A DNA stretch of 55,724 bases from Clostridia bacterium (GTDB lineage: Bacteria; Bacillota; Clostridia; Christensenellales; Aristaeellaceae): the NCBI GenBank assembly GCA_017527065.1, contig JAFXQO010000058.1:1-55724 (forward strand), given 5' to 3'. This document shows, piece after piece, positions 1 through 55,724 of this stretch (position 1 is its first letter; the number at the start of each line of letters is the position of its first letter). The translations under genes and the position numbers were made by a program. Below the pieces are notes generated by a model. The model saw only the letters and a program-made list of their open reading frames with translations. It was not told the origin of the DNA and did no database searches.

Positions 1-105
1 CTCAAGCTCAAGGAGTTTCGTCGTGTTGCTATGCGTTTTGACAAGCTCGCTTCCCGCTTTCTGTCGTTTGTTTACCTTGGTTGTATTCGTATTTTGCTTG
101 CATAA
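1..105 (+). pseudogene. C-terminal end of an IS5-like transposase (partial, enters from left edge)
   Basis: The first 34 codons read in frame to a TAA at 103-105. The peptide contains FRRVAMRFDKLASRFLSFVY, which resembles the conserved C-terminal tail of IS5-group DDE transposases (F-R-R-[IV]-A-x-R-[YF]-[DE]-K followed by a hydrophobic end). Only the tail is in the window, so the catalytic residues cannot be checked. Codon use (many CGT, TTT, GTT) is more AT-leaning than in the genes downstream, which fits a mobile element. Assignment to the IS5 group rests on family recall of the tail motif only. Confidence 0.6.
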
Positions 106-148
106 CCTGGTCGATTATGCGTTTGGAAACAGTCTCTAGGTCTGAACA
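1..148 (+). mobile_element. Right end of an insertion sequence interrupting a sensor kinase gene
   Basis: The transposase tail ends at 105 and the reading frame of the downstream kinase begins to look like protein only from about 148 (residues RGYAVFSLLIIAPWGF). About 40 bases between are therefore the likely right terminus of the element. No terminal inverted repeat can be defined because the left end is outside the window. The exact boundary is inferred. Confidence 0.5.
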
Positions 149-171
149 GGGGCTACGCGGTTTTCAGTCTG

Positions 172-2370
172 TTGATTATAGCGCCCTGGGGTTTTGTGGG
201 CTTTGACGTGGTCGCCTTCGACACCGCGCACTTCAACTTCCCCATCGGCAAAAGCCGGCGAATCGTCTCCATATCCATCGTCCTTGCCGCTGCCACTTAT
301 ATTTCGATGGCGCTGATCAGCGTCGCATCGGTTCCCGACGGCTTTTCCTCCTGGCAGGAATACATCGCCGGACTGGACGGAATGAAGGGCGTCGATTCCG
401 TACCCACCTTCAGCGCCGCGAAGTCGATCATGGGAATGCCGGGACTGGTCATCATGACGGTGACCGCCGTCGCGGCGATCCTGACGGGCATCATCGGCGG
501 CTACAGGGCGACCACCCGCGTCCTTTCCACGATGTCGGAAGACCGGATCCTGTCAGAAAGATTCTCCCGCACGACCTACAGCATCGTATTCATCATGGTG
601 CTGTCCATCCTGCTTTCCATGCTGGGCAGGAACACCCTGAACTGGTTTGTCGATCTGACTTCCTTCGGCGCCATTGTCGGCTTTGGATACACTTCCGCCG
701 CGGCCTGCAAGATCGCCCGCGCCGAGGGCAACAAAAGGATCGTTTTGACCGGCGCGACGGGCACGGTCATCTCCGTCGTCTTCTCTTTCGTGCAAATCGT
801 CCCACGCCTGGTGGCCATAGAAGCGATGGCCAGCGAGGCGTTCCTCCTGCTGTCCGCGTGGTGTCTGATCGGTTTCGTGTTTTACTGGCGGACGGTGATC
901 CGCACGACGCTGACGGAGTACAGCGGCATGTCCATGTCGGGCGTCGTCCTGTTTGCGCTGCTGGAATACTCGGCAATCATGTGGCTGGCGAAGCGTTTGG
1001 GGGCCGAGGAGAATGCGGCACAAATGAAAGCCACGCTTCGTTGGGGCGGTATCGTGCTGATCGCCGTCGTCTTTGTGGGACTCGCCATCATGCTGTACGT
1101 GCAGAATGTGGTGCGTAAAAAGCATGAAGCGGCGGAGCGCGAAAAGATCCACGCCGTGGAAAGCAGCCTGGCCAAGAGCCAGTTTCTCTTCAACATGTCC
1201 CACGACATTCGCACGCCGATGAACGCAATCATCGGCTATACGAGTCTGGCGCTGAAAGAGCCTTCGTCTCCGCAGATCCGCGATTACCTGGAGAAGATCA
1301 ACGGGTCGAGCCAGCACTTTTTGGTGCTCATTAACGACATCCTGGAAATGAGCCGCATCGAGAGCGGAAAAATCGAGCTGGAGTTCGTTCCGGTCGATCT
1401 CTGCGCCATGTTTGACGGCATACGGGATCTTTTCTCCGAGCAGATGAAGCAAAAGTCCATGACATTTCAGGTTCACACGAGTCAGGTGCAGCACCGGTTC
1501 GTCTGGTGCGACCGGAAAAACCTCAACCGCGTGCTTTTGAACATTCTCAGCAACGCCTACAAATTCACGCCCTCGGGCGGAACCATTACCGCGTCACTTC
1601 TGGAAGTCGGCGGCGCGGAAAACGATTACTGCGCCTATGAAATCCGCGTGCAGGATACCGGCATCGGCATGTCAAAGGCATTCGCCGAGCGCATGTTCAA
1701 TGCCTTTGAACGGGAACGCACATCTACGGACAGCGGCGTCGAGGGCACGGGACTTGGTCTGGCCATCACAAAGAGTATCATCGACCTGAAGGGCGGATCC
1801 ATCGAAGTACTGACGGCGCCGGGCAGCGGCACGCAGATCGTCATTCGCCTGAAATTCCAGCTGGCGGAAGAGAAGGACCTCCCCGCCGACGAGAAAGAAC
1901 CGCCGGTCGATGCGGAGACGGAGCCGGCCGAGCCGGAGATTAACTTTGCCGAAAAGCGGCTGCTGGTGGTAGAGGACAACCTCATCAATATGGAAATCGC
2001 CTGCATGATCCTCTCTCAGGCCGGCTTTACCGTAGAAACCGCAGAAAACGGAAAAATTGCCGTGGATATGGTGTCCGCCGCCAAACCGGGCTATTACGAC
2101 GCGATCCTGATGGATATTCAGATGCCGGTCATGGACGGGTATGAGGCCACACGAGCGATCCGGACTCTGCCGGACAAGGATCTGGCTGGCATTTCTATCC
2201 TGGCAATGACGGCCAACGCGTTCAAGGAAGACGTCGAGGCGGCGTTCAACGCCGGCATGCAGGCACATATCGCGAAGCCGGTAGACGTCAACGTCATGAT
2301 AAAAACGCTGACCAGCGTGCTTCAGGCGGCGGATGCGGCCAGGAACAAAAAGGGAAAGCCGGAGCGGTAA
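172..2370 (+). CDS. Permease-like/histidine kinase/receiver hybrid sensor, 5' end lost to IS
   Basis: This is a membrane-bound hybrid two-component sensor. Residues 1-310 hold about nine hydrophobic segments resembling the C-terminal half of an APC-superfamily amino acid permease (IIAPWGFVGFDVV). A HisKA domain follows with the phosphoacceptor in NMSHDIRTPMNAI, near H344. The HATPase_c domain shows NAYKFTPSGG near 460, DTGIG near 497 and GTGLGLAI near 525. A receiver domain at about 605-728 has acidic residues VVEDN, phosphoacceptor D648 in LMDIQMPVMDG, and K702 in AKPVD. The frame continues upstream to the stop at 103-105, so TTG 172 is only the first formal start. The real N-terminus, with several more membrane segments, appears cut off by the insertion sequence. 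A permease-type sensor fused to a kinase suggests amino-acid sensing, which is inference. Probably non-functional as it stands. Confidence 0.75.
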   Translation: MIIAPWGFVGFDVVAFDTAHFNFPIGKSRRIVSISIVLAAATYISMALISVASVPDGFSSWQEYIAGLDGMKGVDSVPTFSAAKSIMGMPGLVIMTVTAVAAILTGIIGGYRATTRVLSTMSEDRILSERFSRTTYSIVFIMVLSILLSMLGRNTLNWFVDLTSFGAIVGFGYTSAAACKIARAEGNKRIVLTGATGTVISVVFSFVQIVPRLVAIEAMASEAFLLLSAWCLIGFVFYWRTVIRTTLTEYSGMSMSGVVLFALLEYSAIMWLAKRLGAEENAAQMKATLRWGGIVLIAVVFVGLAIMLYVQNVVRKKHEAAEREKIHAVESSLAKSQFLFNMSHDIRTPMNAIIGYTSLALKEPSSPQIRDYLEKINGSSQHFLVLINDILEMSRIESGKIELEFVPVDLCAMFDGIRDLFSEQMKQKSMTFQVHTSQVQHRFVWCDRKNLNRVLLNILSNAYKFTPSGGTITASLLEVGGAENDYCAYEIRVQDTGIGMSKAFAERMFNAFERERTSTDSGVEGTGLGLAITKSIIDLKGGSIEVLTAPGSGTQIVIRLKFQLAEEKDLPADEKEPPVDAETEPAEPEINFAEKRLLVVEDNLINMEIACMILSQAGFTVETAENGKIAVDMVSAAKPGYYDAILMDIQMPVMDGYEATRAIRTLPDKDLAGISILAMTANAFKEDVEAAFNAGMQAHIAKPVDVNVMIKTLTSVLQAADAARNKKGKPER

Positions 2371-2461
2371 TGCCGGTTTCGGGAGGGATACGCACAAAGC
2401 GCAGTTCATTCTTCTCATAAAGATGGCGTTTCCGCAGGCGCCCGCTGCGAAGTCTTAACCA

Positions 2462-2518
2462 GTCCAACCTATCAGTCAGCCTGTGGCTGACCGATCCCTT
2501 ACAGGGAGACCGTTGGAC
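2462..2518 (+). other. Compact three-way-junction inverted repeat between the two kinase genes
   Basis: An outer stem, GTCCAAC (2462-2468) with GTTGGAC (2512-2518), encloses two perfect hairpins with three-base loops: GTCAGCC/GGCTGAC (2475-2481/2485-2491) and TCCCT/AGGGA (2495-2499/2503-2507). The fold could be a structured RNA, a kinase-gene 3' element or a mobile-element end. I do not recognise a known riboswitch core in the junction sequences. Confidence 0.4.
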
Positions 2519-2540
2519 ACCGTCAACGCAGTATTAATGC

Positions 2541-2586
2541 AAAACCGCCCCCGGAAAGGGATATGGCGGAGCACCGGAGCGGTTTT
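2541..2586 (+). terminator. Probable rho-independent terminator
   Basis: AAAACCGC (2541-2548) pairs with GCGGTTTT (2579-2586), with a further CGG/CCG pairing inside, and the hairpin runs into TTTTCTTT. It lies 170 bases after the first kinase gene and 100 bases before the second, so the two kinases are probably not one transcript. The long internal loop lowers confidence. The rest of 2371-2686 shows no gene. Confidence 0.45.
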
Positions 2587-2686
2587 CTTTCGTTGCGTTT
2601 CTTAAACCCGCGGCTTTGCCTCGCAGGGGAAGGATTCTGGCTTCCGAACCAGATCGCGAATGGCGGCAAAGCGCCAAGGAGGTTGT

Positions 2687-5344
2687 ATGATGGCTTTTGA
2701 AAAGATCATCAGGGCAGGTAAATCTCGCCACGCATTGCTGCTTTGTGTCGTTCTGTTCGCCGTTTTTTTGTTCCCGTTCTCTGCCGCCGCCGACAACGAT
2801 ACCATGCCGGTTCGCGTCGGCTACTACGAAAACGAAGTATTCCAGGAAGGGACACAGCCGGACACCGTCAAAACCGGCTACGCCTACGAATACTATCAGA
2901 AACTGTCCGAGTATGCCGGCTGGAAATACGAATACGTTTACGGTGATTTCAGCGATTTGTACCAAAAGCTGCTGGATGGCGAGAACGATTTACTCGCGGG
3001 CCTGGCATGGAAAGATGAGCGCGAAACGCTCATCGGGTATCCCGACGCGGCCATGGGCAACGAAACCTACAGCCTGATCAAACACGCTACCGACGAGGAT
3101 ATCACGGTCGTGCCTTCCACGCTGAGCGGAAAGCGCATCGGCGTCCTTGACAGCGCGATGGTGGACACCCTGCGGGCATTTCTGGAAAAAAATGATGTTC
3201 AGGCGGAGGTCCTTCTTTACCGCGACTACGAACCGCTGTTTGCGGCCTTTGACAGCCATGAGACGGACATCATGGCCGTGGAAGGCGACGGCGCATACGG
3301 AAGAGCAGACGCGGAGGTGCTTTACGCTTTCGGCGCGTCCAATTACTACCTGTGCGTCAGCAAGTCGAGGCCGGATCTTCTGGACGAACTCAACATCGCC
3401 CAGACGGAGCTTTCAGTGGACGAACCGAATTACATCACTTTCCTGCGCAGCAAGTATTATCCGGTAAGCATTGCCAGCCGCGCCTTTTCCACGGTGGAAA
3501 AGCAATGGCTTGATGGGCACAAAACGCTCAGCGTCGGGTATCTGAAAAACTACCTTCCCTATTGCGATACCGACACTTCCGGAAATGTCACGGGACTTGT
3601 CAAGGATTTCATTCCCCGAATGATAAAAGCCCTTGGGATCGAGGACGTTGCCGTCATTTACAAAAGCTTTGTCAGCTATGACGCGCTGATCGCGAGCCTC
3701 GGAACCGGTGAAATCGACGTCGCGTTCCCCGTGGGCGGAGGTCTGTACTATTCGGAGGAGAGCGGCATATCCCAGTCCACCGCCATCGTCACGACGGCGA
3801 CTGAGCTGGTCTATAACGGCGAGTATGACGACATGACCACCACCCGGCATTTCGCGGTCAACGAAAACAACCGCATGCAGTACTACTTTGTCAAAACCTA
3901 TTATCCCGACGCCCAGATCACCCTCTATCCGTCCATCAACGACTGCCTGAAGGCTGTCAGCGACGGACAGGTCGGCTGCACGACGCTGAACGGCCTCAGG
4001 GCCAATGACATTATGCGCAACAGCCGGTACAGCGATCTTTCTCTCCTGCAGACGACCCGCGAAGACGACCGATGCTTTGGCGTTCAGATCGGCAACAAGG
4101 GCCTTTTAAAGCTGCTCAACCGAGAAATCAATGTACTCGGGTCAGACTACGCCCAGAATCTCGCCTTCCGCTATACGGATCAGCTCTACAGCTATTCTTT
4201 CTTCGATATGATCCGGGACAATATGGCGATCTTCAGCAGCGTGATCCTGAGCATCGCGGTTCTGATCATCCTGTTCCTCTTCCGGGATGCAAAGCGGTCA
4301 AAACGGGAGATCCACGACAAAGAAACCGCCCGGATTGAGCTGGAAAAGGCCAACGCAGAGCTGGCCGAAACCCAGCGCGTCAAACAGCAGGAACTGGAAG
4401 ACCGGCTCGCCCTGCAGGAAGAGCTGCTCAGGCAGCAGCAGCGCCGCGAACAGCAGGACAAAATGATTACCGCACTGGCTTCGGATTACCGATGCGTCTA
4501 TCACGTCAATCTGGACAATAACGACGCCGTTTGCTATCGGGCCGACCCGAACGATCACGAACAGACGCCGGAAGGGGTGCATTTCCCCTATTATGAGCGC
4601 TTCAGCTGGTACGCAAATCACTCCGTTGCGGAAAACTACAGGGAAGGCTTCCTGCAGTTTATCGATCCGGATCACGTGCGGGAAGCGCTGGCGAACGATC
4701 TGATCATCGCCTATCGTTACCTGGCGCAGCGGGACGGTAAGGAATACTACGAGATGATCCGGATGGCGGGCGTGCGCCACGCTGAAAACCGCGACGACCA
4801 CATCGTGCACGCGGTGGGCCTTGGCCTGACCATCATCGACACCGAAATGCGCGATGCCATGGCAAAAAACAAGGCGCTTGGCGAGGCGCTGGCCGCGGCG
4901 GAGGAAGCCAACAATGCAAAGACGGCGTTTCTGTCCAGTATGAGCCATGAAATCCGCATGCCCATGAATGCCATCATCGGACTGGACAGTCTGGCGCTGC
5001 GGAATGAATCCATTCCCGAAGAAACGCGCAAATACCTGATGAAGATCGAAGAAAGCGCCCGGCATCTGCTGGGCCTGATCAACGACATTCTCGACATGAG
5101 CCGGATCGAATCCGGACGCCTCATGATCCGGAAGGAGGAGTTTTCATTCAGCCGGATGCTGGAACAGCTGAACGCCATGGTCACAGCCCAGTGCAGCGAA
5201 GAGAGAATGCATTACGAGTGCAGTGTCGTGGGCGGCGTCAGCAACTACTACATCGGCGACGACATGAAGCTCAAGCAGGTACTCTCATCAACATTCTCTC
5301 CAACGCGATCAAGTTTACGGACGCCCCCGGCCGTGTTACAATGA
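2687..5344 (+). CDS. BvgS/EvgS-like sensor histidine kinase, frameshifted
   Basis: The chosen start is ATG 2687, 4 bases after AAGGAGG; ATG 2690 immediately follows. A signal or anchor segment at about residues 8-30 (LLLCVVLFAVFLFPF) leads into two tandem periplasmic solute-binding (SBP_bac_3) domains, roughly 38-260 and 275-505. Then come a transmembrane helix near 511-535 (SVILSIAVLIILFLF), a charged coiled coil (545-605), a PAS-like region and a HisKA domain with FLSSMSHEIRMPMNAI (H754). This is the architecture of BvgS-type sensors, which detect small molecules in the periplasm. The frame breaks at about 5280 inside KLKQVL: two extra bases (CTCTC where CTC is expected) shift it, and translation ends 20 codons later in unrelated sequence. 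The ATPase domain continues in another frame (next entry). The two bases could be a real mutation or a sequencing error. Confidence 0.75.
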   Translation: MMAFEKIIRAGKSRHALLLCVVLFAVFLFPFSAAADNDTMPVRVGYYENEVFQEGTQPDTVKTGYAYEYYQKLSEYAGWKYEYVYGDFSDLYQKLLDGENDLLAGLAWKDERETLIGYPDAAMGNETYSLIKHATDEDITVVPSTLSGKRIGVLDSAMVDTLRAFLEKNDVQAEVLLYRDYEPLFAAFDSHETDIMAVEGDGAYGRADAEVLYAFGASNYYLCVSKSRPDLLDELNIAQTELSVDEPNYITFLRSKYYPVSIASRAFSTVEKQWLDGHKTLSVGYLKNYLPYCDTDTSGNVTGLVKDFIPRMIKALGIEDVAVIYKSFVSYDALIASLGTGEIDVAFPVGGGLYYSEESGISQSTAIVTTATELVYNGEYDDMTTTRHFAVNENNRMQYYFVKTYYPDAQITLYPSINDCLKAVSDGQVGCTTLNGLRANDIMRNSRYSDLSLLQTTREDDRCFGVQIGNKGLLKLLNREINVLGSDYAQNLAFRYTDQLYSYSFFDMIRDNMAIFSSVILSIAVLIILFLFRDAKRSKREIHDKETARIELEKANAELAETQRVKQQELEDRLALQEELLRQQQRREQQDKMITALASDYRCVYHVNLDNNDAVCYRADPNDHEQTPEGVHFPYYERFSWYANHSVAENYREGFLQFIDPDHVREALANDLIIAYRYLAQRDGKEYYEMIRMAGVRHAENRDDHIVHAVGLGLTIIDTEMRDAMAKNKALGEALAAAEEANNAKTAFLSSMSHEIRMPMNAIIGLDSLALRNESIPEETRKYLMKIEESARHLLGLINDILDMSRIESGRLMIRKEEFSFSRMLEQLNAMVTAQCSEERMHYECSVVGGVSNYYIGDDMKLKQVLSSTFSPTRSSLRTPPAVLQ

Positions 5345-5605
5345 CGGTTGAGCGCACAGCCGTATTCGGCAACCATTCCACCATAGAATTCCGCATACGG
5401 GACACGGGCATCGGCATAGACAAGGCGTTTATCCCGAAGATTTTCGACGCCTTTACCCAGGAGGACAGCCGCCGCAGCACCAAATACGGCAGTACCGGCC
5501 TCGGAATGGCCATCACGAAAAGCATCGTGGACCTGATGAACGGCACGATTTCCGTCGAATCTGAAAAAGGTGTCGGAACGGAATTCACCGTCGTCATCAC
5601 GCTGA
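5284..5605 (+). pseudogene. ATPase domain of the preceding kinase in the shifted frame, cut off at its 3' end
   Basis: This stretch continues the kinase in a different frame: INILSNAIKFTDAPGR (N box), RDTGIGIDKAF (G1 box) and GSTGLGMAITKSIV (G2 box), ending with VGTEFTVVITL, the usual last strand of a HATPase_c domain. After about 5605 the sequence no longer resembles a kinase. The expected C-terminus (a receiver domain would be usual for this class) is missing, and phage tape-measure sequence follows directly. Confidence 0.7.
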
Positions 5606-5639
5606 CCAACAGCCAGCACGAGAGCCTCGCCTCAAGCTA

Positions 5640-8600
5640 TCTCGATACGAAAGATATGCCAAGGCGCTCAAAGCCGCCAACGACAAGCTGCAGGAGTGCT
5701 TCACCCGGCAGAACGACTACGCCAGGCGTCTGGAGGAGGCTAAGGCCCAGCATGACGCGCTCCACGACCGCGTCAGCCGCACAACCGCCCAGTACAGGGA
5801 ATATGTCAGGACGCTGGGTGAGTCCGACTCTGCCGCCATTGCAGCCAAGGCCAACCTGGACGCGCTGAAGGAAGAATACAAGACCTCCGGCGAAGAGCTC
5901 CGCAGACTCGCCGGCCAGCACACGGCGCTGACCAAGGCCACTCAGAACGCGGCGGACGCGGTCACCACGGCAAATACCCGCCTGAACACCGCGAAAAGCG
6001 CCGTCCGGGAAACGGAACAGGCCATCGCCAAAACAAACGCCTCTCTGTCACTGGCGCAGACGAATTGGTTCTCAGCCGGGGAGGCCATCCAGCGGGCCAA
6101 TACGGAGATCACCTCCGTCGGCAAGCAGATCAGGCTGGCAGAGAGCGAGTTCCGGCTGGCCACTGTGGGCGTCAAGGACATGGAGCAGAATGTTGCGGGG
6201 CTCACCGCCCAGTTGACCATGCTCCAGGAAAAACTGTCTCTGCAGCAGGTGGCGGTTCAGCAGTATGAAACAGCCTTGGCCGGCGCGAAGGAACAGCTTG
6301 TGGCCGCTCAGCAGGTCAACGATCCGGAGCGAATTCGCTCCGCTGCGGATGCGGTCATGGACGCCCAGACAGCGCTCAATAACGCCAAGGCAGCTGTCAG
6401 GGAAACGGAAGGCGCGATCACTGAGTGCAACGCCTCTTTGTCGCTGGCGCAGACCAACTGGTTCTCTGCGGGAGAAGCGATTAAGCGGGCCAACGCTGAG
6501 ATCGTGTCCATCGGCAAACAGATGCAGCTGGCGGAGAGCAGGTTCAGCACCATTACGGCGGGCATCAGGGATATGGATCAGAACGTCGGCGCGCTGCAGG
6601 CGCGGATGGCGCTGCTCCAGGATAAGCTGGCTCTGCAGAACACGGCGCTCACTCAGTATGAAGCCGCACTGGCCGCCGCGAAGGAACAGCTGGCTGCAGC
6701 CCAGGCCGTCAACGATCCGGAAAAGATCAGGCAGGCCACGGACGCTGTCACAGACGCGCAGACAGCCCTGAACAATGCCACCGCCGCCGTGATTGAAACG
6801 GTAGGCGCCATGGGCGAATGCAACGCCTCGCTGGAGCTGGCAAAGACCAACTGGTTCTCAGCGGGCGAGGCCGTCCGGAAGGCCAACGCCGAAATCGCCT
6901 TCATCGGCAAAGAGATTCAAATCGCCGAAAGCGAATTCAAGCTCGCGTCCGCAGGCGTCAAGGACATGGAGCGGGATGTCGCCGCTCTCACGGACAAGTT
7001 CGACATGCTCGCCCGGAAGCTGGAGCTGCAGCAGAAGGCCGTCTGGCAGTATGAGAACGCCCTCAGCGCCGCGAAGGAACAGCTGGCCGCCGCCCAGGCG
7101 GTCAACGACCCGGAAAAGATCCGGCAGGCAAACGACGCGGTGCGGGACGCGCAGACGGCGCTGAACAACGCAAAGGCCGTCGTCGTTGAGACGAGAAGCG
7201 CGCTCCTGGAATGCGGCGACGCCCTGGAACTGGCGGAAACAGGCTGGTTCAGAGCCGGCGACGCCATCAAAAAGGCGCAGTCCGCCATCGAGACCATCGG
7301 CAAGAAGATGCAACTGGCAGAGAGTCGGTATAAGCTCGCCACAGCAGGTTTCAAGGACGTGGACAAGAGCGCGGAGGGACTAGCCGCCAAGCTCACGCTC
7401 CTCCAGGAGAAGCTCGCGCTGCAGGAAAGCGCGATCCGGAAATATGAAGCGGCCCTGCGCGGCGCGCGGGATCAGCTGCGGGCGGCCAAAGAAGCCGGCG
7501 ATCCCGAGAAGATCAATCAGGCCCGGAACGCCGTCGTCGGCGTGGAGGCCGCGCTCAACTGGGCGAAGGCCGCCGTCCGGCAGACGCGGGCGGAGATCGG
7601 CGAAACCAACAAAGCGCTGAAGACCGCCCAGTCCTCCTGGACCGCCGCGGGCAAGAGCATGGAATCCTTCTCGTCGAAGTGCGAGAAGGTAAGCAAATCC
7701 ATGACCAAGGCGGGACGGGTTCTCTCCGTCGCCGTCACGACGCCCATTGTGGGGCTCGGCAAGACAGCCATAGACGCCAGCTTGGACTTCGAGAGCTCTT
7801 TCGCGTCCGTGCGGAAGACCGTGGATGCCACGGAGGAAGAGTTCACCCAGCTGGCCTCGTCGTCCAAGGAAATGTCCACCCAGGTGGCCGCCTCCACCTC
7901 GGAGATCAACGAGGTCATGGCCACGGGCGGTCAGCTTGGCATCGCCACGGAGAATCTGAAGGACTTCACCCGCGTCATGATCGACCTGGGCAATTCCTGC
8001 GAGGATCTCTCCGTGGACGAAGCCGCCACCTCGCTGGCCAAGTTCGCCAACGTCATGAAGACCGACCAGAGCCAGTTTGACCGGGTGGGCTCCACCCTGG
8101 TCGACCTGGGCAACAATTACGCCACGACGGAAAAAGCCATCATGGAGATGGCGCAGCGCCTCGCCGGCGCGGGCCGGCAGGTCGGACTCACCGAACCGCA
8201 GATCCTTGGATTCGCCGCGGCGCTGTCCTCTGTCGGCATCGAGGCGCAGATGGGCGGCTCCGCGTTTTCCAAGGCCCTGGTCAGGATGGAAGTCGCTTCC
8301 GCCACGGGCGGCCAGGCCCTCGAGGATTTCGGCAAGGTAGCCGGCATGACCGGGAAGCAATTCAAGACGCTGTGGGACAGCGATCCCGCCGCCGCGTTCC
8401 AGGCGTTCATCGTCGGACTCAGCAAAATGGACGACGAGGGCGAGAGCGCTATCGCCACGCTGAACGAGATCGGCATCTCCGAGATCCGCCTGCGCGACAC
8501 GCTGCTCCGCGCCACCAACGCCACGGAGCTGTTCGCCAATACGCAGATCACCGCCAACAAGGCGTGGAAGGAAAACACCTCCCTGGCCACGGAGGCCAAC

Positions 8601-11600
8601 AAGCGGTACGCCACCACGGAAAGCAAGCTCACCAACCTGAAAAACAAGGCGATGCTCTTCGCCCAGCAGCTGGGCAATGATCTGAATACCACCATCCAGA
8701 AGCTGATCGCGGGAGCGGGTAATCTGATCGACAAGTTCATGTCCCTGGACGAGTCGCAGCGCATGGCGATCATCCGGTTCGCGGCCATCGCCGCGGCGAC
8801 CGGCCCTGTCATGCTGGGATTCGGCAAGGTGACCAAAGGCATCGGCACAGTCGCCGGCGGTATCGGCAAATTCGCCGCAGCCGTCGGCACGGCGGGCGGC
8901 GGGTTCTCCGGGTTTATATCGGTACTGGCCAAATCGCCCGCCGTGTGGGCCGCTGTAGCCGTCGCCGTGATCGCGGGCACAGTCGCTCTCTACGATTACA
9001 TCAGCGGAGCGAAGGCCGCCCGCGAAGCGCTGGAAGGCATGGCCGAAACCGCGAAGAAGTGGAAGGAGACCGCCGCGGAGACATTCTACGGCAAAAGCCA
9101 GGGCCTTTCGTATTTCGGCATGTCCGCGGACGACTTTGCGAAGAGCAGGAAAAGCATCGCCGCCTCCAGCGAAGCATGGCTGAAAGGCCTCATCGCCGTG
9201 TGGACGGACGGCGAGAAGGAAACGGACGCCATTGTCAGACAGTGGACGGATTCCTGGAACGCCCTCACGGAAGATACCCGCGCCGGGCTGCGGAGCCTTA
9301 AGGACACCGCCGACGCCGCAGGTTACACCGGTCTGTCGGAGCAGATGGGCGAAGACCTCAAAGTCCTGGATTCCATGGACAAAGAAATCGCCTCGCTGCT
9401 CAAACGAAGGCAGAACGGCCTGCTGACCGACGCGGAGAAGGTTCGCCTGCAGGAGCTCATTGACACGCGGGACGCCATTGCGGTCAAGTACAAACTGGTG
9501 CCTGAAACCAGCGACACGGCGGGCTTTGACACCATCCGCAAGAAGGTGGAGGCCGAAGTCACCCGCGCGGAGGCCAGAGGCCAGGAAGCCGGCGCCGCCG
9601 TCTATGAAGAGGCCATGGTTGCCGCCGCGGAGGGCATGGCCGCCATCAACAAACAGCTGGATGAGCAGTACGATTCGGAATACGCCGTCATCCAGCTGAT
9701 GATGGACGAGCAGGAAAAGCAGGCCGCTCTTGCGGCGCTCAACGAGAAGTACAACGCCAACCGCAAAGCCGCCGCCCAGGAATACGCCCGGCTCATGGCC
9801 GAGGTGGTCATGCCCGTGTGGGAACAGGGCGATATTCAGGAAGCGAAGGGACAGATCGGCGACCTGATGCAGCTGCTCCGTCAGTACAGCGCCGCGGCCA
9901 CGGACGCTGAAAAGAAAGAGCTGCTGCCTCAGCTGAATCAGCTTACCCAGAACATGGACGAAGGCGCGCTCATAGAGTATATTGCGCTGCTGACGCAGAT
10001 CCAGTCCCTTCTGGACAGCGGCATGTCCGAGAGCGAAGTCCAGGAGATGTTCCCGGAGATCGATTTCTCCGGCGCGCTGGACCAGCTGGCGGCCATCCAG
10101 ACCTACCTGAACACCAACAAGTGGGATCCCAATCTCAACAGCCTGCAGGACATGTTCGGCATGGCGTTGGGTGAGGAAGTGCTCACCATTGCCACGGATC
10201 TGGATATGACCGGCGCGCAGAGCCGCTGGGACGAGTGGGCCGCCAACCCCGGCGCGATCACGACCGACGCCATCATTTCCGGATATACGGAAGCCGAGAA
10301 CGCCGCAAAGCAGCAGCCCACCGTGGACGCCTTTGTAGCGAAGTACACCGAAATCGAGGAAGGCGCGGATACATCTTCTCTCACGCCTGCGGGTCTGGTG
10401 GCGTATGTGACCGCCTACGCGGAAGCCACGACCGGCACGGACATCTCGGCATTGACGCCCGAGAACATCACCGCCATGGTATCCGCCTACAGGGAGCTGG
10501 CCGCCGGCGCGGATGTCTCCACACTCACGCCCGGTGAAATCACAGCTTACGTCATGAAATACCTCGAGGGCGAAGGCGTAGACACATCCAGGCTGACGCC
10601 CTCCGCTGTGACTGCCTTCGTCATGGCCTATGAAGAGATCACGGGCGGCGCGTCCACGGCGGCGCTCGCCCCGTCCGACGTGACGGCCATGGTTGTAAAG
10701 TACGCTGAGGCCGAAGGCGTGGATCTGACCGCGCTCAAGCCCGGTCAGATCAAAGCCATTGTCTCCTCCTTCGCCGAGGCGACGGGATGCGACAAATCCG
10801 CGCTGCTCAAGGAGTTCGTGGCTTATATCACCGAGTACAAGGAAGCGGCGGGCGTAAAAAAGCCCACGCTGAACATGCAGGTCGGCCTGGCGGGTTACGA
10901 CCTTATGGCCTACCGCCGCTGGCTGAAGGAAAACCAGGTGGAAGTGGAGGGCATCGTCCGGCTCAGTGAAGTGTACGAGGATCCTTCCCAGGCGCTCGGC
11001 GACAGCGGCGTGAAATACTGGAAGGATGGCGCGGAGATCCCTGTTTCGGCTGTCACCGAAGACATGCTCCGCCCGGAGAATGTGGCCATCCTGGACAAGG
11101 ACGGCACGATGCACATCCTGGTCACCGCGGAGATCACCGGCGCGCCGGAGGCCATAGCGGAGATGCGCGAGCAGGTGGCGGAAGTGGACCAGCTGGGCAT
11201 GACGGCTTTAGGCACAGCCCTGACAGGCATTCTACCCACTTCGCTCATGGGCTACATCGACGCGGCGGAAAAGCGCATAGAGACCTTTAAGAATCCGGGC
11301 TTCTTCGACTTCGCCTGGCTGACCGATCTCATCGACGCAAACGCGCGGCTGGAAATGCTGGACTGGTCCATGCAGTCTGACTTCGACGCGGAGAACGTGG
11401 CCGAGCTGTCTACCTATGTGGCGGAAGTGGTCAAGGCCATTCAGAACGGCGAAGCGGTCAGCGAGGACGTCATGGCCAATTTCCAGAAGATCCTCCAGTT
11501 CGTGCAGGATCTGGATTCCGTGGGCGTCGGCGCGATCGTCACCGAGGGCATCGCCGAGGGCATGACGGAGGCGGGCTGGGATACCAGCGCCGAGACGCTG

Positions 11601-12281
11601 GCGGCCAATCTGGAAACGGTGATCAACAGCGCGCTGGACATCAACAGCCCATCCGAACGCATGAAGCCTATTGGCGAGTATGTGGCGGCGGGCATCGGCG
11701 AAGGCATAGGTGAATATGATTTCTCCGCTGCCGCAGGACTTGTCGCAGCTGCTCTGGAATCCGCTCTCTCAGGCGCGCTGACAGCGGATACCTTCTCCGA
11801 TACATCTGAAACAGCCATGGGCGGACTGGCTTCCGGCATGGCCGGATACAGCTTTGCCGGTGCTGCAACATCTGTAAGCGCCAATGCGAAGAGCGCCGTG
11901 GCCGGCGGACTGAACAGTTCTTTTCTCCGGCCTGTGGGCGTGAACGCCATGTCCGGCCTGGTGGCAGGCATCAACGCCGGAAAATCCGGCGTCGTCGCCG
12001 CCATGCGGAGCGCGGCCCGCGCCGCCGTCAACGCCGCCAAGGCGGAGCTGCAGATCAAAAGCCCCTCGCGTGTGTTTAAAGACGAGGTTGGAGTGATGAC
12101 CATGAAGGGCCTGGGCAAGGGCGTAACGGAGGAAGCAAAGCGGCAGGCGAAGGTCATTGCCAACGCCGCGCGCTTCCTTACCGGCGAGGCAAGAGACGGG
12201 GCCATCGGATACAGCACAAATGATAACCGGAAGACCTATATCTGGGGGCCAATCAGCCCCGGACGCAGATCCGGGACGTGA
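5640..12281 (+). CDS. Phage tail tape-measure protein (TP901-type), 5' end missing
   Basis: The open frame of over 2,200 codons has no proper start; the first formal one is GTG 6165, but the same repeats are readable back to at least 5655. The N-terminal third is alanine-rich coiled coil made of 131-residue repeats. A TP901-like core follows at about 7770-8700 (SLDFESSFASVRKTVDATEE and TGGQLGIATENLKDFTRVM). Hydrophobic Gly/Ala segments at about 8800-9000 include AVWAAVAVAVIAGTVALY. A second set of about 28-residue repeats covers 10330-10850. The end carries two SPS(E/R) motifs (INSPSERMKPIGEYVAAGIG and QIKSPSRVFKDEVG) typical of tape-measure C-termini. Such proteins set tail length and are injected with the DNA. 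Both ends look fused to foreign sequence: a kinase fragment upstream, and a tail protein downstream where the frame ends in IWGPISPGRRSGT. Confidence 0.85.
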   Translation, partial: SRYERYAKALKAANDKLQECFTRQNDYARRLEEAKAQHDALHDRVSRTTAQYREYVRTLGESDSAAIAAKANLDALKEEYKTSGEELRRLAGQHTALTKATQNAADAVTTANTRLNTAKSAVRETEQAIAKTNASLSLAQTNWFSAGEAIQRANTEITSVGKQIRLAESEFRLATVGVKDMEQNVAGLTAQLTMLQEKLSLQQVAVQQYETALAGAKEQLVAAQQVNDPERIRSAADAVMDAQTALNNAKAAVRETEGAITECNASLSLAQTNWFSAGEAIKRANAEIVSIGKQMQLAESRFSTITAGIRDMDQNVGALQARMALLQDKLALQNTALTQYEAALAAAKEQLAAAQAVNDPEKIRQATDAVTDAQTALNNATAAVIETVGAMGECNASLELAKTNWFSAGEAVRKANAEIAFIGKEIQIAESEFKLASAGVKDMERDVAALTDKFDMLARKLELQQKAVWQYENALSAAKEQLAAAQAVNDPEKIRQANDAVRDAQTALNNAKAVVVETRSALLECGDALELAETGWFRAGDAIKKAQSAIETIGKKMQLAESRYKLATAGFKDVDKSAEGLAAKLTLLQEKLALQESAIRKYEAALRGARDQLRAAKEAGDPEKINQARNAVVGVEAALNWAKAAVRQTRAEIGETNKALKTAQSSWTAAGKSMESFSSKCEKVSKSMTKAGRVLSVAVTTPIVGLGKTAIDASLDFESSFASVRKTVDATEEEFTQLASSSKEMSTQVAASTSEINEVMATGGQLGIATENLKDFTRVMIDLGNSCEDLSVDEAATSLAKFANVMKTDQSQFDRVGSTLVDLGNNYATTEKAIMEMAQRLAGAGRQVGLTEPQILGFAAALSSVGIEAQMGGSAFSKALVRMEVASATGGQALEDFGKVAGMTGKQFKTLWDSDPAAAFQAFIVGLSKMDDEGESAIATLNEIGISEIRLRDTLLRATNATELFANTQITANKAWKENTSLATEANKRYATTESKLTNLKNKAMLFAQQLGNDLNTTIQKLIAGAGNLIDKFMSLDESQRMAIIRFAAIAAATGPVMLGFGKVTKGIGTVAGGIGKFAAAVGTAGGGFSGFISVLAKSPAVWAAVAVAVIAGTVALYDYISGAKAAREALEGMAETAKKWKETAAETFYGKSQGLSYFGMSADDFAKSRKSIAASSEAWLKGLIAVWTDGEKETDAIVRQWTDSWNALTEDTRAGLRSLKDTADAAGYTGLSEQMGEDLKVLDSMDKEIASLLKRRQNGLLTDAEKVRLQELIDTRDAIAVKYKLVPETSDTAGFDTIRKKVEAEVTRAEARGQEAGAAVYEEAMVAAAEGMAAINKQLDEQYDSEYAVIQLMMDEQEKQAALAALNEKYNANRKAAAQEYARLMAEVVMPVWEQGDIQEAKGQIGDLMQLLRQYSAAATDAEKKELLPQLNQLTQNMDEGALIEYIALLTQIQSLLDSGMSESEVQEMFPEIDFSGALDQLAAIQTYLNTNKWDPNLNSLQDMFGMALGEEVLTIATDLDMTGAQSRWDEWAANPGAITTDAIISGYTEAENAAKQQPTVDAFVAKYTEIEEGADTSSLTPAGLVAYVTAYAEATTGTDISALTPENITAMVSAYRELAAGADVSTLTPGEITAYVMKYLEGEGVDTSRLTPSAVTAFVMAYEEITGGASTAALAPSDVTAMVVKYAEAEGVDLTALKPGQIKAIVSSFAEATGCDKSALLKEFVAYITEYKEAAGVKKPTLNMQVGLAGYDLMAYRRWLKENQVEVEGIVRLSEVYEDPSQALGDSGVKYWKDGAEIPVSAVTEDMLRPENVAILDKDGTMHILVTAEITGAPEAIAEMREQVAEVDQLGMTALGTALTGILPTSLMGYIDAAEKRIETFKNPGFFDFAWLTDLIDANARLEMLDWSMQSDFDAENVAELSTYVAEVVKAIQNGEAVSEDVMANFQKILQFVQDLDSVGVGAIVTEGIAEGMTEAGWDTSAETLAANLETVINSALDINSPSERMKPIGEYVAAGIGEGIGEYDFSAAAGLVAAALESALSGALTADTFSDTSETAMGGLASGMAGYSFAGAATSVSANAKSAVAGGLNSSFLRPVGVNAMSGLVAGINAGKSGVVAAMRSAARAAVNAAKAELQIKSPSRVFKDEVGVMTMKGLGKGVTEEAKRQAKVIANAARFLTGEARDGAIGYSTNDNRKTYIWGPISPGRRSGT
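5925..7660 (+). repeat. 393-bp (131-residue) tandem coding repeats in the tape-measure protein
   Basis: The motif NDPE[RK]IR or its variant recurs at 6318, 6711, 7104 and 7497, exactly 393 bases apart. The motif (L/F)AxTNWFSAGEA(I/V) keeps the same spacing. A fifth, shorter and more diverged copy precedes them from about 5925. The copies have no indels relative to each other but many substitutions, so they are older duplications rather than recent slippage. Confidence 0.85.
10330..10850 (+). repeat. About six 28-residue tandem repeats in the tape-measure protein
   Basis: The pattern LTP-x3-(I/V)-(T/V)-A-x-V-x2-Y-x-E followed by a Gly/Asp-rich linker repeats about every 84 bases, for example LTPENITAMVSAYRE, LTPGEITAYVMKYLE and LTPSAVTAFVMAYEE. 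Short repeats of this kind are common in tape-measure proteins. Confidence 0.7.
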
Positions 12282-13984
12282 ATGCTTCAACTTACAGCCC
12301 GGACTGGACCACCAACGCGGGCCAACTCGTCGTCACGCCCGTGATATACGCCAACCAGACTGCCATCGCGCTCAGCAACCAGGCGCTCACCATCACGTGG
12401 AAGCGCAGGGAAGGTTCGGGCAGCGAAGCCGTGCTTGCTGCGGGAGAAACAGTCAGCGGCAACGTGCTCACGGTCAATCAAAATAAGCTGGCCTCCGTCA
12501 CGTCGGGGCTGTTGACATACATTGCCTATGTCGCCTACGCCGATCCGGACACAGGATTGACCATCAACGCCGTGGCGGACATCTCCTTCGCGCTGATCAG
12601 GACCGGCGAGAACGCCAAGAGCGCGTGGATCAGCGGCGAGCAGGTTTTCAAATACACGGCCGCCGGCGCGGTATCTCCCGCCCAGATCACGCTCACGGCG
12701 AACCTGCAAAATGTGACCATGGGAAAATGGCAGTATAAAACCAGCTCCGGAACCTGGACGGATTATCCCACCACCAGCGACAACGCCAACATCACCGGCA
12801 CGACCCTCATCGTGAAGCCCACGCACGCCATCTGGGTAGGCGAATCGGCCACGCTGCGCATCACGACCAGCGACAACTCCATCGGAGATACCACGTCCAT
12901 CTATAAGGTGACGGATGGCGCGACCGGCGGACAGGGCAATCCCGGTCAGAATGCTTCCGTCGTTTTTCTGACGAACGAAAACATGACGTTCGCCGGAACC
13001 AAGGATGGAAAGGTTGCCGCGACCACCAAAACCTGCAATGTGGTGGCATATACCGGCACGGCTAAAGTAACGCCCACTGTTGGCACACCCACCGGAATGC
13101 CCTCTGGAATGACTGTTACTGTGGGCAGCGCGTCCAATAACGAAGTCCCTCTGACGATCACCATTGCAGCAAACTCCACCCTGGACGGCTCCGGCCAGCT
13201 GAACGGTGTGGTCAACGTGCCCATTACCTCTCCTGTCAGCACCACGCTGCAGATTCAGTGGAGCAAAGTCAATACCGGCGCTTCCGGCACCACACCTGTG
13301 GTGTTTTCTTTGTATGCGCCGCAGGGTACTGTTTTCAATAATGGTGAGGGAAGCCTGACCATCCAGACAGCTGCTTATTCCGGTACCACAGCCATCTCCA
13401 GCGGCGCGACTTATGCCTGGGCGAAATACACCAACGGTTCCTGGGCAACCATCTCCGGCCAAACCGGCGCTTCCCTCACGGTTAACGGTTCCGATATTAC
13501 CGGCATGGCGTCCTATAAGTGTACAATGACATATTCCAGCAAAACCTACACGGACGTCATTACCCTCATCGACAAAACGGATAACTACCAGGCAGACATC
13601 GACAGCACGGCGGGCGACATCTTCAAGAATACCGTGGGCCAGACCTGTCTCATCTGCAGGCTGTGGCAGAACGGCGCGGAGGTCGATCCGCTGAAAAGCA
13701 CTATCTACTCCGCCACCGCACCTTCTTCGCCTGCGACAGGAGATTTCTACTATAAGATCGATACCACGACGCCGGTAACAGCCCTCATGCGCTACAGCGG
13801 TTCGGCCTGGGTGGACGTCACCAGCAATGCCACCTACAAGCACGAGAAGACCTATAAGTGGTATCGCCGGGACAAGGACGGCAATCCCCTGGACAACGGC
13901 GCGGTATTCGCCACAGACAAAGTGATCTATGTGGATGGGGATGACGTGACGGTGAAGACGGTGTTCGTCTGTGAGGTCGAATAA
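12278..13984 (+). CDS. Phage tail or minor structural protein (Ig-like, fibre-type)
   Basis: The formal start GTG 12278 overlaps the tape-measure stop (GTGA). The same frame is open back to about 12227 and reads LGANQPRTQIRDVNASTYSP, which looks like genuine protein. So this is probably an internal start in a larger tail gene whose 5' part is lost at a junction near 12240. The product is Thr/Ser/Gly-rich and beta-strand-like, with about four Ig-like units (WQYKTSSGTWTDYP; YAWAKYTNGSWATISGQTGA; YKWYRRDKDGNPLDN), as in Bacillota phage tail-tip or receptor-associated proteins. It lacks catalytic motifs that I recognise. Order relative to the tape-measure gene fits a tail module, but the distal-tail and tail-protease genes normally in between are absent. 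Confidence 0.65.
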   Translation: MNASTYSPDWTTNAGQLVVTPVIYANQTAIALSNQALTITWKRREGSGSEAVLAAGETVSGNVLTVNQNKLASVTSGLLTYIAYVAYADPDTGLTINAVADISFALIRTGENAKSAWISGEQVFKYTAAGAVSPAQITLTANLQNVTMGKWQYKTSSGTWTDYPTTSDNANITGTTLIVKPTHAIWVGESATLRITTSDNSIGDTTSIYKVTDGATGGQGNPGQNASVVFLTNENMTFAGTKDGKVAATTKTCNVVAYTGTAKVTPTVGTPTGMPSGMTVTVGSASNNEVPLTITIAANSTLDGSGQLNGVVNVPITSPVSTTLQIQWSKVNTGASGTTPVVFSLYAPQGTVFNNGEGSLTIQTAAYSGTTAISSGATYAWAKYTNGSWATISGQTGASLTVNGSDITGMASYKCTMTYSSKTYTDVITLIDKTDNYQADIDSTAGDIFKNTVGQTCLICRLWQNGAEVDPLKSTIYSATAPSSPATGDFYYKIDTTTPVTALMRYSGSAWVDVTSNATYKHEKTYKWYRRDKDGNPLDNGAVFATDKVIYVDGDDVTVKTVFVCEVE

Positions 13985-14023
13985 AGTGCGCTGCCTCAAT
14001 GATGATTGCGAGGTGATCCGGCT

Positions 14024-14671
14024 TTGATTGCGCAGGCTCAGTATACAATCTGCGATCTGAACGACGCATCGGCTGAGGTCATCGTGGGCACGCAGACCGC
14101 CGCGACGAATGCCTGGACGGGGCGCGCCAGCTTTTCCGAACTGAAGGATGGCCTCACGATCCTGTACTGGCTGCCGTATGCTGGAACTTCCTCAGCGGCC
14201 ACGCTGAACCTCACGCTGGCAGACGGCACAACCACCGGCGCGAAGAACGTGTACATCAACGGCACAAGCCGGTGTACGACGCATGTGGCCGTAGGCAATG
14301 TAACGCAGATGACCTACCGCGTCAATACGCCCGTCAACGGCAGCGGCAGCTATACGGGCTGGTGGATCACCCGGAATCAGGACACGACCACCAATTACTA
14401 TGACCGCATCAACTACAAGGCTTCCGTCACCGCCGCAGGCGCGATTGTACAGTTATCTCTCCTTATCCAAACGACCTTACACTTTCATATCTCCCAAGGC
14501 GAACATCAGCGCGTCAATGCCGGATTTTACCCCGCATACAGCTGGATTAGATGGCATAGTCATTTTCCGCGCAGACCATGTAGGCGGTCTCCGCTACCTC
14601 TGCCGAGAAACATCCGGCCTGGTCGGTGGAACGGGTTGCGGTGTAATGGTTCAACGCCAGCTTGTGCTTGA
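14024..14671 (+). CDS. Phage structural protein fragment with a foreign 3' end
   Basis: TTG 14024 was chosen because AGGTGA (14011-14016) lies 7 bases upstream. The protein-like part runs to about 14450: QYTICDLNDASAEV, then a Thr/Gly-rich beta-type segment with DGLTILYWLPYAG and SYTGWWITRNQDTTTNYYD, ending INYKASVTAAGAI. It resembles short tail-fibre-associated proteins that accompany the preceding gene type. Beyond about 14450 the frame reads low-complexity, unlikely protein up to a stop at 14669-14671, so the natural C-terminus appears replaced. It follows the previous gene after about 40 bases, in the same orientation, and probably belonged to the same tail operon. Confidence 0.5.
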   Translation: MIAQAQYTICDLNDASAEVIVGTQTAATNAWTGRASFSELKDGLTILYWLPYAGTSSAATLNLTLADGTTTGAKNVYINGTSRCTTHVAVGNVTQMTYRVNTPVNGSGSYTGWWITRNQDTTTNYYDRINYKASVTAAGAIVQLSLLIQTTLHFHISQGEHQRVNAGFYPAYSWIRWHSHFPRRPCRRSPLPLPRNIRPGRWNGLRCNGSTPACA

Positions 14672-14684
14672 TGCCGGATACACA
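14547..14684 (-). pseudogene. Possible C-terminal gene fragment, unassigned
   Basis: On the minus strand this stretch reads KHKLALNHYTATRSTDQ, AEVAETAYMVCAENDYAI and then TAA (14547-14549). The composition and the clean ending look like the last 40-45 residues of a small protein. I cannot name the family. A plus-strand frame is also open here, so the call is weak. Confidence 0.25.
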
Positions 14685-14699
14685 ACTCCTACTCCCATT

Positions 14700-15302
14700 T
14701 CAGGACTTATACAGGGAATTTGTCGGTATGGTGCGCATATGGTTACGCAGGGTATTGTGAACGACAATCTCCAAATGGTTATTTCCACGCTTCATACAGT
14801 TCGTCACGTCGAGTTCATAAGGCGGCGCGACCAGTATTCCGGCACGCGCGCCGTTGACATAAACCAACGCCGCACAATCCAGCGTGGCGAAGCGCAGAAT
14901 TACACGCTCTGACAGTTCCTCCAGCCAAATGTCCTTCATATAACGAATGCCGCCGGAATAGTGTTTGAGCCCCTGTTCCTCGATGGGTTTGTCTACGTTC
15001 GTGATGCCCTGTCCGCAGGAAAAGCGCACCGGGTCGGCCATCAGTGCGGGGCCGTAGACAGCGCTGCCGCCAGAAATCGTGACTGAAACCTCGCAGCACG
15101 GCTCAACCACCTCATACGGTCGGTACGTCCGCCCATCGCCATGCCATGCGACGCCGTCTGCTTCGACCTTCGCTTCAACATCGCAGGGCAGACTCATTGC
15201 TTCAGTTCCTGGCGGTGCGACAAAGCGGAAACGGCAATCCTTCCCCTCGTGCCACGGCTGAGGCACATAAGAAATGACGTTGGGGTTTTCATACCACGTC
15301 AT
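14700..15302 (-). pseudogene. Fragment of a large glycoside-hydrolase-like protein (beta-sandwich part)
   Basis: About 200 residues without a natural start or end. HYSGGIRYMKDIWLEE, LDCAALVYVNGARAGIL, PPYELDVTNCMKRGNNHLEI and VVHNTLRNHM resemble the galactose-binding-like sandwich that closes GH2/rhamnosidase-like enzymes in gut Bacillota. No catalytic residues can be assigned in this piece. The 5' end fuses at about 15295-15302 with the solute-binding protein fragment. The 3' end runs into unrelated sequence near 14705. Enzyme class and substrate cannot be given. Confidence 0.5.
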
Positions 15303-16140
15303 AGCCAGCGGTGTTCACCGGGCTGCCCATGGCCTGAGACATGTAGAGATGGCCGAGGTTCATGGCACCAACCATGCCCACATCGCTGTCAACCAGAGCC
15401 GTCAGCATCGCATCAGTCTGGGTGTAAGCGGCGGGATCAATCAGACCTTCGCCGTACAGCGTCGCGATATACTTCAGGCCGTCCTTGAACCCCTCCTGAG
15501 TGTACTGCGGATAGAACTTGCCGTCGGAGAACATCAGGATATTGCCGTTCTCATAGTGACAGAATGCATTCATCAGCATCTCATGTGGGAAGCCGTTCCA
15601 GGAATTGGAACCGCTCATGGGAATCTCGTCCAGCACGCCGTTGCCGTTGAGGTCGTTCTGCTTGAACGCGCGCAGCATATCGGCGAACTCATCCGTGGTG
15701 GTGGGAATCTCCATGTTCAGCTGCTCCAGCCAGTTGACGTTCACGTACAGCTTACCGGCCTGCTCAATGCCGTGGAAGGGGCGCTGAATGCCGGTCATGC
15801 CGTAGATGTTGCCGTCGCTCATCGTCAGGCCGGACAGAATCACAGGATATCGCTCGGTCACGATGCCGTAGTAGTAGCCGAAGTTCTCGATCATGTCGTT
15901 GATCGGCAGGAAGATGCTTTCTTCAACGCCATACATCTCAAGATCGGAATACGAGATGCTTTCCAGGAACATCTGCGGATACGCGCCAGAGTTGATCAGT
16001 AGGAGTGTCTTCTCCTTAATGACATCACTGGCCAGAGGTGTCATATCCAGATGGACACCAGTTTGCTCTTCCATCCACTTGGTGAACTCATTGTCGATCA
16101 TGTCGCTGACGCGTGCGGTATCGTGCAGCACGGCTATCAT
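15289..16140 (-). pseudogene. ABC transporter extracellular sugar-binding protein, truncated at both ends
   Basis: Residues DNEFTKWMEEQTGVHLDMTP, LLINSGAYPQMFLES and GLTMSDGNIYGMTGI, and the calcium-loop-like NDLNGNGVLDEIP, are characteristic of the large (about 500-550 residue) LipO-like family-1 solute-binding lipoproteins of Clostridia. Only about 283 residues remain. The signal peptide and lipobox are absent at the 5' end, where a recombinase fragment abuts near 16133. The C-terminal lobe is lost after MGSPVNTAG near 15300. Such proteins normally sit beside two permease genes and a glycoside hydrolase. The adjoining hydrolase-like fragment is suggestive of a former carbohydrate locus, but the two are joined without spacer. 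Confidence 0.7.
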
Positions 16141-16264
16141 TGATGAAGAAACCTTCCAGGCTGTACAGGAAGAAAAGAAACGCCGGAGTAATTTCGATGA
16201 AGACGAGACAGGCCAACATCGGCGAAAGACAAGGTTTAGCTCGAAACGGAAAACTGGTGAGTGA
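16133..16264 (+). pseudogene. Fragment of a large serine recombinase
   Basis: AIIDEETFQAVQEEKKRRSN followed by RKTRFSSKRK matches the end of the recombinase domain and the stretch just before the zinc ribbon in large serine recombinases (phage integrases and ICE recombinases): H-P-A-I-[IV]-[DS]-x-E-x-F-x-x-V-Q, then a Y/F-S-S-K motif. Only 43 residues remain. The catalytic serine domain is missing upstream and the zinc ribbon is missing downstream. The fragment agrees with a mobile-element origin for the surrounding patchwork. Confidence 0.6.
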
Positions 16265-16491
16265 AACGATCTATCTACTGATAATCGATGTATATGTAAA
16301 TCTAGTAGATATTATACTCGTCAATACCTGTCAACACGAGTCAACACACGTACACGAAACCTCTCATTTCGTTGACGAGTGGGTGCATTTTCCGGCGGGA
16401 CTGTCCTTGAATGGCTTTTTTGACAGAAATTGAAAACGAAAACGGACCTCCTGCCAGACAGGCAATACAGGCAAGTCGCAAGAGACGGCAG

Positions 16492-16549
16492 TAAGAAATG
16501 CAGTTATGAGCCAAATCTGCCACGATTCAGCCCATAACTACATTTCTTA
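16492..16549. repeat. 58-bp imperfect palindrome in an otherwise empty 340-base gap
   Basis: The 20-base arms 16492-16511 and 16530-16549 are inverted copies with 18 matches (left arm begins TAAGAAATG, right arm ends CATTTCTTA). The loop is 18 bases. It could be a transposon end, a MITE-like remnant or a large operator. The rest of 16265-16563 holds no gene. It is AT-richer than its surroundings and contains two GTCAACAC-type direct repeats near 16330-16350. Confidence 0.6.
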
Positions 16550-16563
16550 TCTATTCTCGCAAC

Positions 16564-16602
16564 AAAAAACTGGACGTAAGCTTTGTCTCAAAACTTACGT
16601 CC
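16564..16602 (-). terminator. Terminator of the tRNA-Ser pair
   Basis: GGACGTAAG (16572-16580) pairs perfectly with CTTACGTCC (16594-16602). On the minus strand the hairpin is followed by CAGTTTTTTG, a run of six T. It begins 6 bases past the encoded CCA of the second tRNA. Confidence 0.85.
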
Positions 16603-16607
16603 AAGGG

Positions 16608-16699
16608 TGGCGGAGAAGCCGGGATTTGAACCCGGGCGACGGTTATCCCATCCTACTCCCTTAGCAGGGGAGCCCCTTCGGCCTCTTGGGTACTTCTCC
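16608..16699 (-). tRNA. tRNA-Ser(GCU)
   Basis: The minus strand gives a 7-bp acceptor stem GGAGAAG/CTTCTCC, discriminator G and encoded CCA. A long variable arm typical of class II tRNAs and the T-loop GGGTTCAAATCCC are present. The anticodon loop reads CTGCTAA, giving GCT (decodes AGC/AGU). It is read after the tRNA-Ser(UGA) gene with an 11-base spacer. Confidence 0.95.
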
Positions 16700-16709
16700 A
16701 TATGATATT

Positions 16710-16799
<90 letters not shown>

Positions 16800-16815
16800 G
16801 TAACCAGCAATAAGT

Positions 16816-16844
16816 ATTTTACATCAACCGGGTGGGAATGTCAA
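16816..16844 (-). promoter_or_regulatory. Promoter of the tRNA-Ser genes
   Basis: On the minus strand, TTGACA (16839-16844) and TAAAAT (16816-16821) are separated by exactly 17 bases. Transcription would start about 10 bases before the first tRNA. The -35 box lies inside the hairpin that follows fhs. Confidence 0.75.
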
Positions 16845-16877
16845 TGCTCCATGCTCTTTTTTAACATTCCCGCCCGG
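16828..16877 (-). terminator. Hairpin after fhs, overlapping the tRNA promoter
   Basis: CCGGGTGGGAATG (16828-16840) pairs with CATTCCCGCCCGG (16865-16877) with one G-U pair and a 24-base loop. It begins 28 bases after the fhs stop. There is no strong T-run, so termination is inferred. Confidence 0.5.
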
Positions 16878-16905
16878 TATCCCTGTCTTCCTCGAGTCCC
16901 GCCGG

Positions 16906-18573
16906 TCAGAACAGCCCCGTGATCACGCCGTTTTCGTCCACGTCGATATTCTCCGCCGCGGGGGCCTTCGGCAGGCCCGGCATGGTCATGATGTCGCCGG
17001 TCAGCGCGACCACGAAGCCCGCGCCGGCGCTCACCTTAACCTGCCGCACCGTGACCTTGAAGCCCTCCGGCGCGCCGGGCAGCTTGGCGTCGTCTGAGAA
17101 GCTGTATTGCGTCTTCGCCATGCACACCGGCATGCCGTCGCAGCCCATTTCGCTGAGTTTTTTCAGCTGCTTCTTCGCATCGGCCGTGAACACCGCCTCG
17201 CTGCCGTGATAGATCTTCTTTACGATGGCGCTGATCTTCTGCTTCAGCGTGGCGTCGGCGGGATAGCAGAACTCGAAGCCGTGCTCCGTCTCGCACAGGC
17301 GAACCACCTCGCGCGCCAGCGCCTCGCCGCCCGCGCCGCCCTTGGCCCAGACCTCGCTCAGTGCTACGTTCACGCCCAGCTCGCGGCACTTCGCCTCCAC
17401 GAGCGCCAGCTCCGCTTCGGTATCGGTCGGGAAGCGGTTGATCGCCACAACGCAGGGCAGCTTGTACACCTCCGTGATGTTCCCGACGTGGCGCAAAAGG
17501 TTCGGCATGCCCGCCTCCAGCGCCTCGAGGTTCTCCGCGCCCAGCTCGGTCTTCTTCGCGCCGCCGTGCAGCTTGAGCGCGCGCACCGTCGCAACCACCA
17601 CCACGGCGTCCGGCCGAAGGCCCGCCATGCGGCACTTGATGTCCAAGAACTTCTCCGCGCCCAGATCCGCGCCGAAGCCGGCCTCCGTCACGGCGTAGTC
17701 GCCCAGCTTCAAGGCCATGCGCGTGGCCAGCACGCTGTTGCAGCCGTGGGCGATGTTTGCGAAGGGGCCGCCGTGCACCAACGCAGGCGTGTGCTCCAGC
17801 GTCTGCACCAGGTTCGGCTTGAGCGCGTCCTTGAGAAGCGCGCACATCGCGCCCGCCGCCTTCAGCTGCCCCGCCGTGACCGGCTCGTCGTCATAGGTGT
17901 AGCCCACGACGATGCGGCCCAGGCGCGCCTTCAGGTCTTCGATGCCGCTGGACAGGCACAGGACGGCCATGATCTCCGAGGCCACGGTGATGTCGTAGCC
18001 GTCCTCCCGGGGCGTGCCGTTTACGCGGCCGCCCAGACCGTCCACCACGAAGCGAAGCTGGCGGTCGTTCATGTCCACGCAGCGCCGCCAGGTGATGCGC
18101 CGTGGGTCGATGCGCAGGGCGTTGCCCTGATAAATGTGGTTGTCGATCATCGCGGCCAGCAGGTTGCTCGCCGCGCCGATGGCGTGGAAGTCGCCGGTGA
18201 AATGCAGGTTGATGTCCTCCATGGGCACGACCTGCGCCCAGCCGCCGCCCGCCGCGCCGCCCTTGACACCGAACACCGGCCCCAGCGAGGGCTCCCGCAG
18301 CGCCACGACGCTCTTTTTGCCGATGCGCCGCAGGCCGTCCGCCAGGCCCACCGTGGTGGTCGTCTTGCCCTCGCCCGCGGGCGTGGGGGTGATGGCCGTG
18401 ACCAGGATCAGCTTGCCGTCCGGCGCGTTTATGTCCCTGAGAAGATTTAAGTCGATCTTCGCCTTGTTGCGCCCATACGGCTCGATGTACTTTTCGTCGA
18501 TGCCCGCGATCTCCGCGATTTCAGAGATGGGCTTGAGGGGCGTCTGCTGGGCGATCTGTATATCGGTCAACAC
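16906..18573 (-). CDS. fhs: Formate-tetrahydrofolate ligase
   Basis: This cytosolic enzyme joins formate to tetrahydrofolate using ATP, giving 10-formyl-THF, the donor for the PurN and AICAR transformylase steps encoded upstream. The P-loop-like [16 protein letters not shown] is near residue 62. [30 protein letters not shown] and the C-terminal [15 protein letters not shown] are hallmarks of the family. GTG 18573 was chosen because GGAG lies just upstream and gives 555 residues, the usual length. Frame extension further upstream would translate GGAATTA repeats and is not credible. It is the last gene of the minus-strand purine cluster, separated from purL by an S23-type gene. In acetogens the enzyme serves the Wood-Ljungdahl pathway, but here the context argues for purine synthesis. 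Confidence 0.95.
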
Positions 18574-18592
18574 TTGGTTCGCTCCTTTCGGG

Positions 18593-18626
18593 AAATTAGG
18601 AATTAGGAATTTGGAATTAGGAATTT
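18593..18626. repeat. GGAATTA-type AT-rich iterated repeat (left arm)
   Basis: Four consecutive units of ATTAGGA/TTTGGA-type, each about 7-8 bases, begin 20 bases upstream of fhs. It is the inverted partner of the repeat at 19059-19091, and together they bracket the S23-type gene. Confidence 0.8.
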
Positions 18627-18658
18627 CAGTTTGTCTGAAATAGCTGATCCACATGTTC

Positions 18659-19015
18659 TTAATTCTCTTTAGTCGATTTCGTTATGCTCGATAGAATTCG
18701 ATAGAGTTCATTGCAGTCGTTCGCTATGCTCTCGTATTCGGTATTGGTTAAATAATCTGTCATATAGATCAATTCAAGCCAATACTGGGTTTCTCTGCAT
18801 TCTTTCAATGCAATGTACATTTTGTTCAGGAAATCCTTCCTGCTGGATGCGCCGACAGCCTCATGTGCATTTGCGCCGATCGACGTTCCGCTCCGCAACA
18901 ATTGCTTTGAAAGGACAGATTCTTTCTTCTCGCTGGAGAGATACTGATATAATCGAATGACTCGAACCGCAAAACTCTTGCTTTTCTCCAGTACAATATT
19001 GCCTTGCTCCTTCAT
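18659..19015 (-). CDS. Four-helix bundle protein (S23/IVP family)
   Basis: A 118-residue, all-helical protein. [51 protein letters not shown] and YWLELI are the characteristic blocks of the family first found in 23S rRNA intervening sequences. Members also occur at scattered chromosomal sites and have no established biochemical role. The start ATG 19015 follows TTGAGGGATCG. Its base composition is clearly more AT-rich than that of purL and fhs on either side, and inverted GGAATTA repeats flank it 30-45 bases away. This suggests the gene arrived as a cassette inserted into the purL-fhs intergenic space. Family identity is secure; mobility is inference. Confidence 0.9.
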
Positions 19016-19058
19016 CGATCCCTCAACATTTCATAAACGCCCATTTCCCAGTAACTAT

Positions 19059-19091
19059 AATTCCTAATTCCCAATTCCTAATTCCTAATTT
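19059..19091. repeat. TAATTCC-type AT-rich iterated repeat (right arm)
   Basis: Four units of AATTCCTA/AATTCCCA-type in opposite orientation to 18593-18626. The repeat runs right into the TAA stop of purL (19090-19092), so the insertion point touches the end of that gene. Confidence 0.8.
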
Positions 19092-22000
19092 ATCTAAAGT
19101 AGTCTACCGCGCCGCGGAACATGGCAAAGCTGTCCCTGCCGGGCACGTTCTTGTAAAGACCCTCGCCCGCGCGCTCGCTGTGGGCCATGCGGCCGAACAC
19201 GCGGCCGTCCGGCGAGGTGACACCCTCCACGGCCTCCACCGAGCCGTTGGGGTTGATGTCCACGTCCATGGAGGAAATGCCGATCTCGTCGCAGTACTGG
19301 GTGGCGATCTGTCCGTTTTGGGCCAGCGCCTTGAACAGCTCCGGCGTGGCGATGAAGCGGCCTTCGCCGTGGGAGACGGGCACGGTCGTGACCTCGCACA
19401 CCGGCAGGTGCATCATCCAGGGGGACAGATTCGAGCACACGCGGGTGCGCACCAGGCGCGACTGGTGCCGGCCGATGATGTTGTAGGTCAGCGTGGGGCA
19501 CTCGGCGCTGGGCTCGACGATGCAGCCGTAGGGCACCAGGCCCAGCTTGATGAGCGCCTGGAAGCCGTTGCAGATGCCGCCGATCAGGCCGTCCCGCTTG
19601 TCGAGCAGGGCCATCACCTTTTCGGTCAGGAGGGGGTTGCGCAGGAACGCGGTGATGAATTTGCCGGAGCCGTCCGGTTCGTCGCCGCCGGAGAAGCCGC
19701 CGGGGATGAACAGGATCTGCGATTCGTCCAGGAGCTTCGCGAACCGTTCCACCGACTGCTGGACCCCCGAGGCCGTGGTATTGTTGATCACCATGACCGT
19801 GGGCTCCGCGCCGGACTTCCGGAAGGCGGACTCCGTGTCGTATTCGCAGTTCGTGCCGGGGAACACGGGGATCAACACCCGCGGCCGGGCAATGGGCTCG
19901 CCCTTCTTGCGCTTCGTCACGCCCTTGTCGTAGGTGACGGGCACGATGAGCAGCTTGCTGCCCCGCGCGCGGCTGGGGAACACGCCCTCGAGCCTGTTTT
20001 CCCAGATGGCCTCGAGTTCCGTCAGAGGCGCGGCGTCGCCGGCCATCGAAAGGCTCTCCTCTTCCGTCGTCCAGCCCAGCGTCTCGCCCTCATCGCAGCC
20101 TTCCGCCATTTCGAGGATGAAGCCGCCGTAATTCAGCGCGAACGCTCGGGCAAGATCGAAGCCCTCCGCGAAACGGAATCCGATCCCATTGCCCAGCGCC
20201 ATCTTCAGGACGCCCTCCGCGACGCCGCCGAAGCCGCAGGCCCAGCCGGAAACCGCTTTGCCCAAGCGCAGCAGCGCCGTCACCTTTTCGCACAGCGCCT
20301 TCACGGATTGGGCGTCGGGCAGGCCGTAAGCGTTCAGGGCGGGGGAGAAGAGGGCGACGCGGGAGCCAGCCTTCTTGAATTCGGGGGAGGCGATGTCATT
20401 CACATGGGCGACGGACACGGCGAAGCTCACCAGCGTGGGCGGCACGTGCATTCGCTCGAAAGAGCCGCTCATGGAGTCCTTGCCGCCGATGGCGCCCAGG
20501 CCCAGGCCCAGCTGCGCGTCCAGCGCGCCCAGCAGCGCCGCCAGGGGCTTGCCCCAGCTTTCGGCGCTTCCCATGCGCTCGAAGTATTCCTGGAAGGTGA
20601 GATGCGCGTTTTCGATGCCCGCGCCGCAGGCCGCCAGCTTGCAGGCCGACTCGATCACCGCCAGGTACGCGCCGCGATAGGGGCTCTTTTCCGTCACGAA
20701 GGGATTGTAGCCCCAGCTCATGGCGGAGCAGGTGGTCGTGTCATGGCCGGGCACGGGCAGCTTGGCCACCATGGCCTGTATGGGCGTGCGCTGCCGGCTG
20801 CCGCCGAAGGGCATGAGCACCGTCGCCGCGCCGATGGTGGAGTCGAACCGCTCGGCCAGGCCGCGCTTGGAGCAGACGTTCAGATCGCCCGCCAGATCGC
20901 GGATGCCCGCGCCGAAGGAGGCGGGAACGGGCCGCTCGTAGGCTTCGCCCGCCGTCACATGGGCTTTGGCGTGCTTGGTCGCGCCATTGGAGGCGAGGAA
21001 CGCCCGGGAGACGTTTACGATCTCCTTCCCGTTCCAGCGCATCACCAGCCGCTTTTCCGCGGTGACTGTCGCCACCACGGTGGCCTCCAGGTTTTCGCCT
21101 TTCGCCAGGGCGATGAAAGCCGGCGCGTCCTCCGCCGCCAGCACCACGGCCATGCGCTCCTGGGATTCGGAGATGGCCAGCTCGGTGCCGTCCAGGCCCT
21201 CGTATTTGCGGGGCACGGCGTTCAGGTCGATGGAGAGGCCGTCGGCCAGCTCGCCGATGGCCACCGACACGCCGCCCGCGCCGAAGTCGTTGCAGCGCTT
21301 GATGAGCCGCGTGGCGCGCGGGTCCCGCATGAGCCTTTGCAGCTTCCGCTCCTCCGGCGCGTTGCCCTTCTGCACCTCCGCGCCGCAGGTTTCGAGAGAA
21401 TTCGCGTTGTGGCTCTTGCTGGAGCCGGTGGCGCCGCCGCAGCCGTCCCGGCCGGTGCGCCCGCCCAGCAGCACCACGATGTCGCCGGGCTGCGGCTCCT
21501 CGCGGCGCACGTTCGCGGCCGGGGCCGCGCCGATCACCGCGCCGATCTCCATGCGCTTGGCCGCGTAGCCGTCGTGGTAGATCTCGTCCACGATGCCCGT
21601 CGCCAGGCCGATCTGGTTGCCGTAGGAGGAATAGCCCGCGGCGGCGGTGGTGGTCAGCTTGCGCTGTGGCAGTTTGCCTGGAATGGTTTCGCCCACCGGG
21701 CGGGTGGGATCGGCCGCGCCGGTCACGCGCATGGCCTGGTATACGTAGCCGCGCCCGGAGAGGGGATCGCGGATCGCGCCGCCGATGCAGGTGGCCGCGC
21801 CGCCGAAGGGCTCTATTTCGGTCGGGTGGTTGTGGGTCTCGTTTTTGAACAGCAAAAGCCACTTCTGCGTCTCTCCCGCCACGTCCACGTCCACGCGCAC
21901 GGTGCAGGCGTTGATCTCCTCCGACTCGTCCAGGTCGTTGAGCAGCCCGGCCTTTTTGAGGTATTTCGCGCCGATGGTGGCGATGTCCATGAGCGTTAGC

Positions 22001-22782
22001 GGCTTCTCGCCGCGGCCCAGCTCCGTGCGAACGCCCAGGTAGCGGCCGAAGGCCTCCTTCACGGCGGGATCGTCGATGGCCGTCTCGTCCAGCGCTGTGA
22101 GGAAGGTGGTGTGGCGGCAGTGGTCGGACCAGTAGGTGTCCAGCATGCGCACCTCGGTGAGGGTGGGGTTGCGGCCCTCGCCGCGGAAGTAATCCTGGCA
22201 GCAGCGGATGTCCGCCACGTCCATGGCCAGCGCGTAATCCTTCACCACGCCCGCCAGCGCCGCCTCGTCCATGTCGATAAAGCCCTCGATGACCGGCACG
22301 CTGGTGGGCAGGTCGGTCTTCATTTTGAGCGTCTCGACCGGCTCCAGCGAGGCCTCGCGGCTTTCGACGGGGTTCATCAGGTGTTTTTTGACGGCGGCCA
22401 TGTCCTCGTCGGTCAGATCGCCTTTGAGCAGATACACCCTCGCCGTGCGCACGTCCGGCCGGTCGCCCTGGCTCACCAGCTGCACGCACTGGGCGGCGGA
22501 GTCGGCGCGCTGGTCGAACTGGCCGGGCAGGTATTCCGTGGCGAACACGCGATAGCCCTCCGCGTCAAGCTGGGCGAAAACGTCGTCCACCTGCGGCTCG
22601 GAGAACACCGTATACGCGCACTGGGCCATCACGGCCCCGTCGATTTTCTCCACGTCGTAGCGGTTGACCAGCCGCACCTCCTCCAGCGCCTCGATGCCCA
22701 GGAAGGAGCGGAGGTCGTTGAGGATCGCCGCGGCCTCCTGCCGGTACGCCGGCTTCTTTTCCACAAACAGCCTGTATACCAT
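19090..22782 (-). CDS. purL: Phosphoribosylformylglycinamidine synthase, single-chain clostridial type
   Basis: Converts FGAR, glutamine and ATP to FGAM, the fourth step of IMP synthesis. The single chain of 1,230 residues combines the N-terminal PurS-like part, two AIRS-like ATP-binding halves (HNHPTEIEPFGGAATCIGG; GGRTGRDGCGGATGSSKSH) and a C-terminal glutamine amidotransferase (IPVFPGTNCEYDTESAF; FIPGGFSGGD; nucleophile Cys in GGICNGFQAL; His in PVSHGEGRF). ATG 22782 was chosen because GGAAG stands 9 bases upstream; a start at 22803 would add MKGSYDF and has a poorer site. The gene lies downstream of purD after a 160-base repeat-filled gap. The TAA stop is formed at the edge of a GGAATTA repeat. 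Confidence 0.95.
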   Translation of the reverse strand: MVYRLFVEKKPAYRQEAAAILNDLRSFLGIEALEEVRLVNRYDVEKIDGAVMAQCAYTVFSEPQVDDVFAQLDAEGYRVFATEYLPGQFDQRADSAAQCVQLVSQGDRPDVRTARVYLLKGDLTDEDMAAVKKHLMNPVESREASLEPVETLKMKTDLPTSVPVIEGFIDMDEAALAGVVKDYALAMDVADIRCCQDYFRGEGRNPTLTEVRMLDTYWSDHCRHTTFLTALDETAIDDPAVKEAFGRYLGVRTELGRGEKPLTLMDIATIGAKYLKKAGLLNDLDESEEINACTVRVDVDVAGETQKWLLLFKNETHNHPTEIEPFGGAATCIGGAIRDPLSGRGYVYQAMRVTGAADPTRPVGETIPGKLPQRKLTTTAAAGYSSYGNQIGLATGIVDEIYHDGYAAKRMEIGAVIGAAPAANVRREEPQPGDIVVLLGGRTGRDGCGGATGSSKSHNANSLETCGAEVQKGNAPEERKLQRLMRDPRATRLIKRCNDFGAGGVSVAIGELADGLSIDLNAVPRKYEGLDGTELAISESQERMAVVLAAEDAPAFIALAKGENLEATVVATVTAEKRLVMRWNGKEIVNVSRAFLASNGATKHAKAHVTAGEAYERPVPASFGAGIRDLAGDLNVCSKRGLAERFDSTIGAATVLMPFGGSRQRTPIQAMVAKLPVPGHDTTTCSAMSWGYNPFVTEKSPYRGAYLAVIESACKLAACGAGIENAHLTFQEYFERMGSAESWGKPLAALLGALDAQLGLGLGAIGGKDSMSGSFERMHVPPTLVSFAVSVAHVNDIASPEFKKAGSRVALFSPALNAYGLPDAQSVKALCEKVTALLRLGKAVSGWACGFGGVAEGVLKMALGNGIGFRFAEGFDLARAFALNYGGFILEMAEGCDEGETLGWTTEEESLSMAGDAAPLTELEAIWENRLEGVFPSRARGSKLLIVPVTYDKGVTKRKKGEPIARPRVLIPVFPGTNCEYDTESAFRKSGAEPTVMVINNTTASGVQQSVERFAKLLDESQILFIPGGFSGGDEPDGSGKFITAFLRNPLLTEKVMALLDKRDGLIGGICNGFQALIKLGLVPYGCIVEPSAECPTLTYNIIGRHQSRLVRTRVCSNLSPWMMHLPVCEVTTVPVSHGEGRFIATPELFKALAQNGQIATQYCDEIGISSMDVDINPNGSVEAVEGVTSPDGRVFGRMAHSERAGEGLYKNVPGRDSFAMFRGAVDYFR

Positions 22783-22819
22783 AAAGTCGTAACTTCCTTT
22801 CATGAAAGGGGAGGTTTAT

Positions 22820-22970
22820 AATTAGGAATTTGGAATTTGGAATTAGGAATTATATAGAGCTTGAATTTGCTCCCCTTCGGGGAGCTGTCAGCGCACAGCG
22901 CTGACTGAGGGGTCTGTTGCCTTCCCGAAGGGAAGGCCAATTCCTAATTCCAAATTCCTAATTCCTCATT
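22820..22970. repeat. Inverted GGAATTA repeats enclosing a hairpin cluster
   Basis: A GGAATT(T/A) iterated repeat at 22820-22852 and its inverse at 22939-22970 enclose about 86 bases. Inside are three near-perfect hairpins: GCTCCCC/GGGGAGC, GTCAGCGC/GCGCTGAC and CCTTCCC/GGGAAGG, with the phrase CTGACTGAGGGG that I recall from REP-like intergenic elements of gut Clostridia. The right arm extends into the 3' end of purD and encodes its last residues. Confidence 0.8.
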
Positions 22971-24236
22971 TTTCTTCATCGCTTTCTCGCCGATGTCGCT
23001 GCGGTAGTATGCGCCTTCGAAGGTGACGCCTTTCGCGGCGTCGTAGGCTTTGGTTACGGCCTCGGCGAGGGTGGGCGCGGTGGCGGTGAGGCCCAGCACG
23101 CGGCCGCCGGCGGTGACGAGCTTTCCGTCCTTCAAGGCGGTGCCGGCGTGGAACACTTCGACCTTTTCGAGCCGCGCCGCGTCTGTCACGACGATCTCCT
23201 TGCCCTTCTCGTAGTGGGCGGGATAGCCGCCGGAGGCGATGATGAGGCAGCAGGCCGAATCGCCCCTGAACTCGACCTTGACCTCGCCGAGCCGCCCCTG
23301 CGACACGGCCCGCATGATGGTGAGCAGGTCGCTTTTCAGCAGCGGCAGCACCACCTGGGTCTCCGGGTCGCCGAAGCGGCAGTTGTATTCGATGACCTTC
23401 GGGCCGTCTTTCGTAATCATCAGGCCGAAGTAGAGGCAGCCCCTGAAGGGCCGGCCCTCGGCCTTCATGGCGCGGACGGTGGGCAGAAAGATTTCGTCCA
23501 TGCAGCGCTTTGCCACATCGGGCGTATAGAACGGATTGGGCGCGATGGTTCCCATGCCGCCGGTGTTGAGGCCCCTGTCGCCGTCCAGCGCGCGCTTATG
23601 ATCCATGCTGGAGACCATCGGCGCGATGGTCTCGCCGTCCGTAAACGACAGCACACTCACTTCCGGCCCTTCGAGGAATTCCTCGATGACCACGCGCGCG
23701 CCGCTGTCGCCGAAGACGCGGCCCTCCATCATGGAGCGCACGGCCTCGGCGGCCTCCTCCCGCGTCTGGCAGATGAGAACTCCCTTGCCCAGCGCCAGGC
23801 CGTCGGCCTTGACCACGATGGGCAGCGGCGCGGCCTGGATATAGGAAAGCGCCTTCTCCATGTCGTCGAAGGTCTCGTAGGCGGCGGTGGGAATGCCGTA
23901 CCGCTTCATCAGATCCTTGGCGAAGGCCTTGCTGCTCTCGATGAGCGCGGCGTTCTGCCGCGGGCCGAAGCAGGGGATGCCCTTTTCTTCCAGCCGGTCC
24001 ACCGCGCCCATCGCCAGGGGATCGTCCGGCGCGACCACGGCGAAGTCGACCGCGTTTTTCACGGCGAAGTCGACGATGCCGTCAATATCCTTCGCCCCGA
24101 TGTTCACGCACTCGGCGTCTCGGCCAATGCCGCCGTTGCCGGGAAGGGCATAGATTGTTTTGACCTCTTTGTTCTCTTTCAGTTTGCGGATGATCGCGTG
24201 TTCACGTCCGCCGCCGCCTACAACCATGATCTTCAT
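22944..24236 (-). CDS. purD: Phosphoribosylamine-glycine ligase (GARS)
   Basis: An ATP-grasp enzyme that joins glycine to phosphoribosylamine, the second step of purine synthesis. The N-terminal MKIMVVGGGGREHAI, the central ATP-grasp part (PIVVKADGLALGKGV; GPEVSVLSFTDG) and the metal-binding VIEYNCRFGDPETQV are diagnostic, and 430 residues is close to the normal length. The last residues, EELGIWN, are translated from the adjacent GGAATTA-type repeat, so the native C-terminus has been replaced or extended by a few codons. The gene begins 20 bases after the AICAR transformylase stop. The gap to purL downstream holds repeats and hairpins but no strong T-run. Confidence 0.95.
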   Translation of the reverse strand: MKIMVVGGGGREHAIIRKLKENKEVKTIYALPGNGGIGRDAECVNIGAKDIDGIVDFAVKNAVDFAVVAPDDPLAMGAVDRLEEKGIPCFGPRQNAALIESSKAFAKDLMKRYGIPTAAYETFDDMEKALSYIQAAPLPIVVKADGLALGKGVLICQTREEAAEAVRSMMEGRVFGDSGARVVIEEFLEGPEVSVLSFTDGETIAPMVSSMDHKRALDGDRGLNTGGMGTIAPNPFYTPDVAKRCMDEIFLPTVRAMKAEGRPFRGCLYFGLMITKDGPKVIEYNCRFGDPETQVVLPLLKSDLLTIMRAVSQGRLGEVKVEFRGDSACCLIIASGGYPAHYEKGKEIVVTDAARLEKVEVFHAGTALKDGKLVTAGGRVLGLTATAPTLAEAVTKAYDAAKGVTFEGAYYRSDIGEKAMKKNEELGIWN

Positions 24237-24256
24237 ATGATCGATCCCCGTTCACT

Positions 24257-25438
24257 TTAATGATGGAAGAGCCTCAGCCCCGTGAAGGCCATGGCGATGC
24301 CGTGCTTGTCGCAGGCGGCGATGACATGGTCGTCGCGGATGGAGCCGCCGGGCTGGGCGATGTAGCTCACGCCGCTGCGATGGGCGCGCTCCACGTTGTC
24401 GCCGAAGGGGAAGAAGGCGTCGCTGCCCAGCGCCACGCCGGAGAATTGCTTGAGCCACGCTTTCTTTTCCTCCGCGGTGAGCGGCTCGGGGCGGACGGCG
24501 AAGAAATCCTGCCACACGTCGTCGCCCAGCACGTCTCCGGATTCCTCGTCCGAGAGGTACAGGTCGATGGTGTTGTCGCGCTCGGAGCGGCCCAGGCCCT
24601 TCACGAACTGCAGCGCCTGAACCTTGGGATGCTGCCTGAGGTGCCACAGGTCGGCCTTGTTGCCGGCCAGGCGGGTGCAGTGGATGCGGCTCTGCTGGCC
24701 CGCGCCCACGCCGATGGCCATGCCGTTTTCGGCGTAGCACACGGAGTTCGACTGGGTGTATTTCAGCGTGATCAGCGCGATGATGAGGTCGCGCCTGGCG
24801 CTGTCGGGGATGTCCTTGTTCGCGGTGGGGATGTTTTCGAGCAGGCTTTCGCCGATCTCCACGGTGTTGTGGCCCTGCTCGAAGGTCACGCCGAACACCT
24901 GCTTGCGCTCCAGCGCTGCGGGCGCATAGTCCGGGTCGATCTGAACCACGTTGTAAGCGCCGTTCCGCTTGGCCGTGAGCGTCTCCAGCGCCTCGGGCGT
25001 GTAGCCGGGAGCGATGACGCCGTCGGAGACCTCGCGGGCGATGAGCTTGGCCGTGGCCAGGTCGCATTCATCGGAGAGGGAGACCCAGTCGCCGAAGGAG
25101 GACATGCGATCCGCGCCGCGCGCCCGGGCGTAGGCGCTGGCCAGGGGCGTGAGCTTCGCCTTTTCGACGAAGCAGGCCTTGCGCTCAACATCCGAGAGCG
25201 GCACGCCCACCGCCGCGCCGGCGGGGCTCACATGCTTGAAGGAGGCCGCGGCGGGCAAACCCGTAGCCCGCTTGAGCTCGCTCACCAGCTGCCAGCCGTT
25301 GAGGGCGTCGAGGAAATTGATATAGCCGGGCCGGCCGGACAGCACCTTAACGGGCAGCTCGCTCCCATCCTCCATAAAGATGCGCGCGGGCTTCTGGTTC
25401 GGGTTGCAGCCGTATTTCAGTTCGATTTCGCGGGACAT
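24257..25438 (-). CDS. Stand-alone AICAR transformylase (half of classical PurH)
   Basis: Transfers the formyl group of 10-formyl-THF to AICAR, giving [19 protein letters not shown] at the N-terminus, [12 protein letters not shown] (the catalytic Lys-His pair) near residue 65, and [20 protein letters not shown] and [11 protein letters not shown] are the transformylase signatures. At 393 residues it lacks the IMP cyclohydrolase domain found at the N-terminus of bifunctional PurH. That step is provided by the PurO-type gene immediately upstream (13-base gap). The start ATG 25438 follows GAGGAGGCGACGCCC. Stand-alone versions are known in several Clostridia. I leave the symbol empty because purH normally names the bifunctional enzyme. 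Confidence 0.92.
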
Positions 25439-25451
25439 GGGCGTCGCCTCC

Positions 25452-26159
25452 TCATTTATTCTGGTTGATGATGCGCGTGGTAAAGGACTTCGCGCTGGGA
25501 TCGATCATGCGCACGAACAGGGAAATGCGGTTATCGGCGTCCAGCGCGTCCCAGATTTCGCCGGTCAGGCGGTCGATGTCGCCGGAGAGAAACACGCGCT
25601 CGGGCTCGCCCTCGAAGGAGGGCAGGGGATTGCCGTCGCCCTTGTAGGTATGGATGAAGTGGCCCACGCCGGGCTGGGGCGCGTCGTAGTCAAAGAAAAA
25701 ACGCGCGCATCCGGAGGGCGTTCCGAGGTTCTTGAGGATGGACAGCCTGTAGCTGAAGCTGTTCTCCTTCAGGGTCACGATGCCGCTGATGCGGGGCGTG
25801 TAGTTGGGGGCGTCGGGCTCGAAGGTGCGCGTCGCCAGCGCGGTCTCGAAGCTGCCGCCGCTGACCATGTGGTCGAATATGGTGTCGGTCTGATCGCCGT
25901 TGGTGACGATGGTGCTGTCGCCCAGCACGCGCACGGGGTTGTAAATGATGAGCGAGGGATCGACCACCTTGGCGGCGTCGAAGGCCTCGGTCCGCAGGCC
26001 GTCGCCCTGGGGCATGAACACGCGGTTGCGGCTGTTGGCGCTGCGGCCCATGATGAAATAGGCGATCACGGCGCGGCCGTTTTCGTTGGCGCCGAGGATG
26101 ATGCCCCGGCCAGGATAGGCGCTCGCGCCGAGCGCTTCCCTGAGCGTCTGTGTATTCAT
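25452..26159 (-). CDS. purO: IMP cyclohydrolase, PurO type
   Basis: Catalyses ring closure of FAICAR to IMP, the last step of the pathway. The 235-residue protein shows YPGRGIILGANENGRAVIAY, FIMGRSANSRNRVF, DPSLIIYNPVRVL and NGDQTDTIFDHM, which resemble the PurO-like cyclohydrolase family first characterised in archaea and also present in Clostridia. It is unrelated in sequence to the PurH cyclohydrolase domain. The ATG lies one base after the purN stop, which implies translational coupling. Its place between purN and the stand-alone transformylase supports the assignment. Confidence 0.85.
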   Translation of the reverse strand: MNTQTLREALGASAYPGRGIILGANENGRAVIAYFIMGRSANSRNRVFMPQGDGLRTEAFDAAKVVDPSLIIYNPVRVLGDSTIVTNGDQTDTIFDHMVSGGSFETALATRTFEPDAPNYTPRISGIVTLKENSFSYRLSILKNLGTPSGCARFFFDYDAPQPGVGHFIHTYKGDGNPLPSFEGEPERVFLSGDIDRLTGEIWDALDADNRISLFVRMIDPSAKSFTTRIINQNK

Positions 26160-26160
26160 A

Positions 26161-26772
26161 TCAATTATTCCTCTCCTTTGCGATCTGATCGGAAATCATC
26201 CTGACGGCGCGGGGCAGAATCTCCCATTCGGCCTCCTCCATCACGCGCCGCTGCAGGGTTTCAGGTGTGTCGTCCGGCTTCACTTCGACGGCCTTTTGCA
26301 GCAGGATGGGGCCGCCGTCCACCTCTCCGTTGACCAAATGCGCCGTGGCGCCGGTCACCTTCACGCCCCGCGCCAGCGCCGCCTCGTGCACCCTGAGGCC
26401 GTAATAGCCCAGGCCGCAGAAGGAGGGGATCAGCGCGGGATGAATGTTCACAATGCGGTTTTCATACGCCGCCAGCACCCTTGGCCCGAGAATGCCCAGA
26501 AATCCCGCCAGCGCCAGCATGTCGATGCGGCACTCCGTCAGGATGCGCAGAAGCGCCGCGTCGTATTTGTCCGGGTCGGGCTCCATGTATTTCGAGAGCA
26601 CGGCGCGCTCGATGCCCGCCTGCCTGGCGCGCTCCAGAGCGTAGGCCGCCTTGCGGTTGGACAGGACCAGCGCGATCTCCCCATTGGGGATCCGGCCCGC
26701 GGCCTGGGCGTCCATGAGCGCCTGCAGGTTCGTGCCGCTGCCGGACACCAGCACCGCGATGCGCGTCAGCAT
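26161..26772 (-). CDS. purN: Phosphoribosylglycinamide formyltransferase
   Basis: Formylates GAR with 10-formyl-THF. The 203-residue protein starts MLTRIAVLVSGSGTNLQAL (phosphate-binding loop). It has the folate and catalytic motifs NIHPALIPSF and TAHLVNGEVDGGPIL, containing the catalytic His and Asp. The ATG at 26772 overlaps the end of purM (ATATGCTGA), indicating translational coupling. A longer upstream extension of this frame covers purM in the wrong frame and is not real. Confidence 0.95.
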   Translation of the reverse strand: MLTRIAVLVSGSGTNLQALMDAQAAGRIPNGEIALVLSNRKAAYALERARQAGIERAVLSKYMEPDPDKYDAALLRILTECRIDMLALAGFLGILGPRVLAAYENRIVNIHPALIPSFCGLGYYGLRVHEAALARGVKVTGATAHLVNGEVDGGPILLQKAVEVKPDDTPETLQRRVMEEAEWEILPRAVRMISDQIAKERNN

Positions 26773-27800
26773 ATGACCACCCGCTCGTCGCCCCGCGCGA
26801 TTTCGCCCAGCGTCACGGGCCGCTCGCCCGCGGCCCTGAGCGCCTCCACGGCCGCGTCCGCCTCGTCCCGGCCCACGACGACGCTCATGCCAACGCCCAT
26901 GTTGAAGGTGTTGAACATGTCCCGCTCGGGGATATGGCCCGTCTTCGCGATCAGGTCGAACACCGGCGGCACCGGCACGGCGGCGCGCTCGATGCGGGCG
27001 GTGAGGCCCTCCGGGATGCTGCGGGGGATGTTCTCGTAGAAGCCGCCGCCGGTGATGTGGCTCACGCCCTTCACGGTGACCTTTTCCATCAGCGAAAGCA
27101 CGCTCTTCACGTAGATGCGGGTGGGGGTGAGCAGGCACTCGCCCAGCGGCATGCCCAGCTCCGCCACGGGGGCGGTCAGGTCGCGCTTCTCCACGTCGAA
27201 CACGCGGCGTATCAGCGAGAAGCCGTTGGAGTGCACGCCGGAGGAGCGCAGGCCCAGTATCACGTCGCCCGGCTGCATGGCGCTGTTGTCGATGATTTTC
27301 TCCTCGTCCACCAAGCCCACGGTGAAGCCCGCCAGGTCGTATTCGTCCTCGGGCATCAGGCCGGGGTGTTCGGCGGTCTCGCCGCCGATGAGGGCGCAGC
27401 CCGCCTGCACGCAGCCTTCGGCCACGCCGCCCACGATCTCGGCGATGCGTTCCGGCATGTTTTTGCCGCAGGCGATGTAGTCCAGGAAGAACAGCGGCTT
27501 CGCGCCGCAGCAGATGACGTCGTTCACGCACATGGCCACGCAGTCGACGCCCACGGTGTCATGCTTGTCCATGAGAAAGGCCAGCTTGATCTTGGTGCCC
27601 ACGCCGTCCGTGCCGCTCACCAGAACGGGCTTTTTCATGCCCGCGATGTCCGGGGTGAACAGGCCGCCGAAACCGCCGACGCCGCCCGCGCCGGGGATCA
27701 TCGTGCGGGCGATGTGTCCTTTCATCAGTTCGACAGCGCGGTATCCCGCCGTGATGTCGACGCCCGCCGCCGCGTAAGAGTCGGATTTGGATGCCTTCAT
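26766..27800 (-). CDS. purM: Phosphoribosylformylglycinamidine cyclo-ligase (AIR synthetase)
   Basis: Closes the imidazole ring of FGAM with ATP to give AIR. The sequence begins MKASKSDSYAAAGVDITAGY, and contains VLVSGTDGVGTKIKLAFLM, NDVICCGAKPLFFLDYIA and HITGGGFYENIPRSIP, all standard for the family, over 344 residues. ATG 27800 was chosen with GTGAGG 9 bases upstream; the frame extends 13 codons further up without a site. It follows purC after 35 bases and overlaps purN at its 3' end. Confidence 0.95.
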   Translation of the reverse strand: MKASKSDSYAAAGVDITAGYRAVELMKGHIARTMIPGAGGVGGFGGLFTPDIAGMKKPVLVSGTDGVGTKIKLAFLMDKHDTVGVDCVAMCVNDVICCGAKPLFFLDYIACGKNMPERIAEIVGGVAEGCVQAGCALIGGETAEHPGLMPEDEYDLAGFTVGLVDEEKIIDNSAMQPGDVILGLRSSGVHSNGFSLIRRVFDVEKRDLTAPVAELGMPLGECLLTPTRIYVKSVLSLMEKVTVKGVSHITGGGFYENIPRSIPEGLTARIERAAVPVPPVFDLIAKTGHIPERDMFNTFNMGVGMSVVVGRDEADAAVEALRAAGERPVTLGEIARGDERVVIC

Positions 27801-27835
27801 GATTAAAACCTCACTGTTTTTATTCCCCATTCGTC

Positions 27836-28549
27836 TCACCGCGCCGCGGTGAGACGCTTCATCACTTCCTGATAGGCTTCTTCGACGCCGCCGAGGTCGC
27901 GGCGGAAGCGGTCCTTGTCCAGCTTTTCATGGGTCTGGTTGTCCCAGAAGCGGCAGGTGTCGGGAGAGATTTCGTCGGCCAGCACGATGGTTCCGTCCGG
28001 CAGGCGGCCGAACTCCAGCTTGAAGTCCACCAGGTCGATGTTCAGGCCCTTGAAATAGGCCTTGAGCAGCTCGTCCACGCGGAAGGCGTAGGCCTTGATG
28101 GTCTCGATTTCTTCCTTTGTGGCCAGCTTGAGGGCCAGGGCGTGGTAGTCGTTGATGAGGGGATCGCCGAGGGCGTCGTTCTTGTAGGAGAACTCGATGG
28201 TGGGCTCGTCGAACACGATGCCCTCCTCGACGCCGTAGCGCTTGGAGAAGGAGCCGGCGGAGATATTGCGGATGATGACCTCCAGCGGTACGATCCTGAC
28301 CCGTTTCACCACGGTGTCGCGCTCGCTGAGCTGCTCCACAAAGTGGGTGGGCACGCCGTTCTTCTCGAGCATCTGCATGAGGAAGTTGCTCATCTGGTTG
28401 TTGATGGCGCCCTTGCCGGCGATGGTGCCCTTCTTGAGGCCGTTGAACGCGGTGGCGTCGTCCTTGTAGGATACGATGACCAGGTTCTCGTCGTCGGTGG
28501 TGTAAACCTTCTTGGCCTTGCCCTCATAGATCATGTCGCGCTTTTCCAT
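27836..28549 (-). CDS. purC: SAICAR synthetase
   Basis: Joins CAIR and aspartate with ATP to form SAICAR. The 237-residue protein opens MEKRDMIYEGKAKKVYTTDD and has VPLEVIIRNISAGSFSKRYG and ELLKAYFKGLNIDLVDFKLE with ADEISPDTCRFWD, the canonical nucleotide and substrate motifs. ATG 28549 lies 5 bases after the purE stop, so the two are translationally linked. The next enzyme of the pathway, PurB, is not in this window. Confidence 0.96.
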   Translation of the reverse strand: MEKRDMIYEGKAKKVYTTDDENLVIVSYKDDATAFNGLKKGTIAGKGAINNQMSNFLMQMLEKNGVPTHFVEQLSERDTVVKRVRIVPLEVIIRNISAGSFSKRYGVEEGIVFDEPTIEFSYKNDALGDPLINDYHALALKLATKEEIETIKAYAFRVDELLKAYFKGLNIDLVDFKLEFGRLPDGTIVLADEISPDTCRFWDNQTHEKLDKDRFRRDLGGVEEAYQEVMKRLTAAR

Positions 28550-28554
28550 TTGCC

Positions 28555-29061
28555 TTACGCCTCCAATATTTTTTCGATGTCCTTCTGAAGCTGTTCGTCC
28601 TTTTCGATGACCTTTTTCGTCTGCTCCGCCCGCAGCGCCTGAACGCGCCCGGCCAGCGCCCCGTCGCTCAGGGCCAGGATCTGCGCTGCCAGGATGGCCG
28701 CGTTCTGCGCGCCGTCGATGGCGACCGTGGCCACGGGCATGCCGGAGGGCATCTGCACCGTGGAGAGCAGCGCGTCCAGCCCGTCCAGCGTGGACGACTT
28801 GATGGGGATGCCGATCACCGGCAGCGGGGTGTTGGCCGCCAGCGCGCCCGCCAGGTGCGCGGCCTTTCCCGCCGCGGCGATGAGCACGCCGAAGCCCTCG
28901 TCCGCCGCTTCCCGCGCAAACCGCGCCGCCGCCTCCGGCGTCCTGTGGGCCGAGATGATCCGCATGACGAAGGGGATCTCCAGCTTCCTGAGCATGAGCG
29001 CGGCGGGCTTCACGGCGTTCAAGTCGCTGTCGCTGCCCATGATGATGGCGACCTTTTTCAT
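28555..29061 (-). CDS. purE: N5-CAIR mutase (class I PurE)
   Basis: Rearranges N5-CAIR to CAIR. It has 168 residues with [15 protein letters not shown] at the N-terminus, [13 protein letters not shown] (class I signature) and [16 protein letters not shown] stands 7 bases before ATG 29061. It is the first gene of the purine cluster, directly behind a consensus -10 box. The PurK partner that makes N5-CAIR is not in the window. Confidence 0.95.
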
Positions 29062-29104
29062 ATGATCCCTCCAAATCCCGAACGTTTTTCTGTCTTCGGT
29101 GTTT

Positions 29105-29110
29105 ATTATA
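29105..29110 (-). promoter_or_regulatory. -10 box of the purine cluster
   Basis: The minus strand reads TATAAT about 45 bases before the purE start. No good -35 hexamer stands 16-18 bases upstream (best TGGTTC), so an activator or weak promoter is possible. The leader is too short for a purine riboswitch. Confidence 0.5.
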
Positions 29111-29173
29111 CATTTTTTCAATGTAACGAACCACCAGATTCTTGTAAACGGTTGAGCATCGAAAGGCAAATAC

Positions 29174-29206
29174 AAAACCACACGCCGGTCATGGACGTGT
29201 GGTTTT
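29174..29206 (-). terminator. Symmetric terminator after queA
   Basis: AAAACCACACG (29174-29184) pairs with CGTGTGGTTTT (29196-29206) around an 11-base loop. It lies 8 bases past the queA stop and separates queA from the purine promoter. Confidence 0.75.
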
Positions 29207-29214
29207 GGGATCGA

Positions 29215-30243
29215 TCATTCGGTTTTTATAAACATCGCGTCGCCGAAGGAGAAGAAGCGGTAGTTCTCGCGCACGGCCAGCTCGTAGGCGCTCAGCGTCC
29301 GTTCCCGGCCCAGGAGGGCGGACACCAGCATGATGAGCGTCGAGCCGGGCAGGTGGAAGTTGGTGATGAGGCAGTCGACCATTTTGAATTCATAGCCGGG
29401 CTTGATGAAGATGTTCGTCCAGCCGGCGCGGGCCTCGACGCGGCCCTTCTCCGGCGCGGCGGATTCCAGGGTGCGCACGCTGGTGGTGCCCACGGCGATG
29501 ACGCGGCCGCCCCGGGAACGCACGGCGTTCAGCCGCGCCGCGGCTTCCTCCGGCACCTCGTAGTATTCCGAGTGCATCACGTGGTCCTCCACGTCCTCCG
29601 CCTTCACCGGGCGGAAGGTGCCCAGGCCCACGTGCAGCAGGATCGGCACGATCTCCACGCCCATGGCGCGGATCCTGTCCAGCAGCTCGGGCGTGAAGTG
29701 CAGCCCCGCGGTGGGCGCGGCGGCGGAGCCGTCCTGTTTGGCGTAGACGGTCTGGTACCGGTCCCGGTCCTCCAGTTTTTCATGGATGTAAGGCGGCAGG
29801 GGCATCTCGCCCAGTTCGTCCAGCGCCGCCTCAAACGCGCCCTCGCAGATGAACTCTGCCACGCGCCCGCCGGCGTCGGTTTCCGCCAGGATGCGCGCCC
29901 GGAGCCGGCCCCCGCCGAAGCTGACCTCCGCGCCGGGCTTCAGCCGCCTGCCGGGCCGCGCCAGCGTCTCCCAGGTCTTGGGGCCCAGCTGCTTGAGCAG
30001 CAGCAGCTCGCATACGCCGCCGCCCCCGCGCTCTCCGATCAGCCGGGCGGGGATGACGCGGGTCTCGTTGATCACCAGCGCGTCGCCGGGACGCAGGTAG
30101 TCGGTTATGTCGTAAAAATGCCGGTGCTCGATGGCCCCCGTATCCCGGTCCACCACCATCAGGCGGCTGTGGTCGCGGGGCTCGACGGGCGTCTGCGCGA
30201 TGCGCTCCTCCGGCAGGTCATACAGGAAGTCGGCCGTTTTCAT
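29215..30243 (-). CDS. queA: S-adenosylmethionine:tRNA ribosyltransferase-isomerase
   Basis: Transfers and isomerises the ribose of SAM onto preQ1 in tRNA wobble positions, giving epoxyqueuosine. The 342-residue protein begins [19 protein letters not shown] and contains [58 protein letters not shown] and [18 protein letters not shown], all standard motifs. It is followed by a terminator. The partner gene tgt is not in the window. It is read in the same direction as the exporter genes upstream, after a 25-base gap. Confidence 0.96.
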
Positions 30244-30268
30244 TTTTCGTTTCCTCTTTTTTTATAGA

Positions 30269-31000
30269 TCAGTTTCGTCCCGTGCTCCGCTTGAAGAGCG
30301 CCACGGCGCCGCCTAGGGCCGCAAGAGCCCAGGCGCACAGGATCAGCAGCGGCTGCGGCAGGGCAGCCCAGTCGCCGGCCTGCGCCGCGCGGGCGGCCTC
30401 CACCGCGTTCATGAAGGGCAGGACGCGCGCGACGGCGTTGAACGCCCCGCCCAGGAGCGACACGTCAAACCAGATGCCGGAGAGCCAGGCCGACAGGTTG
30501 GTGAGCAGCGCGCCGCACAGGCTGCCCACCTGCCGGTCGTTGAACACGCTGCCGCACATCATGCCGATGCCCGCGTACAGCGCCCCTGCGGGCAGCAGCG
30601 CCCCCAGGCAGGCCAGCGTGTTGAGGGAAGGCCTGAGGCCCCAGACCCACGCGGCCAGCAGGCACACCGCGCCCTGGAGCAGGGCAATGGGGAGCAGCGG
30701 CAGCAGATAACCGGCGATGTAGTCGAAGGCCGTCATGGGGGAGGCCAGAAGCCGCATGAGGAAGGCGGTGCAGCGGTCCCGGGCGATGAGCAGCCCCGAG
30801 AACAGCGCGATGAAGGAAAGCCCGAACACCGCCACCCCCGGCGCGAGTTTCTCGATTTTGAAAAGGCTCACCGGGATGTTGGACTGGATGATGGACAGAA
30901 GCGCCAGCACGATCAGCGGAAAGCCCAGCCCGAAAAAGATCGTCAGCTTGTCCCGCGCGATCTCTTTCATCGTCCGCAGGGCGAAAGCGCGCATCCTCAC
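30269..31000 (-). CDS. ABC-2 type exporter permease
   Basis: The 243-residue membrane protein has six predicted helices, including FFGLGFPLIVLALLSII, VFGLSFIALFSGLLIA, LLPIALLQGAVCLLAAWVW and LGALLPAGALYAGIGMM. RDRCTAFLMRLLASPM is the loop typical of ABC-2 drug and antibiotic exporters. Its 5' end overlaps the ATPase gene by 4 bases, so the two form one exporter. The substrate cannot be read from sequence. Confidence 0.85.
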   Translation of the reverse strand: MRMRAFALRTMKEIARDKLTIFFGLGFPLIVLALLSIIQSNIPVSLFKIEKLAPGVAVFGLSFIALFSGLLIARDRCTAFLMRLLASPMTAFDYIAGYLLPLLPIALLQGAVCLLAAWVWGLRPSLNTLACLGALLPAGALYAGIGMMCGSVFNDRQVGSLCGALLTNLSAWLSGIWFDVSLLGGAFNAVARVLPFMNAVEAARAAQAGDWAALPQPLLILCAWALAALGGAVALFKRSTGRN

Positions 31001-31725
31001 GACAGATCAACTCCTTCCCCGGCCAGCGCGATAAACGCGTCTTCAAAGGACGCCGCGCCGCTCATTTCGATCAGTTCCGCCGGCGCGCCCACCGCCACCA
31101 GCCGCCCGTGGGCCATGACGCCCACCCGGTCGGCCAGCGACTCGGCCTCCTCCAGGTAATGGGTGGTCAGGATCACGGTCGCCTTTTCCTTGACCCGCCG
31201 GATGTGGGCCCACAGCTCCCGCCGGGCGATCACGTCAAGCCCCAGGGTGGGTTCGTCAAGGAACAGGATCTTCGGGTCGCTCACCAGCGCCATGGCGATG
31301 CTCAGCCGACGCTGCCAGCCGCCCGAGAGAGTGCGCGCGGGCTTCTTTTCGACTTCGCCCAGCCTGAAGGCGGCGATAATCTCGTCGGCGCGCCGCTTCG
31401 CGTCCCTGAGGCCGTAGGCCCCGGCCATCAGCTCCAGGTTTTCGAGGGCGGTCAGGTTCGGCGCGACGGCGGTCTCCTGGGGCGAGACGCCTACCAGCGC
31501 GTGGACGGCCGCCGCCTCCCGCGCGACGCTCTTGCCCAGCAGCAGCGCGTCGCCCGAGGTGGGCTTCGTGAGCCCGCAGAGCATGTGGATGAGGGTCGAC
31601 TTGCCCGCGCCGTTCACGCCCAGCAGCGCGAACAGCCCGCCCTCCGGCACGGTCAGCGTCAGCCGGTCCACGGCCAGGGTGTCGCCGTAGCGTTTTGTGA
31701 TGGATTGGATGTCAATGGCGTTCAT
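30997..31725 (-). CDS. ABC transporter ATP-binding protein
   Basis: The energy-coupling subunit for the exporter. Walker A is LLGVNGAGKSTLI, the signature ARTLSGGWQRRLSIAMAL, Walker B KILFLDEPTLGLD, and the H-loop TTHYLEEAESLADRV. ATG 31725 gives MNAIDIQSITKRYGDT, a normal N-terminus. An in-frame ATG at 31761 would add 12 residues lying within the neighbouring gene. The gene overlaps the end of the DUF3021 gene by 14 bases, consistent with an operon LytTR, DUF3021, ATPase, permease. Confidence 0.9.
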   Translation of the reverse strand: MNAIDIQSITKRYGDTLAVDRLTLTVPEGGLFALLGVNGAGKSTLIHMLCGLTKPTSGDALLLGKSVAREAAAVHALVGVSPQETAVAPNLTALENLELMAGAYGLRDAKRRADEIIAAFRLGEVEKKPARTLSGGWQRRLSIAMALVSDPKILFLDEPTLGLDVIARRELWAHIRRVKEKATVILTTHYLEEAESLADRVGVMAHGRLVAVGAPAELIEMSGAASFEDAFIALAGEGVDLS

Positions 31726-32197
31726 GAGTTGAATCAGACTCCTCCGATTGGATTTTTTCATTGATGGCCTTCGCCGTGCGCCGGTTGACGGCCACCTGGG
31801 CGCCCCAGGTGACGGCGTACACGGCCACGAGGTTGACAGACACGGCGACGAGCGATTCCACGGCCGGCGATGTGCGCGGGGTCCACACCAGCCACACCAC
31901 CGGAAGCCACACCGCCGCCGTGACGGCGAAGTGCGTGGCGCACTGGCGAAGGAAGCTCCACTTATCCACGCTGAAGAACACCGACGACGCGGCGAAGGTG
32001 GAGCTCAGCAGGCCCGTGAGCAGCGCCTGGACGATGACGGCGGTGATTTCGTTCGGGAAACGGGCGGCGAAATCCGGCAGCACGCTCAGGTACGCCCCAT
32101 GGCCCATGCCCAGCGATATCAGGATGTTGACCAGCTGCGAGACGCCCACGCCGATGGGGAAGGACAGCGCCCCGCGCTTCATGGCGGTTTTGAGCAC
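31712..32197 (-). CDS. DUF3021 membrane protein
   Basis: A 161-residue protein with four hydrophobic segments (LSFPIGVGVSQLVNILISLG; VIVQALLTGLLSSTFAASSV; FAVTAAVWLPVVWLV; VAVSVNLVAVYAVTWGAQVA). This matches the DUF3021 family, found almost always beside a LytTR regulator. GTG 32197 was preferred because GAGG stands 8 bases upstream; an ATG at 32218 inside the LytTR gene would add seven residues. Such membrane partners are thought to restrain the LytTR protein in small regulatory systems. That role is known for related systems only and is inferred here. Confidence 0.8.
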   Translation of the reverse strand: MLKTAMKRGALSFPIGVGVSQLVNILISLGMGHGAYLSVLPDFAARFPNEITAVIVQALLTGLLSSTFAASSVFFSVDKWSFLRQCATHFAVTAAVWLPVVWLVWTPRTSPAVESLVAVSVNLVAVYAVTWGAQVAVNRRTAKAINEKIQSEESDSTHERH

Positions 32198-32207
32198 GGC
32201 TTTCACC

Positions 32208-32648
32208 TCACAATCCAAAGTGCTTTCTCAGCCCCGGCACATAGCGCCGCGAGGCGTAGGCCTTCGCGCCGTTCGCCATGTGCAGGCAGAGCGTGCCGGT
32301 GAGCGAGGCGTCCAGCCGGAGAATGCGGCGGGTGTTCACGATCTCGGAATTTGAGATGCGCACGAACAGGCGCGGGTCGAGCCGGGCTTCCAGCTCGTAC
32401 AGCCGCTCCCGCAGCAGGAAGCGCCCGGCGGCCGTCTCGCAGTAGACCCGCTGGCGCTCGCCGTAGATGCGGATGATCTCCGCCTCCGGAATGCGCTCCA
32501 CGCCGCCTTCGCCCCAGCCGTTTATCACGGTCTCATCGCCCGCGGCGAGCCGGTTCATCAGGCGGCGAACGTCCTCGGTTTCTTCGGCCGCTTCGACGAT
32601 CACGCGGGGCTCCGAGAGCGCATCGTTCCGCCGGAATTCAACGCGCAT
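32208..32648 (-). CDS. LytTR-type DNA-binding regulator without a receiver domain
   Basis: A 146-residue protein. The C-terminal LytTR domain shows IIRIYGERQRVYCETAAGRF, LYELEARLDPRLFVRISNSE and the closing YVPGLRKHFGL. There is no response-regulator domain, as in stand-alone LytTR regulators paired with DUF3021 proteins. ATG 32648 has GGAGGCG just upstream; the longer frame upstream includes the promoter and is not coding. It probably controls its own operon, including the ABC exporter. Confidence 0.88.
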   Translation of the reverse strand: MRVEFRRNDALSEPRVIVEAAEETEDVRRLMNRLAAGDETVINGWGEGGVERIPEAEIIRIYGERQRVYCETAAGRFLLRERLYELEARLDPRLFVRISNSEIVNTRRILRLDASLTGTLCLHMANGAKAYASRRYVPGLRKHFGL

Positions 32649-32672
32649 CGCCTCCGCCTCCCCTCTGTGGTC

Positions 32673-32701
32673 AGTATACACCCCCGCCCCGCCCCGCGCA
32701 A
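32673..32701 (-). promoter_or_regulatory. Promoter of the LytTR-exporter operon
   Basis: TTGCGC (minus strand, 32696-32701) and TATACT (32673-32678) are separated by 17 bases made almost wholly of G and C. The -10 box is about 25 bases before the LytTR start. Confidence 0.6.
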
Positions 32702-32769
32702 GCACCCTTTGATAAACGGCGCATTTTCCGCGACAAACGGCGCGGCCCATAAATTTAATTGAAAAGCGG

Positions 32770-32799
32770 ATGACAGGGGGGAGCGGTTCATGATACAAT
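32770..32799 (+). promoter_or_regulatory. Promoter of the DUF1015 operon
   Basis: ATGACA (32770-32775) and TACAAT (32794-32799) with an 18-base spacer, 35 bases upstream of the first gene. It is divergent from the LytTR promoter about 70 bases away. Confidence 0.5.
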
Positions 32800-32833
32800 A
32801 TGAAGTACAAACCATTTCATTGCGGAGGCGCTC

Positions 32834-34072
32834 ATGCTGGAACAATACGCCCTCAAAATGCCCGAAATCCTTCTGCCCGACGAAAAATACGACCTCGGCA
32901 AGTGGGCCGTCGTCGCGTGCGATCAGTACACCTCGCAGCCGGATTACTGGCGGCGCGTTCAGGAAACCGCCGGCGGCGCGCCTTCCGCGCTGAACCTGAT
33001 CTATCCCGAGGCGTGGCTTAGCCAGGGCGACGGGCGGATCGAGGCGATCAACCGCGCCATGCGGGATTATGAAAAAGACGTGCTCACCCGCCGCGTCGAG
33101 GGCTTTGTCCTGGTGGAGCGGACGATCGCGCCGGGGCCCCGGCTGGGCCTCCTGGCCGCGGTTGACCTGGAACAGTACGACTTCTCCCGCGGCGCGCGCT
33201 CCCTCATCCGCCCCACGGAGGGCACCATACTGGAGCGCATCCCGCCCCGGGTGCGCATCCGCCAGCGCGCCTCGCTGGAGCTGCCCCACATCCTGCTGCT
33301 GGCCGACGATCCGGCGCATACGCTCATTGAGCCTCTCTACGCCGCGCGGGACCGGCTTGAAAAGCTGTACGACTTCGATCTGATGCTGGGCGGCGGTCAC
33401 ATTCGCGGCTGGCGCGTGGGGAAGGAGGCCGGCCTCGAAGCGGCGCTCTCCGCCCTCATGGAAAAGGCGGACGGGCTGCTCTTCGCCGTGGGCGACGGCA
33501 ACCACTCCCTGGCCACGGCGCGCCAGTGCTGGCTCAATATCCGGGACGGTTTGACCGAAGCCCAGCGGAAGACGCATCCCGCCCGCTGGGCGCTGGCCGA
33601 AATCAACAACCTGCACGATCCGGCGCTGGTGTTCGAGCCCATTCACCGGGCGCTGTTCGGCGCGGACGCCGGCAAATTGAAGCGCGATTTCGCCGCCTGG
33701 CTTTCCGACCGCGGCATGGCGCTTCGCGGCTGCGGGGCGGCGGAGGCCATGTTCACCTTTACGGCGGGAGGCGTCGATCAGCCGATGCGGATAGAGGGAC
33801 TGAAGAATCCCCTGCCCCTGGCGACGCTGCAGCCCTTCCTGGACGAATGGCTCGCCGGACAGGCGGGGGTCTCCATCGACTACATCCACGGCGAGGGCGC
33901 GCTGCGCGCGCTGGCCGGGCAGGGCGCGGCCGGCATACTGCTGCCCGCGATGGACAAGAACGCGCTCTTCGAGAGCGTGCGCCGGGGCGGGCCCCTGCCG
34001 CGAAAGACCTTCTCGATGGGCGAGGCAAACGAAAAGCGCTATTACCTCGAGGCAAGAAGAATCAGCGAATAG
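32834..34072 (+). CDS. DUF1015 family protein
   Basis: The 412-residue protein contains DLGKWAVVACDQYTSQPDYW, NLIYPEAWL, LLFAVGDGNHSLATARQCW and HPARWALAEINNLHDPALVF, the conserved blocks of DUF1015 proteins in Clostridia and other anaerobes. The HSLA motif with nearby acidic residues suggests a metal or phosphate site, but no activity is established. The start ATG 32834 follows TTGCGGAGGCGCTC. It is the first gene of a plus-strand group with the rRNA-methyltransferase-like gene 20 bases downstream. Confidence 0.85.
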   Translation: MLEQYALKMPEILLPDEKYDLGKWAVVACDQYTSQPDYWRRVQETAGGAPSALNLIYPEAWLSQGDGRIEAINRAMRDYEKDVLTRRVEGFVLVERTIAPGPRLGLLAAVDLEQYDFSRGARSLIRPTEGTILERIPPRVRIRQRASLELPHILLLADDPAHTLIEPLYAARDRLEKLYDFDLMLGGGHIRGWRVGKEAGLEAALSALMEKADGLLFAVGDGNHSLATARQCWLNIRDGLTEAQRKTHPARWALAEINNLHDPALVFEPIHRALFGADAGKLKRDFAAWLSDRGMALRGCGAAEAMFTFTAGGVDQPMRIEGLKNPLPLATLQPFLDEWLAGQAGVSIDYIHGEGALRALAGQGAAGILLPAMDKNALFESVRRGGPLPRKTFSMGEANEKRYYLEARRISE

Positions 34073-34092
34073 AGAAAGCGGGCGAATGACAA

Positions 34093-35262
<1,170 letters not shown>

Positions 35263-35267
35263 GACGA

Positions 35268-35300
35268 AATGGGGAATGAGGAATTGGGAATGGGGAATGA
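35268..35300. repeat. GGGAATGA-type iterated repeat translated into the MATE N-terminus
   Basis: Four units of GGGAATG/GGAATTG-type fill the six-base gap and the first eleven codons of the next gene. The unit is related to the GGAATTA repeats at 18.6, 19.1, 22.8 and 22.9 kb. Confidence 0.7.
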
Positions 35301-36633
35301 GAAGGCGCTGTTCTCGAACCGTTCGCTGGCGGCGCTGATCGGGCCGCTGATCGTCGAACAGGCGCTGGCCGTGCTGATCGGCATGGCGGACACCATGATG
35401 GTCTCCTCGCTGGGCGAGGCGGCGGTGTCCTCCGTGTCGCTGGTGGACAATGTGAACCTGCTGATGATCCAGGTTTTCTCCGCCCTGGCCGCCGGCGGCG
35501 CGGTGATCGTTTCCCAGTATGTGGGCAGCCGCGACGGGGCGAACGCCTGCGAATCGGCCAGCCAGCTGTATCGCGCGTCCTTCCTCGTCTCCCTGGCCAT
35601 CGCGCTGCCGTCGCTTTTGTTCAGCCGCGCCATACTCACCGGCGTGTTCGGCAGGCTGGAGGAGGACGTGCTTTCCGGCGCCATGACCTATTACGCGCTG
35701 ACGGCCGTCAGCTATCCGTTTCTCGCGCTTTATTTTTCGGGCGCGTCGGTGTTCCGCTCCATGGGCAACAGCCGGGTGTCCATGTACGCCTCGCTGGTGA
35801 TGAACCTGGTGAACGTGGCCGGCAACGCGCTGCTCATCTACGTGGTGAAGCTGGGGGTTCTGGGCGCGGCGCTGTCGACGCTCCTGGCCCGCGTGCTGGG
35901 GGCTCTGTACCTCACCGCGCGGCTGTATAACCGGAAAAACGCCATTTACATCGAGAAGATCTGGATGCCATCCTTCCGGGGCGGCCTGATCGGCCGCATT
36001 TTGAAGATCGGCGTGCCCAACGGGCTGGAGAACGGCATGTTCCAGATCGGCAAGCTGGTGGTCATGAACCTGATCGCCAGCCTGGGCACGGCGGCCATCG
36101 CGGCCAACGCAGTGGTGAGCAGCATGGCCAGCGTGTGCACGCTGCCGGGCAACGGCGTCGGGCTGGGCATGGTCACGGTGGTGGGCCAGTGCATGGGCGC
36201 GGGCCGGCCGGACGAGGCCGCCTCCAACGTAAAAAAGCTCATGGCCGCCAGCCACGCGCTGATGCTCGTCACCTGCGGCGCGCTGTTCTTCTTCGCCCGG
36301 CAGGTGATCGGCTTCTACGGCCTCTCGCCGGAGGCGGCGCAGACGGCTTACGGCATCATCCGGTTCTACACGGTGTGGTGCGTGCTGATCTGGCCCGAGT
36401 CCTTCACGCTGCCCAGCGCGCTGCGCGGCGCGGGGGACGCGCGCTTCACCATGCTCACGGCCATGCTGTCCATGTGGCTCTGCCGCATCGGGCTTTGCTG
36501 GCTGTTCACGCTGCGCTTCGGCATGGGCCTCAAGGGCGTGTGGGTGGCGATGATCATCGACTGGGCGGTGCGCATGGCGGCGTTCATCATCCGCTTCGCG
36601 CGGGGCAAGTGGCGCTCGATAAAGGTGATTTGA
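35269..36633 (+). CDS. MATE family cation-coupled multidrug exporter
   Basis: A 454-residue membrane protein with about twelve helices in two halves. SLAALIGPLIVEQALAVLIG, MADTMMVSSLGEAAVSSVSL and GAVIVSQYVGSRD in the first half and NGLENGMFQIGKLVVMNLIA with GLGMVTVVGQCMGAGRPDEA in the second are typical of the MATE/NorM-DinF family. The first residues, MGNEELGMGNE, are translated repeat DNA. An internal ATG at 35290 with GAGG upstream would remove most of that and may be the true start. Substrates are unknown. Confidence 0.88.
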   Translation: MGNEELGMGNEKALFSNRSLAALIGPLIVEQALAVLIGMADTMMVSSLGEAAVSSVSLVDNVNLLMIQVFSALAAGGAVIVSQYVGSRDGANACESASQLYRASFLVSLAIALPSLLFSRAILTGVFGRLEEDVLSGAMTYYALTAVSYPFLALYFSGASVFRSMGNSRVSMYASLVMNLVNVAGNALLIYVVKLGVLGAALSTLLARVLGALYLTARLYNRKNAIYIEKIWMPSFRGGLIGRILKIGVPNGLENGMFQIGKLVVMNLIASLGTAAIAANAVVSSMASVCTLPGNGVGLGMVTVVGQCMGAGRPDEAASNVKKLMAASHALMLVTCGALFFFARQVIGFYGLSPEAAQTAYGIIRFYTVWCVLIWPESFTLPSALRGAGDARFTMLTAMLSMWLCRIGLCWLFTLRFGMGLKGVWVAMIIDWAVRMAAFIIRFARGKWRSIKVI

Positions 36634-36651
36634 CCGATCGGAGGATATGAT

Positions 36652-37566
36652 ATGAAGACGCTTCCCCCCCTCGTGGTGATCGAGGGCACAAACGCCTCCG
36701 GCAAGAGCGGCCTGGCGGTGGAACTGGCAGCGCGGTTCGGCGGCGAGATCGTCTCGGCGGATTCGCGGCAGGTGTTTCGCGGGCTGAACCTGGGCAGCGG
36801 CAAGATCGCGCCGGAGGAAATGAAGGGCGTGAGGCACCATCTCATCGACGTGGCCGAGCCCGGCGAATTCTTCTCCATGCACGATTTCCAGCGCCTGGCC
36901 TATGCTGCCATCGAGGATATCCGCGGCCGCGGGGCCGTTCCGTTTCTCGTGGGCGGCACGGGGCTGTACGTCGCCTCGATCACCGAGGGCTACGTGATGA
37001 GCGACCGCGCGCCGGACCTCGCCTACCGGGCGGAGCTGGAAACGCACACCACGCGCGAGCTTTGCGATATGCTGCGCGCGGCGCAGCCCGGCGTCGAGAT
37101 CGACTGGAACAACCGAAACCGCGTGATGCGCATGCTGGAAAAGCTGCACGACGGCGACGACTTCGCCGCCCAGAGCGAGCCGCGCTACGACTGCCTCAAG
37201 CTGGGGGTCACCTGGGAGCGGAGCGCGCTGCGCCGCCGCATCGACGAGCGTCTTGAGCGGCGCGTCGAGGCCGGCATGATCGACGAGGTGAAGGGCCTCA
37301 TGGACGCGGGCGTGAGCGTGGAATTCCTCATGAAGCTGGGGCTGGAGTACCGCTTCATCGCGCAGTATCTCACGGGCGATATCAAATCGGAAAATGAAAT
37401 GCTGGAGCTGCTGGCCACGGCCATCAAGCAGTTCGCCAAGCGGCAGATGATCTGGTTCCGCCGCGACAAGGCCATCCATTGGCTGGACATGACGGGCGAC
37501 CCCATCTCGGAGGCGGCCGCGCTGATCGGGCCGTTCCTGGCGGCCCACGGGGAGGCGGAAGCGTGA
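36652..37566 (+). CDS. miaA: tRNA dimethylallyltransferase
   Basis: Adds a dimethylallyl group to A37 of tRNAs reading UNN codons. The 304-residue protein has the P-loop VIEGTNASGKSGLAVELA, the substrate-binding VSADSRQVFRGLNLGSGK, FLVGGTGLYVASITEGY, and the C-terminal FAKRQMIWFRRD. Its P-loop (GTNASGKS) differs from the common GPTA(S/V)GK form. The start follows GGAGG. The stop overlaps the next start (GTGA), so the two RNA-modification genes are coupled. Confidence 0.95.
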   Translation: MKTLPPLVVIEGTNASGKSGLAVELAARFGGEIVSADSRQVFRGLNLGSGKIAPEEMKGVRHHLIDVAEPGEFFSMHDFQRLAYAAIEDIRGRGAVPFLVGGTGLYVASITEGYVMSDRAPDLAYRAELETHTTRELCDMLRAAQPGVEIDWNNRNRVMRMLEKLHDGDDFAAQSEPRYDCLKLGVTWERSALRRRIDERLERRVEAGMIDEVKGLMDAGVSVEFLMKLGLEYRFIAQYLTGDIKSENEMLELLATAIKQFAKRQMIWFRRDKAIHWLDMTGDPISEAAALIGPFLAAHGEAEA

Positions 37567-38534
37567 AAGAATACGTGATCGGTCAGGAAGCCGCGGGCAA
37601 GCGGCTGGACAAGTGGCTTTTGAAGGAGCTGCCGCGCCTGCCCATGGGCCTCATGCAGAAATACCTGCGCCTGAAGCGCGTGAAACTGAACGGGAAGCCC
37701 GCCAGGGGCGACGCGCGCCTGGCCGAGGGCGACAGGGTGAGCCTGTTCATCGAGGACGAGTTCTTCGAAAAGCCCGCCGAGGCCGATCCGTTCCTGGCGC
37801 GGTTCCACTGGCATCTGGATATCGCCTACGAGGACAGTAACATCCTCATCGTGGACAAAAAGCCCGGCCTCATGGTGCATCCCGACCGGACGGAGCAGGT
37901 GAACACGCTCCTCACCCACGCGCAGGCCTACCTCTACCAGAAAGGCGAATGGAACCCGAAGGACAAATCCCAGTTTCCGCCCGCCCTGTGCAACCGCATA
38001 GACCGCTTCACCGGCGGGCTGGTGATCGTGGCGAAAAACGAGGCGGCGCTCAAAGTCATGAATGAGAAGATCGCCTCCCGCGAGGTGAAAAAGGAATACC
38101 TGTGTATCGCGCTGGGGGAGATGCCGCCGGGCTACAAAGGCCTCATCGACACCTACATCCTCAAGCCCGAAGGCTCGCGCAAGGTGCGCGTGACGCGCAA
38201 TCCCCTGCCCGGCGCGCAGCGGGCGCTGACCGGCTACCGCGTGCTGGACGCCCGGGACGGGCTGTCTCTCGTGGCGTGCGACCTGATGACCGGCCGCACA
38301 CACCAGATCCGCGCGCAGTTCGCCTTCATCGGCCATCCGCTGCTGGGCGACGGACAGTATGGCGACTCCCGCGAGGGCGAACGCTTTGGCCGCGACTACC
38401 AGGCGCTGTACGCCTGGGCGCTGACGTTCGATTTCGAGGGTGACGCGGGCGCGCTCGAAGCGCTGCGCGGAAAGAGGATCGCGGCGCGGAACGTGCCGTT
38501 TGTTCGCGAGTATTTCCCAGACGCGGAATACTGA
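37563..38534 (+). CDS. RluA-family pseudouridine synthase with S4 domain
   Basis: Isomerises uridine in rRNA or tRNA. GTG 37563 overlaps the miaA stop. The S4 RNA-binding domain covers about residues 10-75 (GKRLDKWLLKELPRLPMGLM; YLRLKRVKLNGK), and the catalytic domain follows with LIVDKKPGLMVHPD. The active-site motif reads NRIDRFTGGLVIVAKN, where the family more often has HRLDxxTSG; the catalytic Asp is kept. TGRTHQIRAQFAFIGHPLLGD is the other signature. Position specificity (RluD- or RluC-like) cannot be decided. It has 323 residues. Confidence 0.92.
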   Translation: MKEYVIGQEAAGKRLDKWLLKELPRLPMGLMQKYLRLKRVKLNGKPARGDARLAEGDRVSLFIEDEFFEKPAEADPFLARFHWHLDIAYEDSNILIVDKKPGLMVHPDRTEQVNTLLTHAQAYLYQKGEWNPKDKSQFPPALCNRIDRFTGGLVIVAKNEAALKVMNEKIASREVKKEYLCIALGEMPPGYKGLIDTYILKPEGSRKVRVTRNPLPGAQRALTGYRVLDARDGLSLVACDLMTGRTHQIRAQFAFIGHPLLGDGQYGDSREGERFGRDYQALYAWALTFDFEGDAGALEALRGKRIAARNVPFVREYFPDAEY

Positions 38535-38559
38535 AAGTGGTTTTCACAAGTTAGAAGTA

Positions 38560-38588
38560 TTGACATAATTTAAGGAAAATGATATAAA
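38560..38588 (+). promoter_or_regulatory. Consensus promoter of the duplicated-domain secreted protein
   Basis: TTGACA (38560-38565), a 17-base AT-rich spacer and TATAAA (38583-38588), 51 bases upstream of the ATG. This is one of the closest matches to a housekeeping promoter in the window, and suggests strong expression. Confidence 0.85.
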
Positions 38589-38639
38589 AAACAGGTAGAA
38601 GCGCGGTGTTTCCGATATTGGTAAAAGAGGGGGAGAAAA

Positions 38640-41135
38640 ATGAAAAGAACGTTTTGGACGCTCATCCTGGCGCTACTGGCTGCGCTGCTGTTCGCAGGCG
38701 CTGCCGCGGGGGAATCCGTGGAACCTGCCGCCTCGCTGTATGCTTATACGGAGGAAAAGATCCAGCGCATTGAAAGCGGCCCCGTGTATGTGACACAGCC
38801 GGGCTATTATGGCACAGGCACCAGCATTGTCGCCACGCAGAGCAGAAAAGCGAACTCGGCCGAGGTGGTCTGGCTGGAGGGCGAGGAGCAGCTGAGCGAT
38901 ATCTTTGAAATCGAGAAGATCGGGGACAGCTACTACATGGGTTTCAGCGGCAGCATCACGGCGACAGGCACGGCCACATTCCGGCTGACGGTCACGTCGG
39001 ATGAAGGGACTGCGGAGCGGGACTTCACCGTCACGGTGACGGAGCCGGATATGACCAAAGCGCCGTCGCTGGCGATGTCTGAGGTGAACGTGGCGGTCAA
39101 CAGCCCGGTCAACATGAGCACGATGAACGTGCTGAACAATCCGGGTGGATTTGACGAAGACTTCTACATCTCCGCGAACAACAGGTCGTATTATTATCAC
39201 AATTCCGAGGACGCGGAGGGGATGCGCTTCACCATCGGGCACGTGCAGGATGTGCGCACCTTCACCGCGCATGAAGCGGGCGCATACAGCGCCGTTGCGG
39301 TCGCGGAATTCGGCTTGAATATGGAGCAGCATTTCCCCTTCACCATCGTGGCGGAGGCCGCGGGGGAGGAGACCGGCGCCGCGCTGTATGCTTACACGGA
39401 GGAAAAAATCCAGCGTATCGAAAGCGGCCCGGTGTATGTGACCCAGCCGGGCTATTACGGAACAGGCAACAGCATCGTCGCCACGCAGAGCGGGGCCGCG
39501 AACTCGGCCGAGGTGGTCTGGCTGGAGGGCGAGGAACAGCTGCGTGATATCTTTGAAATCGAGAAGATCGGGAACAGTTATTACATGGGTTTCGCCAGCA
39601 ACATCACGGCGACAGGCACGGCCACGTTCCGTCTGATGGTCACATCGGATGAAGGGACCGCGGAGCGGGACTTCACCGTCACGGTGACGGAGCCGGATAT
39701 GACCAAAGTGCCGTCGTTGGCGGTATCTGAGGTGAGCGTGGCGGTCAACCGCCCGGTCAACATGAGCACGATGAACGTGCTGAACAATCCGGGAGGATTT
39801 GAGGAAGACTTCTACATCTCCGCGAATAACATGACGTATTTTTATCACGATTCCGAGGACGCGGAGGGTCTGCGCTTCACCATCGGGCACGTGCGGGATG
39901 TGCGCACCTTCACCGCGCATGAAGCGGGCGCTTACAGCGCCGTTGCGATCGCGGAATTCGGCTTGAATATGGAGCAGCGTTTCCCCTTCACCATCGTGGC
40001 GGAAGATATCGGCGAGAATCCGGAGATTTCCCTGAATTATTCTTCCAGTTTCCTGAATTCACTGAGAAGAATCGAAGAAGGTCCTACCTACCTGCCCTTT
40101 AGCAACTTCAGGGGCGATACCTATGTATATACCATTTCGCTGGAAAATGACGAAACGATCGATTTTGCCAATGTGGAGTGGGTGTCTGGCAGCGAAGCGC
40201 TGACGAACATGTTCACGACGCGGCAATCCTCTTCCGGCGGCAGATGGCTGCTGGCATATAACGAGGATTACGGCGGAACAGGCACAGCCACCTTCCGCGT
40301 AACCGCTGCGTCCGGAGACAAGGCGGCACAGGCGGACTTCACCGTAACGGTGGAAGAGCTGGAAGGCAGCGCTGTTCCCGTCCAGCAGAAGACCTCCGTT
40401 GAGATCCCGTTGGGCGTACAGACGGCGCTGAGCGATCTGGGGATCGTCAGCAATCCGGGCGGCTATGATGAAACATACATGGTCAGAGGCGCACAGTCCA
40501 GTTCCTCCCGACATGACTATCAGGATGCGGACGGCGATCGGTTCACCCTGAATAATGGATCCTTCCTGGGTCAGGAAATCATGATGTATAACGCATTTGT
40601 GCAAATCAAGCCCAGCTACAATCTGACGGCCTCCTTCAATTTCACGATCTCCGTCGTCAATGCAGCCGTCAATGAAGAGGAAGTGACGCTGACCCCGTCC
40701 GGGATCGGGTCGGTGCGCACGCTCGCCTGCGATGGAGCGGCATCATGGACCAGTTCCAACGCTTCCGCTGCCACAGTAGAAAACGGCAAAGTAACGGCGC
40801 AGGGCTTGGGTACGGCGACGATTCGGGCTCTGGACGCGAACGGTGCCGCGCTGGTTCAGTATAACGTCAGTGTGCGGGAGATGGATACTTTTACGCTGCC
40901 TACCAGGATCACTGAACTGAGTGCGGAGGCTCTGGCCGGTACGGCGGCGGAACGGGTCATCCTGCCCGATGGCGTTACTGCCATTGCCCCGGATGCCTTT
41001 GCCAATATGCCCAATCTGCAAGTGCTTTACATCCCCTCCGGCGCGCTGATCAGTGGCCTGCAGGTGAATGGCGACACCGTGGTTTACACGGACGCCGCGG
41101 TATCCGGGTTGGAGTATGCGATCGAAGTGCAATGA
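38640..41135 (+). CDS. Secreted surface-type protein: duplicated beta domains, Big_2-like and leucine-rich ends
   Basis: The 831-residue protein has a signal peptide (KRTFWTLILALLAALLFAGA). Residues about 34-249 and 250-465 are two near-identical 216-residue units. Each contains YTEEKIQRIESGPVYVTQPG, an Ig-like strand run ending RDFTVTVTEPDM, and VNMSTMNVLNNPGGF. A third, diverged unit covers about 466-680. Then a bacterial Ig-like (Big_2) segment (WTSSNASAATVENGKVTAQG) and one BspA-type leucine-rich repeat (LPDGVTAIAPDAFANMPNLQ) close the protein. GGGGGAG precedes the ATG. No anchor motif such as LPXTG is visible, so release or non-covalent attachment is likely. Function is unknown; the parts are typical of adhesion or carbohydrate-contact proteins. 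Confidence 0.75.
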   Translation: MKRTFWTLILALLAALLFAGAAAGESVEPAASLYAYTEEKIQRIESGPVYVTQPGYYGTGTSIVATQSRKANSAEVVWLEGEEQLSDIFEIEKIGDSYYMGFSGSITATGTATFRLTVTSDEGTAERDFTVTVTEPDMTKAPSLAMSEVNVAVNSPVNMSTMNVLNNPGGFDEDFYISANNRSYYYHNSEDAEGMRFTIGHVQDVRTFTAHEAGAYSAVAVAEFGLNMEQHFPFTIVAEAAGEETGAALYAYTEEKIQRIESGPVYVTQPGYYGTGNSIVATQSGAANSAEVVWLEGEEQLRDIFEIEKIGNSYYMGFASNITATGTATFRLMVTSDEGTAERDFTVTVTEPDMTKVPSLAVSEVSVAVNRPVNMSTMNVLNNPGGFEEDFYISANNMTYFYHDSEDAEGLRFTIGHVRDVRTFTAHEAGAYSAVAIAEFGLNMEQRFPFTIVAEDIGENPEISLNYSSSFLNSLRRIEEGPTYLPFSNFRGDTYVYTISLENDETIDFANVEWVSGSEALTNMFTTRQSSSGGRWLLAYNEDYGGTGTATFRVTAASGDKAAQADFTVTVEELEGSAVPVQQKTSVEIPLGVQTALSDLGIVSNPGGYDETYMVRGAQSSSSRHDYQDADGDRFTLNNGSFLGQEIMMYNAFVQIKPSYNLTASFNFTISVVNAAVNEEEVTLTPSGIGSVRTLACDGAASWTSSNASAATVENGKVTAQGLGTATIRALDANGAALVQYNVSVREMDTFTLPTRITELSAEALAGTAAERVILPDGVTAIAPDAFANMPNLQVLYIPSGALISGLQVNGDTVVYTDAAVSGLEYAIEVQ

Positions 41136-41174
41136 CCCCGCTCCGGAGCCGCGATACAGATTGATATGACGAAG

Positions 41175-41214
41175 AAGGCGCTGCCGCGGGTTTTTGCTCC
41201 CGCGGCAGCGCCTT
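41175..41214 (+). terminator. Strong terminator after the secreted protein gene
   Basis: AAGGCGCTGCCGCGGG (41175-41190) pairs perfectly with CCCGCGGCAGCGCCTT (41199-41214) around an 8-base loop and ends in TTTT. Confidence 0.9.
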
Positions 41215-41240
41215 TTGCTGTATCTGTTACAATTCAGCCT

Positions 41241-41413
41241 CAGGGGTTGTCAGGGGCCGCAACCCCTGACTTTTAAACCGCAGTGCCGGCTTTGCCGGCG
41301 CGAGGACGCGAACCATGTGTTCGCTTCCTTGCGGGTTTTCCGCCCGAAAACCGCCGTAGCGGTTTCAGGAAAACCCGAGGGGGAGCCTGCGAGGGGGAAT
41401 AGTTCCCCCTCGC
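41241..41413. repeat. Cluster of four intergenic hairpins
   Basis: Successive inverted repeats fill the convergent gap: CAGGGGTTG/CAACCCCTG (41241-41268); GCCGGC/GCCGGC near 41285-41300; a two-level hairpin GGGTTTTCC/GGAAAACCC (41333-41376) with AACCGC/GCGGTT inside; and GCGAGGGGGAA/TTCCCCCTCGC (41389-41413). No gene is present between 41215 and 41431. The composition suggests REP-like or MITE-like intergenic elements. Confidence 0.6.
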
Positions 41414-41431
41414 ATACTGCGGAGCAGTTAA

Positions 41432-43438
41432 TCAGCGCATCCTGAAATCCAGATGCGCCGGCGGGGTGACGGTCTCGCTCATTTCCTTGATGAGCGCCTC
41501 GGTCACTTCGCCGCCCTCGGCCTGGGCCTTTTTGAGGGCGCACAGCCAGAACCATAGCTGAGTGAGGGACAGTTCGCCCTCGCGCACGTCGGTGAGCACG
41601 ATCTTGCGGCGCAGCAGCTTCTCGGCCTGGGCGGCGTCGCCGGTGCCCAGCAGGGCCTCGATGCGCAGCACCTTCATGCGGCCGATGCGCTTCACGCTCT
41701 CCGGCAGGCGGTCGATGGCATTGAGCGCCTCCTTGTAGCGCTTGCCCTTGCACAGCATGGCCACGGCCTCCTGCGCCAGATTGCGCCGCGCGCTCATTTC
41801 CAGCGCCTTGAGCATCAGGTCGCCGGCCTTTTTGAGGTCGTCATCCTGGGCGGCGAGCACGGCCAGGCAGCGCAGCGCCCAGGGCGACGGCGCCTGCTTG
41901 ATCGACTTGCCCAACGCGCTCTTCGCGCCCTTTACGTCGTTGCGGTAGGCCAGCATGACGCCCAGCTGGTAGTTGGCGTACCAGTGATCGCCCTTGCCGC
42001 TCTTGATGGACTTTTTCAGCAGCTTCAGCCAGCGGTCGTTGACCTGGTAGCCCTTGGGATTCTCCGCGGGATCGGGGCAGGGGAGCGCGCCGTCGTTCAG
42101 GAGCGCCATCCATTCCTTTTCCGCTTCGCCCATGCGGCGAGCCGGGAAGCGCAGCGCGCCGCAGCGGAAGTTCTTCTCCCCGCAGATCTGCTGCTCCACG
42201 TAGCCCCAGCCGTCCGCCGAATGGAGGAACGAGCCGTTCTGCCCGTCCAGCTCGGCGGCCATCTTTTCGTGCATGGCGTTGAGGTCGGGGGTGGAGATCA
42301 GGCTTTCCAGCTTCGCGTTGACCGCGCCGGTGGCCATCTGCCAGTCCTCGCCGTGCACCAGCTTGGGATCGGCCTGCATGGGTCCGTAGGTCTCCAGCCA
42401 GGAGATGGTCTCGCCGCCCGGCATGGGCAGGTGCTCCAGCTGGGTGTGGGCCAGGCCCGCCTGAATCTCGATGTAGGCGCTGCCGGGTTGGGAGAGGAAT
42501 TCCTGCCAGTGGCGGCCGCCCGCGCCCATGCCCCACACGAACAGCTTGCGGCCGATCAGCCTGTCGGTGGAGCTCTGGCAGAAGCCGTAGCCCTTGCCGT
42601 TCAGCGCGGCGATCCAGCGGCGCTGGCCGGCGGGGATGTCGAAGAAGTAGTCCATGGCCTGGGGCAGGTTCATGGTGTAGCTGATGTCCTTGAACACGTC
42701 GGAATAGGGCACGGGCACCTTGGTCAGCTTGCCGCCGTAGCCCCAGCGGTAGGCGCGCTCCGCCGGAACCAGCACGCGCACGTCCTTCTTTTCGTTCACG
42801 GCCATGTTGCTCCACCAGTACACCGCGGTGTCCTCGTCGCCCGCGTTGTCGATGCGCACGCGAACGAACAGCACGGGGCTGTCATCCGGCAGCGCGGCCT
42901 CCACGCGGTACACCAGGTGCCGCACGCGCTCGTACTGGTAGAACCGCACCACGGGCGTGCCGTCCGACAGGCTCAGCCGCTCGGCGTAGAGCGAATCGAC
43001 GGTGAAGGGCGTGTGGCCGATGATGCCCAGGTTCCACTCCACGCCGCCGGAGATCCAGGCGTTGCGCAGGGCCAGGTTGCAGGGCTGGAACACGGGGTTG
43101 CAGTGCAGGAGCTCTTTGCCGGTATGCTTGTCCACCAGCGACCAGAGCCGCGCGCCCAGTTCGGGCAGGAAGGTGGCGCGGATGTGGTCGTTTTCCAGCA
43201 CGACCGATTTCCACGCGTGGGGCCGCTTGGTGCGGTTGTAGTTGTTATGGATGGTGTAGGGCAGTATGCCGTTCACGCGGCCCCAGCCCATGTACTTCGA
43301 TTCTTCCTCGGAAACCATCTCGCGGTCCACGGCGATGTCGGCGTGGGCGTCGGCGTTCTTCTTGATTTCCGGCAGCGGATTGTCGGCTCCCAGAGAGGCC
43401 GACGGCATGGTGTAGCGTTCCACAGTCAGCGTAGACAT
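41432..43438 (-). CDS. DUF5107 protein with C-terminal TPR-like repeats
   Basis: A 668-residue cytosolic-looking protein without signal peptide. The first 430 residues carry the DUF5107 beta-sandwich: HAWKSVVLENDHIRATFLPE, LGARLWSLVDKHTGKELLH, ISGGVEWNLGIIGHTPF and WWSNMAVNEKKDVRVLVPAE. This fold resembles aldose epimerase-like, sugar-binding superdomains. The last third is helical and TPR-like (YANYQLGVMLAYRNDVKGAK; RCLAVLAAQDDDLKKAGDLM). ATG 43438 was chosen because AAGGAGG lies 9 bases upstream; an ATG six bases earlier is too close. Members are common in gut bacteria near carbohydrate genes, and the activity is not established. It has its own promoter. Confidence 0.82.
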   Translation of the reverse strand: MSTLTVERYTMPSASLGADNPLPEIKKNADAHADIAVDREMVSEEESKYMGWGRVNGILPYTIHNNYNRTKRPHAWKSVVLENDHIRATFLPELGARLWSLVDKHTGKELLHCNPVFQPCNLALRNAWISGGVEWNLGIIGHTPFTVDSLYAERLSLSDGTPVVRFYQYERVRHLVYRVEAALPDDSPVLFVRVRIDNAGDEDTAVYWWSNMAVNEKKDVRVLVPAERAYRWGYGGKLTKVPVPYSDVFKDISYTMNLPQAMDYFFDIPAGQRRWIAALNGKGYGFCQSSTDRLIGRKLFVWGMGAGGRHWQEFLSQPGSAYIEIQAGLAHTQLEHLPMPGGETISWLETYGPMQADPKLVHGEDWQMATGAVNAKLESLISTPDLNAMHEKMAAELDGQNGSFLHSADGWGYVEQQICGEKNFRCGALRFPARRMGEAEKEWMALLNDGALPCPDPAENPKGYQVNDRWLKLLKKSIKSGKGDHWYANYQLGVMLAYRNDVKGAKSALGKSIKQAPSPWALRCLAVLAAQDDDLKKAGDLMLKALEMSARRNLAQEAVAMLCKGKRYKEALNAIDRLPESVKRIGRMKVLRIEALLGTGDAAQAEKLLRRKIVLTDVREGELSLTQLWFWLCALKKAQAEGGEVTEALIKEMSETVTPPAHLDFRMR

Positions 43439-43491
43439 GCGCATGTTCCTCCTTGTCGAGTATGAAAGCAAGTCTCATTTGGCGCAACACT

Positions 43492-43530
43492 ATTATAACA
43501 TTGCCTCCCGCGTCTGTAAACCGCGGGAGG
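43492..43530 (-). promoter_or_regulatory. Promoter with its -35 box in a hairpin loop
   Basis: TTTACA (minus strand, 43515-43520) and TATAAT (43492-43497) are 17 bases apart and drive the DUF5107 gene. The -35 box forms the loop of CCTCCCGCG/CGCGGGAGG (43504-43512/43522-43530), which also stands about 30 bases after the GNAT stop and may act as its 3' hairpin. Confidence 0.65.
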
Positions 43531-43559
43531 CGTGAAGGAGAAAATTTTTCTCTGTTCCA

Positions 43560-44114
43560 TCAGGGTATCAGGTGTTTTACCATTTTGATTTCGCTGTGCG
43601 AGGAGCCGTCCGACAGATGATAGGCGTTGGGCACGCGGGCCACTTCCTGAAAGCCCATCTTCTCATACAGCGCCCTGCCCCGCTCGTTGCCCTCCACGTA
43701 TTCCAGCTCCAGCTGTTCCAGGCCCCAGTTCCGCGCGATGTCCTCCATCAGGCGGAACATGGCCGTGCCAATGCCGAGATTCCAGTATTTCTTATAGAGC
43801 GCGATGGCGACGCCGCCCCTGTGCCGCACCTTGCGCTTGGGGTTGAAGTGAATGTCGCAGTTGCCCGCGATTTCGCCGTTGACCTCGCAGACGATGAACA
43901 CGTTGCAGGGCGATTCAATGACGCCCTGCAGAAAGCGCTCCTCCTGCTCCACGGTCATGCTTGCCCGCTCGTCGGGATAGGCCATGATGAATTCCGTCTC
44001 GCCGGCGGTGGCGATGAGGTAATCCACCAGCGCCGCCGCGTCTTCCACGCGGGCCGGCCGCAGCAGGGCGGGGGTTCCGTCCTTCAGGACGATGGGCTTT
44101 TCTTCAAACAGCAT
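43560..44114 (-). CDS. GNAT family N-acetyltransferase
   Basis: The 184-residue protein has [17 protein letters not shown] at the N-terminus. The acetyl-CoA-binding motif A reads [19 protein letters not shown], in place of the usual R/Q-x-x-G-x-G/A, and [20 protein letters not shown] with [11 protein letters not shown] follows. It resembles the RimJ/RimL-like and small-molecule acetyltransferases. The substrate is unknown. The start ATG follows GAGGAGCGAGTCGCT. It lies 15 bases after the APH-fold gene and is probably the last gene of the T-box-controlled transcript. Confidence 0.88.
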
Positions 44115-44129
44115 AGCGACTCGCTCCTC

Positions 44130-45137
44130 TCAGCAATCATAATCATCGGTTCCGACGCCCGCGTATGGAATCGAATGGATCAGGCATTGAGCCGCGTCTT
44201 CGATGTCCTCGTAGTCCGGCTCTTCTCCTTCCCGCGCGCTGCATTCAAACTCGTCCACGATGTTTTCGATGAGCACCATGTCGATGAACAGGGGAAGCCG
44301 GGCCAGAAGCGCTTCGGAGACCTCCGTTTCATGCCTGTATCCCCGCAGGACGGCGTCGAAATACCAGCGCATGATCGCCATGCGCCTTTCCGCGTCCTTT
44401 TCAGACCGGCACCAGCCCACGCCGTGCGTCCAGAGATTGGCCAGATCGAACATGTACCAGCAGTTCATGCAGTTGTCGAAATCGAACACGGTCAGGTCGC
44501 CCGTGCTCATGTCGACGTGGTAATTGCCGTCGCTGAAATCGAAATGAACCAGGCCGTAGCTGCTTTGATCCATCGGAAGCGCGTGGAATTCCTCCAGCCG
44601 TTTTGCAATGGCGCTTTTCAATTCCGCATAGGAATCGGGGATCAGGCGGCTGATATAGTCCATGTTGTATTTATCGAAGTAGTCCGGGCGGCGGTGAGCC
44701 GGCGCATAGCGCTTGGAGAGAGCGTGGATCGCGCCGAGCGCCCTGCCGGTGTTGAAAAAATACTCCTCAAGGGGCGCGCCTTCCCGATAGCGATAGCCGT
44801 TGTCGGAGATCAGCATGCCCTTCGCATACTCGAACAGGCTGACGCAGACCGCCTTGCCGTTCCATTCGAGGCGTTCCACGTCTCTGCCCTGAACCGACGG
44901 GATCACATTTGCCACGGGCGCTCCGCTTTGCGCCAGGTAGCGCACGAATTCCGTCTCCGCCAGGTACTCCTCCAACCTCCTGTCGCCCAGCGCCGAGACG
45001 CGCAGGACGTATCTGTTTTCCCCGTTCAGACTGCAGATACAGACGAGATTGCGGCCGCCCTCGTGCCCGGACACCGGGCGGCACTCATACGCCTCCAGCG
45101 CGAACAGCTTTTTTGCGGAATCAAGTAGCTCCTTCAA
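44130..45137 (-). CDS. APH/choline-kinase-fold small-molecule phosphotransferase
   Basis: The 335-residue protein kinase-like fold keeps the catalytic loop GLVHFDFSDGNYHVD and the metal-binding TVFDFDNCMNCWYMFDLANL. The N-terminal lobe has ENRYVLRVSALGDRRLEEYL. Relatives phosphorylate homoserine, choline, hydroxylysine or aminoglycosides, and sequence alone does not choose among them. TTG 45137 was taken as the start because AGGAGG stands 8 bases upstream. It follows the acyl-CoA synthetase gene after 43 bases, so all three genes down to the GNAT probably share the T-box leader. Confidence 0.82.
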   Translation of the reverse strand: MKELLDSAKKLFALEAYECRPVSGHEGGRNLVCICSLNGENRYVLRVSALGDRRLEEYLAETEFVRYLAQSGAPVANVIPSVQGRDVERLEWNGKAVCVSLFEYAKGMLISDNGYRYREGAPLEEYFFNTGRALGAIHALSKRYAPAHRRPDYFDKYNMDYISRLIPDSYAELKSAIAKRLEEFHALPMDQSSYGLVHFDFSDGNYHVDMSTGDLTVFDFDNCMNCWYMFDLANLWTHGVGWCRSEKDAERRMAIMRWYFDAVLRGYRHETEVSEALLARLPLFIDMVLIENIVDEFECSAREGEEPDYEDIEDAAQCLIHSIPYAGVGTDDYDC

Positions 45138-45180
45138 TGATCGTTCCTCCTGCCGATGCGCGCCAGGCGATTGCCCGCCG

Positions 45181-47454
45181 TCACAGCTTGTTCCTGATGA
45201 TCTTTCCGCTGATGGTCTTGGGCAGTTCGTCGCGGAAGACCACGATGCGGGGGTACTTGTAAGGCGCGGTCTTCTGCTTCACGTAGGTCTGGATCTCCTT
45301 CTTCAGCTCGTCCGTGCCCACCGTGCCCCTGGTGAGCACGATGGACGCCTTGACCACCTGGCCGCGCACCTCGTCCGGCGCGGCGGACACGCCGCACTCC
45401 AGCACGTAGGGAAGCTCCATGATGACCGATTCGATCTCGAAGGGCCCGATGCGGTAGCCGGAGGACTTGATGACGTCGTCGGCGCGGCCCACGTACCAGT
45501 AGAAGCCGTCCTCGTCCTTCCAGGCCAGGTCGCCGGTGTGATACATGCCGTCGTGCCAGGCTTCCTTCGTGCGCTCCTCGTCGCGGTAGTAGCCCAGGAA
45601 CAGGCCGCAGGGGATCTTCCTGTCGGTGCGCACGACCACCTCTCCGGTCTCGCCGACGGGCACGGGATGGCCGTCCGCGTCCACCAGGTCGATGTCGTAG
45701 CCGGGCACGGGCTTGCCCATGGAGCCCAGCTTGTAGGTGGAACCGGTGAGGTTGCCGATGGTGAGAGTGGTTTCGGTCTGGCCGAAGCCCTCCATCACCT
45801 CCAGGCCGGTCATGGCCTCTATCTGACGGAACACCTCGGGGTTGAGCGCCTCGCCGGCGGTGGTGGCCTTCTGCACGGAGGAGAGGTCGTATTTGCTCAG
45901 GTCTTCCTTGATCATCATGCGGTACATGGTGGGCGGCGCGCAAAAGGTGGTCACGTTGTACCGCTTGAACAGCGGCAGGATGTCCGCCGCGTTGAAGCGG
46001 TCGAAGTCATAGGTGAACACGCAGCCCTCGCACAGCCATTGGCCGTACAGCTTGCCCCAGAGCGCCTTGCCCCAGCCGGTATCCGAGATGGTAAAGTGGA
46101 GCTTGCCCACCTGCACGCAGTGCCAGTATTTGGCGGTGATGAAGTGGCCCAGGGGATAGGTATAGGCGTGCTGCGCCATCTTCGGGTAGCCGGTGGTGCC
46201 GGAGGAGAAGAAGATGAGCATCGGGTCGTGTCCGCAGGGCGTGTCGGCGGTGCGCTCGTACTTGCCGGAGAACAGCTTGTATTCCCGGTCGAACAGGTGC
46301 CAGCCCGCCCTCGGCGTCTCGCCCGTGACCAGCTTGAGCTTCACCTGCGGGCACTGGGCCGCCGCCAGATCGACCTCGCGGCACAGCTCCTCGTCGTCGG
46401 CGCAGATGATGGCCGAGACGCCCGCCGCGTCGAAGCGGTAGGTGAGATCGTGCTCCTTGAGAAGGTTCGTGGCGGGAATTGCGATTGCGCCCAGCTTGTG
46501 CAGGCCCAGTATGGCGAACCAGAACTGGTAGTGCCGCTTGAGGATGAGCATCACGCGGTCGCCTTTCTTGATGCCCAGCGAAGTGAAGTAGTTCGCGCAC
46601 TGGGCGGAGGCGCGCTTGATGTCCGCAAAGGTGAAGCGGTGCTCGGCCTTGTTGTGGTCCAGGTGCAGCATGGCGGGGGCGTCGGGTTTCTTCTCGGCCA
46701 GCGCGTCCACCACGTCGAAGGCGAAGTTGAACTTGTCCTCGCCCACGAACTCGATTTCCCTGAGCAGGCCGTTTTCATCCTCTTTGGTTTTGATGAACCG
46801 CTCGGCGATGAGCCCGTCGGTGCGGCCGGCGGCCTTGATGGTCTTGGCGATGCGGCCCTCGTCGGCGTTGTCCTCGCCGGAGATGACCACCGCCAGGAAC
46901 TGGCAGGGAGAGCCGTCGATGGCGATCATGCCGTGAGGAGCGGAGGAGTTATAGTAGATGGAGTCGCCCTCGGCGAGGATCTCCGTATGGCCGCCCACCT
47001 GGACCTTCAAATGGCCCTTCAGGATCAGGTCGAATTCCTGGCCGGAGTGGGTGGTGGTATGGATGGGCTCCGTCTGCTGCTTGGGGATGTAGTCATAGGT
47101 GACGAAATACGGCTCGGCAAGCTTGCCCTTGAACATGGGGGCGAGGTTGCGGATGTCGATGCCGTCTTCCCGGGCGGTCTCGACGCCGCGGCCGGCGCGC
47201 GTCACAGTGTAGCTGGACAGGCGGGCGCTGGAGCCTTCGAGCAGCTCCGTGAGCTCGATGCCGAAGGCCAGGGAACACTTGTGGATAAAGGTGAAGGGGA
47301 GATCGACGAGGCCCTTCTCATATTTGAGATAGGTTTCCACGTCCAGCTCGGTTTTTTGCGCCATTTCCTCAACGGAGATGCCCATGACTTCCCGCATTTC
47401 ACGGATGCGCTGGCTGACCTCGGTGAGCATGTTCATGACATTGTTTGTTTCCAT
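45181..47454 (-). CDS. HTH-cupin-acyl-CoA synthetase fusion
   Basis: One 757-residue polypeptide joins a regulator to an enzyme. Residues about 10-65 form an XRE-type helix-turn-helix (RIREMREVMGISVEEMAQKT; ETYLKYEKGL). Residues about 115-190 form a cupin (TTTHSGQEFDLILKGHLKVQ; GDSIYYNSSAPHGMIAIDG). From about 235 to the end is an AMP-forming acyl-CoA synthetase: P-loop LIFFSSGTTGYPK, MEGFGQTETTLTIGNLTGS, YHTGDLAWKDEDGFYWYVGR, ADDVIKSSGYRIGPFEIES and the catalytic-Lys end PKTISGKIIRNKL. The enzyme part is closest in style to medium- or branched-chain acyl-CoA synthetases. ATG 47454 follows AAAGGAG by about 11 bases. Transcription is controlled by a T-box leader ending 36 bases upstream. The DNA-binding half may sense the acid or its CoA ester through the cupin; that is inference. 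Confidence 0.9.
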   Translation of the reverse strand: METNNVMNMLTEVSQRIREMREVMGISVEEMAQKTELDVETYLKYEKGLVDLPFTFIHKCSLAFGIELTELLEGSSARLSSYTVTRAGRGVETAREDGIDIRNLAPMFKGKLAEPYFVTYDYIPKQQTEPIHTTTHSGQEFDLILKGHLKVQVGGHTEILAEGDSIYYNSSAPHGMIAIDGSPCQFLAVVISGEDNADEGRIAKTIKAAGRTDGLIAERFIKTKEDENGLLREIEFVGEDKFNFAFDVVDALAEKKPDAPAMLHLDHNKAEHRFTFADIKRASAQCANYFTSLGIKKGDRVMLILKRHYQFWFAILGLHKLGAIAIPATNLLKEHDLTYRFDAAGVSAIICADDEELCREVDLAAAQCPQVKLKLVTGETPRAGWHLFDREYKLFSGKYERTADTPCGHDPMLIFFSSGTTGYPKMAQHAYTYPLGHFITAKYWHCVQVGKLHFTISDTGWGKALWGKLYGQWLCEGCVFTYDFDRFNAADILPLFKRYNVTTFCAPPTMYRMMIKEDLSKYDLSSVQKATTAGEALNPEVFRQIEAMTGLEVMEGFGQTETTLTIGNLTGSTYKLGSMGKPVPGYDIDLVDADGHPVPVGETGEVVVRTDRKIPCGLFLGYYRDEERTKEAWHDGMYHTGDLAWKDEDGFYWYVGRADDVIKSSGYRIGPFEIESVIMELPYVLECGVSAAPDEVRGQVVKASIVLTRGTVGTDELKKEIQTYVKQKTAPYKYPRIVVFRDELPKTISGKIIRNKL

Positions 47455-47490
47455 TTGGCGTCGTTCTCCTTTCGCGTTTGCGCCGGGACG

Positions 47491-47522
47491 AAAAAACCGT
47501 CTCAAGAATTCTCTTGAGACGG
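47491..47522 (-). terminator. T-box leader terminator
   Basis: CCGTCTCAAG (47497-47506) pairs perfectly with CTTGAGACGG (47513-47522). On the minus strand it is followed by six T (47491-47496). It competes with the antiterminator containing the T-box sequence just upstream. Confidence 0.92.
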
Positions 47523-47765
47523 GCAGATACTGCGCGCGGTACCACTCAACTTGCGTCTTTTGCAAAACGCCGCTTTTTCGGGCTCCAACAAGCCCTGTGC
47601 TTTTACGCAGCCCTACGGAAGACCTTTACTTGCGGCAGGCGTTCAAGGCTTCAGCTCGGAAGTGATAGGTTCTTCGGCATCGCGCTCCGCCGGCTTGCAC
47701 CCTCCGCCGGCTCTCTGAAGGAGACGATCCCAACCGTCTTCGTCACAGCTTTTCCCTATGTGGTT
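47491..47765 (-). ncRNA. T-box riboswitch leader
   Basis: On the minus strand the leader carries the antiterminator T-box TGAGTGGTACCGCGCG (47533-47548), then an intrinsic terminator. Upstream, Stem I-like sequence holds CAGAGAGCCGGCGG and GTGCAAGCCGGCGG, then GAAGAACCTATCACTTCC in the place expected for the specifier loop. Flanking pairs GTGA/TCAC and AGCT/AGCT close the base. My best specifier is ATC (isoleucine, 47664-47666, followed by A), but CTA (leucine) or another register cannot be excluded. Uncharged tRNA binding would favour read-through into the acyl-CoA synthetase gene. T-boxes normally control aminoacyl-tRNA synthetase, amino-acid synthesis and transport genes. Confidence 0.9.
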
Positions 47766-47771
47766 GTGCCT

Positions 47772-47800
47772 ATTTTATCGCCGATGCGGGTGCTTGTCAA
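47772..47800 (-). promoter_or_regulatory. Promoter of the T-box transcript
   Basis: On the minus strand TTGACA (47795-47800) and TAAAAT (47772-47777) are 17 bases apart, placing the start near 47765. Confidence 0.85.
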
Positions 47801-47838
47801 GGGCTACGCCAATTCTTTACGCAAGCCGCCTTTGCGAA

Positions 47839-47867
47839 TTGACATTTCGGGACTGTTAATGTATAAT
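47839..47867 (+). promoter_or_regulatory. Consensus promoter reading toward the HTH remnant
   Basis: TTGACA (47839-47844), 17 bases, TATAAT (47862-47867). It is divergent from the T-box promoter, with 38 bases between the two -35 boxes. A short leader and a 26-codon reading frame follow. It may now drive the giant repeat gene, since no terminator is visible before 48090. Confidence 0.8.
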
Positions 47868-47917
47868 CAACAATAAAGGGATGTATACCTCACTGTTTTC
47901 GGAAAGAGGAATCAGGC

Positions 47918-47998
47918 ATGGACGGTTTTATGAGCGTCAGGGAAGCGGCGCAGAAAAGGAAAGCGTCGGAATATCAGGTTCAAATCTCCTGTAAGTGA
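47918..47998 (+). pseudogene. Truncated small helix-turn-helix (excisionase-like) gene
   Basis: A 26-codon frame with GAAAGAGG upstream of ATG 47918 reads MDGFMSVREAAQKRKASEYQ and ends shortly after. It resembles the start of the small Clostridia HTH proteins whose N-terminus reads [IM]SVREAAEKWGISERRVQ. The Trp-Gly pair of that motif is lost (KRKAS) and the protein stops after helix 2. It is probably a decayed gene behind a still good promoter. It could also be a leader peptide. Confidence 0.4.
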
Positions 47999-48089
47999 GA
48001 AGGAAATCATCCCCAATGTATCGTGCATGCTGGGTTTTTAGCTACAACCATGTATAATGTTCTTATATGGATCATTGTTGAGGTGTAAA

Positions 48090-51000
48090 ATGAAAAAGGA
48101 AATCATAGCCTTGTTGATGATCATCCTGCTTGTCAGATCAGCAGCGACTGCCGAAGACAGTGCATTGAAACAAACGTTTTCAGAGAACAACAAACTCATG
48201 CAAGAAGAATATGTTGATGAGCAGGGCCATCTCTTCATTGGAGAAAATGGCTTTGCCCGTCACGAGCTGTTTTATGATGAGAATGATCGCGTTACCCGCG
48301 AGGAGTATTATGGCAAAGATCTCGAACCCATAGCAAACAAAGATGGATATGCGGTCGTAGAACGACGCTATGACGGGAACGGGAGGATTATCTGGTGTCG
48401 TTATTTGGATGCAAATGGCATGCCCGTTGCGGTCAAGGGAGTCTGCGAACAGGAGTATGTTTTCGATGACGCGGGCAACCTTGTCTCTGAAACCGTGTAC
48501 GATGGCAACGGCCAGCGAACGCTTCATCCTGACGGGTGGTGTGAACACGAGACGGTATACAATGAATCGAAGCAGAAGATATCTGAGCGCTGGCTGGGTG
48601 TGAATGGCGAGCCTGCGCTGTATAAGAACAATTACAGCGGCATCGACCGTGTATTTGACGAGGCGGGCAATGCCGTTCGAGAGACATATTACGATATGAC
48701 CGGCAAGGTCGGAGCGAACAGCAGTGGCATCATCTGCATCGAGCGAAAATACGACGAGAAAAAGCGCGTGGTATGGTACCGTTTTCTCGATGCGGAAGGG
48801 CAGCCAATGATGCTCAATAACATCGTGGAAATGGAACAGGGCTATGACGAAAGCGGCAATGTGAATCATGAAACCATCTACGACGGCAACGGCCAGCGAA
48901 CACTTCACCCTGACGGGTGGTGTGAACACGAGACGGTGTACAATGAATCGAAGCAGAAGATATCTGAACGCTGGCTGGGCGTGAATGGCGAGCCTATACT
49001 ATATAAGGACAATTACAGCGGCATCGACCGTGTATTCGACGAGGCGGGCAATGCCGTTCGAGAGACATATTACGATATGACCGGCAAGGTCGGCGCGAAC
49101 AGCAGTGGCATCATCACCATCGAGCGGAAATACGACGGGAATAAGCGCGTGGTGTGGTTCCGTTATCTCGATGCGAAAGGGCAGCCAATGATGCTCAATA
49201 ACATCGTGGAATTGGAACAAGGGTATGATGAAAACGGCAATGTGAATCATGAAACCGTGTATGACGGCAGAGGCCAGCGAACGCTACACCCTGACGGGTG
49301 GTGCGAACACGAGGCGGTATACAATGAGGCGAAGCAGAAGATATCAGAGCGCTGGCTGGGTGTGAATGGCGAGCCTGCGCTGTACAAGAACAATTACAGC
49401 GGCGTCGACCGTGTGTTCGACGAAGCGGGCAATGTCATCCGAGAGACATATTACGATATAACCGGCGAGGTCGGCGCAAACAGCAGTGGCATCATCACCA
49501 TCGAGCGGAAATACGACGGGAATAAGCGCGTGGTGTGGTACCGTTTTCTCGATGCGGAAGGGCAGCCAATGATGCTCAATAACATCGTGGAATTGGAACA
49601 GGGCTATGACGAAAGCAGCAATGTAGATCATGAAACCGTGTACGACGGCAATGGCCAGCGAACGCTTCACCCCGATGGATGGTGTGAACACGAGATGGTA
49701 TACAATGAGGCGAAGCAGAAGATATCAGAGCGCTGGCTGGGCTTGAATGGCGAGCCAGTGCTGTACAAGAACAATTACAGCGGCATCGACCAGGTTTTCG
49801 ACGAGGCTGGGAATGTCATCCGAGTGACATATTACGATATTACGGGTGAGGTCGGAGCGAACAGCAGTGGCGTCATCAGCATCGAGCGGAAATATGACGG
49901 GAATAAGCGCGTGGTATGGTTCCGTTATCTCGATGCGGAAGGGCAGCCAATGATGTACAAAAACATCGTGGAATTGGAATGGGGTTATGACGAAAGCGGC
50001 AATATAAATCATGAAACCGTTTATGACGGCAACGGCCAGCGAACGCTTCACCCTGACGGGTGGTGTGAACACGAGGCGGTGTACAACGAATCGAAGCAGA
50101 AGATATCTGAACGCTGGCTGGGTGTGAATGGCGAGCCCGCTCTGTACAAGGACAATTACAGCGGCATCGACCGTGTATACGATGAAGCGGGCAATGTCAT
50201 TCGAGAGACATATTATGATATTACCGGCCAGGTCGGCGCAAACAGCAGTGGCATCATCACCATCGAGCGGAAATACGACGTGAATAAGCGCGTGGTGTGG
50301 TACCGTTATCTCGATGCGGAAGGGCAGCCAATGCTGCTCAATAACATCGCAGAAATGGAACAGGGGTATGACGAAAACGGCAATGTGAACCATGAAACCG
50401 TGTACGACGGCAACGGCCAGCGAACGCTTCACCCTGACGGGTGGTGCGAACACGAGGCGGTATACAATGAATCGAAGCAGAAGATATCAGAGCGCTGGCT
50501 GGATGTGAATGGCGAGCCTGCGCTGTACAAGGACGCATACAGTGGCATCGACCGTGTATACGATGAAGCGGGCAATGTCATCCGAGAGATATATTATGAT
50601 ATTACGGGCGAGGTCGGCGCGAACAGCAGTGGCGTCATTGCCATCGAGCGGAAATACGACGAGAAAAAGCGCGTGGTGTGGTTCCGATATCTCGATGCTG
50701 AAGGACAGCCAATGTTGCTCAATAACATCGCAGAAATGGAATGGGGCTATGACGAGAACGGCAATGTGAATCATGAAACCGTCTATGATGCCAATGGCCA
50801 GCGAACGCTTCACCCGGACGGATGGTGCGAACACGAGACGGTATACAATGAGGCGAAGCAGAAGGTATCTGAGCGCTGGCTGGGTGTGAATGGCGAGACT
50901 ATGCTGTATAAGAACGCATACAGCGGCATCGACCGTGTATTTGACGAGGCGGGCAATGTCATCCGAGAGACATATTACGATATTATGGGCGAGGTCGGCG

Positions 51001-53969
51001 CGAACAGCAGCGGCGTCATCACCATTGAGCGGAAATACGACGTGAATAAGCGCGTGGTGTGGTTCCGTTACCTCGATGCGGAAGGGCAGCCAATGATGCT
51101 CAATAACATCGTGGAAATGGAACAGGGCTATGACGAAAGCGGCAATGTGAATCATGAAACCGTCTACGATGGCAGGGGCCAGCGTACACTTCACCCTGAC
51201 GGGTGGTGCGAACACGAGGCGGTATACAATGAGGCGAAGCAGAAGGTATCTGAGCGCTGGCTGGGTGTGAATGGCGAGCCTGCGCTGTATAAGAACAATT
51301 ACAGCGGCATCGACCGTGTATTCGACGAGGCGGGCAATGCCGTTCGAGAGACATATTACGATATGACCGGCAAGGTCGGAGCGAACAGCAGTGGCGTCAT
51401 CACCATCGAGCGGAGATACGACGAGAAAAAGCGCGTTGTGTGGTTCCGTTATCTCGATGCGGAAGGGCAGCCAATGATATACGAAAACATCGTGGAATTG
51501 GAATGGGGCTATGACGAAAGCGGCAATGTGAATCATGAAACCGTCTACGACGGCAACGGCCAGCGAACGCTTCACCCTGACGGGTGGTGCGAACACGAGA
51601 CGGTATACAATGAGGTGAAGCAGAAGGTATCAGAGCGCTGGCAGGGTGTGAATGGCGAGCCTGCGCTGTACAAGAACAATTACAGCGGCGTCGACCGTGT
51701 ATTCGACGATACGGGCAATGTCATCCGAGAGACATATTATGATTTGACCGGCAAGGTCGGACCAAACAGCAGTGGCGTCATCAGCATTGAGCGGAAATAC
51801 GACGAGAAAAAGCGCGTGGTGTGGTTCCGTTACCTCGATGCGGAAGGGCAGCCAATGATGCTCAATAACATCGTGGAATTGGAATGGAGCTATGACGAAA
51901 ACGGCAATTTGAATCATGAAACCGTGTACGACGGCAGGGGCCAGCGAACGCTTCACCCGGACGGGTGGTGCGAACACGAGGCGGTGTACAATGAGGCGAA
52001 GCAGAAGATATCAGAGCGTTGGCTGGGTGTGAACGGCGAGCCTGTTCTGTACAAGAACAATTACAGCGGCATCGACCGGGTCTATGATGAGAAAGGCAAA
52101 GTCATCCGCGAGACGTATTATGAAATTACAGGCTCGGTTGGCCCGAACGCCGATGGCGTGATTACGCAGGAGACCAGTTACGACGAGGATGGTCGTGTTA
52201 TAGAGCTGCGCTATCTCAACGCGGAGGGTCGACCGATGGCGCTCGAATCCCTTGGAGCGTACGCTGAGCGGCGCGCCTACGATGAGTATGGCAACGTGTG
52301 CCGCACTTGGCTGACGAACAGCGAGGGCCGACTGATGGTTGGCGTAAAGGGCTGGGCTATTGCCGAATACCTCTTCGACGAGGCGAAGCACAGACTCTCG
52401 GAAGCTTACTTCGGAGAGGATGGCCGGATGATCGTAGCCGAGGGCGGCTACGCTATGGTCAAGCGCACCTACGATGAGCAGGGCAATGTCACCTCCGAAA
52501 CATATTACGATGCCAGCGGCAGGCCAGCGGACAACGCGCGCGGCGTGACCCAGGTCAATCGCGTCTTCGACGGCTCAAATATACCGGTTTATGAAGAATA
52601 CCGCGATAGGACGGGCAGCTTGTGCATGGATGCGAACAGTGGCTGCGCCGCCGTCTCGCGCCTGTTGGATGACGCGGGCAACGTCCTCAGAGAGAGCTAC
52701 TTTGATACAGATGGCATGGCCATGGTCAACCCGAAGCGCAGCTATGCCACGGTCACCCGCGAATACGACGAAGCAGGCCGCGTCATTTGCGAAGCGTATT
52801 TCGACGTGAATGGCGCACCGATGCTAGTCAAGGGCCGGCATAGGCTCATTCGTCAGTACGACGAAGCTGGCAATATCATCATGGAGCAGCAGTTTGACGC
52901 GAATGGCCGCCTGATCATATCTGGGCAGGGCTACGCCACCGTGCGTCGCCTCTATGACGCAAAAAACCGCATGATCGAGGAGCGTTACTACGACAACGAG
53001 GGCAATCCCATTCGCTGCAAGTCGGGTTTCGCCGCGCAGGTCATGACCTACGCTGAGGGCGGCAAGCCGGTCAGCCGGTGTTATTTTGACACGGACGGCA
53101 GCCGGATGGCGGTTGGCGGTTACCACATGGTGGTATACGCCTACAACGCCGCTGGCAGCACGCTTACCGAGAGTTATTTCGACGCCGAGGGCAACCGTAC
53201 GCTGAGTGATAAGGGCTATGCCATCATCTGCTACAACTACGATGACAGCGGCAATCTGGCCGACACCGCCTACTACAACGAAGAATGCCTGCCCATCGTC
53301 ATTGGCGCGGGCTACGCTTCGGTGCATACTCAGCGCGATGAACGTGGCAACATCCTGCGCGAGAGCTATTACGACAAGGAAGGCTTGCCTATGACGCACA
53401 AGTATGGCTACGCGGCCATCGTGCGCACATTCGACGAGAAGAACCGCATGCTCTCACTGGAATACCATGATTCGGATGACAACCTCGTCAAAGCGCGAAG
53501 CACCGGATACGCGCGCGTCGAATACGATTACGACGAGGCGGGCAACAAGATTGCCGAACGGTATTACAACGTCAAAGGTGAGTTGGCCTGCCCGAAGTTC
53601 CTGAGCCCAGCCGCAAAGAAATGGGAATATGACGCAAACAACAAGCTGATCTCCGAGCGTTACTACGATGGTAATATGAATCTGATGAACATCGTCGCCG
53701 GCTACGCGGGTTTCGTCAACTCGTACAGCGATGATTACACCGTGATGGAGCAGAGTTACCTCGACGCGAACGATCAGATTATCACCGGCTGGACGACCAT
53801 GGGTTATTGCAAGATCCGCCGCACCTACGACAAGACGGGCAGTTTGCTGCTGAAGGAGGAGTACCTGAATGGGAATGATGAGCCGGCGCGAACAAAATCG
53901 GGTTACTTATATGGCAAGGTGTACGAATATGATGAGTCGGGCCGCCTGATACGCGAATACACCTTTTGA
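48090..53969 (+). CDS. Giant secreted YD/RHS-like repeat protein
   Basis: A 1,959-residue exported protein. ATG 48090 follows GAGGTG, and MKKEIIALLMIILLVRSAAT is a signal peptide. Almost the whole mature chain is built from about 32-residue units of the type [YF]D-x2-G-(N/K)-x3-E-x-Y-(Y/L)-D-x2-G-x-P, alternating with Gly-rich turns, for example VFDEAGNAVRETYYDMTGK. This resembles YD-repeat or RHS-type beta-strand wraps, but there is no RHS core motif (PxxxxDPxG) and no C-terminal toxin domain. Residues 123-1392 are ten exact-length 127-residue blocks; the rest is single diverged units. A TGA at 53967-53969 ends the frame, although clear repeat sequence continues in frame to 54086. A -10 box (TATAAT, 48053-48058) lies near the start. 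Function is unknown; a surface or adhesion scaffold is plausible. Confidence 0.8.
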   Translation: MKKEIIALLMIILLVRSAATAEDSALKQTFSENNKLMQEEYVDEQGHLFIGENGFARHELFYDENDRVTREEYYGKDLEPIANKDGYAVVERRYDGNGRIIWCRYLDANGMPVAVKGVCEQEYVFDDAGNLVSETVYDGNGQRTLHPDGWCEHETVYNESKQKISERWLGVNGEPALYKNNYSGIDRVFDEAGNAVRETYYDMTGKVGANSSGIICIERKYDEKKRVVWYRFLDAEGQPMMLNNIVEMEQGYDESGNVNHETIYDGNGQRTLHPDGWCEHETVYNESKQKISERWLGVNGEPILYKDNYSGIDRVFDEAGNAVRETYYDMTGKVGANSSGIITIERKYDGNKRVVWFRYLDAKGQPMMLNNIVELEQGYDENGNVNHETVYDGRGQRTLHPDGWCEHEAVYNEAKQKISERWLGVNGEPALYKNNYSGVDRVFDEAGNVIRETYYDITGEVGANSSGIITIERKYDGNKRVVWYRFLDAEGQPMMLNNIVELEQGYDESSNVDHETVYDGNGQRTLHPDGWCEHEMVYNEAKQKISERWLGLNGEPVLYKNNYSGIDQVFDEAGNVIRVTYYDITGEVGANSSGVISIERKYDGNKRVVWFRYLDAEGQPMMYKNIVELEWGYDESGNINHETVYDGNGQRTLHPDGWCEHEAVYNESKQKISERWLGVNGEPALYKDNYSGIDRVYDEAGNVIRETYYDITGQVGANSSGIITIERKYDVNKRVVWYRYLDAEGQPMLLNNIAEMEQGYDENGNVNHETVYDGNGQRTLHPDGWCEHEAVYNESKQKISERWLDVNGEPALYKDAYSGIDRVYDEAGNVIREIYYDITGEVGANSSGVIAIERKYDEKKRVVWFRYLDAEGQPMLLNNIAEMEWGYDENGNVNHETVYDANGQRTLHPDGWCEHETVYNEAKQKVSERWLGVNGETMLYKNAYSGIDRVFDEAGNVIRETYYDIMGEVGANSSGVITIERKYDVNKRVVWFRYLDAEGQPMMLNNIVEMEQGYDESGNVNHETVYDGRGQRTLHPDGWCEHEAVYNEAKQKVSERWLGVNGEPALYKNNYSGIDRVFDEAGNAVRETYYDMTGKVGANSSGVITIERRYDEKKRVVWFRYLDAEGQPMIYENIVELEWGYDESGNVNHETVYDGNGQRTLHPDGWCEHETVYNEVKQKVSERWQGVNGEPALYKNNYSGVDRVFDDTGNVIRETYYDLTGKVGPNSSGVISIERKYDEKKRVVWFRYLDAEGQPMMLNNIVELEWSYDENGNLNHETVYDGRGQRTLHPDGWCEHEAVYNEAKQKISERWLGVNGEPVLYKNNYSGIDRVYDEKGKVIRETYYEITGSVGPNADGVITQETSYDEDGRVIELRYLNAEGRPMALESLGAYAERRAYDEYGNVCRTWLTNSEGRLMVGVKGWAIAEYLFDEAKHRLSEAYFGEDGRMIVAEGGYAMVKRTYDEQGNVTSETYYDASGRPADNARGVTQVNRVFDGSNIPVYEEYRDRTGSLCMDANSGCAAVSRLLDDAGNVLRESYFDTDGMAMVNPKRSYATVTREYDEAGRVICEAYFDVNGAPMLVKGRHRLIRQYDEAGNIIMEQQFDANGRLIISGQGYATVRRLYDAKNRMIEERYYDNEGNPIRCKSGFAAQVMTYAEGGKPVSRCYFDTDGSRMAVGGYHMVVYAYNAAGSTLTESYFDAEGNRTLSDKGYAIICYNYDDSGNLADTAYYNEECLPIVIGAGYASVHTQRDERGNILRESYYDKEGLPMTHKYGYAAIVRTFDEKNRMLSLEYHDSDDNLVKARSTGYARVEYDYDEAGNKIAERYYNVKGELACPKFLSPAAKKWEYDANNKLISERYYDGNMNLMNIVAGYAGFVNSYSDDYTVMEQSYLDANDQIITGWTTMGYCKIRRTYDKTGSLLLKEEYLNGNDEPARTKSGYLYGKVYEYDESGRLIREYTF
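48456..52265 (+). repeat. Ten-copy 381-bp tandem coding repeat
   Basis: The codons for PDGW recur with the Asp codon at 48531, 48912, 49293, 49674, 50055, 50436, 50817, 51198, 51579 and 51960: every interval is exactly 381 bases. Each 127-residue unit consists of four sub-repeats of 32, 32, 32 and 31 residues, beginning roughly GYDESGN, VYNE(S/A)KQK, VFDEAGN and KYD(G/E)(N/K)K. Copies are highly alike with scattered substitutions and no indels. The first and last copies are the most diverged. Confidence 0.95.
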
Positions 53970-54086
53970 GAAGACGGCATACCCTACAGCGGAATGAGAA
54001 ACTATTCGACGATCGAATACAGCTATGACGGGACCGGCACACTGACGGCGAGATACTACAAAGACAGAGGCTACCTTGTCAAGTAA
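53970..54086 (+). pseudogene. In-frame C-terminal continuation of the giant repeat protein after TGA
   Basis: Directly after the TGA the same frame stays open for 38 codons to TAA 54084-54086. It encodes EDGIPYSGMRNYSTIEYSYD and TARYYKDRGYLVK, which follow the repeat consensus. The TGA therefore looks like a recent nonsense mutation, a sequencing error or a read-through site. Other genes in the window end in TGA, so the standard code applies. Confidence 0.75.
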
Positions 54087-54118
54087 GCCCGCAAGGGAGA
54101 ATAATGGAGGATATGGCG

Positions 54119-55177
54119 ATGAAGCGGTTTATTGTGTTTGTTATTCTGATGATAATCCTCATGCTGATTGGCGCAAACGCTTATGCGATGCCGATCCAGG
54201 TGACGAACGGCAGCGTGAGCGTCACGGCGTTCGTTTTTCAGAACAACAAGGAGAAGGAGATGTCGCTCGATTCGTTCCATCTGCTGGCCAGAAATGAGGA
54301 TGGGTCATTCCTCATCTATGACGGGCAGATCCTGTATTCTGTGAGTCAGGAAGCTCTGAATCAGGCTGTCGTCCTGCCAAAGAAACTCGCGGTCGGGACG
54401 CTTGGGTCGCTGGAGACGCTGGCGCGCGGTGTAATGGGAGAGAATGCCGCCGCGTTGCAGGAAGGCTTAATGGCACTCGGATACCTCGAGGGCTCAGCTG
54501 ACGGCAACTTTGGCAGTGGAACGGAGAAAGCGGTCGCCGCTTTCCAGAAAGCGATGGGGTTGAACGCCACGGGCGAGGCCGATGAAATTACGCAGCTGCT
54601 TATCCAATCCCTCAATGAGGAAACGCTTTATATAGAAGGCGTCATCGACCCAGCCGTTATGTTTGCGCCTATTCTTGGCCGCACGACAGTTGACCTCCAG
54701 CCAGTAATGGACAGCGGAATGATCCTTGTGTATGACGATATTGCCGGAGAGGGCTTTATCACCGATGGAACCACCGTGAGGATTGACGCTTCCGGCGACA
54801 CAGATCTGGACAAATACGAGCTGTCGCTTCAGTTTGGCCTGCTGACGAGGGAAAATGGAAGCGAGATCGAGTTACTTCCGGTCATGAAAATCAGTTGCCT
54901 ATGTGTGCGCAGGCCGATGATGGACGAAGTGACCGTGAAGGCGGGCGACGCACGAGTTACCGCTGCGTTTGAAAAACTCACAGTGGGACTTGATGGCGTT
55001 TACACGGTGGAAGAAGGCGTCATCATTCTGACGGACGAGATGGTAGACGCGCTGGCCAACGCATCTGAAGGCCTGAAGATGAGGGTGACAGGAACATACC
55101 ATTCCTTCGACCTGACGTTTGATGAGACGGCATCCGCCGAACTGGTCGGCAAATTGGCAAAAGAGATATTGTTCTGA
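54119..55177 (+). CDS. Secreted protein with peptidoglycan-binding domain
   Basis: The chosen start, ATG 54119, has GGAGG 8 bases upstream; an ATG at 54104 with AAGGGAG upstream would add MEDMA. The signal peptide is KRFIVFVILMIILMLIGANAYA. After a beta-type domain (SVSVTAFVFQNNKEKEMSLD; NEDGSFLIYDGQILYSV), a PG_binding_1 domain covers about residues 105-160: NAAALQEGLMALGYLEGSAD, then GNFGSGTEKAVAAFQKAMGL. The C-terminal 190 residues are beta-rich and unassigned. PG_binding_1 domains tether proteins to the cell wall. It begins 33 bases after the end of the giant repeat gene's continuation and probably shares its transcript, which suggests a joint role at the cell surface. Confidence 0.8.
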   Translation: MKRFIVFVILMIILMLIGANAYAMPIQVTNGSVSVTAFVFQNNKEKEMSLDSFHLLARNEDGSFLIYDGQILYSVSQEALNQAVVLPKKLAVGTLGSLETLARGVMGENAAALQEGLMALGYLEGSADGNFGSGTEKAVAAFQKAMGLNATGEADEITQLLIQSLNEETLYIEGVIDPAVMFAPILGRTTVDLQPVMDSGMILVYDDIAGEGFITDGTTVRIDASGDTDLDKYELSLQFGLLTRENGSEIELLPVMKISCLCVRRPMMDEVTVKAGDARVTAAFEKLTVGLDGVYTVEEGVIILTDEMVDALANASEGLKMRVTGTYHSFDLTFDETASAELVGKLAKEILF

Positions 55178-55210
55178 TTTTCCGGGACGAACTTCCAGAA
55201 TTTGCATAAG

Positions 55211-55253
55211 AAAACCCCACTTTCTCTAACAGTTTCCTGAGGAGAAAGTGGGG
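55211..55253 (-). terminator. Terminator of the minus-strand gene at the right edge
   Basis: CCCCACTTTCTC (55215-55226) pairs perfectly with GAGAAAGTGGGG (55242-55253). On the minus strand it is followed by TTTTCTTATG. On the plus strand, for the gene ending at 55177, there is no T-run. Confidence 0.85.
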
Positions 55254-55372
55254 AAATGTCTATCACAGTCAGTTGCTGAACGATTGGTTCAGTTTAAACC
55301 AGTGGTTTGACTTTTTTCACAGTCGGGCTTGGTTCTCCAATCGCTTGAAATCCCGCAAACCCAGCACCTCAA

Positions 55373-55444
55373 TTACTTCAGCTCAGCGAAGTACTTGATG
55401 GTGCGGACCATCTGGCTGGTGTAGCTGTTCTCGCTCGGGCGCAG
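55373..55444 (-). pseudogene. C-terminal remnant of an unidentified gene
   Basis: The minus strand reads RPSENSYTSQMVRTIKYFA followed by ELK and TAA (55373-55375), then a terminator 120 bases further on. Immediately upstream of this peptide the frame hits TAG, so only about 24 residues are left. The sequence is protein-like, but I do not recognise the family. The body of the gene seems to have been removed or displaced by the sequence to its right. Confidence 0.45.
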
Positions 55445-55612
55445 GCGCTACGCGCCGCTCCCTCGCGGAATGGGGTACTGCCGTGCTTTCCGCTCTGCGA
55501 AGTAGTCTAATCTGGTATCGAATCTTGGAACCGTCTATTTGCCCAATCCTCACCAATTCGGCTTCCCGCCACAATCAGTTTATCATAGTGTCACCTGCAC
55601 AAATGCTATTTT

Positions 55613-55724
55613 TCAGGTGAGCAAATAATCAGCGTATTCCAGTTGGTTCTGAATCATCATTCGGAGCCAGCTGAAAAGAGAGCGCAAAAGAAGCCGGAGC
55701 CTCTTGAGCAGGTTCATATAAACC
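55613..55724 (-). pseudogene. Partial minus-strand reading frame entering from the right edge
   Basis: The minus strand reads VYMNLLKRLRLLLRSLFSWL, then QNQLEYADYLLT and TGA (55613-55615). It runs off the window, so only 36 residues are visible. The basic-hydrophobic end could belong to a transposase or a small membrane protein. The 170 bases between this frame and the neighbouring remnant hold no other gene I can support. Confidence 0.35.

Follow-up and report, generated by a model that had tools for sequence, protein, structure and literature searches.

An isoleucine-type T-box leader upstream of a fused HTH-cupin-acyl-CoA synthetase gene and its probable link to branched-acid use in Clostridia

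The synthetase gene and its leader RNA

The window, a stretch of 55,724 nucleotides from a Clostridia bacterium (contig JAFXQO010000058.1), carries on its minus strand a gene encoding a fused HTH-cupin-acyl-CoA synthetase (ACS). The control elements lie upstream of the gene and, in corrected coordinates, span 47491-47800. The features, read in the direction of transcription, are the following:

47795..47800, minus strand: promoter -35 hexamer TTGACA, from the sequence
47772..47777, minus strand: promoter -10 hexamer TAAAAT, 17 nt spacer to the -35, from the sequence
47512..47755, minus strand: T-box leader RNA, Stem I to antiterminator, by the RF00230 covariance model
47664..47666, minus strand: specifier codon ATC (AUC, Ile), by covariance-model alignment and a spacing rule
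47535..47545, minus strand: T-box antiterminator motif GTGGTACCGCG, whose UGGU bulge fits A73, from the sequence
47491..47522, minus strand: intrinsic terminator with a perfect 11-bp stem, GAAT loop and six T, from the sequence
47466..47472, minus strand: ribosome-binding site AAAGGAG, from the sequence
45181..47454, minus strand: HTH-cupin-ACS fusion, 757 aa, ATG at 47454, stop included, by Pfam domains
47233..47412, minus strand: HTH domain, residues 15-74 (HTH_3, 26.1 bits, cut-off 23)
46885..47085, minus strand: cupin domain, residues 124-190 (Cupin_2, 49.1 bits)
45202..46701, minus strand: AMP-forming acyl-CoA synthetase domain, residues 252-751 (AMP-binding, 214.2 bits; AMP-binding_C, 74.3 bits)
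46069..46071, minus strand: codon of Gly462, a position occupied by Gly in almost every Ile-type unit and by Ala in all scored Val-type units

The XRE HTH, cupin and AMP-forming acyl-CoA synthetase domains that the preliminary description placed in a single polypeptide were all matched by Pfam models in this 757 aa protein. An open reading frame start at 47565 was rejected as an over-extension into the leader. The HTH domain is helical in a predicted structure model, which was left out of pocket geometry and fold searches given its low pLDDT (mean 70.4 from 10 sequences, and below 50 at residues 458-467). The top PDB match of the protein was 3etc_A (E 1.3e-188), and the top NCBIfam match of the ACS part was AcylCoAsynMbcS (NF047394), with 427 bits against a cut-off of 850. 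The markers of Macs-type enzymes are present: the AMP-binding fold, the conserved Lys, and Trp466 with Gly558. Lys663 and Lys751, which we take to be the catalytic lysines, occur in 173 and 169 of 174 aligned units, respectively; the remainder are gaps.

The promoter, T-box motif and perfect terminator described earlier were all located on the minus strand. Among 87 leaders of labelled relatives with a Stem I start located by script, 72 had an upstream promoter score of at least 10/12, against 5/87 when shuffled. The search of 47755-47512 with RF00230 substantiated the T-box, covering the whole model (1-219/219) with 90.0 bits and E 2.8e-20 (3.3e-20 within its own genome). The score is short of the Rfam gathering score (93), so a gathering-threshold scan lists no T-box for this leader. 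Of the 19 T-box matches in this genome, seven exceed the cut-off and 12 do not; the leaders of pheS, metG, tyrS, valS, serS and hisS are among the 12, so a score under 93 is ordinary in this host. Because this threshold reflects curation rather than a property of the RNA, the leader was classed as a T-box; specifier, T-box motif and terminator are all present in it. As read from its sequence, the leader is a transcriptional T-box, which would respond to tRNA-Ile in vivo.

The specifier, tentatively given before as ATC for isoleucine, was borne out by the covariance-model alignment, the 3' spacing and the UGGU bulge. The spacing rule was tested against 12 leaders from the host genome whose genes had been identified; in the hisS control leader it reads GAC, and CAC sits 3 nt downstream. 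The alternative codon AAC (Asn) fits the 5' spacing but is disfavoured by the 3' spacing and the bulge, where a U-G wobble is possible. The bulge counts against it because the host tRNA-Asn has G73 and the bulge of the host asnB leader is UGGC, against UGGU here. The discriminator bases considered were those of host tRNA-Asn and tRNA-Val; the draft genome has 44 tRNA matches, and ARAGORN, run on 29 of these loci, showed no tRNA-Ile gene.

Specifiers and gene order among relatives

Fused units were defined by the presence of the HTH-cupin part. In the family set of 171 distinct units, 159 specifiers were read, some of them by hand, giving 98 Ile, 61 Val and no other; 10/171 units had no T-box and 2/171 were unread. 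The class-level set, reduced from 90 units to 73 by dropping 17 near-copies, gave 48 Ile, 18 Val and no other (66 read), with five units lacking a T-box and two unread. An unrelated amino acid, such as Trp, was thus specified in none of the relatives read. Rfam lists two T-boxes each in L059, L116, L134 and L137, and one each in L196 and L203. Among the split (unfused) relatives, in which a separate HTH-cupin gene directly precedes the one for the ACS, 35/40 have no T-box; in one unit of this class (L334) a T-box is present, and it was left out of the counts since its specifier is ambiguous between ATC and TCA.

A common layout is an Ile T-box with a first ACS gene, a Val T-box with a second, an ATPase gene and VorDABC. 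Of the 33 tandems in the family set, 32 have an Ile unit first; the second copy is a Val unit in 26 of these and lacks a T-box in six. In the remaining tandem neither copy has a T-box. The complete Ile/Val tandem with genes for 2-oxoisovalerate:ferredoxin oxidoreductase (VOR) is found in three assemblies from metagenomes that bear the title Ruminococcus sp. (L059, L060 and L110), a genus with cultured rumen species that require branched acids. At loci permitting the test, VorA lies downstream of 35/55 Ile units, 30/54 Val units and 6/8 units without a readable T-box.

The host genome has its own Val-type paralogue on another contig, C38, with 65% identity to the window protein and a T-box with specifier GUC. 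The order there is T-box, ACS, ATPase, VorD, VorA, VorB and VorC. VorA scored 537.5 bits, above the cut-off of 399 for NF005507 (3-methyl-2-oxobutanoate dehydrogenase), and the best matches of the beta, gamma and delta subunits are 2-oxoacid oxidoreductase subunits, below the cut-offs of those models. Judged by these matches, this is a complete VOR operon. The Ile-type gene of the window is not adjacent to VOR genes, so that VOR must act in trans.

Two downstream neighbours in the window were rejected as parts of the system. The APH-like kinase gene (44130-45137) lies within 600 nt behind the synthetase in only 2/185 units, namely in the window genome and one genome of the same genus. The GNAT gene (43560-44114), considered as a possible acetyltransferase for lysines of the synthetase, is too rare downstream, being directly behind 5/87 Ile-type fused units and 4/29 split units without T-box. 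The named relatives of the host come chiefly from animal guts.

Substrate pocket and branched-chain pathway genes

The best solved match, MacsMa of the archaeon Methanosarcina acetivorans (PDB 3ETC), has 2-methylbutyrate as its preferred substrate, and its pocket has Trp259 and a Gly replacing Trp416 of Acs (excerpts of PMC10455477). By the 3etc alignment, these two residues correspond to Trp466 and Gly558 of the window protein, which are invariant in 174/174 units. The match covers only residues 234-754 of the window protein, MacsMa being without the HTH-cupin part.

Residue 462 adjoins the pocket Trp, and MacsMa also has Gly there. Among 150 Ile-type units the residue is Gly in 146, Ala in two and Met in two, whereas all 78 Val-type units have Ala, a difference that fits a smaller acid for the Val-type enzymes. 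The exceptions are a fused unit with an Ile specifier and Ala that falls within a Val clade of the tree (L205), and split units with Ala (L174) or Met (L177 and L179). Phylogenetic independence is limited, with six supported independent pairs, of which five agree, none opposes and one is neutral (p 0.0625).

Neither IlvB nor IlvC was detected in the host draft genome (89% complete), and no IlvD scored above the cut-off (best IlvD-like match 504 bits against 618). The branched-chain transaminase is present (TIGR01123, 407 against a cut-off of 250). The host thus appears to be without the canonical set for branched-chain amino acid synthesis, absences that at 89% completeness are not proof. Among 150 family genomes, IlvC was found in 2/48 with the fused ACS and in 50/102 without (p 9e-9), or in 5/51 and 48/99 when cut genes were counted (p 1.6e-6). 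Within genera the avoidance does not reach significance (CMH p 0.17, over 142 genomes that carry a genus code, with six genera mixed), and no association appears when genomes are collapsed to genera (p 1.0). The genome lists for these tests were copied by hand.

Proposed pathway, alternatives and known systems

We propose, as very probably correct, that the T-box senses, at the level of transcription, whether tRNA-Ile is charged. With uncharged tRNA-Ile the antiterminator would form, and the HTH-cupin-ACS protein would be made. The synthetase would turn an external branched short-chain acid, most likely 2-methylbutyrate, into its CoA ester. The VOR encoded behind the Val-controlled paralogue would then carboxylate this ester, with reduced ferredoxin, to 3-methyl-2-oxopentanoate, which the branched-chain transaminase would convert to isoleucine. 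The paralogue under tRNA-Val would lead from isobutyrate to valine by a like route. Branched-acid scavenging under tRNA-Ile control, as suggested in the preliminary description, is supported by the Ile and Val specifiers, the Val-type paralogue, the VOR linkage, the transaminase, the lack of detectable IlvB and IlvC, the MacsMa homology and residue 462, from which we infer the substrate and the direction of flux.

The CoA esters could instead prime branched-chain membrane lipids, as with Listeria MbcS, and the T-box control would then mirror a shared dependence on Ile/Val supply. VOR-type enzymes are reversible, and AcylCoAsynMbcS is the top NCBIfam model, but its score is half of the family cut-off, and tRNA-charging control together with linked VOR genes suggests that amino acids are the product. 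Lipid priming in place of amino-acid synthesis is therefore improbable; an additional part in lipids may exist beside it.

Slightly less probable still is the activation of propionate, which is plentiful in the gut, with a pyruvate-type oxidoreductase forming 2-oxobutyrate and isoleucine arising by the common AHAS/KARI/DHAD pathway. The Ile specifier and a long PFOR-type frame in the host (on C55, 1181 aa) would suit such a route, but its downstream pathway is undetected there, with no IlvB and no IlvC, and the Val specifiers and VOR linkage would be left unexplained. In addition, MacsMa forms propionyl-adenylate, yet completes the two-step reaction with 2-methylbutyrate (excerpts of PMC10455477). 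Equally unlikely is a protein that is mainly a regulator through its HTH-cupin part, with the T-box tuning a transcription factor and enzyme activity secondary: the HTH-cupin gene is retained beside the ACS gene in split relatives, but the two lysines are never replaced, the Val-type ACS part keeps about 64-73% identity to the window protein against about 38-51% for the HTH-cupin part, and an HTH-cupin match is absent from the stretch examined at 10/20 more distant ACS loci.

Beyond tRNA-gated activation of 2-methylbutyrate, a wider proposal is offered tentatively, as somewhat short of an even chance. Whole gut Clostridia lineages may have abandoned the acetolactate-based route to Ile and Val and now rely on branched volatile acids, paired tRNA-gated acid-activating enzymes having replaced it. 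The specifier would then foretell the substrate, Gly or Ala at residue 462 would set 2-methylbutyrate versus isobutyrate, and the fused HTH-cupin part would be a second, protein-level sensor, so that RNA and protein would both control the one transcript.

T-box control of branched-chain amino acid synthesis is reported in Bacillales and Clostridia (excerpts of PMC2494555). The leader described here shares with such operon and transporter T-boxes the RF00230 architecture, Ile/Val specifiers and transcription antitermination, but it precedes a gene for an acid-activating synthetase that would work with VOR in place of the acetolactate route; neither "acyl-CoA" nor "ferredoxin" appears in the main text of the cited census. 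MbcS is the nearest NCBIfam family of the ACS part, though far under its cut-off. The same proposed chemistry is reported for rumen anaerobes by Allison and co-workers (1966-1971, as cited in PMC7356843), with 2-methylbutyrate carboxylated to Ile and isobutyrate to Val, a physiology that, in excerpts of the citing work, comes without dedicated tRNA-controlled paired genes. The chemistry is thus long known, whereas for T-box-controlled branched-acid activation, and for the paired gene system, no precedent was found in the open-licence papers searched.

Isoacids serve as a ruminant feed additive (excerpts of PMC12272956), and the present genes are specific, regulated candidates for branched-acid use by gut and rumen bacteria, a habit described since the 1960s. 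Here the regulator would name the product, so that substrates in an ambiguous enzyme family could be annotated from an RNA codon, and a genome would predict which bacteria depend on branched acids from their neighbours. Residue 462 is a candidate single-residue specificity switch that can be tested directly.

A similar logic of T-box, ligase and 2-oxoacid oxidoreductase is seen in another operon of the same genome, on C85, with a Tyr T-box, an acyl-CoA ligase, IorA, IorB and an aminotransferase-like gene. It differs from the window system in its aromatic amino acid, in having no HTH-cupin match and in its distant ligase (34% over a part; 25%).

The T-box leader and the fusion gene

The preliminary description had placed a consensus promoter, a T-box and a perfect terminator before a single polypeptide. 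All are on the minus strand: the promoter is near-consensus, and after it come the T-box leader, a terminator of 11 bp and an open frame of 757 aa. The features of the window considered here are:

47755-47512, minus strand: T-box leader
45181-47454, minus strand: HTH-cupin-acyl-CoA synthetase (ACS) fusion
43560-44114, minus strand: GNAT acetyltransferase, two genes behind the synthetase
48057-53969, plus strand: 1970-aa open frame with a MORN_2 repeat match

The Rfam T-box model RF00230 covers the leader at full length (90.0 bits, E 2.8e-20), which confirms the T-box upstream of the synthetase. This score is 3 bits under the Rfam gathering score, so that a default scan reports no T-box; the host has 19 such matches in all, and 12 of them score below it. 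HTH, Cupin_2, AMP-binding and AMP-binding_C were all matched by Pfam in one protein, as had been proposed.

The specifier column of the RF00230 alignment holds AUC, in agreement with the isoleucine codon tentatively read before. A second, independent reading takes the triplet at a set distance 5′ of the purine-A-G closing the specifier loop, and was trialled on 12 leaders of the same genome whose genes were identified by NCBIfam. The strict rule gave the expected codon in nine (thrS, ileS, leuS, pheS, metG, tyrS, valS, asnB and cysE). The alaS and serS leaders are without purine-A-G; inspected by eye at an equal spacing from the pyrimidine run, they gave GCC and TCC, both as expected; for hisS the rule gave GAC, a miss unless that leader serves a second gene. 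The competing triplet AAC (Asn) in the window leader is disfavoured: it needs tRNA-Asn, whose host discriminator is G, and the leader has UGGU versus UGGC in the asnB leader.

Among 87 Ile-type fused relatives, five (L048, L049, L112, L133 and L136) have a GNAT gene directly after the synthetase, and its product possibly modifies the catalytic lysine of that enzyme. The 1970-aa frame probably encodes a large repetitive protein; several spaced ORFs lie on its opposite strand.

Isoleucine and valine units in the host and its relatives

Contig C38 of the host carries a second HTH-cupin-ACS, 65% identical, with its own T-box (83.8 bits, specifier GUC). Downstream, in order, are an ATPase and the 2-oxoisovalerate:ferredoxin oxidoreductase (VOR) subunits VorD (ferredoxin-like), VorA, VorB and VorC; VorA exceeds the cut-off of the 3-methyl-2-oxobutanoate dehydrogenase model (537.5 versus 399 bits). 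The ATPase, a 218-aa P-loop protein (L208:5345-5998, minus strand) with a weak CbiA match (21.4 bits), precedes VorD also in the VOR-bearing loci listed for the relatives. A host tRNA-Val was found (anticodon GAC, A73); no tRNA-Ile turned up among the 29 of 44 tRNA matches that were analysed. A branched-chain transaminase scores above its cut-off. In this assembly, 89% complete, neither IlvB nor IlvC was found, and for IlvD the only match is a dehydratase under the cut-off.

Relatives were taken from 150 same-family genomes, using part of the matches listed there, and from 80 named loci, by title mostly ruminant or other animal gut metagenome assemblies; units were clustered at 97% identity. 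The preliminary description had asked whether fused orthologues carry T-boxes and with which specifier: the 171 fused units comprise 98 Ile, 61 Val, two with an unread T-box and ten without one. The Ile codon is always ATC (98/98); the Val codons are GTA (45), GTC (12) and GTG (4). Nine units were set by hand following inspection: six to a codon missed or misread by the script (L039, L085, L096, L112, L147 and L198), L043 confirmed, L046 set to unread and the two-gene (split) L189 to no T-box. Six truncated units without the ACS part (four Val, two without T-box) are outside the 171. Split relatives, in which HTH-cupin and ACS are encoded by separate genes, form 40 clusters: 35 without T-box, four Ile and one Val.

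In 32 of 33 tandems the Ile unit comes first, followed by a Val unit (26) or one without T-box (6); in L076 neither copy has a T-box. Where the sequence suffices, VorA lies downstream of 35/55 Ile, 30/54 Val and 6/8 other units. Rfam found two T-boxes each in L059, L116, L134 and L137, and a single T-box in L196 and in L203. In the T-box leaders of L046 (genome G133, contig C43), L044 and L090, long insertions separate either Stem I from the antiterminator or the terminator from the gene; the L046 specifier is unreadable.

A class-level search covered 391 genomes, 140 of them matching at E<=1e-200. We used 89 loci (29 obtained with the search, 60 fetched) and left out 10 further full-length fused matches; 17 of 90 units were dropped as near-copies, at 97% to one another or to the family set. 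The remaining 73 comprise 48 Ile (one split), 18 Val, five without T-box and two with cut leaders; L241, L259 and L276 were read by hand for a degenerate motif or script misreading. Among 20 more distant ACS loci (L317-L336), no T-box motif was found in 17; L327 and L328 have ATC, and L334 is ambiguous.

Enzyme kinship and residue 462

The best solved match of the window enzyme is 3etc_A (E 1.3e-188), the Methanosarcina acetivorans synthetase MacsMa, whose preferred substrate is 2-methylbutyrate and whose acyl pocket features Trp259 and a Gly replacing Trp416 of Acs (PMC10455477). By an offset derived here from the 3etc_A alignment, the counterparts of these residues are Trp466 and Gly558, invariant in 174/174 aligned units.

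Residue 462, four before Trp466, is the column most informative on the specifier, and its neighbours suggest that it lines the acyl pocket. It is Gly in 146 of 150 Ile-type units (Ala 2, Met 2) and Ala in 78/78 Val-type units, two Val units with truncated ACS being unscored; the wider set alone follows the rule in 48/48 Ile-type and 18/18 Val-type units. MacsMa has Gly here. The four exceptions are L205, inside a Val clade, and the split L174, L177 and L179. Seven T-box-less second copies (six after an Ile unit, and L076_6046) have Ala, as expected of Val-type. Among split units that have no T-box, 31 show Ala and four Met, so residue 462 alone is no proof of substrate. Mapped on a tree from which the pocket columns had been excluded, the specifier requires 10 changes and so does the residue; among six supported independent pairs five agree, none opposes and one is neutral (sign test 0.0625), and the family set alone gives two, none and one. 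The link is striking, yet modest in phylogenetic terms.

Proposed pathway and other T-box loci

Established here are the leader, its codon, the paired paralogues, the VOR linkage, the undetected IlvB and IlvC, the transaminase, the enzyme kinship and the residue difference. In the proposed mechanism, uncharged tRNA-Ile would stabilise the antiterminator; the window synthetase would produce 2-methylbutyryl-CoA, VOR from the C38 operon would carboxylate it, and the transaminase would form isoleucine in the last step. Conversion of 2-methylbutyrate to isoleucine and of isobutyrate to valine in rumen anaerobes is cited in PMC7356843 (Robinson and Allison 1969; Allison and Peel 1971), and T-box control of branched-chain amino acid synthesis is already noted in PMC2494555. 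The chemistry and this control are known. Our search of open-licence papers gave no account of their combination here, in which acid-activating fusion enzymes gated by tRNA come in Ile/Val pairs together with VOR.

Across the family, IlvC over the cut-off occurs in 2/48 genomes with the fused ACS versus 50/102 without (p 9e-9, n=150), or 5/51 versus 48/99 counting cut genes (p 1.6e-6). This avoidance arises mostly from differences among genera: the within-genus test, on 142 genomes that have a genus code and with six mixed genera, is not significant (p 0.17), and on genus-level collapse the association is absent. The distribution fits a replaced acetolactate route and is not proof of it.

An additional role of the CoA esters as lipid primers is possible. 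Activation of propionate, with isoleucine then made via the common pathway, is very improbable, as it requires both IlvB and IlvC hidden in unassembled sequence and leaves the Val specifiers unexplained.

Other T-box loci of the host genome are:

C85, L209:4504-9672, minus strand: T-box L001, Tyr specifier TAC, 112.6 bits (the genome's top T-box score); then acyl-CoA ligase, IorA (720 versus cut-off 650.9), IorB and an aminotransferase-like protein
C23, L337:2641-6098, plus strand: T-box L010, specifier read CTG (Leu); then a LeuA-like synthase (HMGL-like and LeuA_dimer) and a TIM-barrel/AMP-binding fusion truncated at the contig edge
C17, L338:4701-6362, minus strand: T-box L005, specifier read TAC (Tyr); then a sodium:solute symporter (SSF, 193 bits)
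C84, L339:2116-5891, plus strand: T-box L014, specifier read TGG (Trp); then a lactate/malate dehydrogenase-like gene

The C85 operon looks like tRNA-Tyr-controlled synthesis of aromatic amino acids from arylacetate, and the C17 symporter is a candidate importer of tyrosine or an aromatic acid. The C84 locus appears to include also an ABC importer (substrate-binding protein PF04392), and the C23 fusion is another AMP-binding enzyme linked to a T-box.
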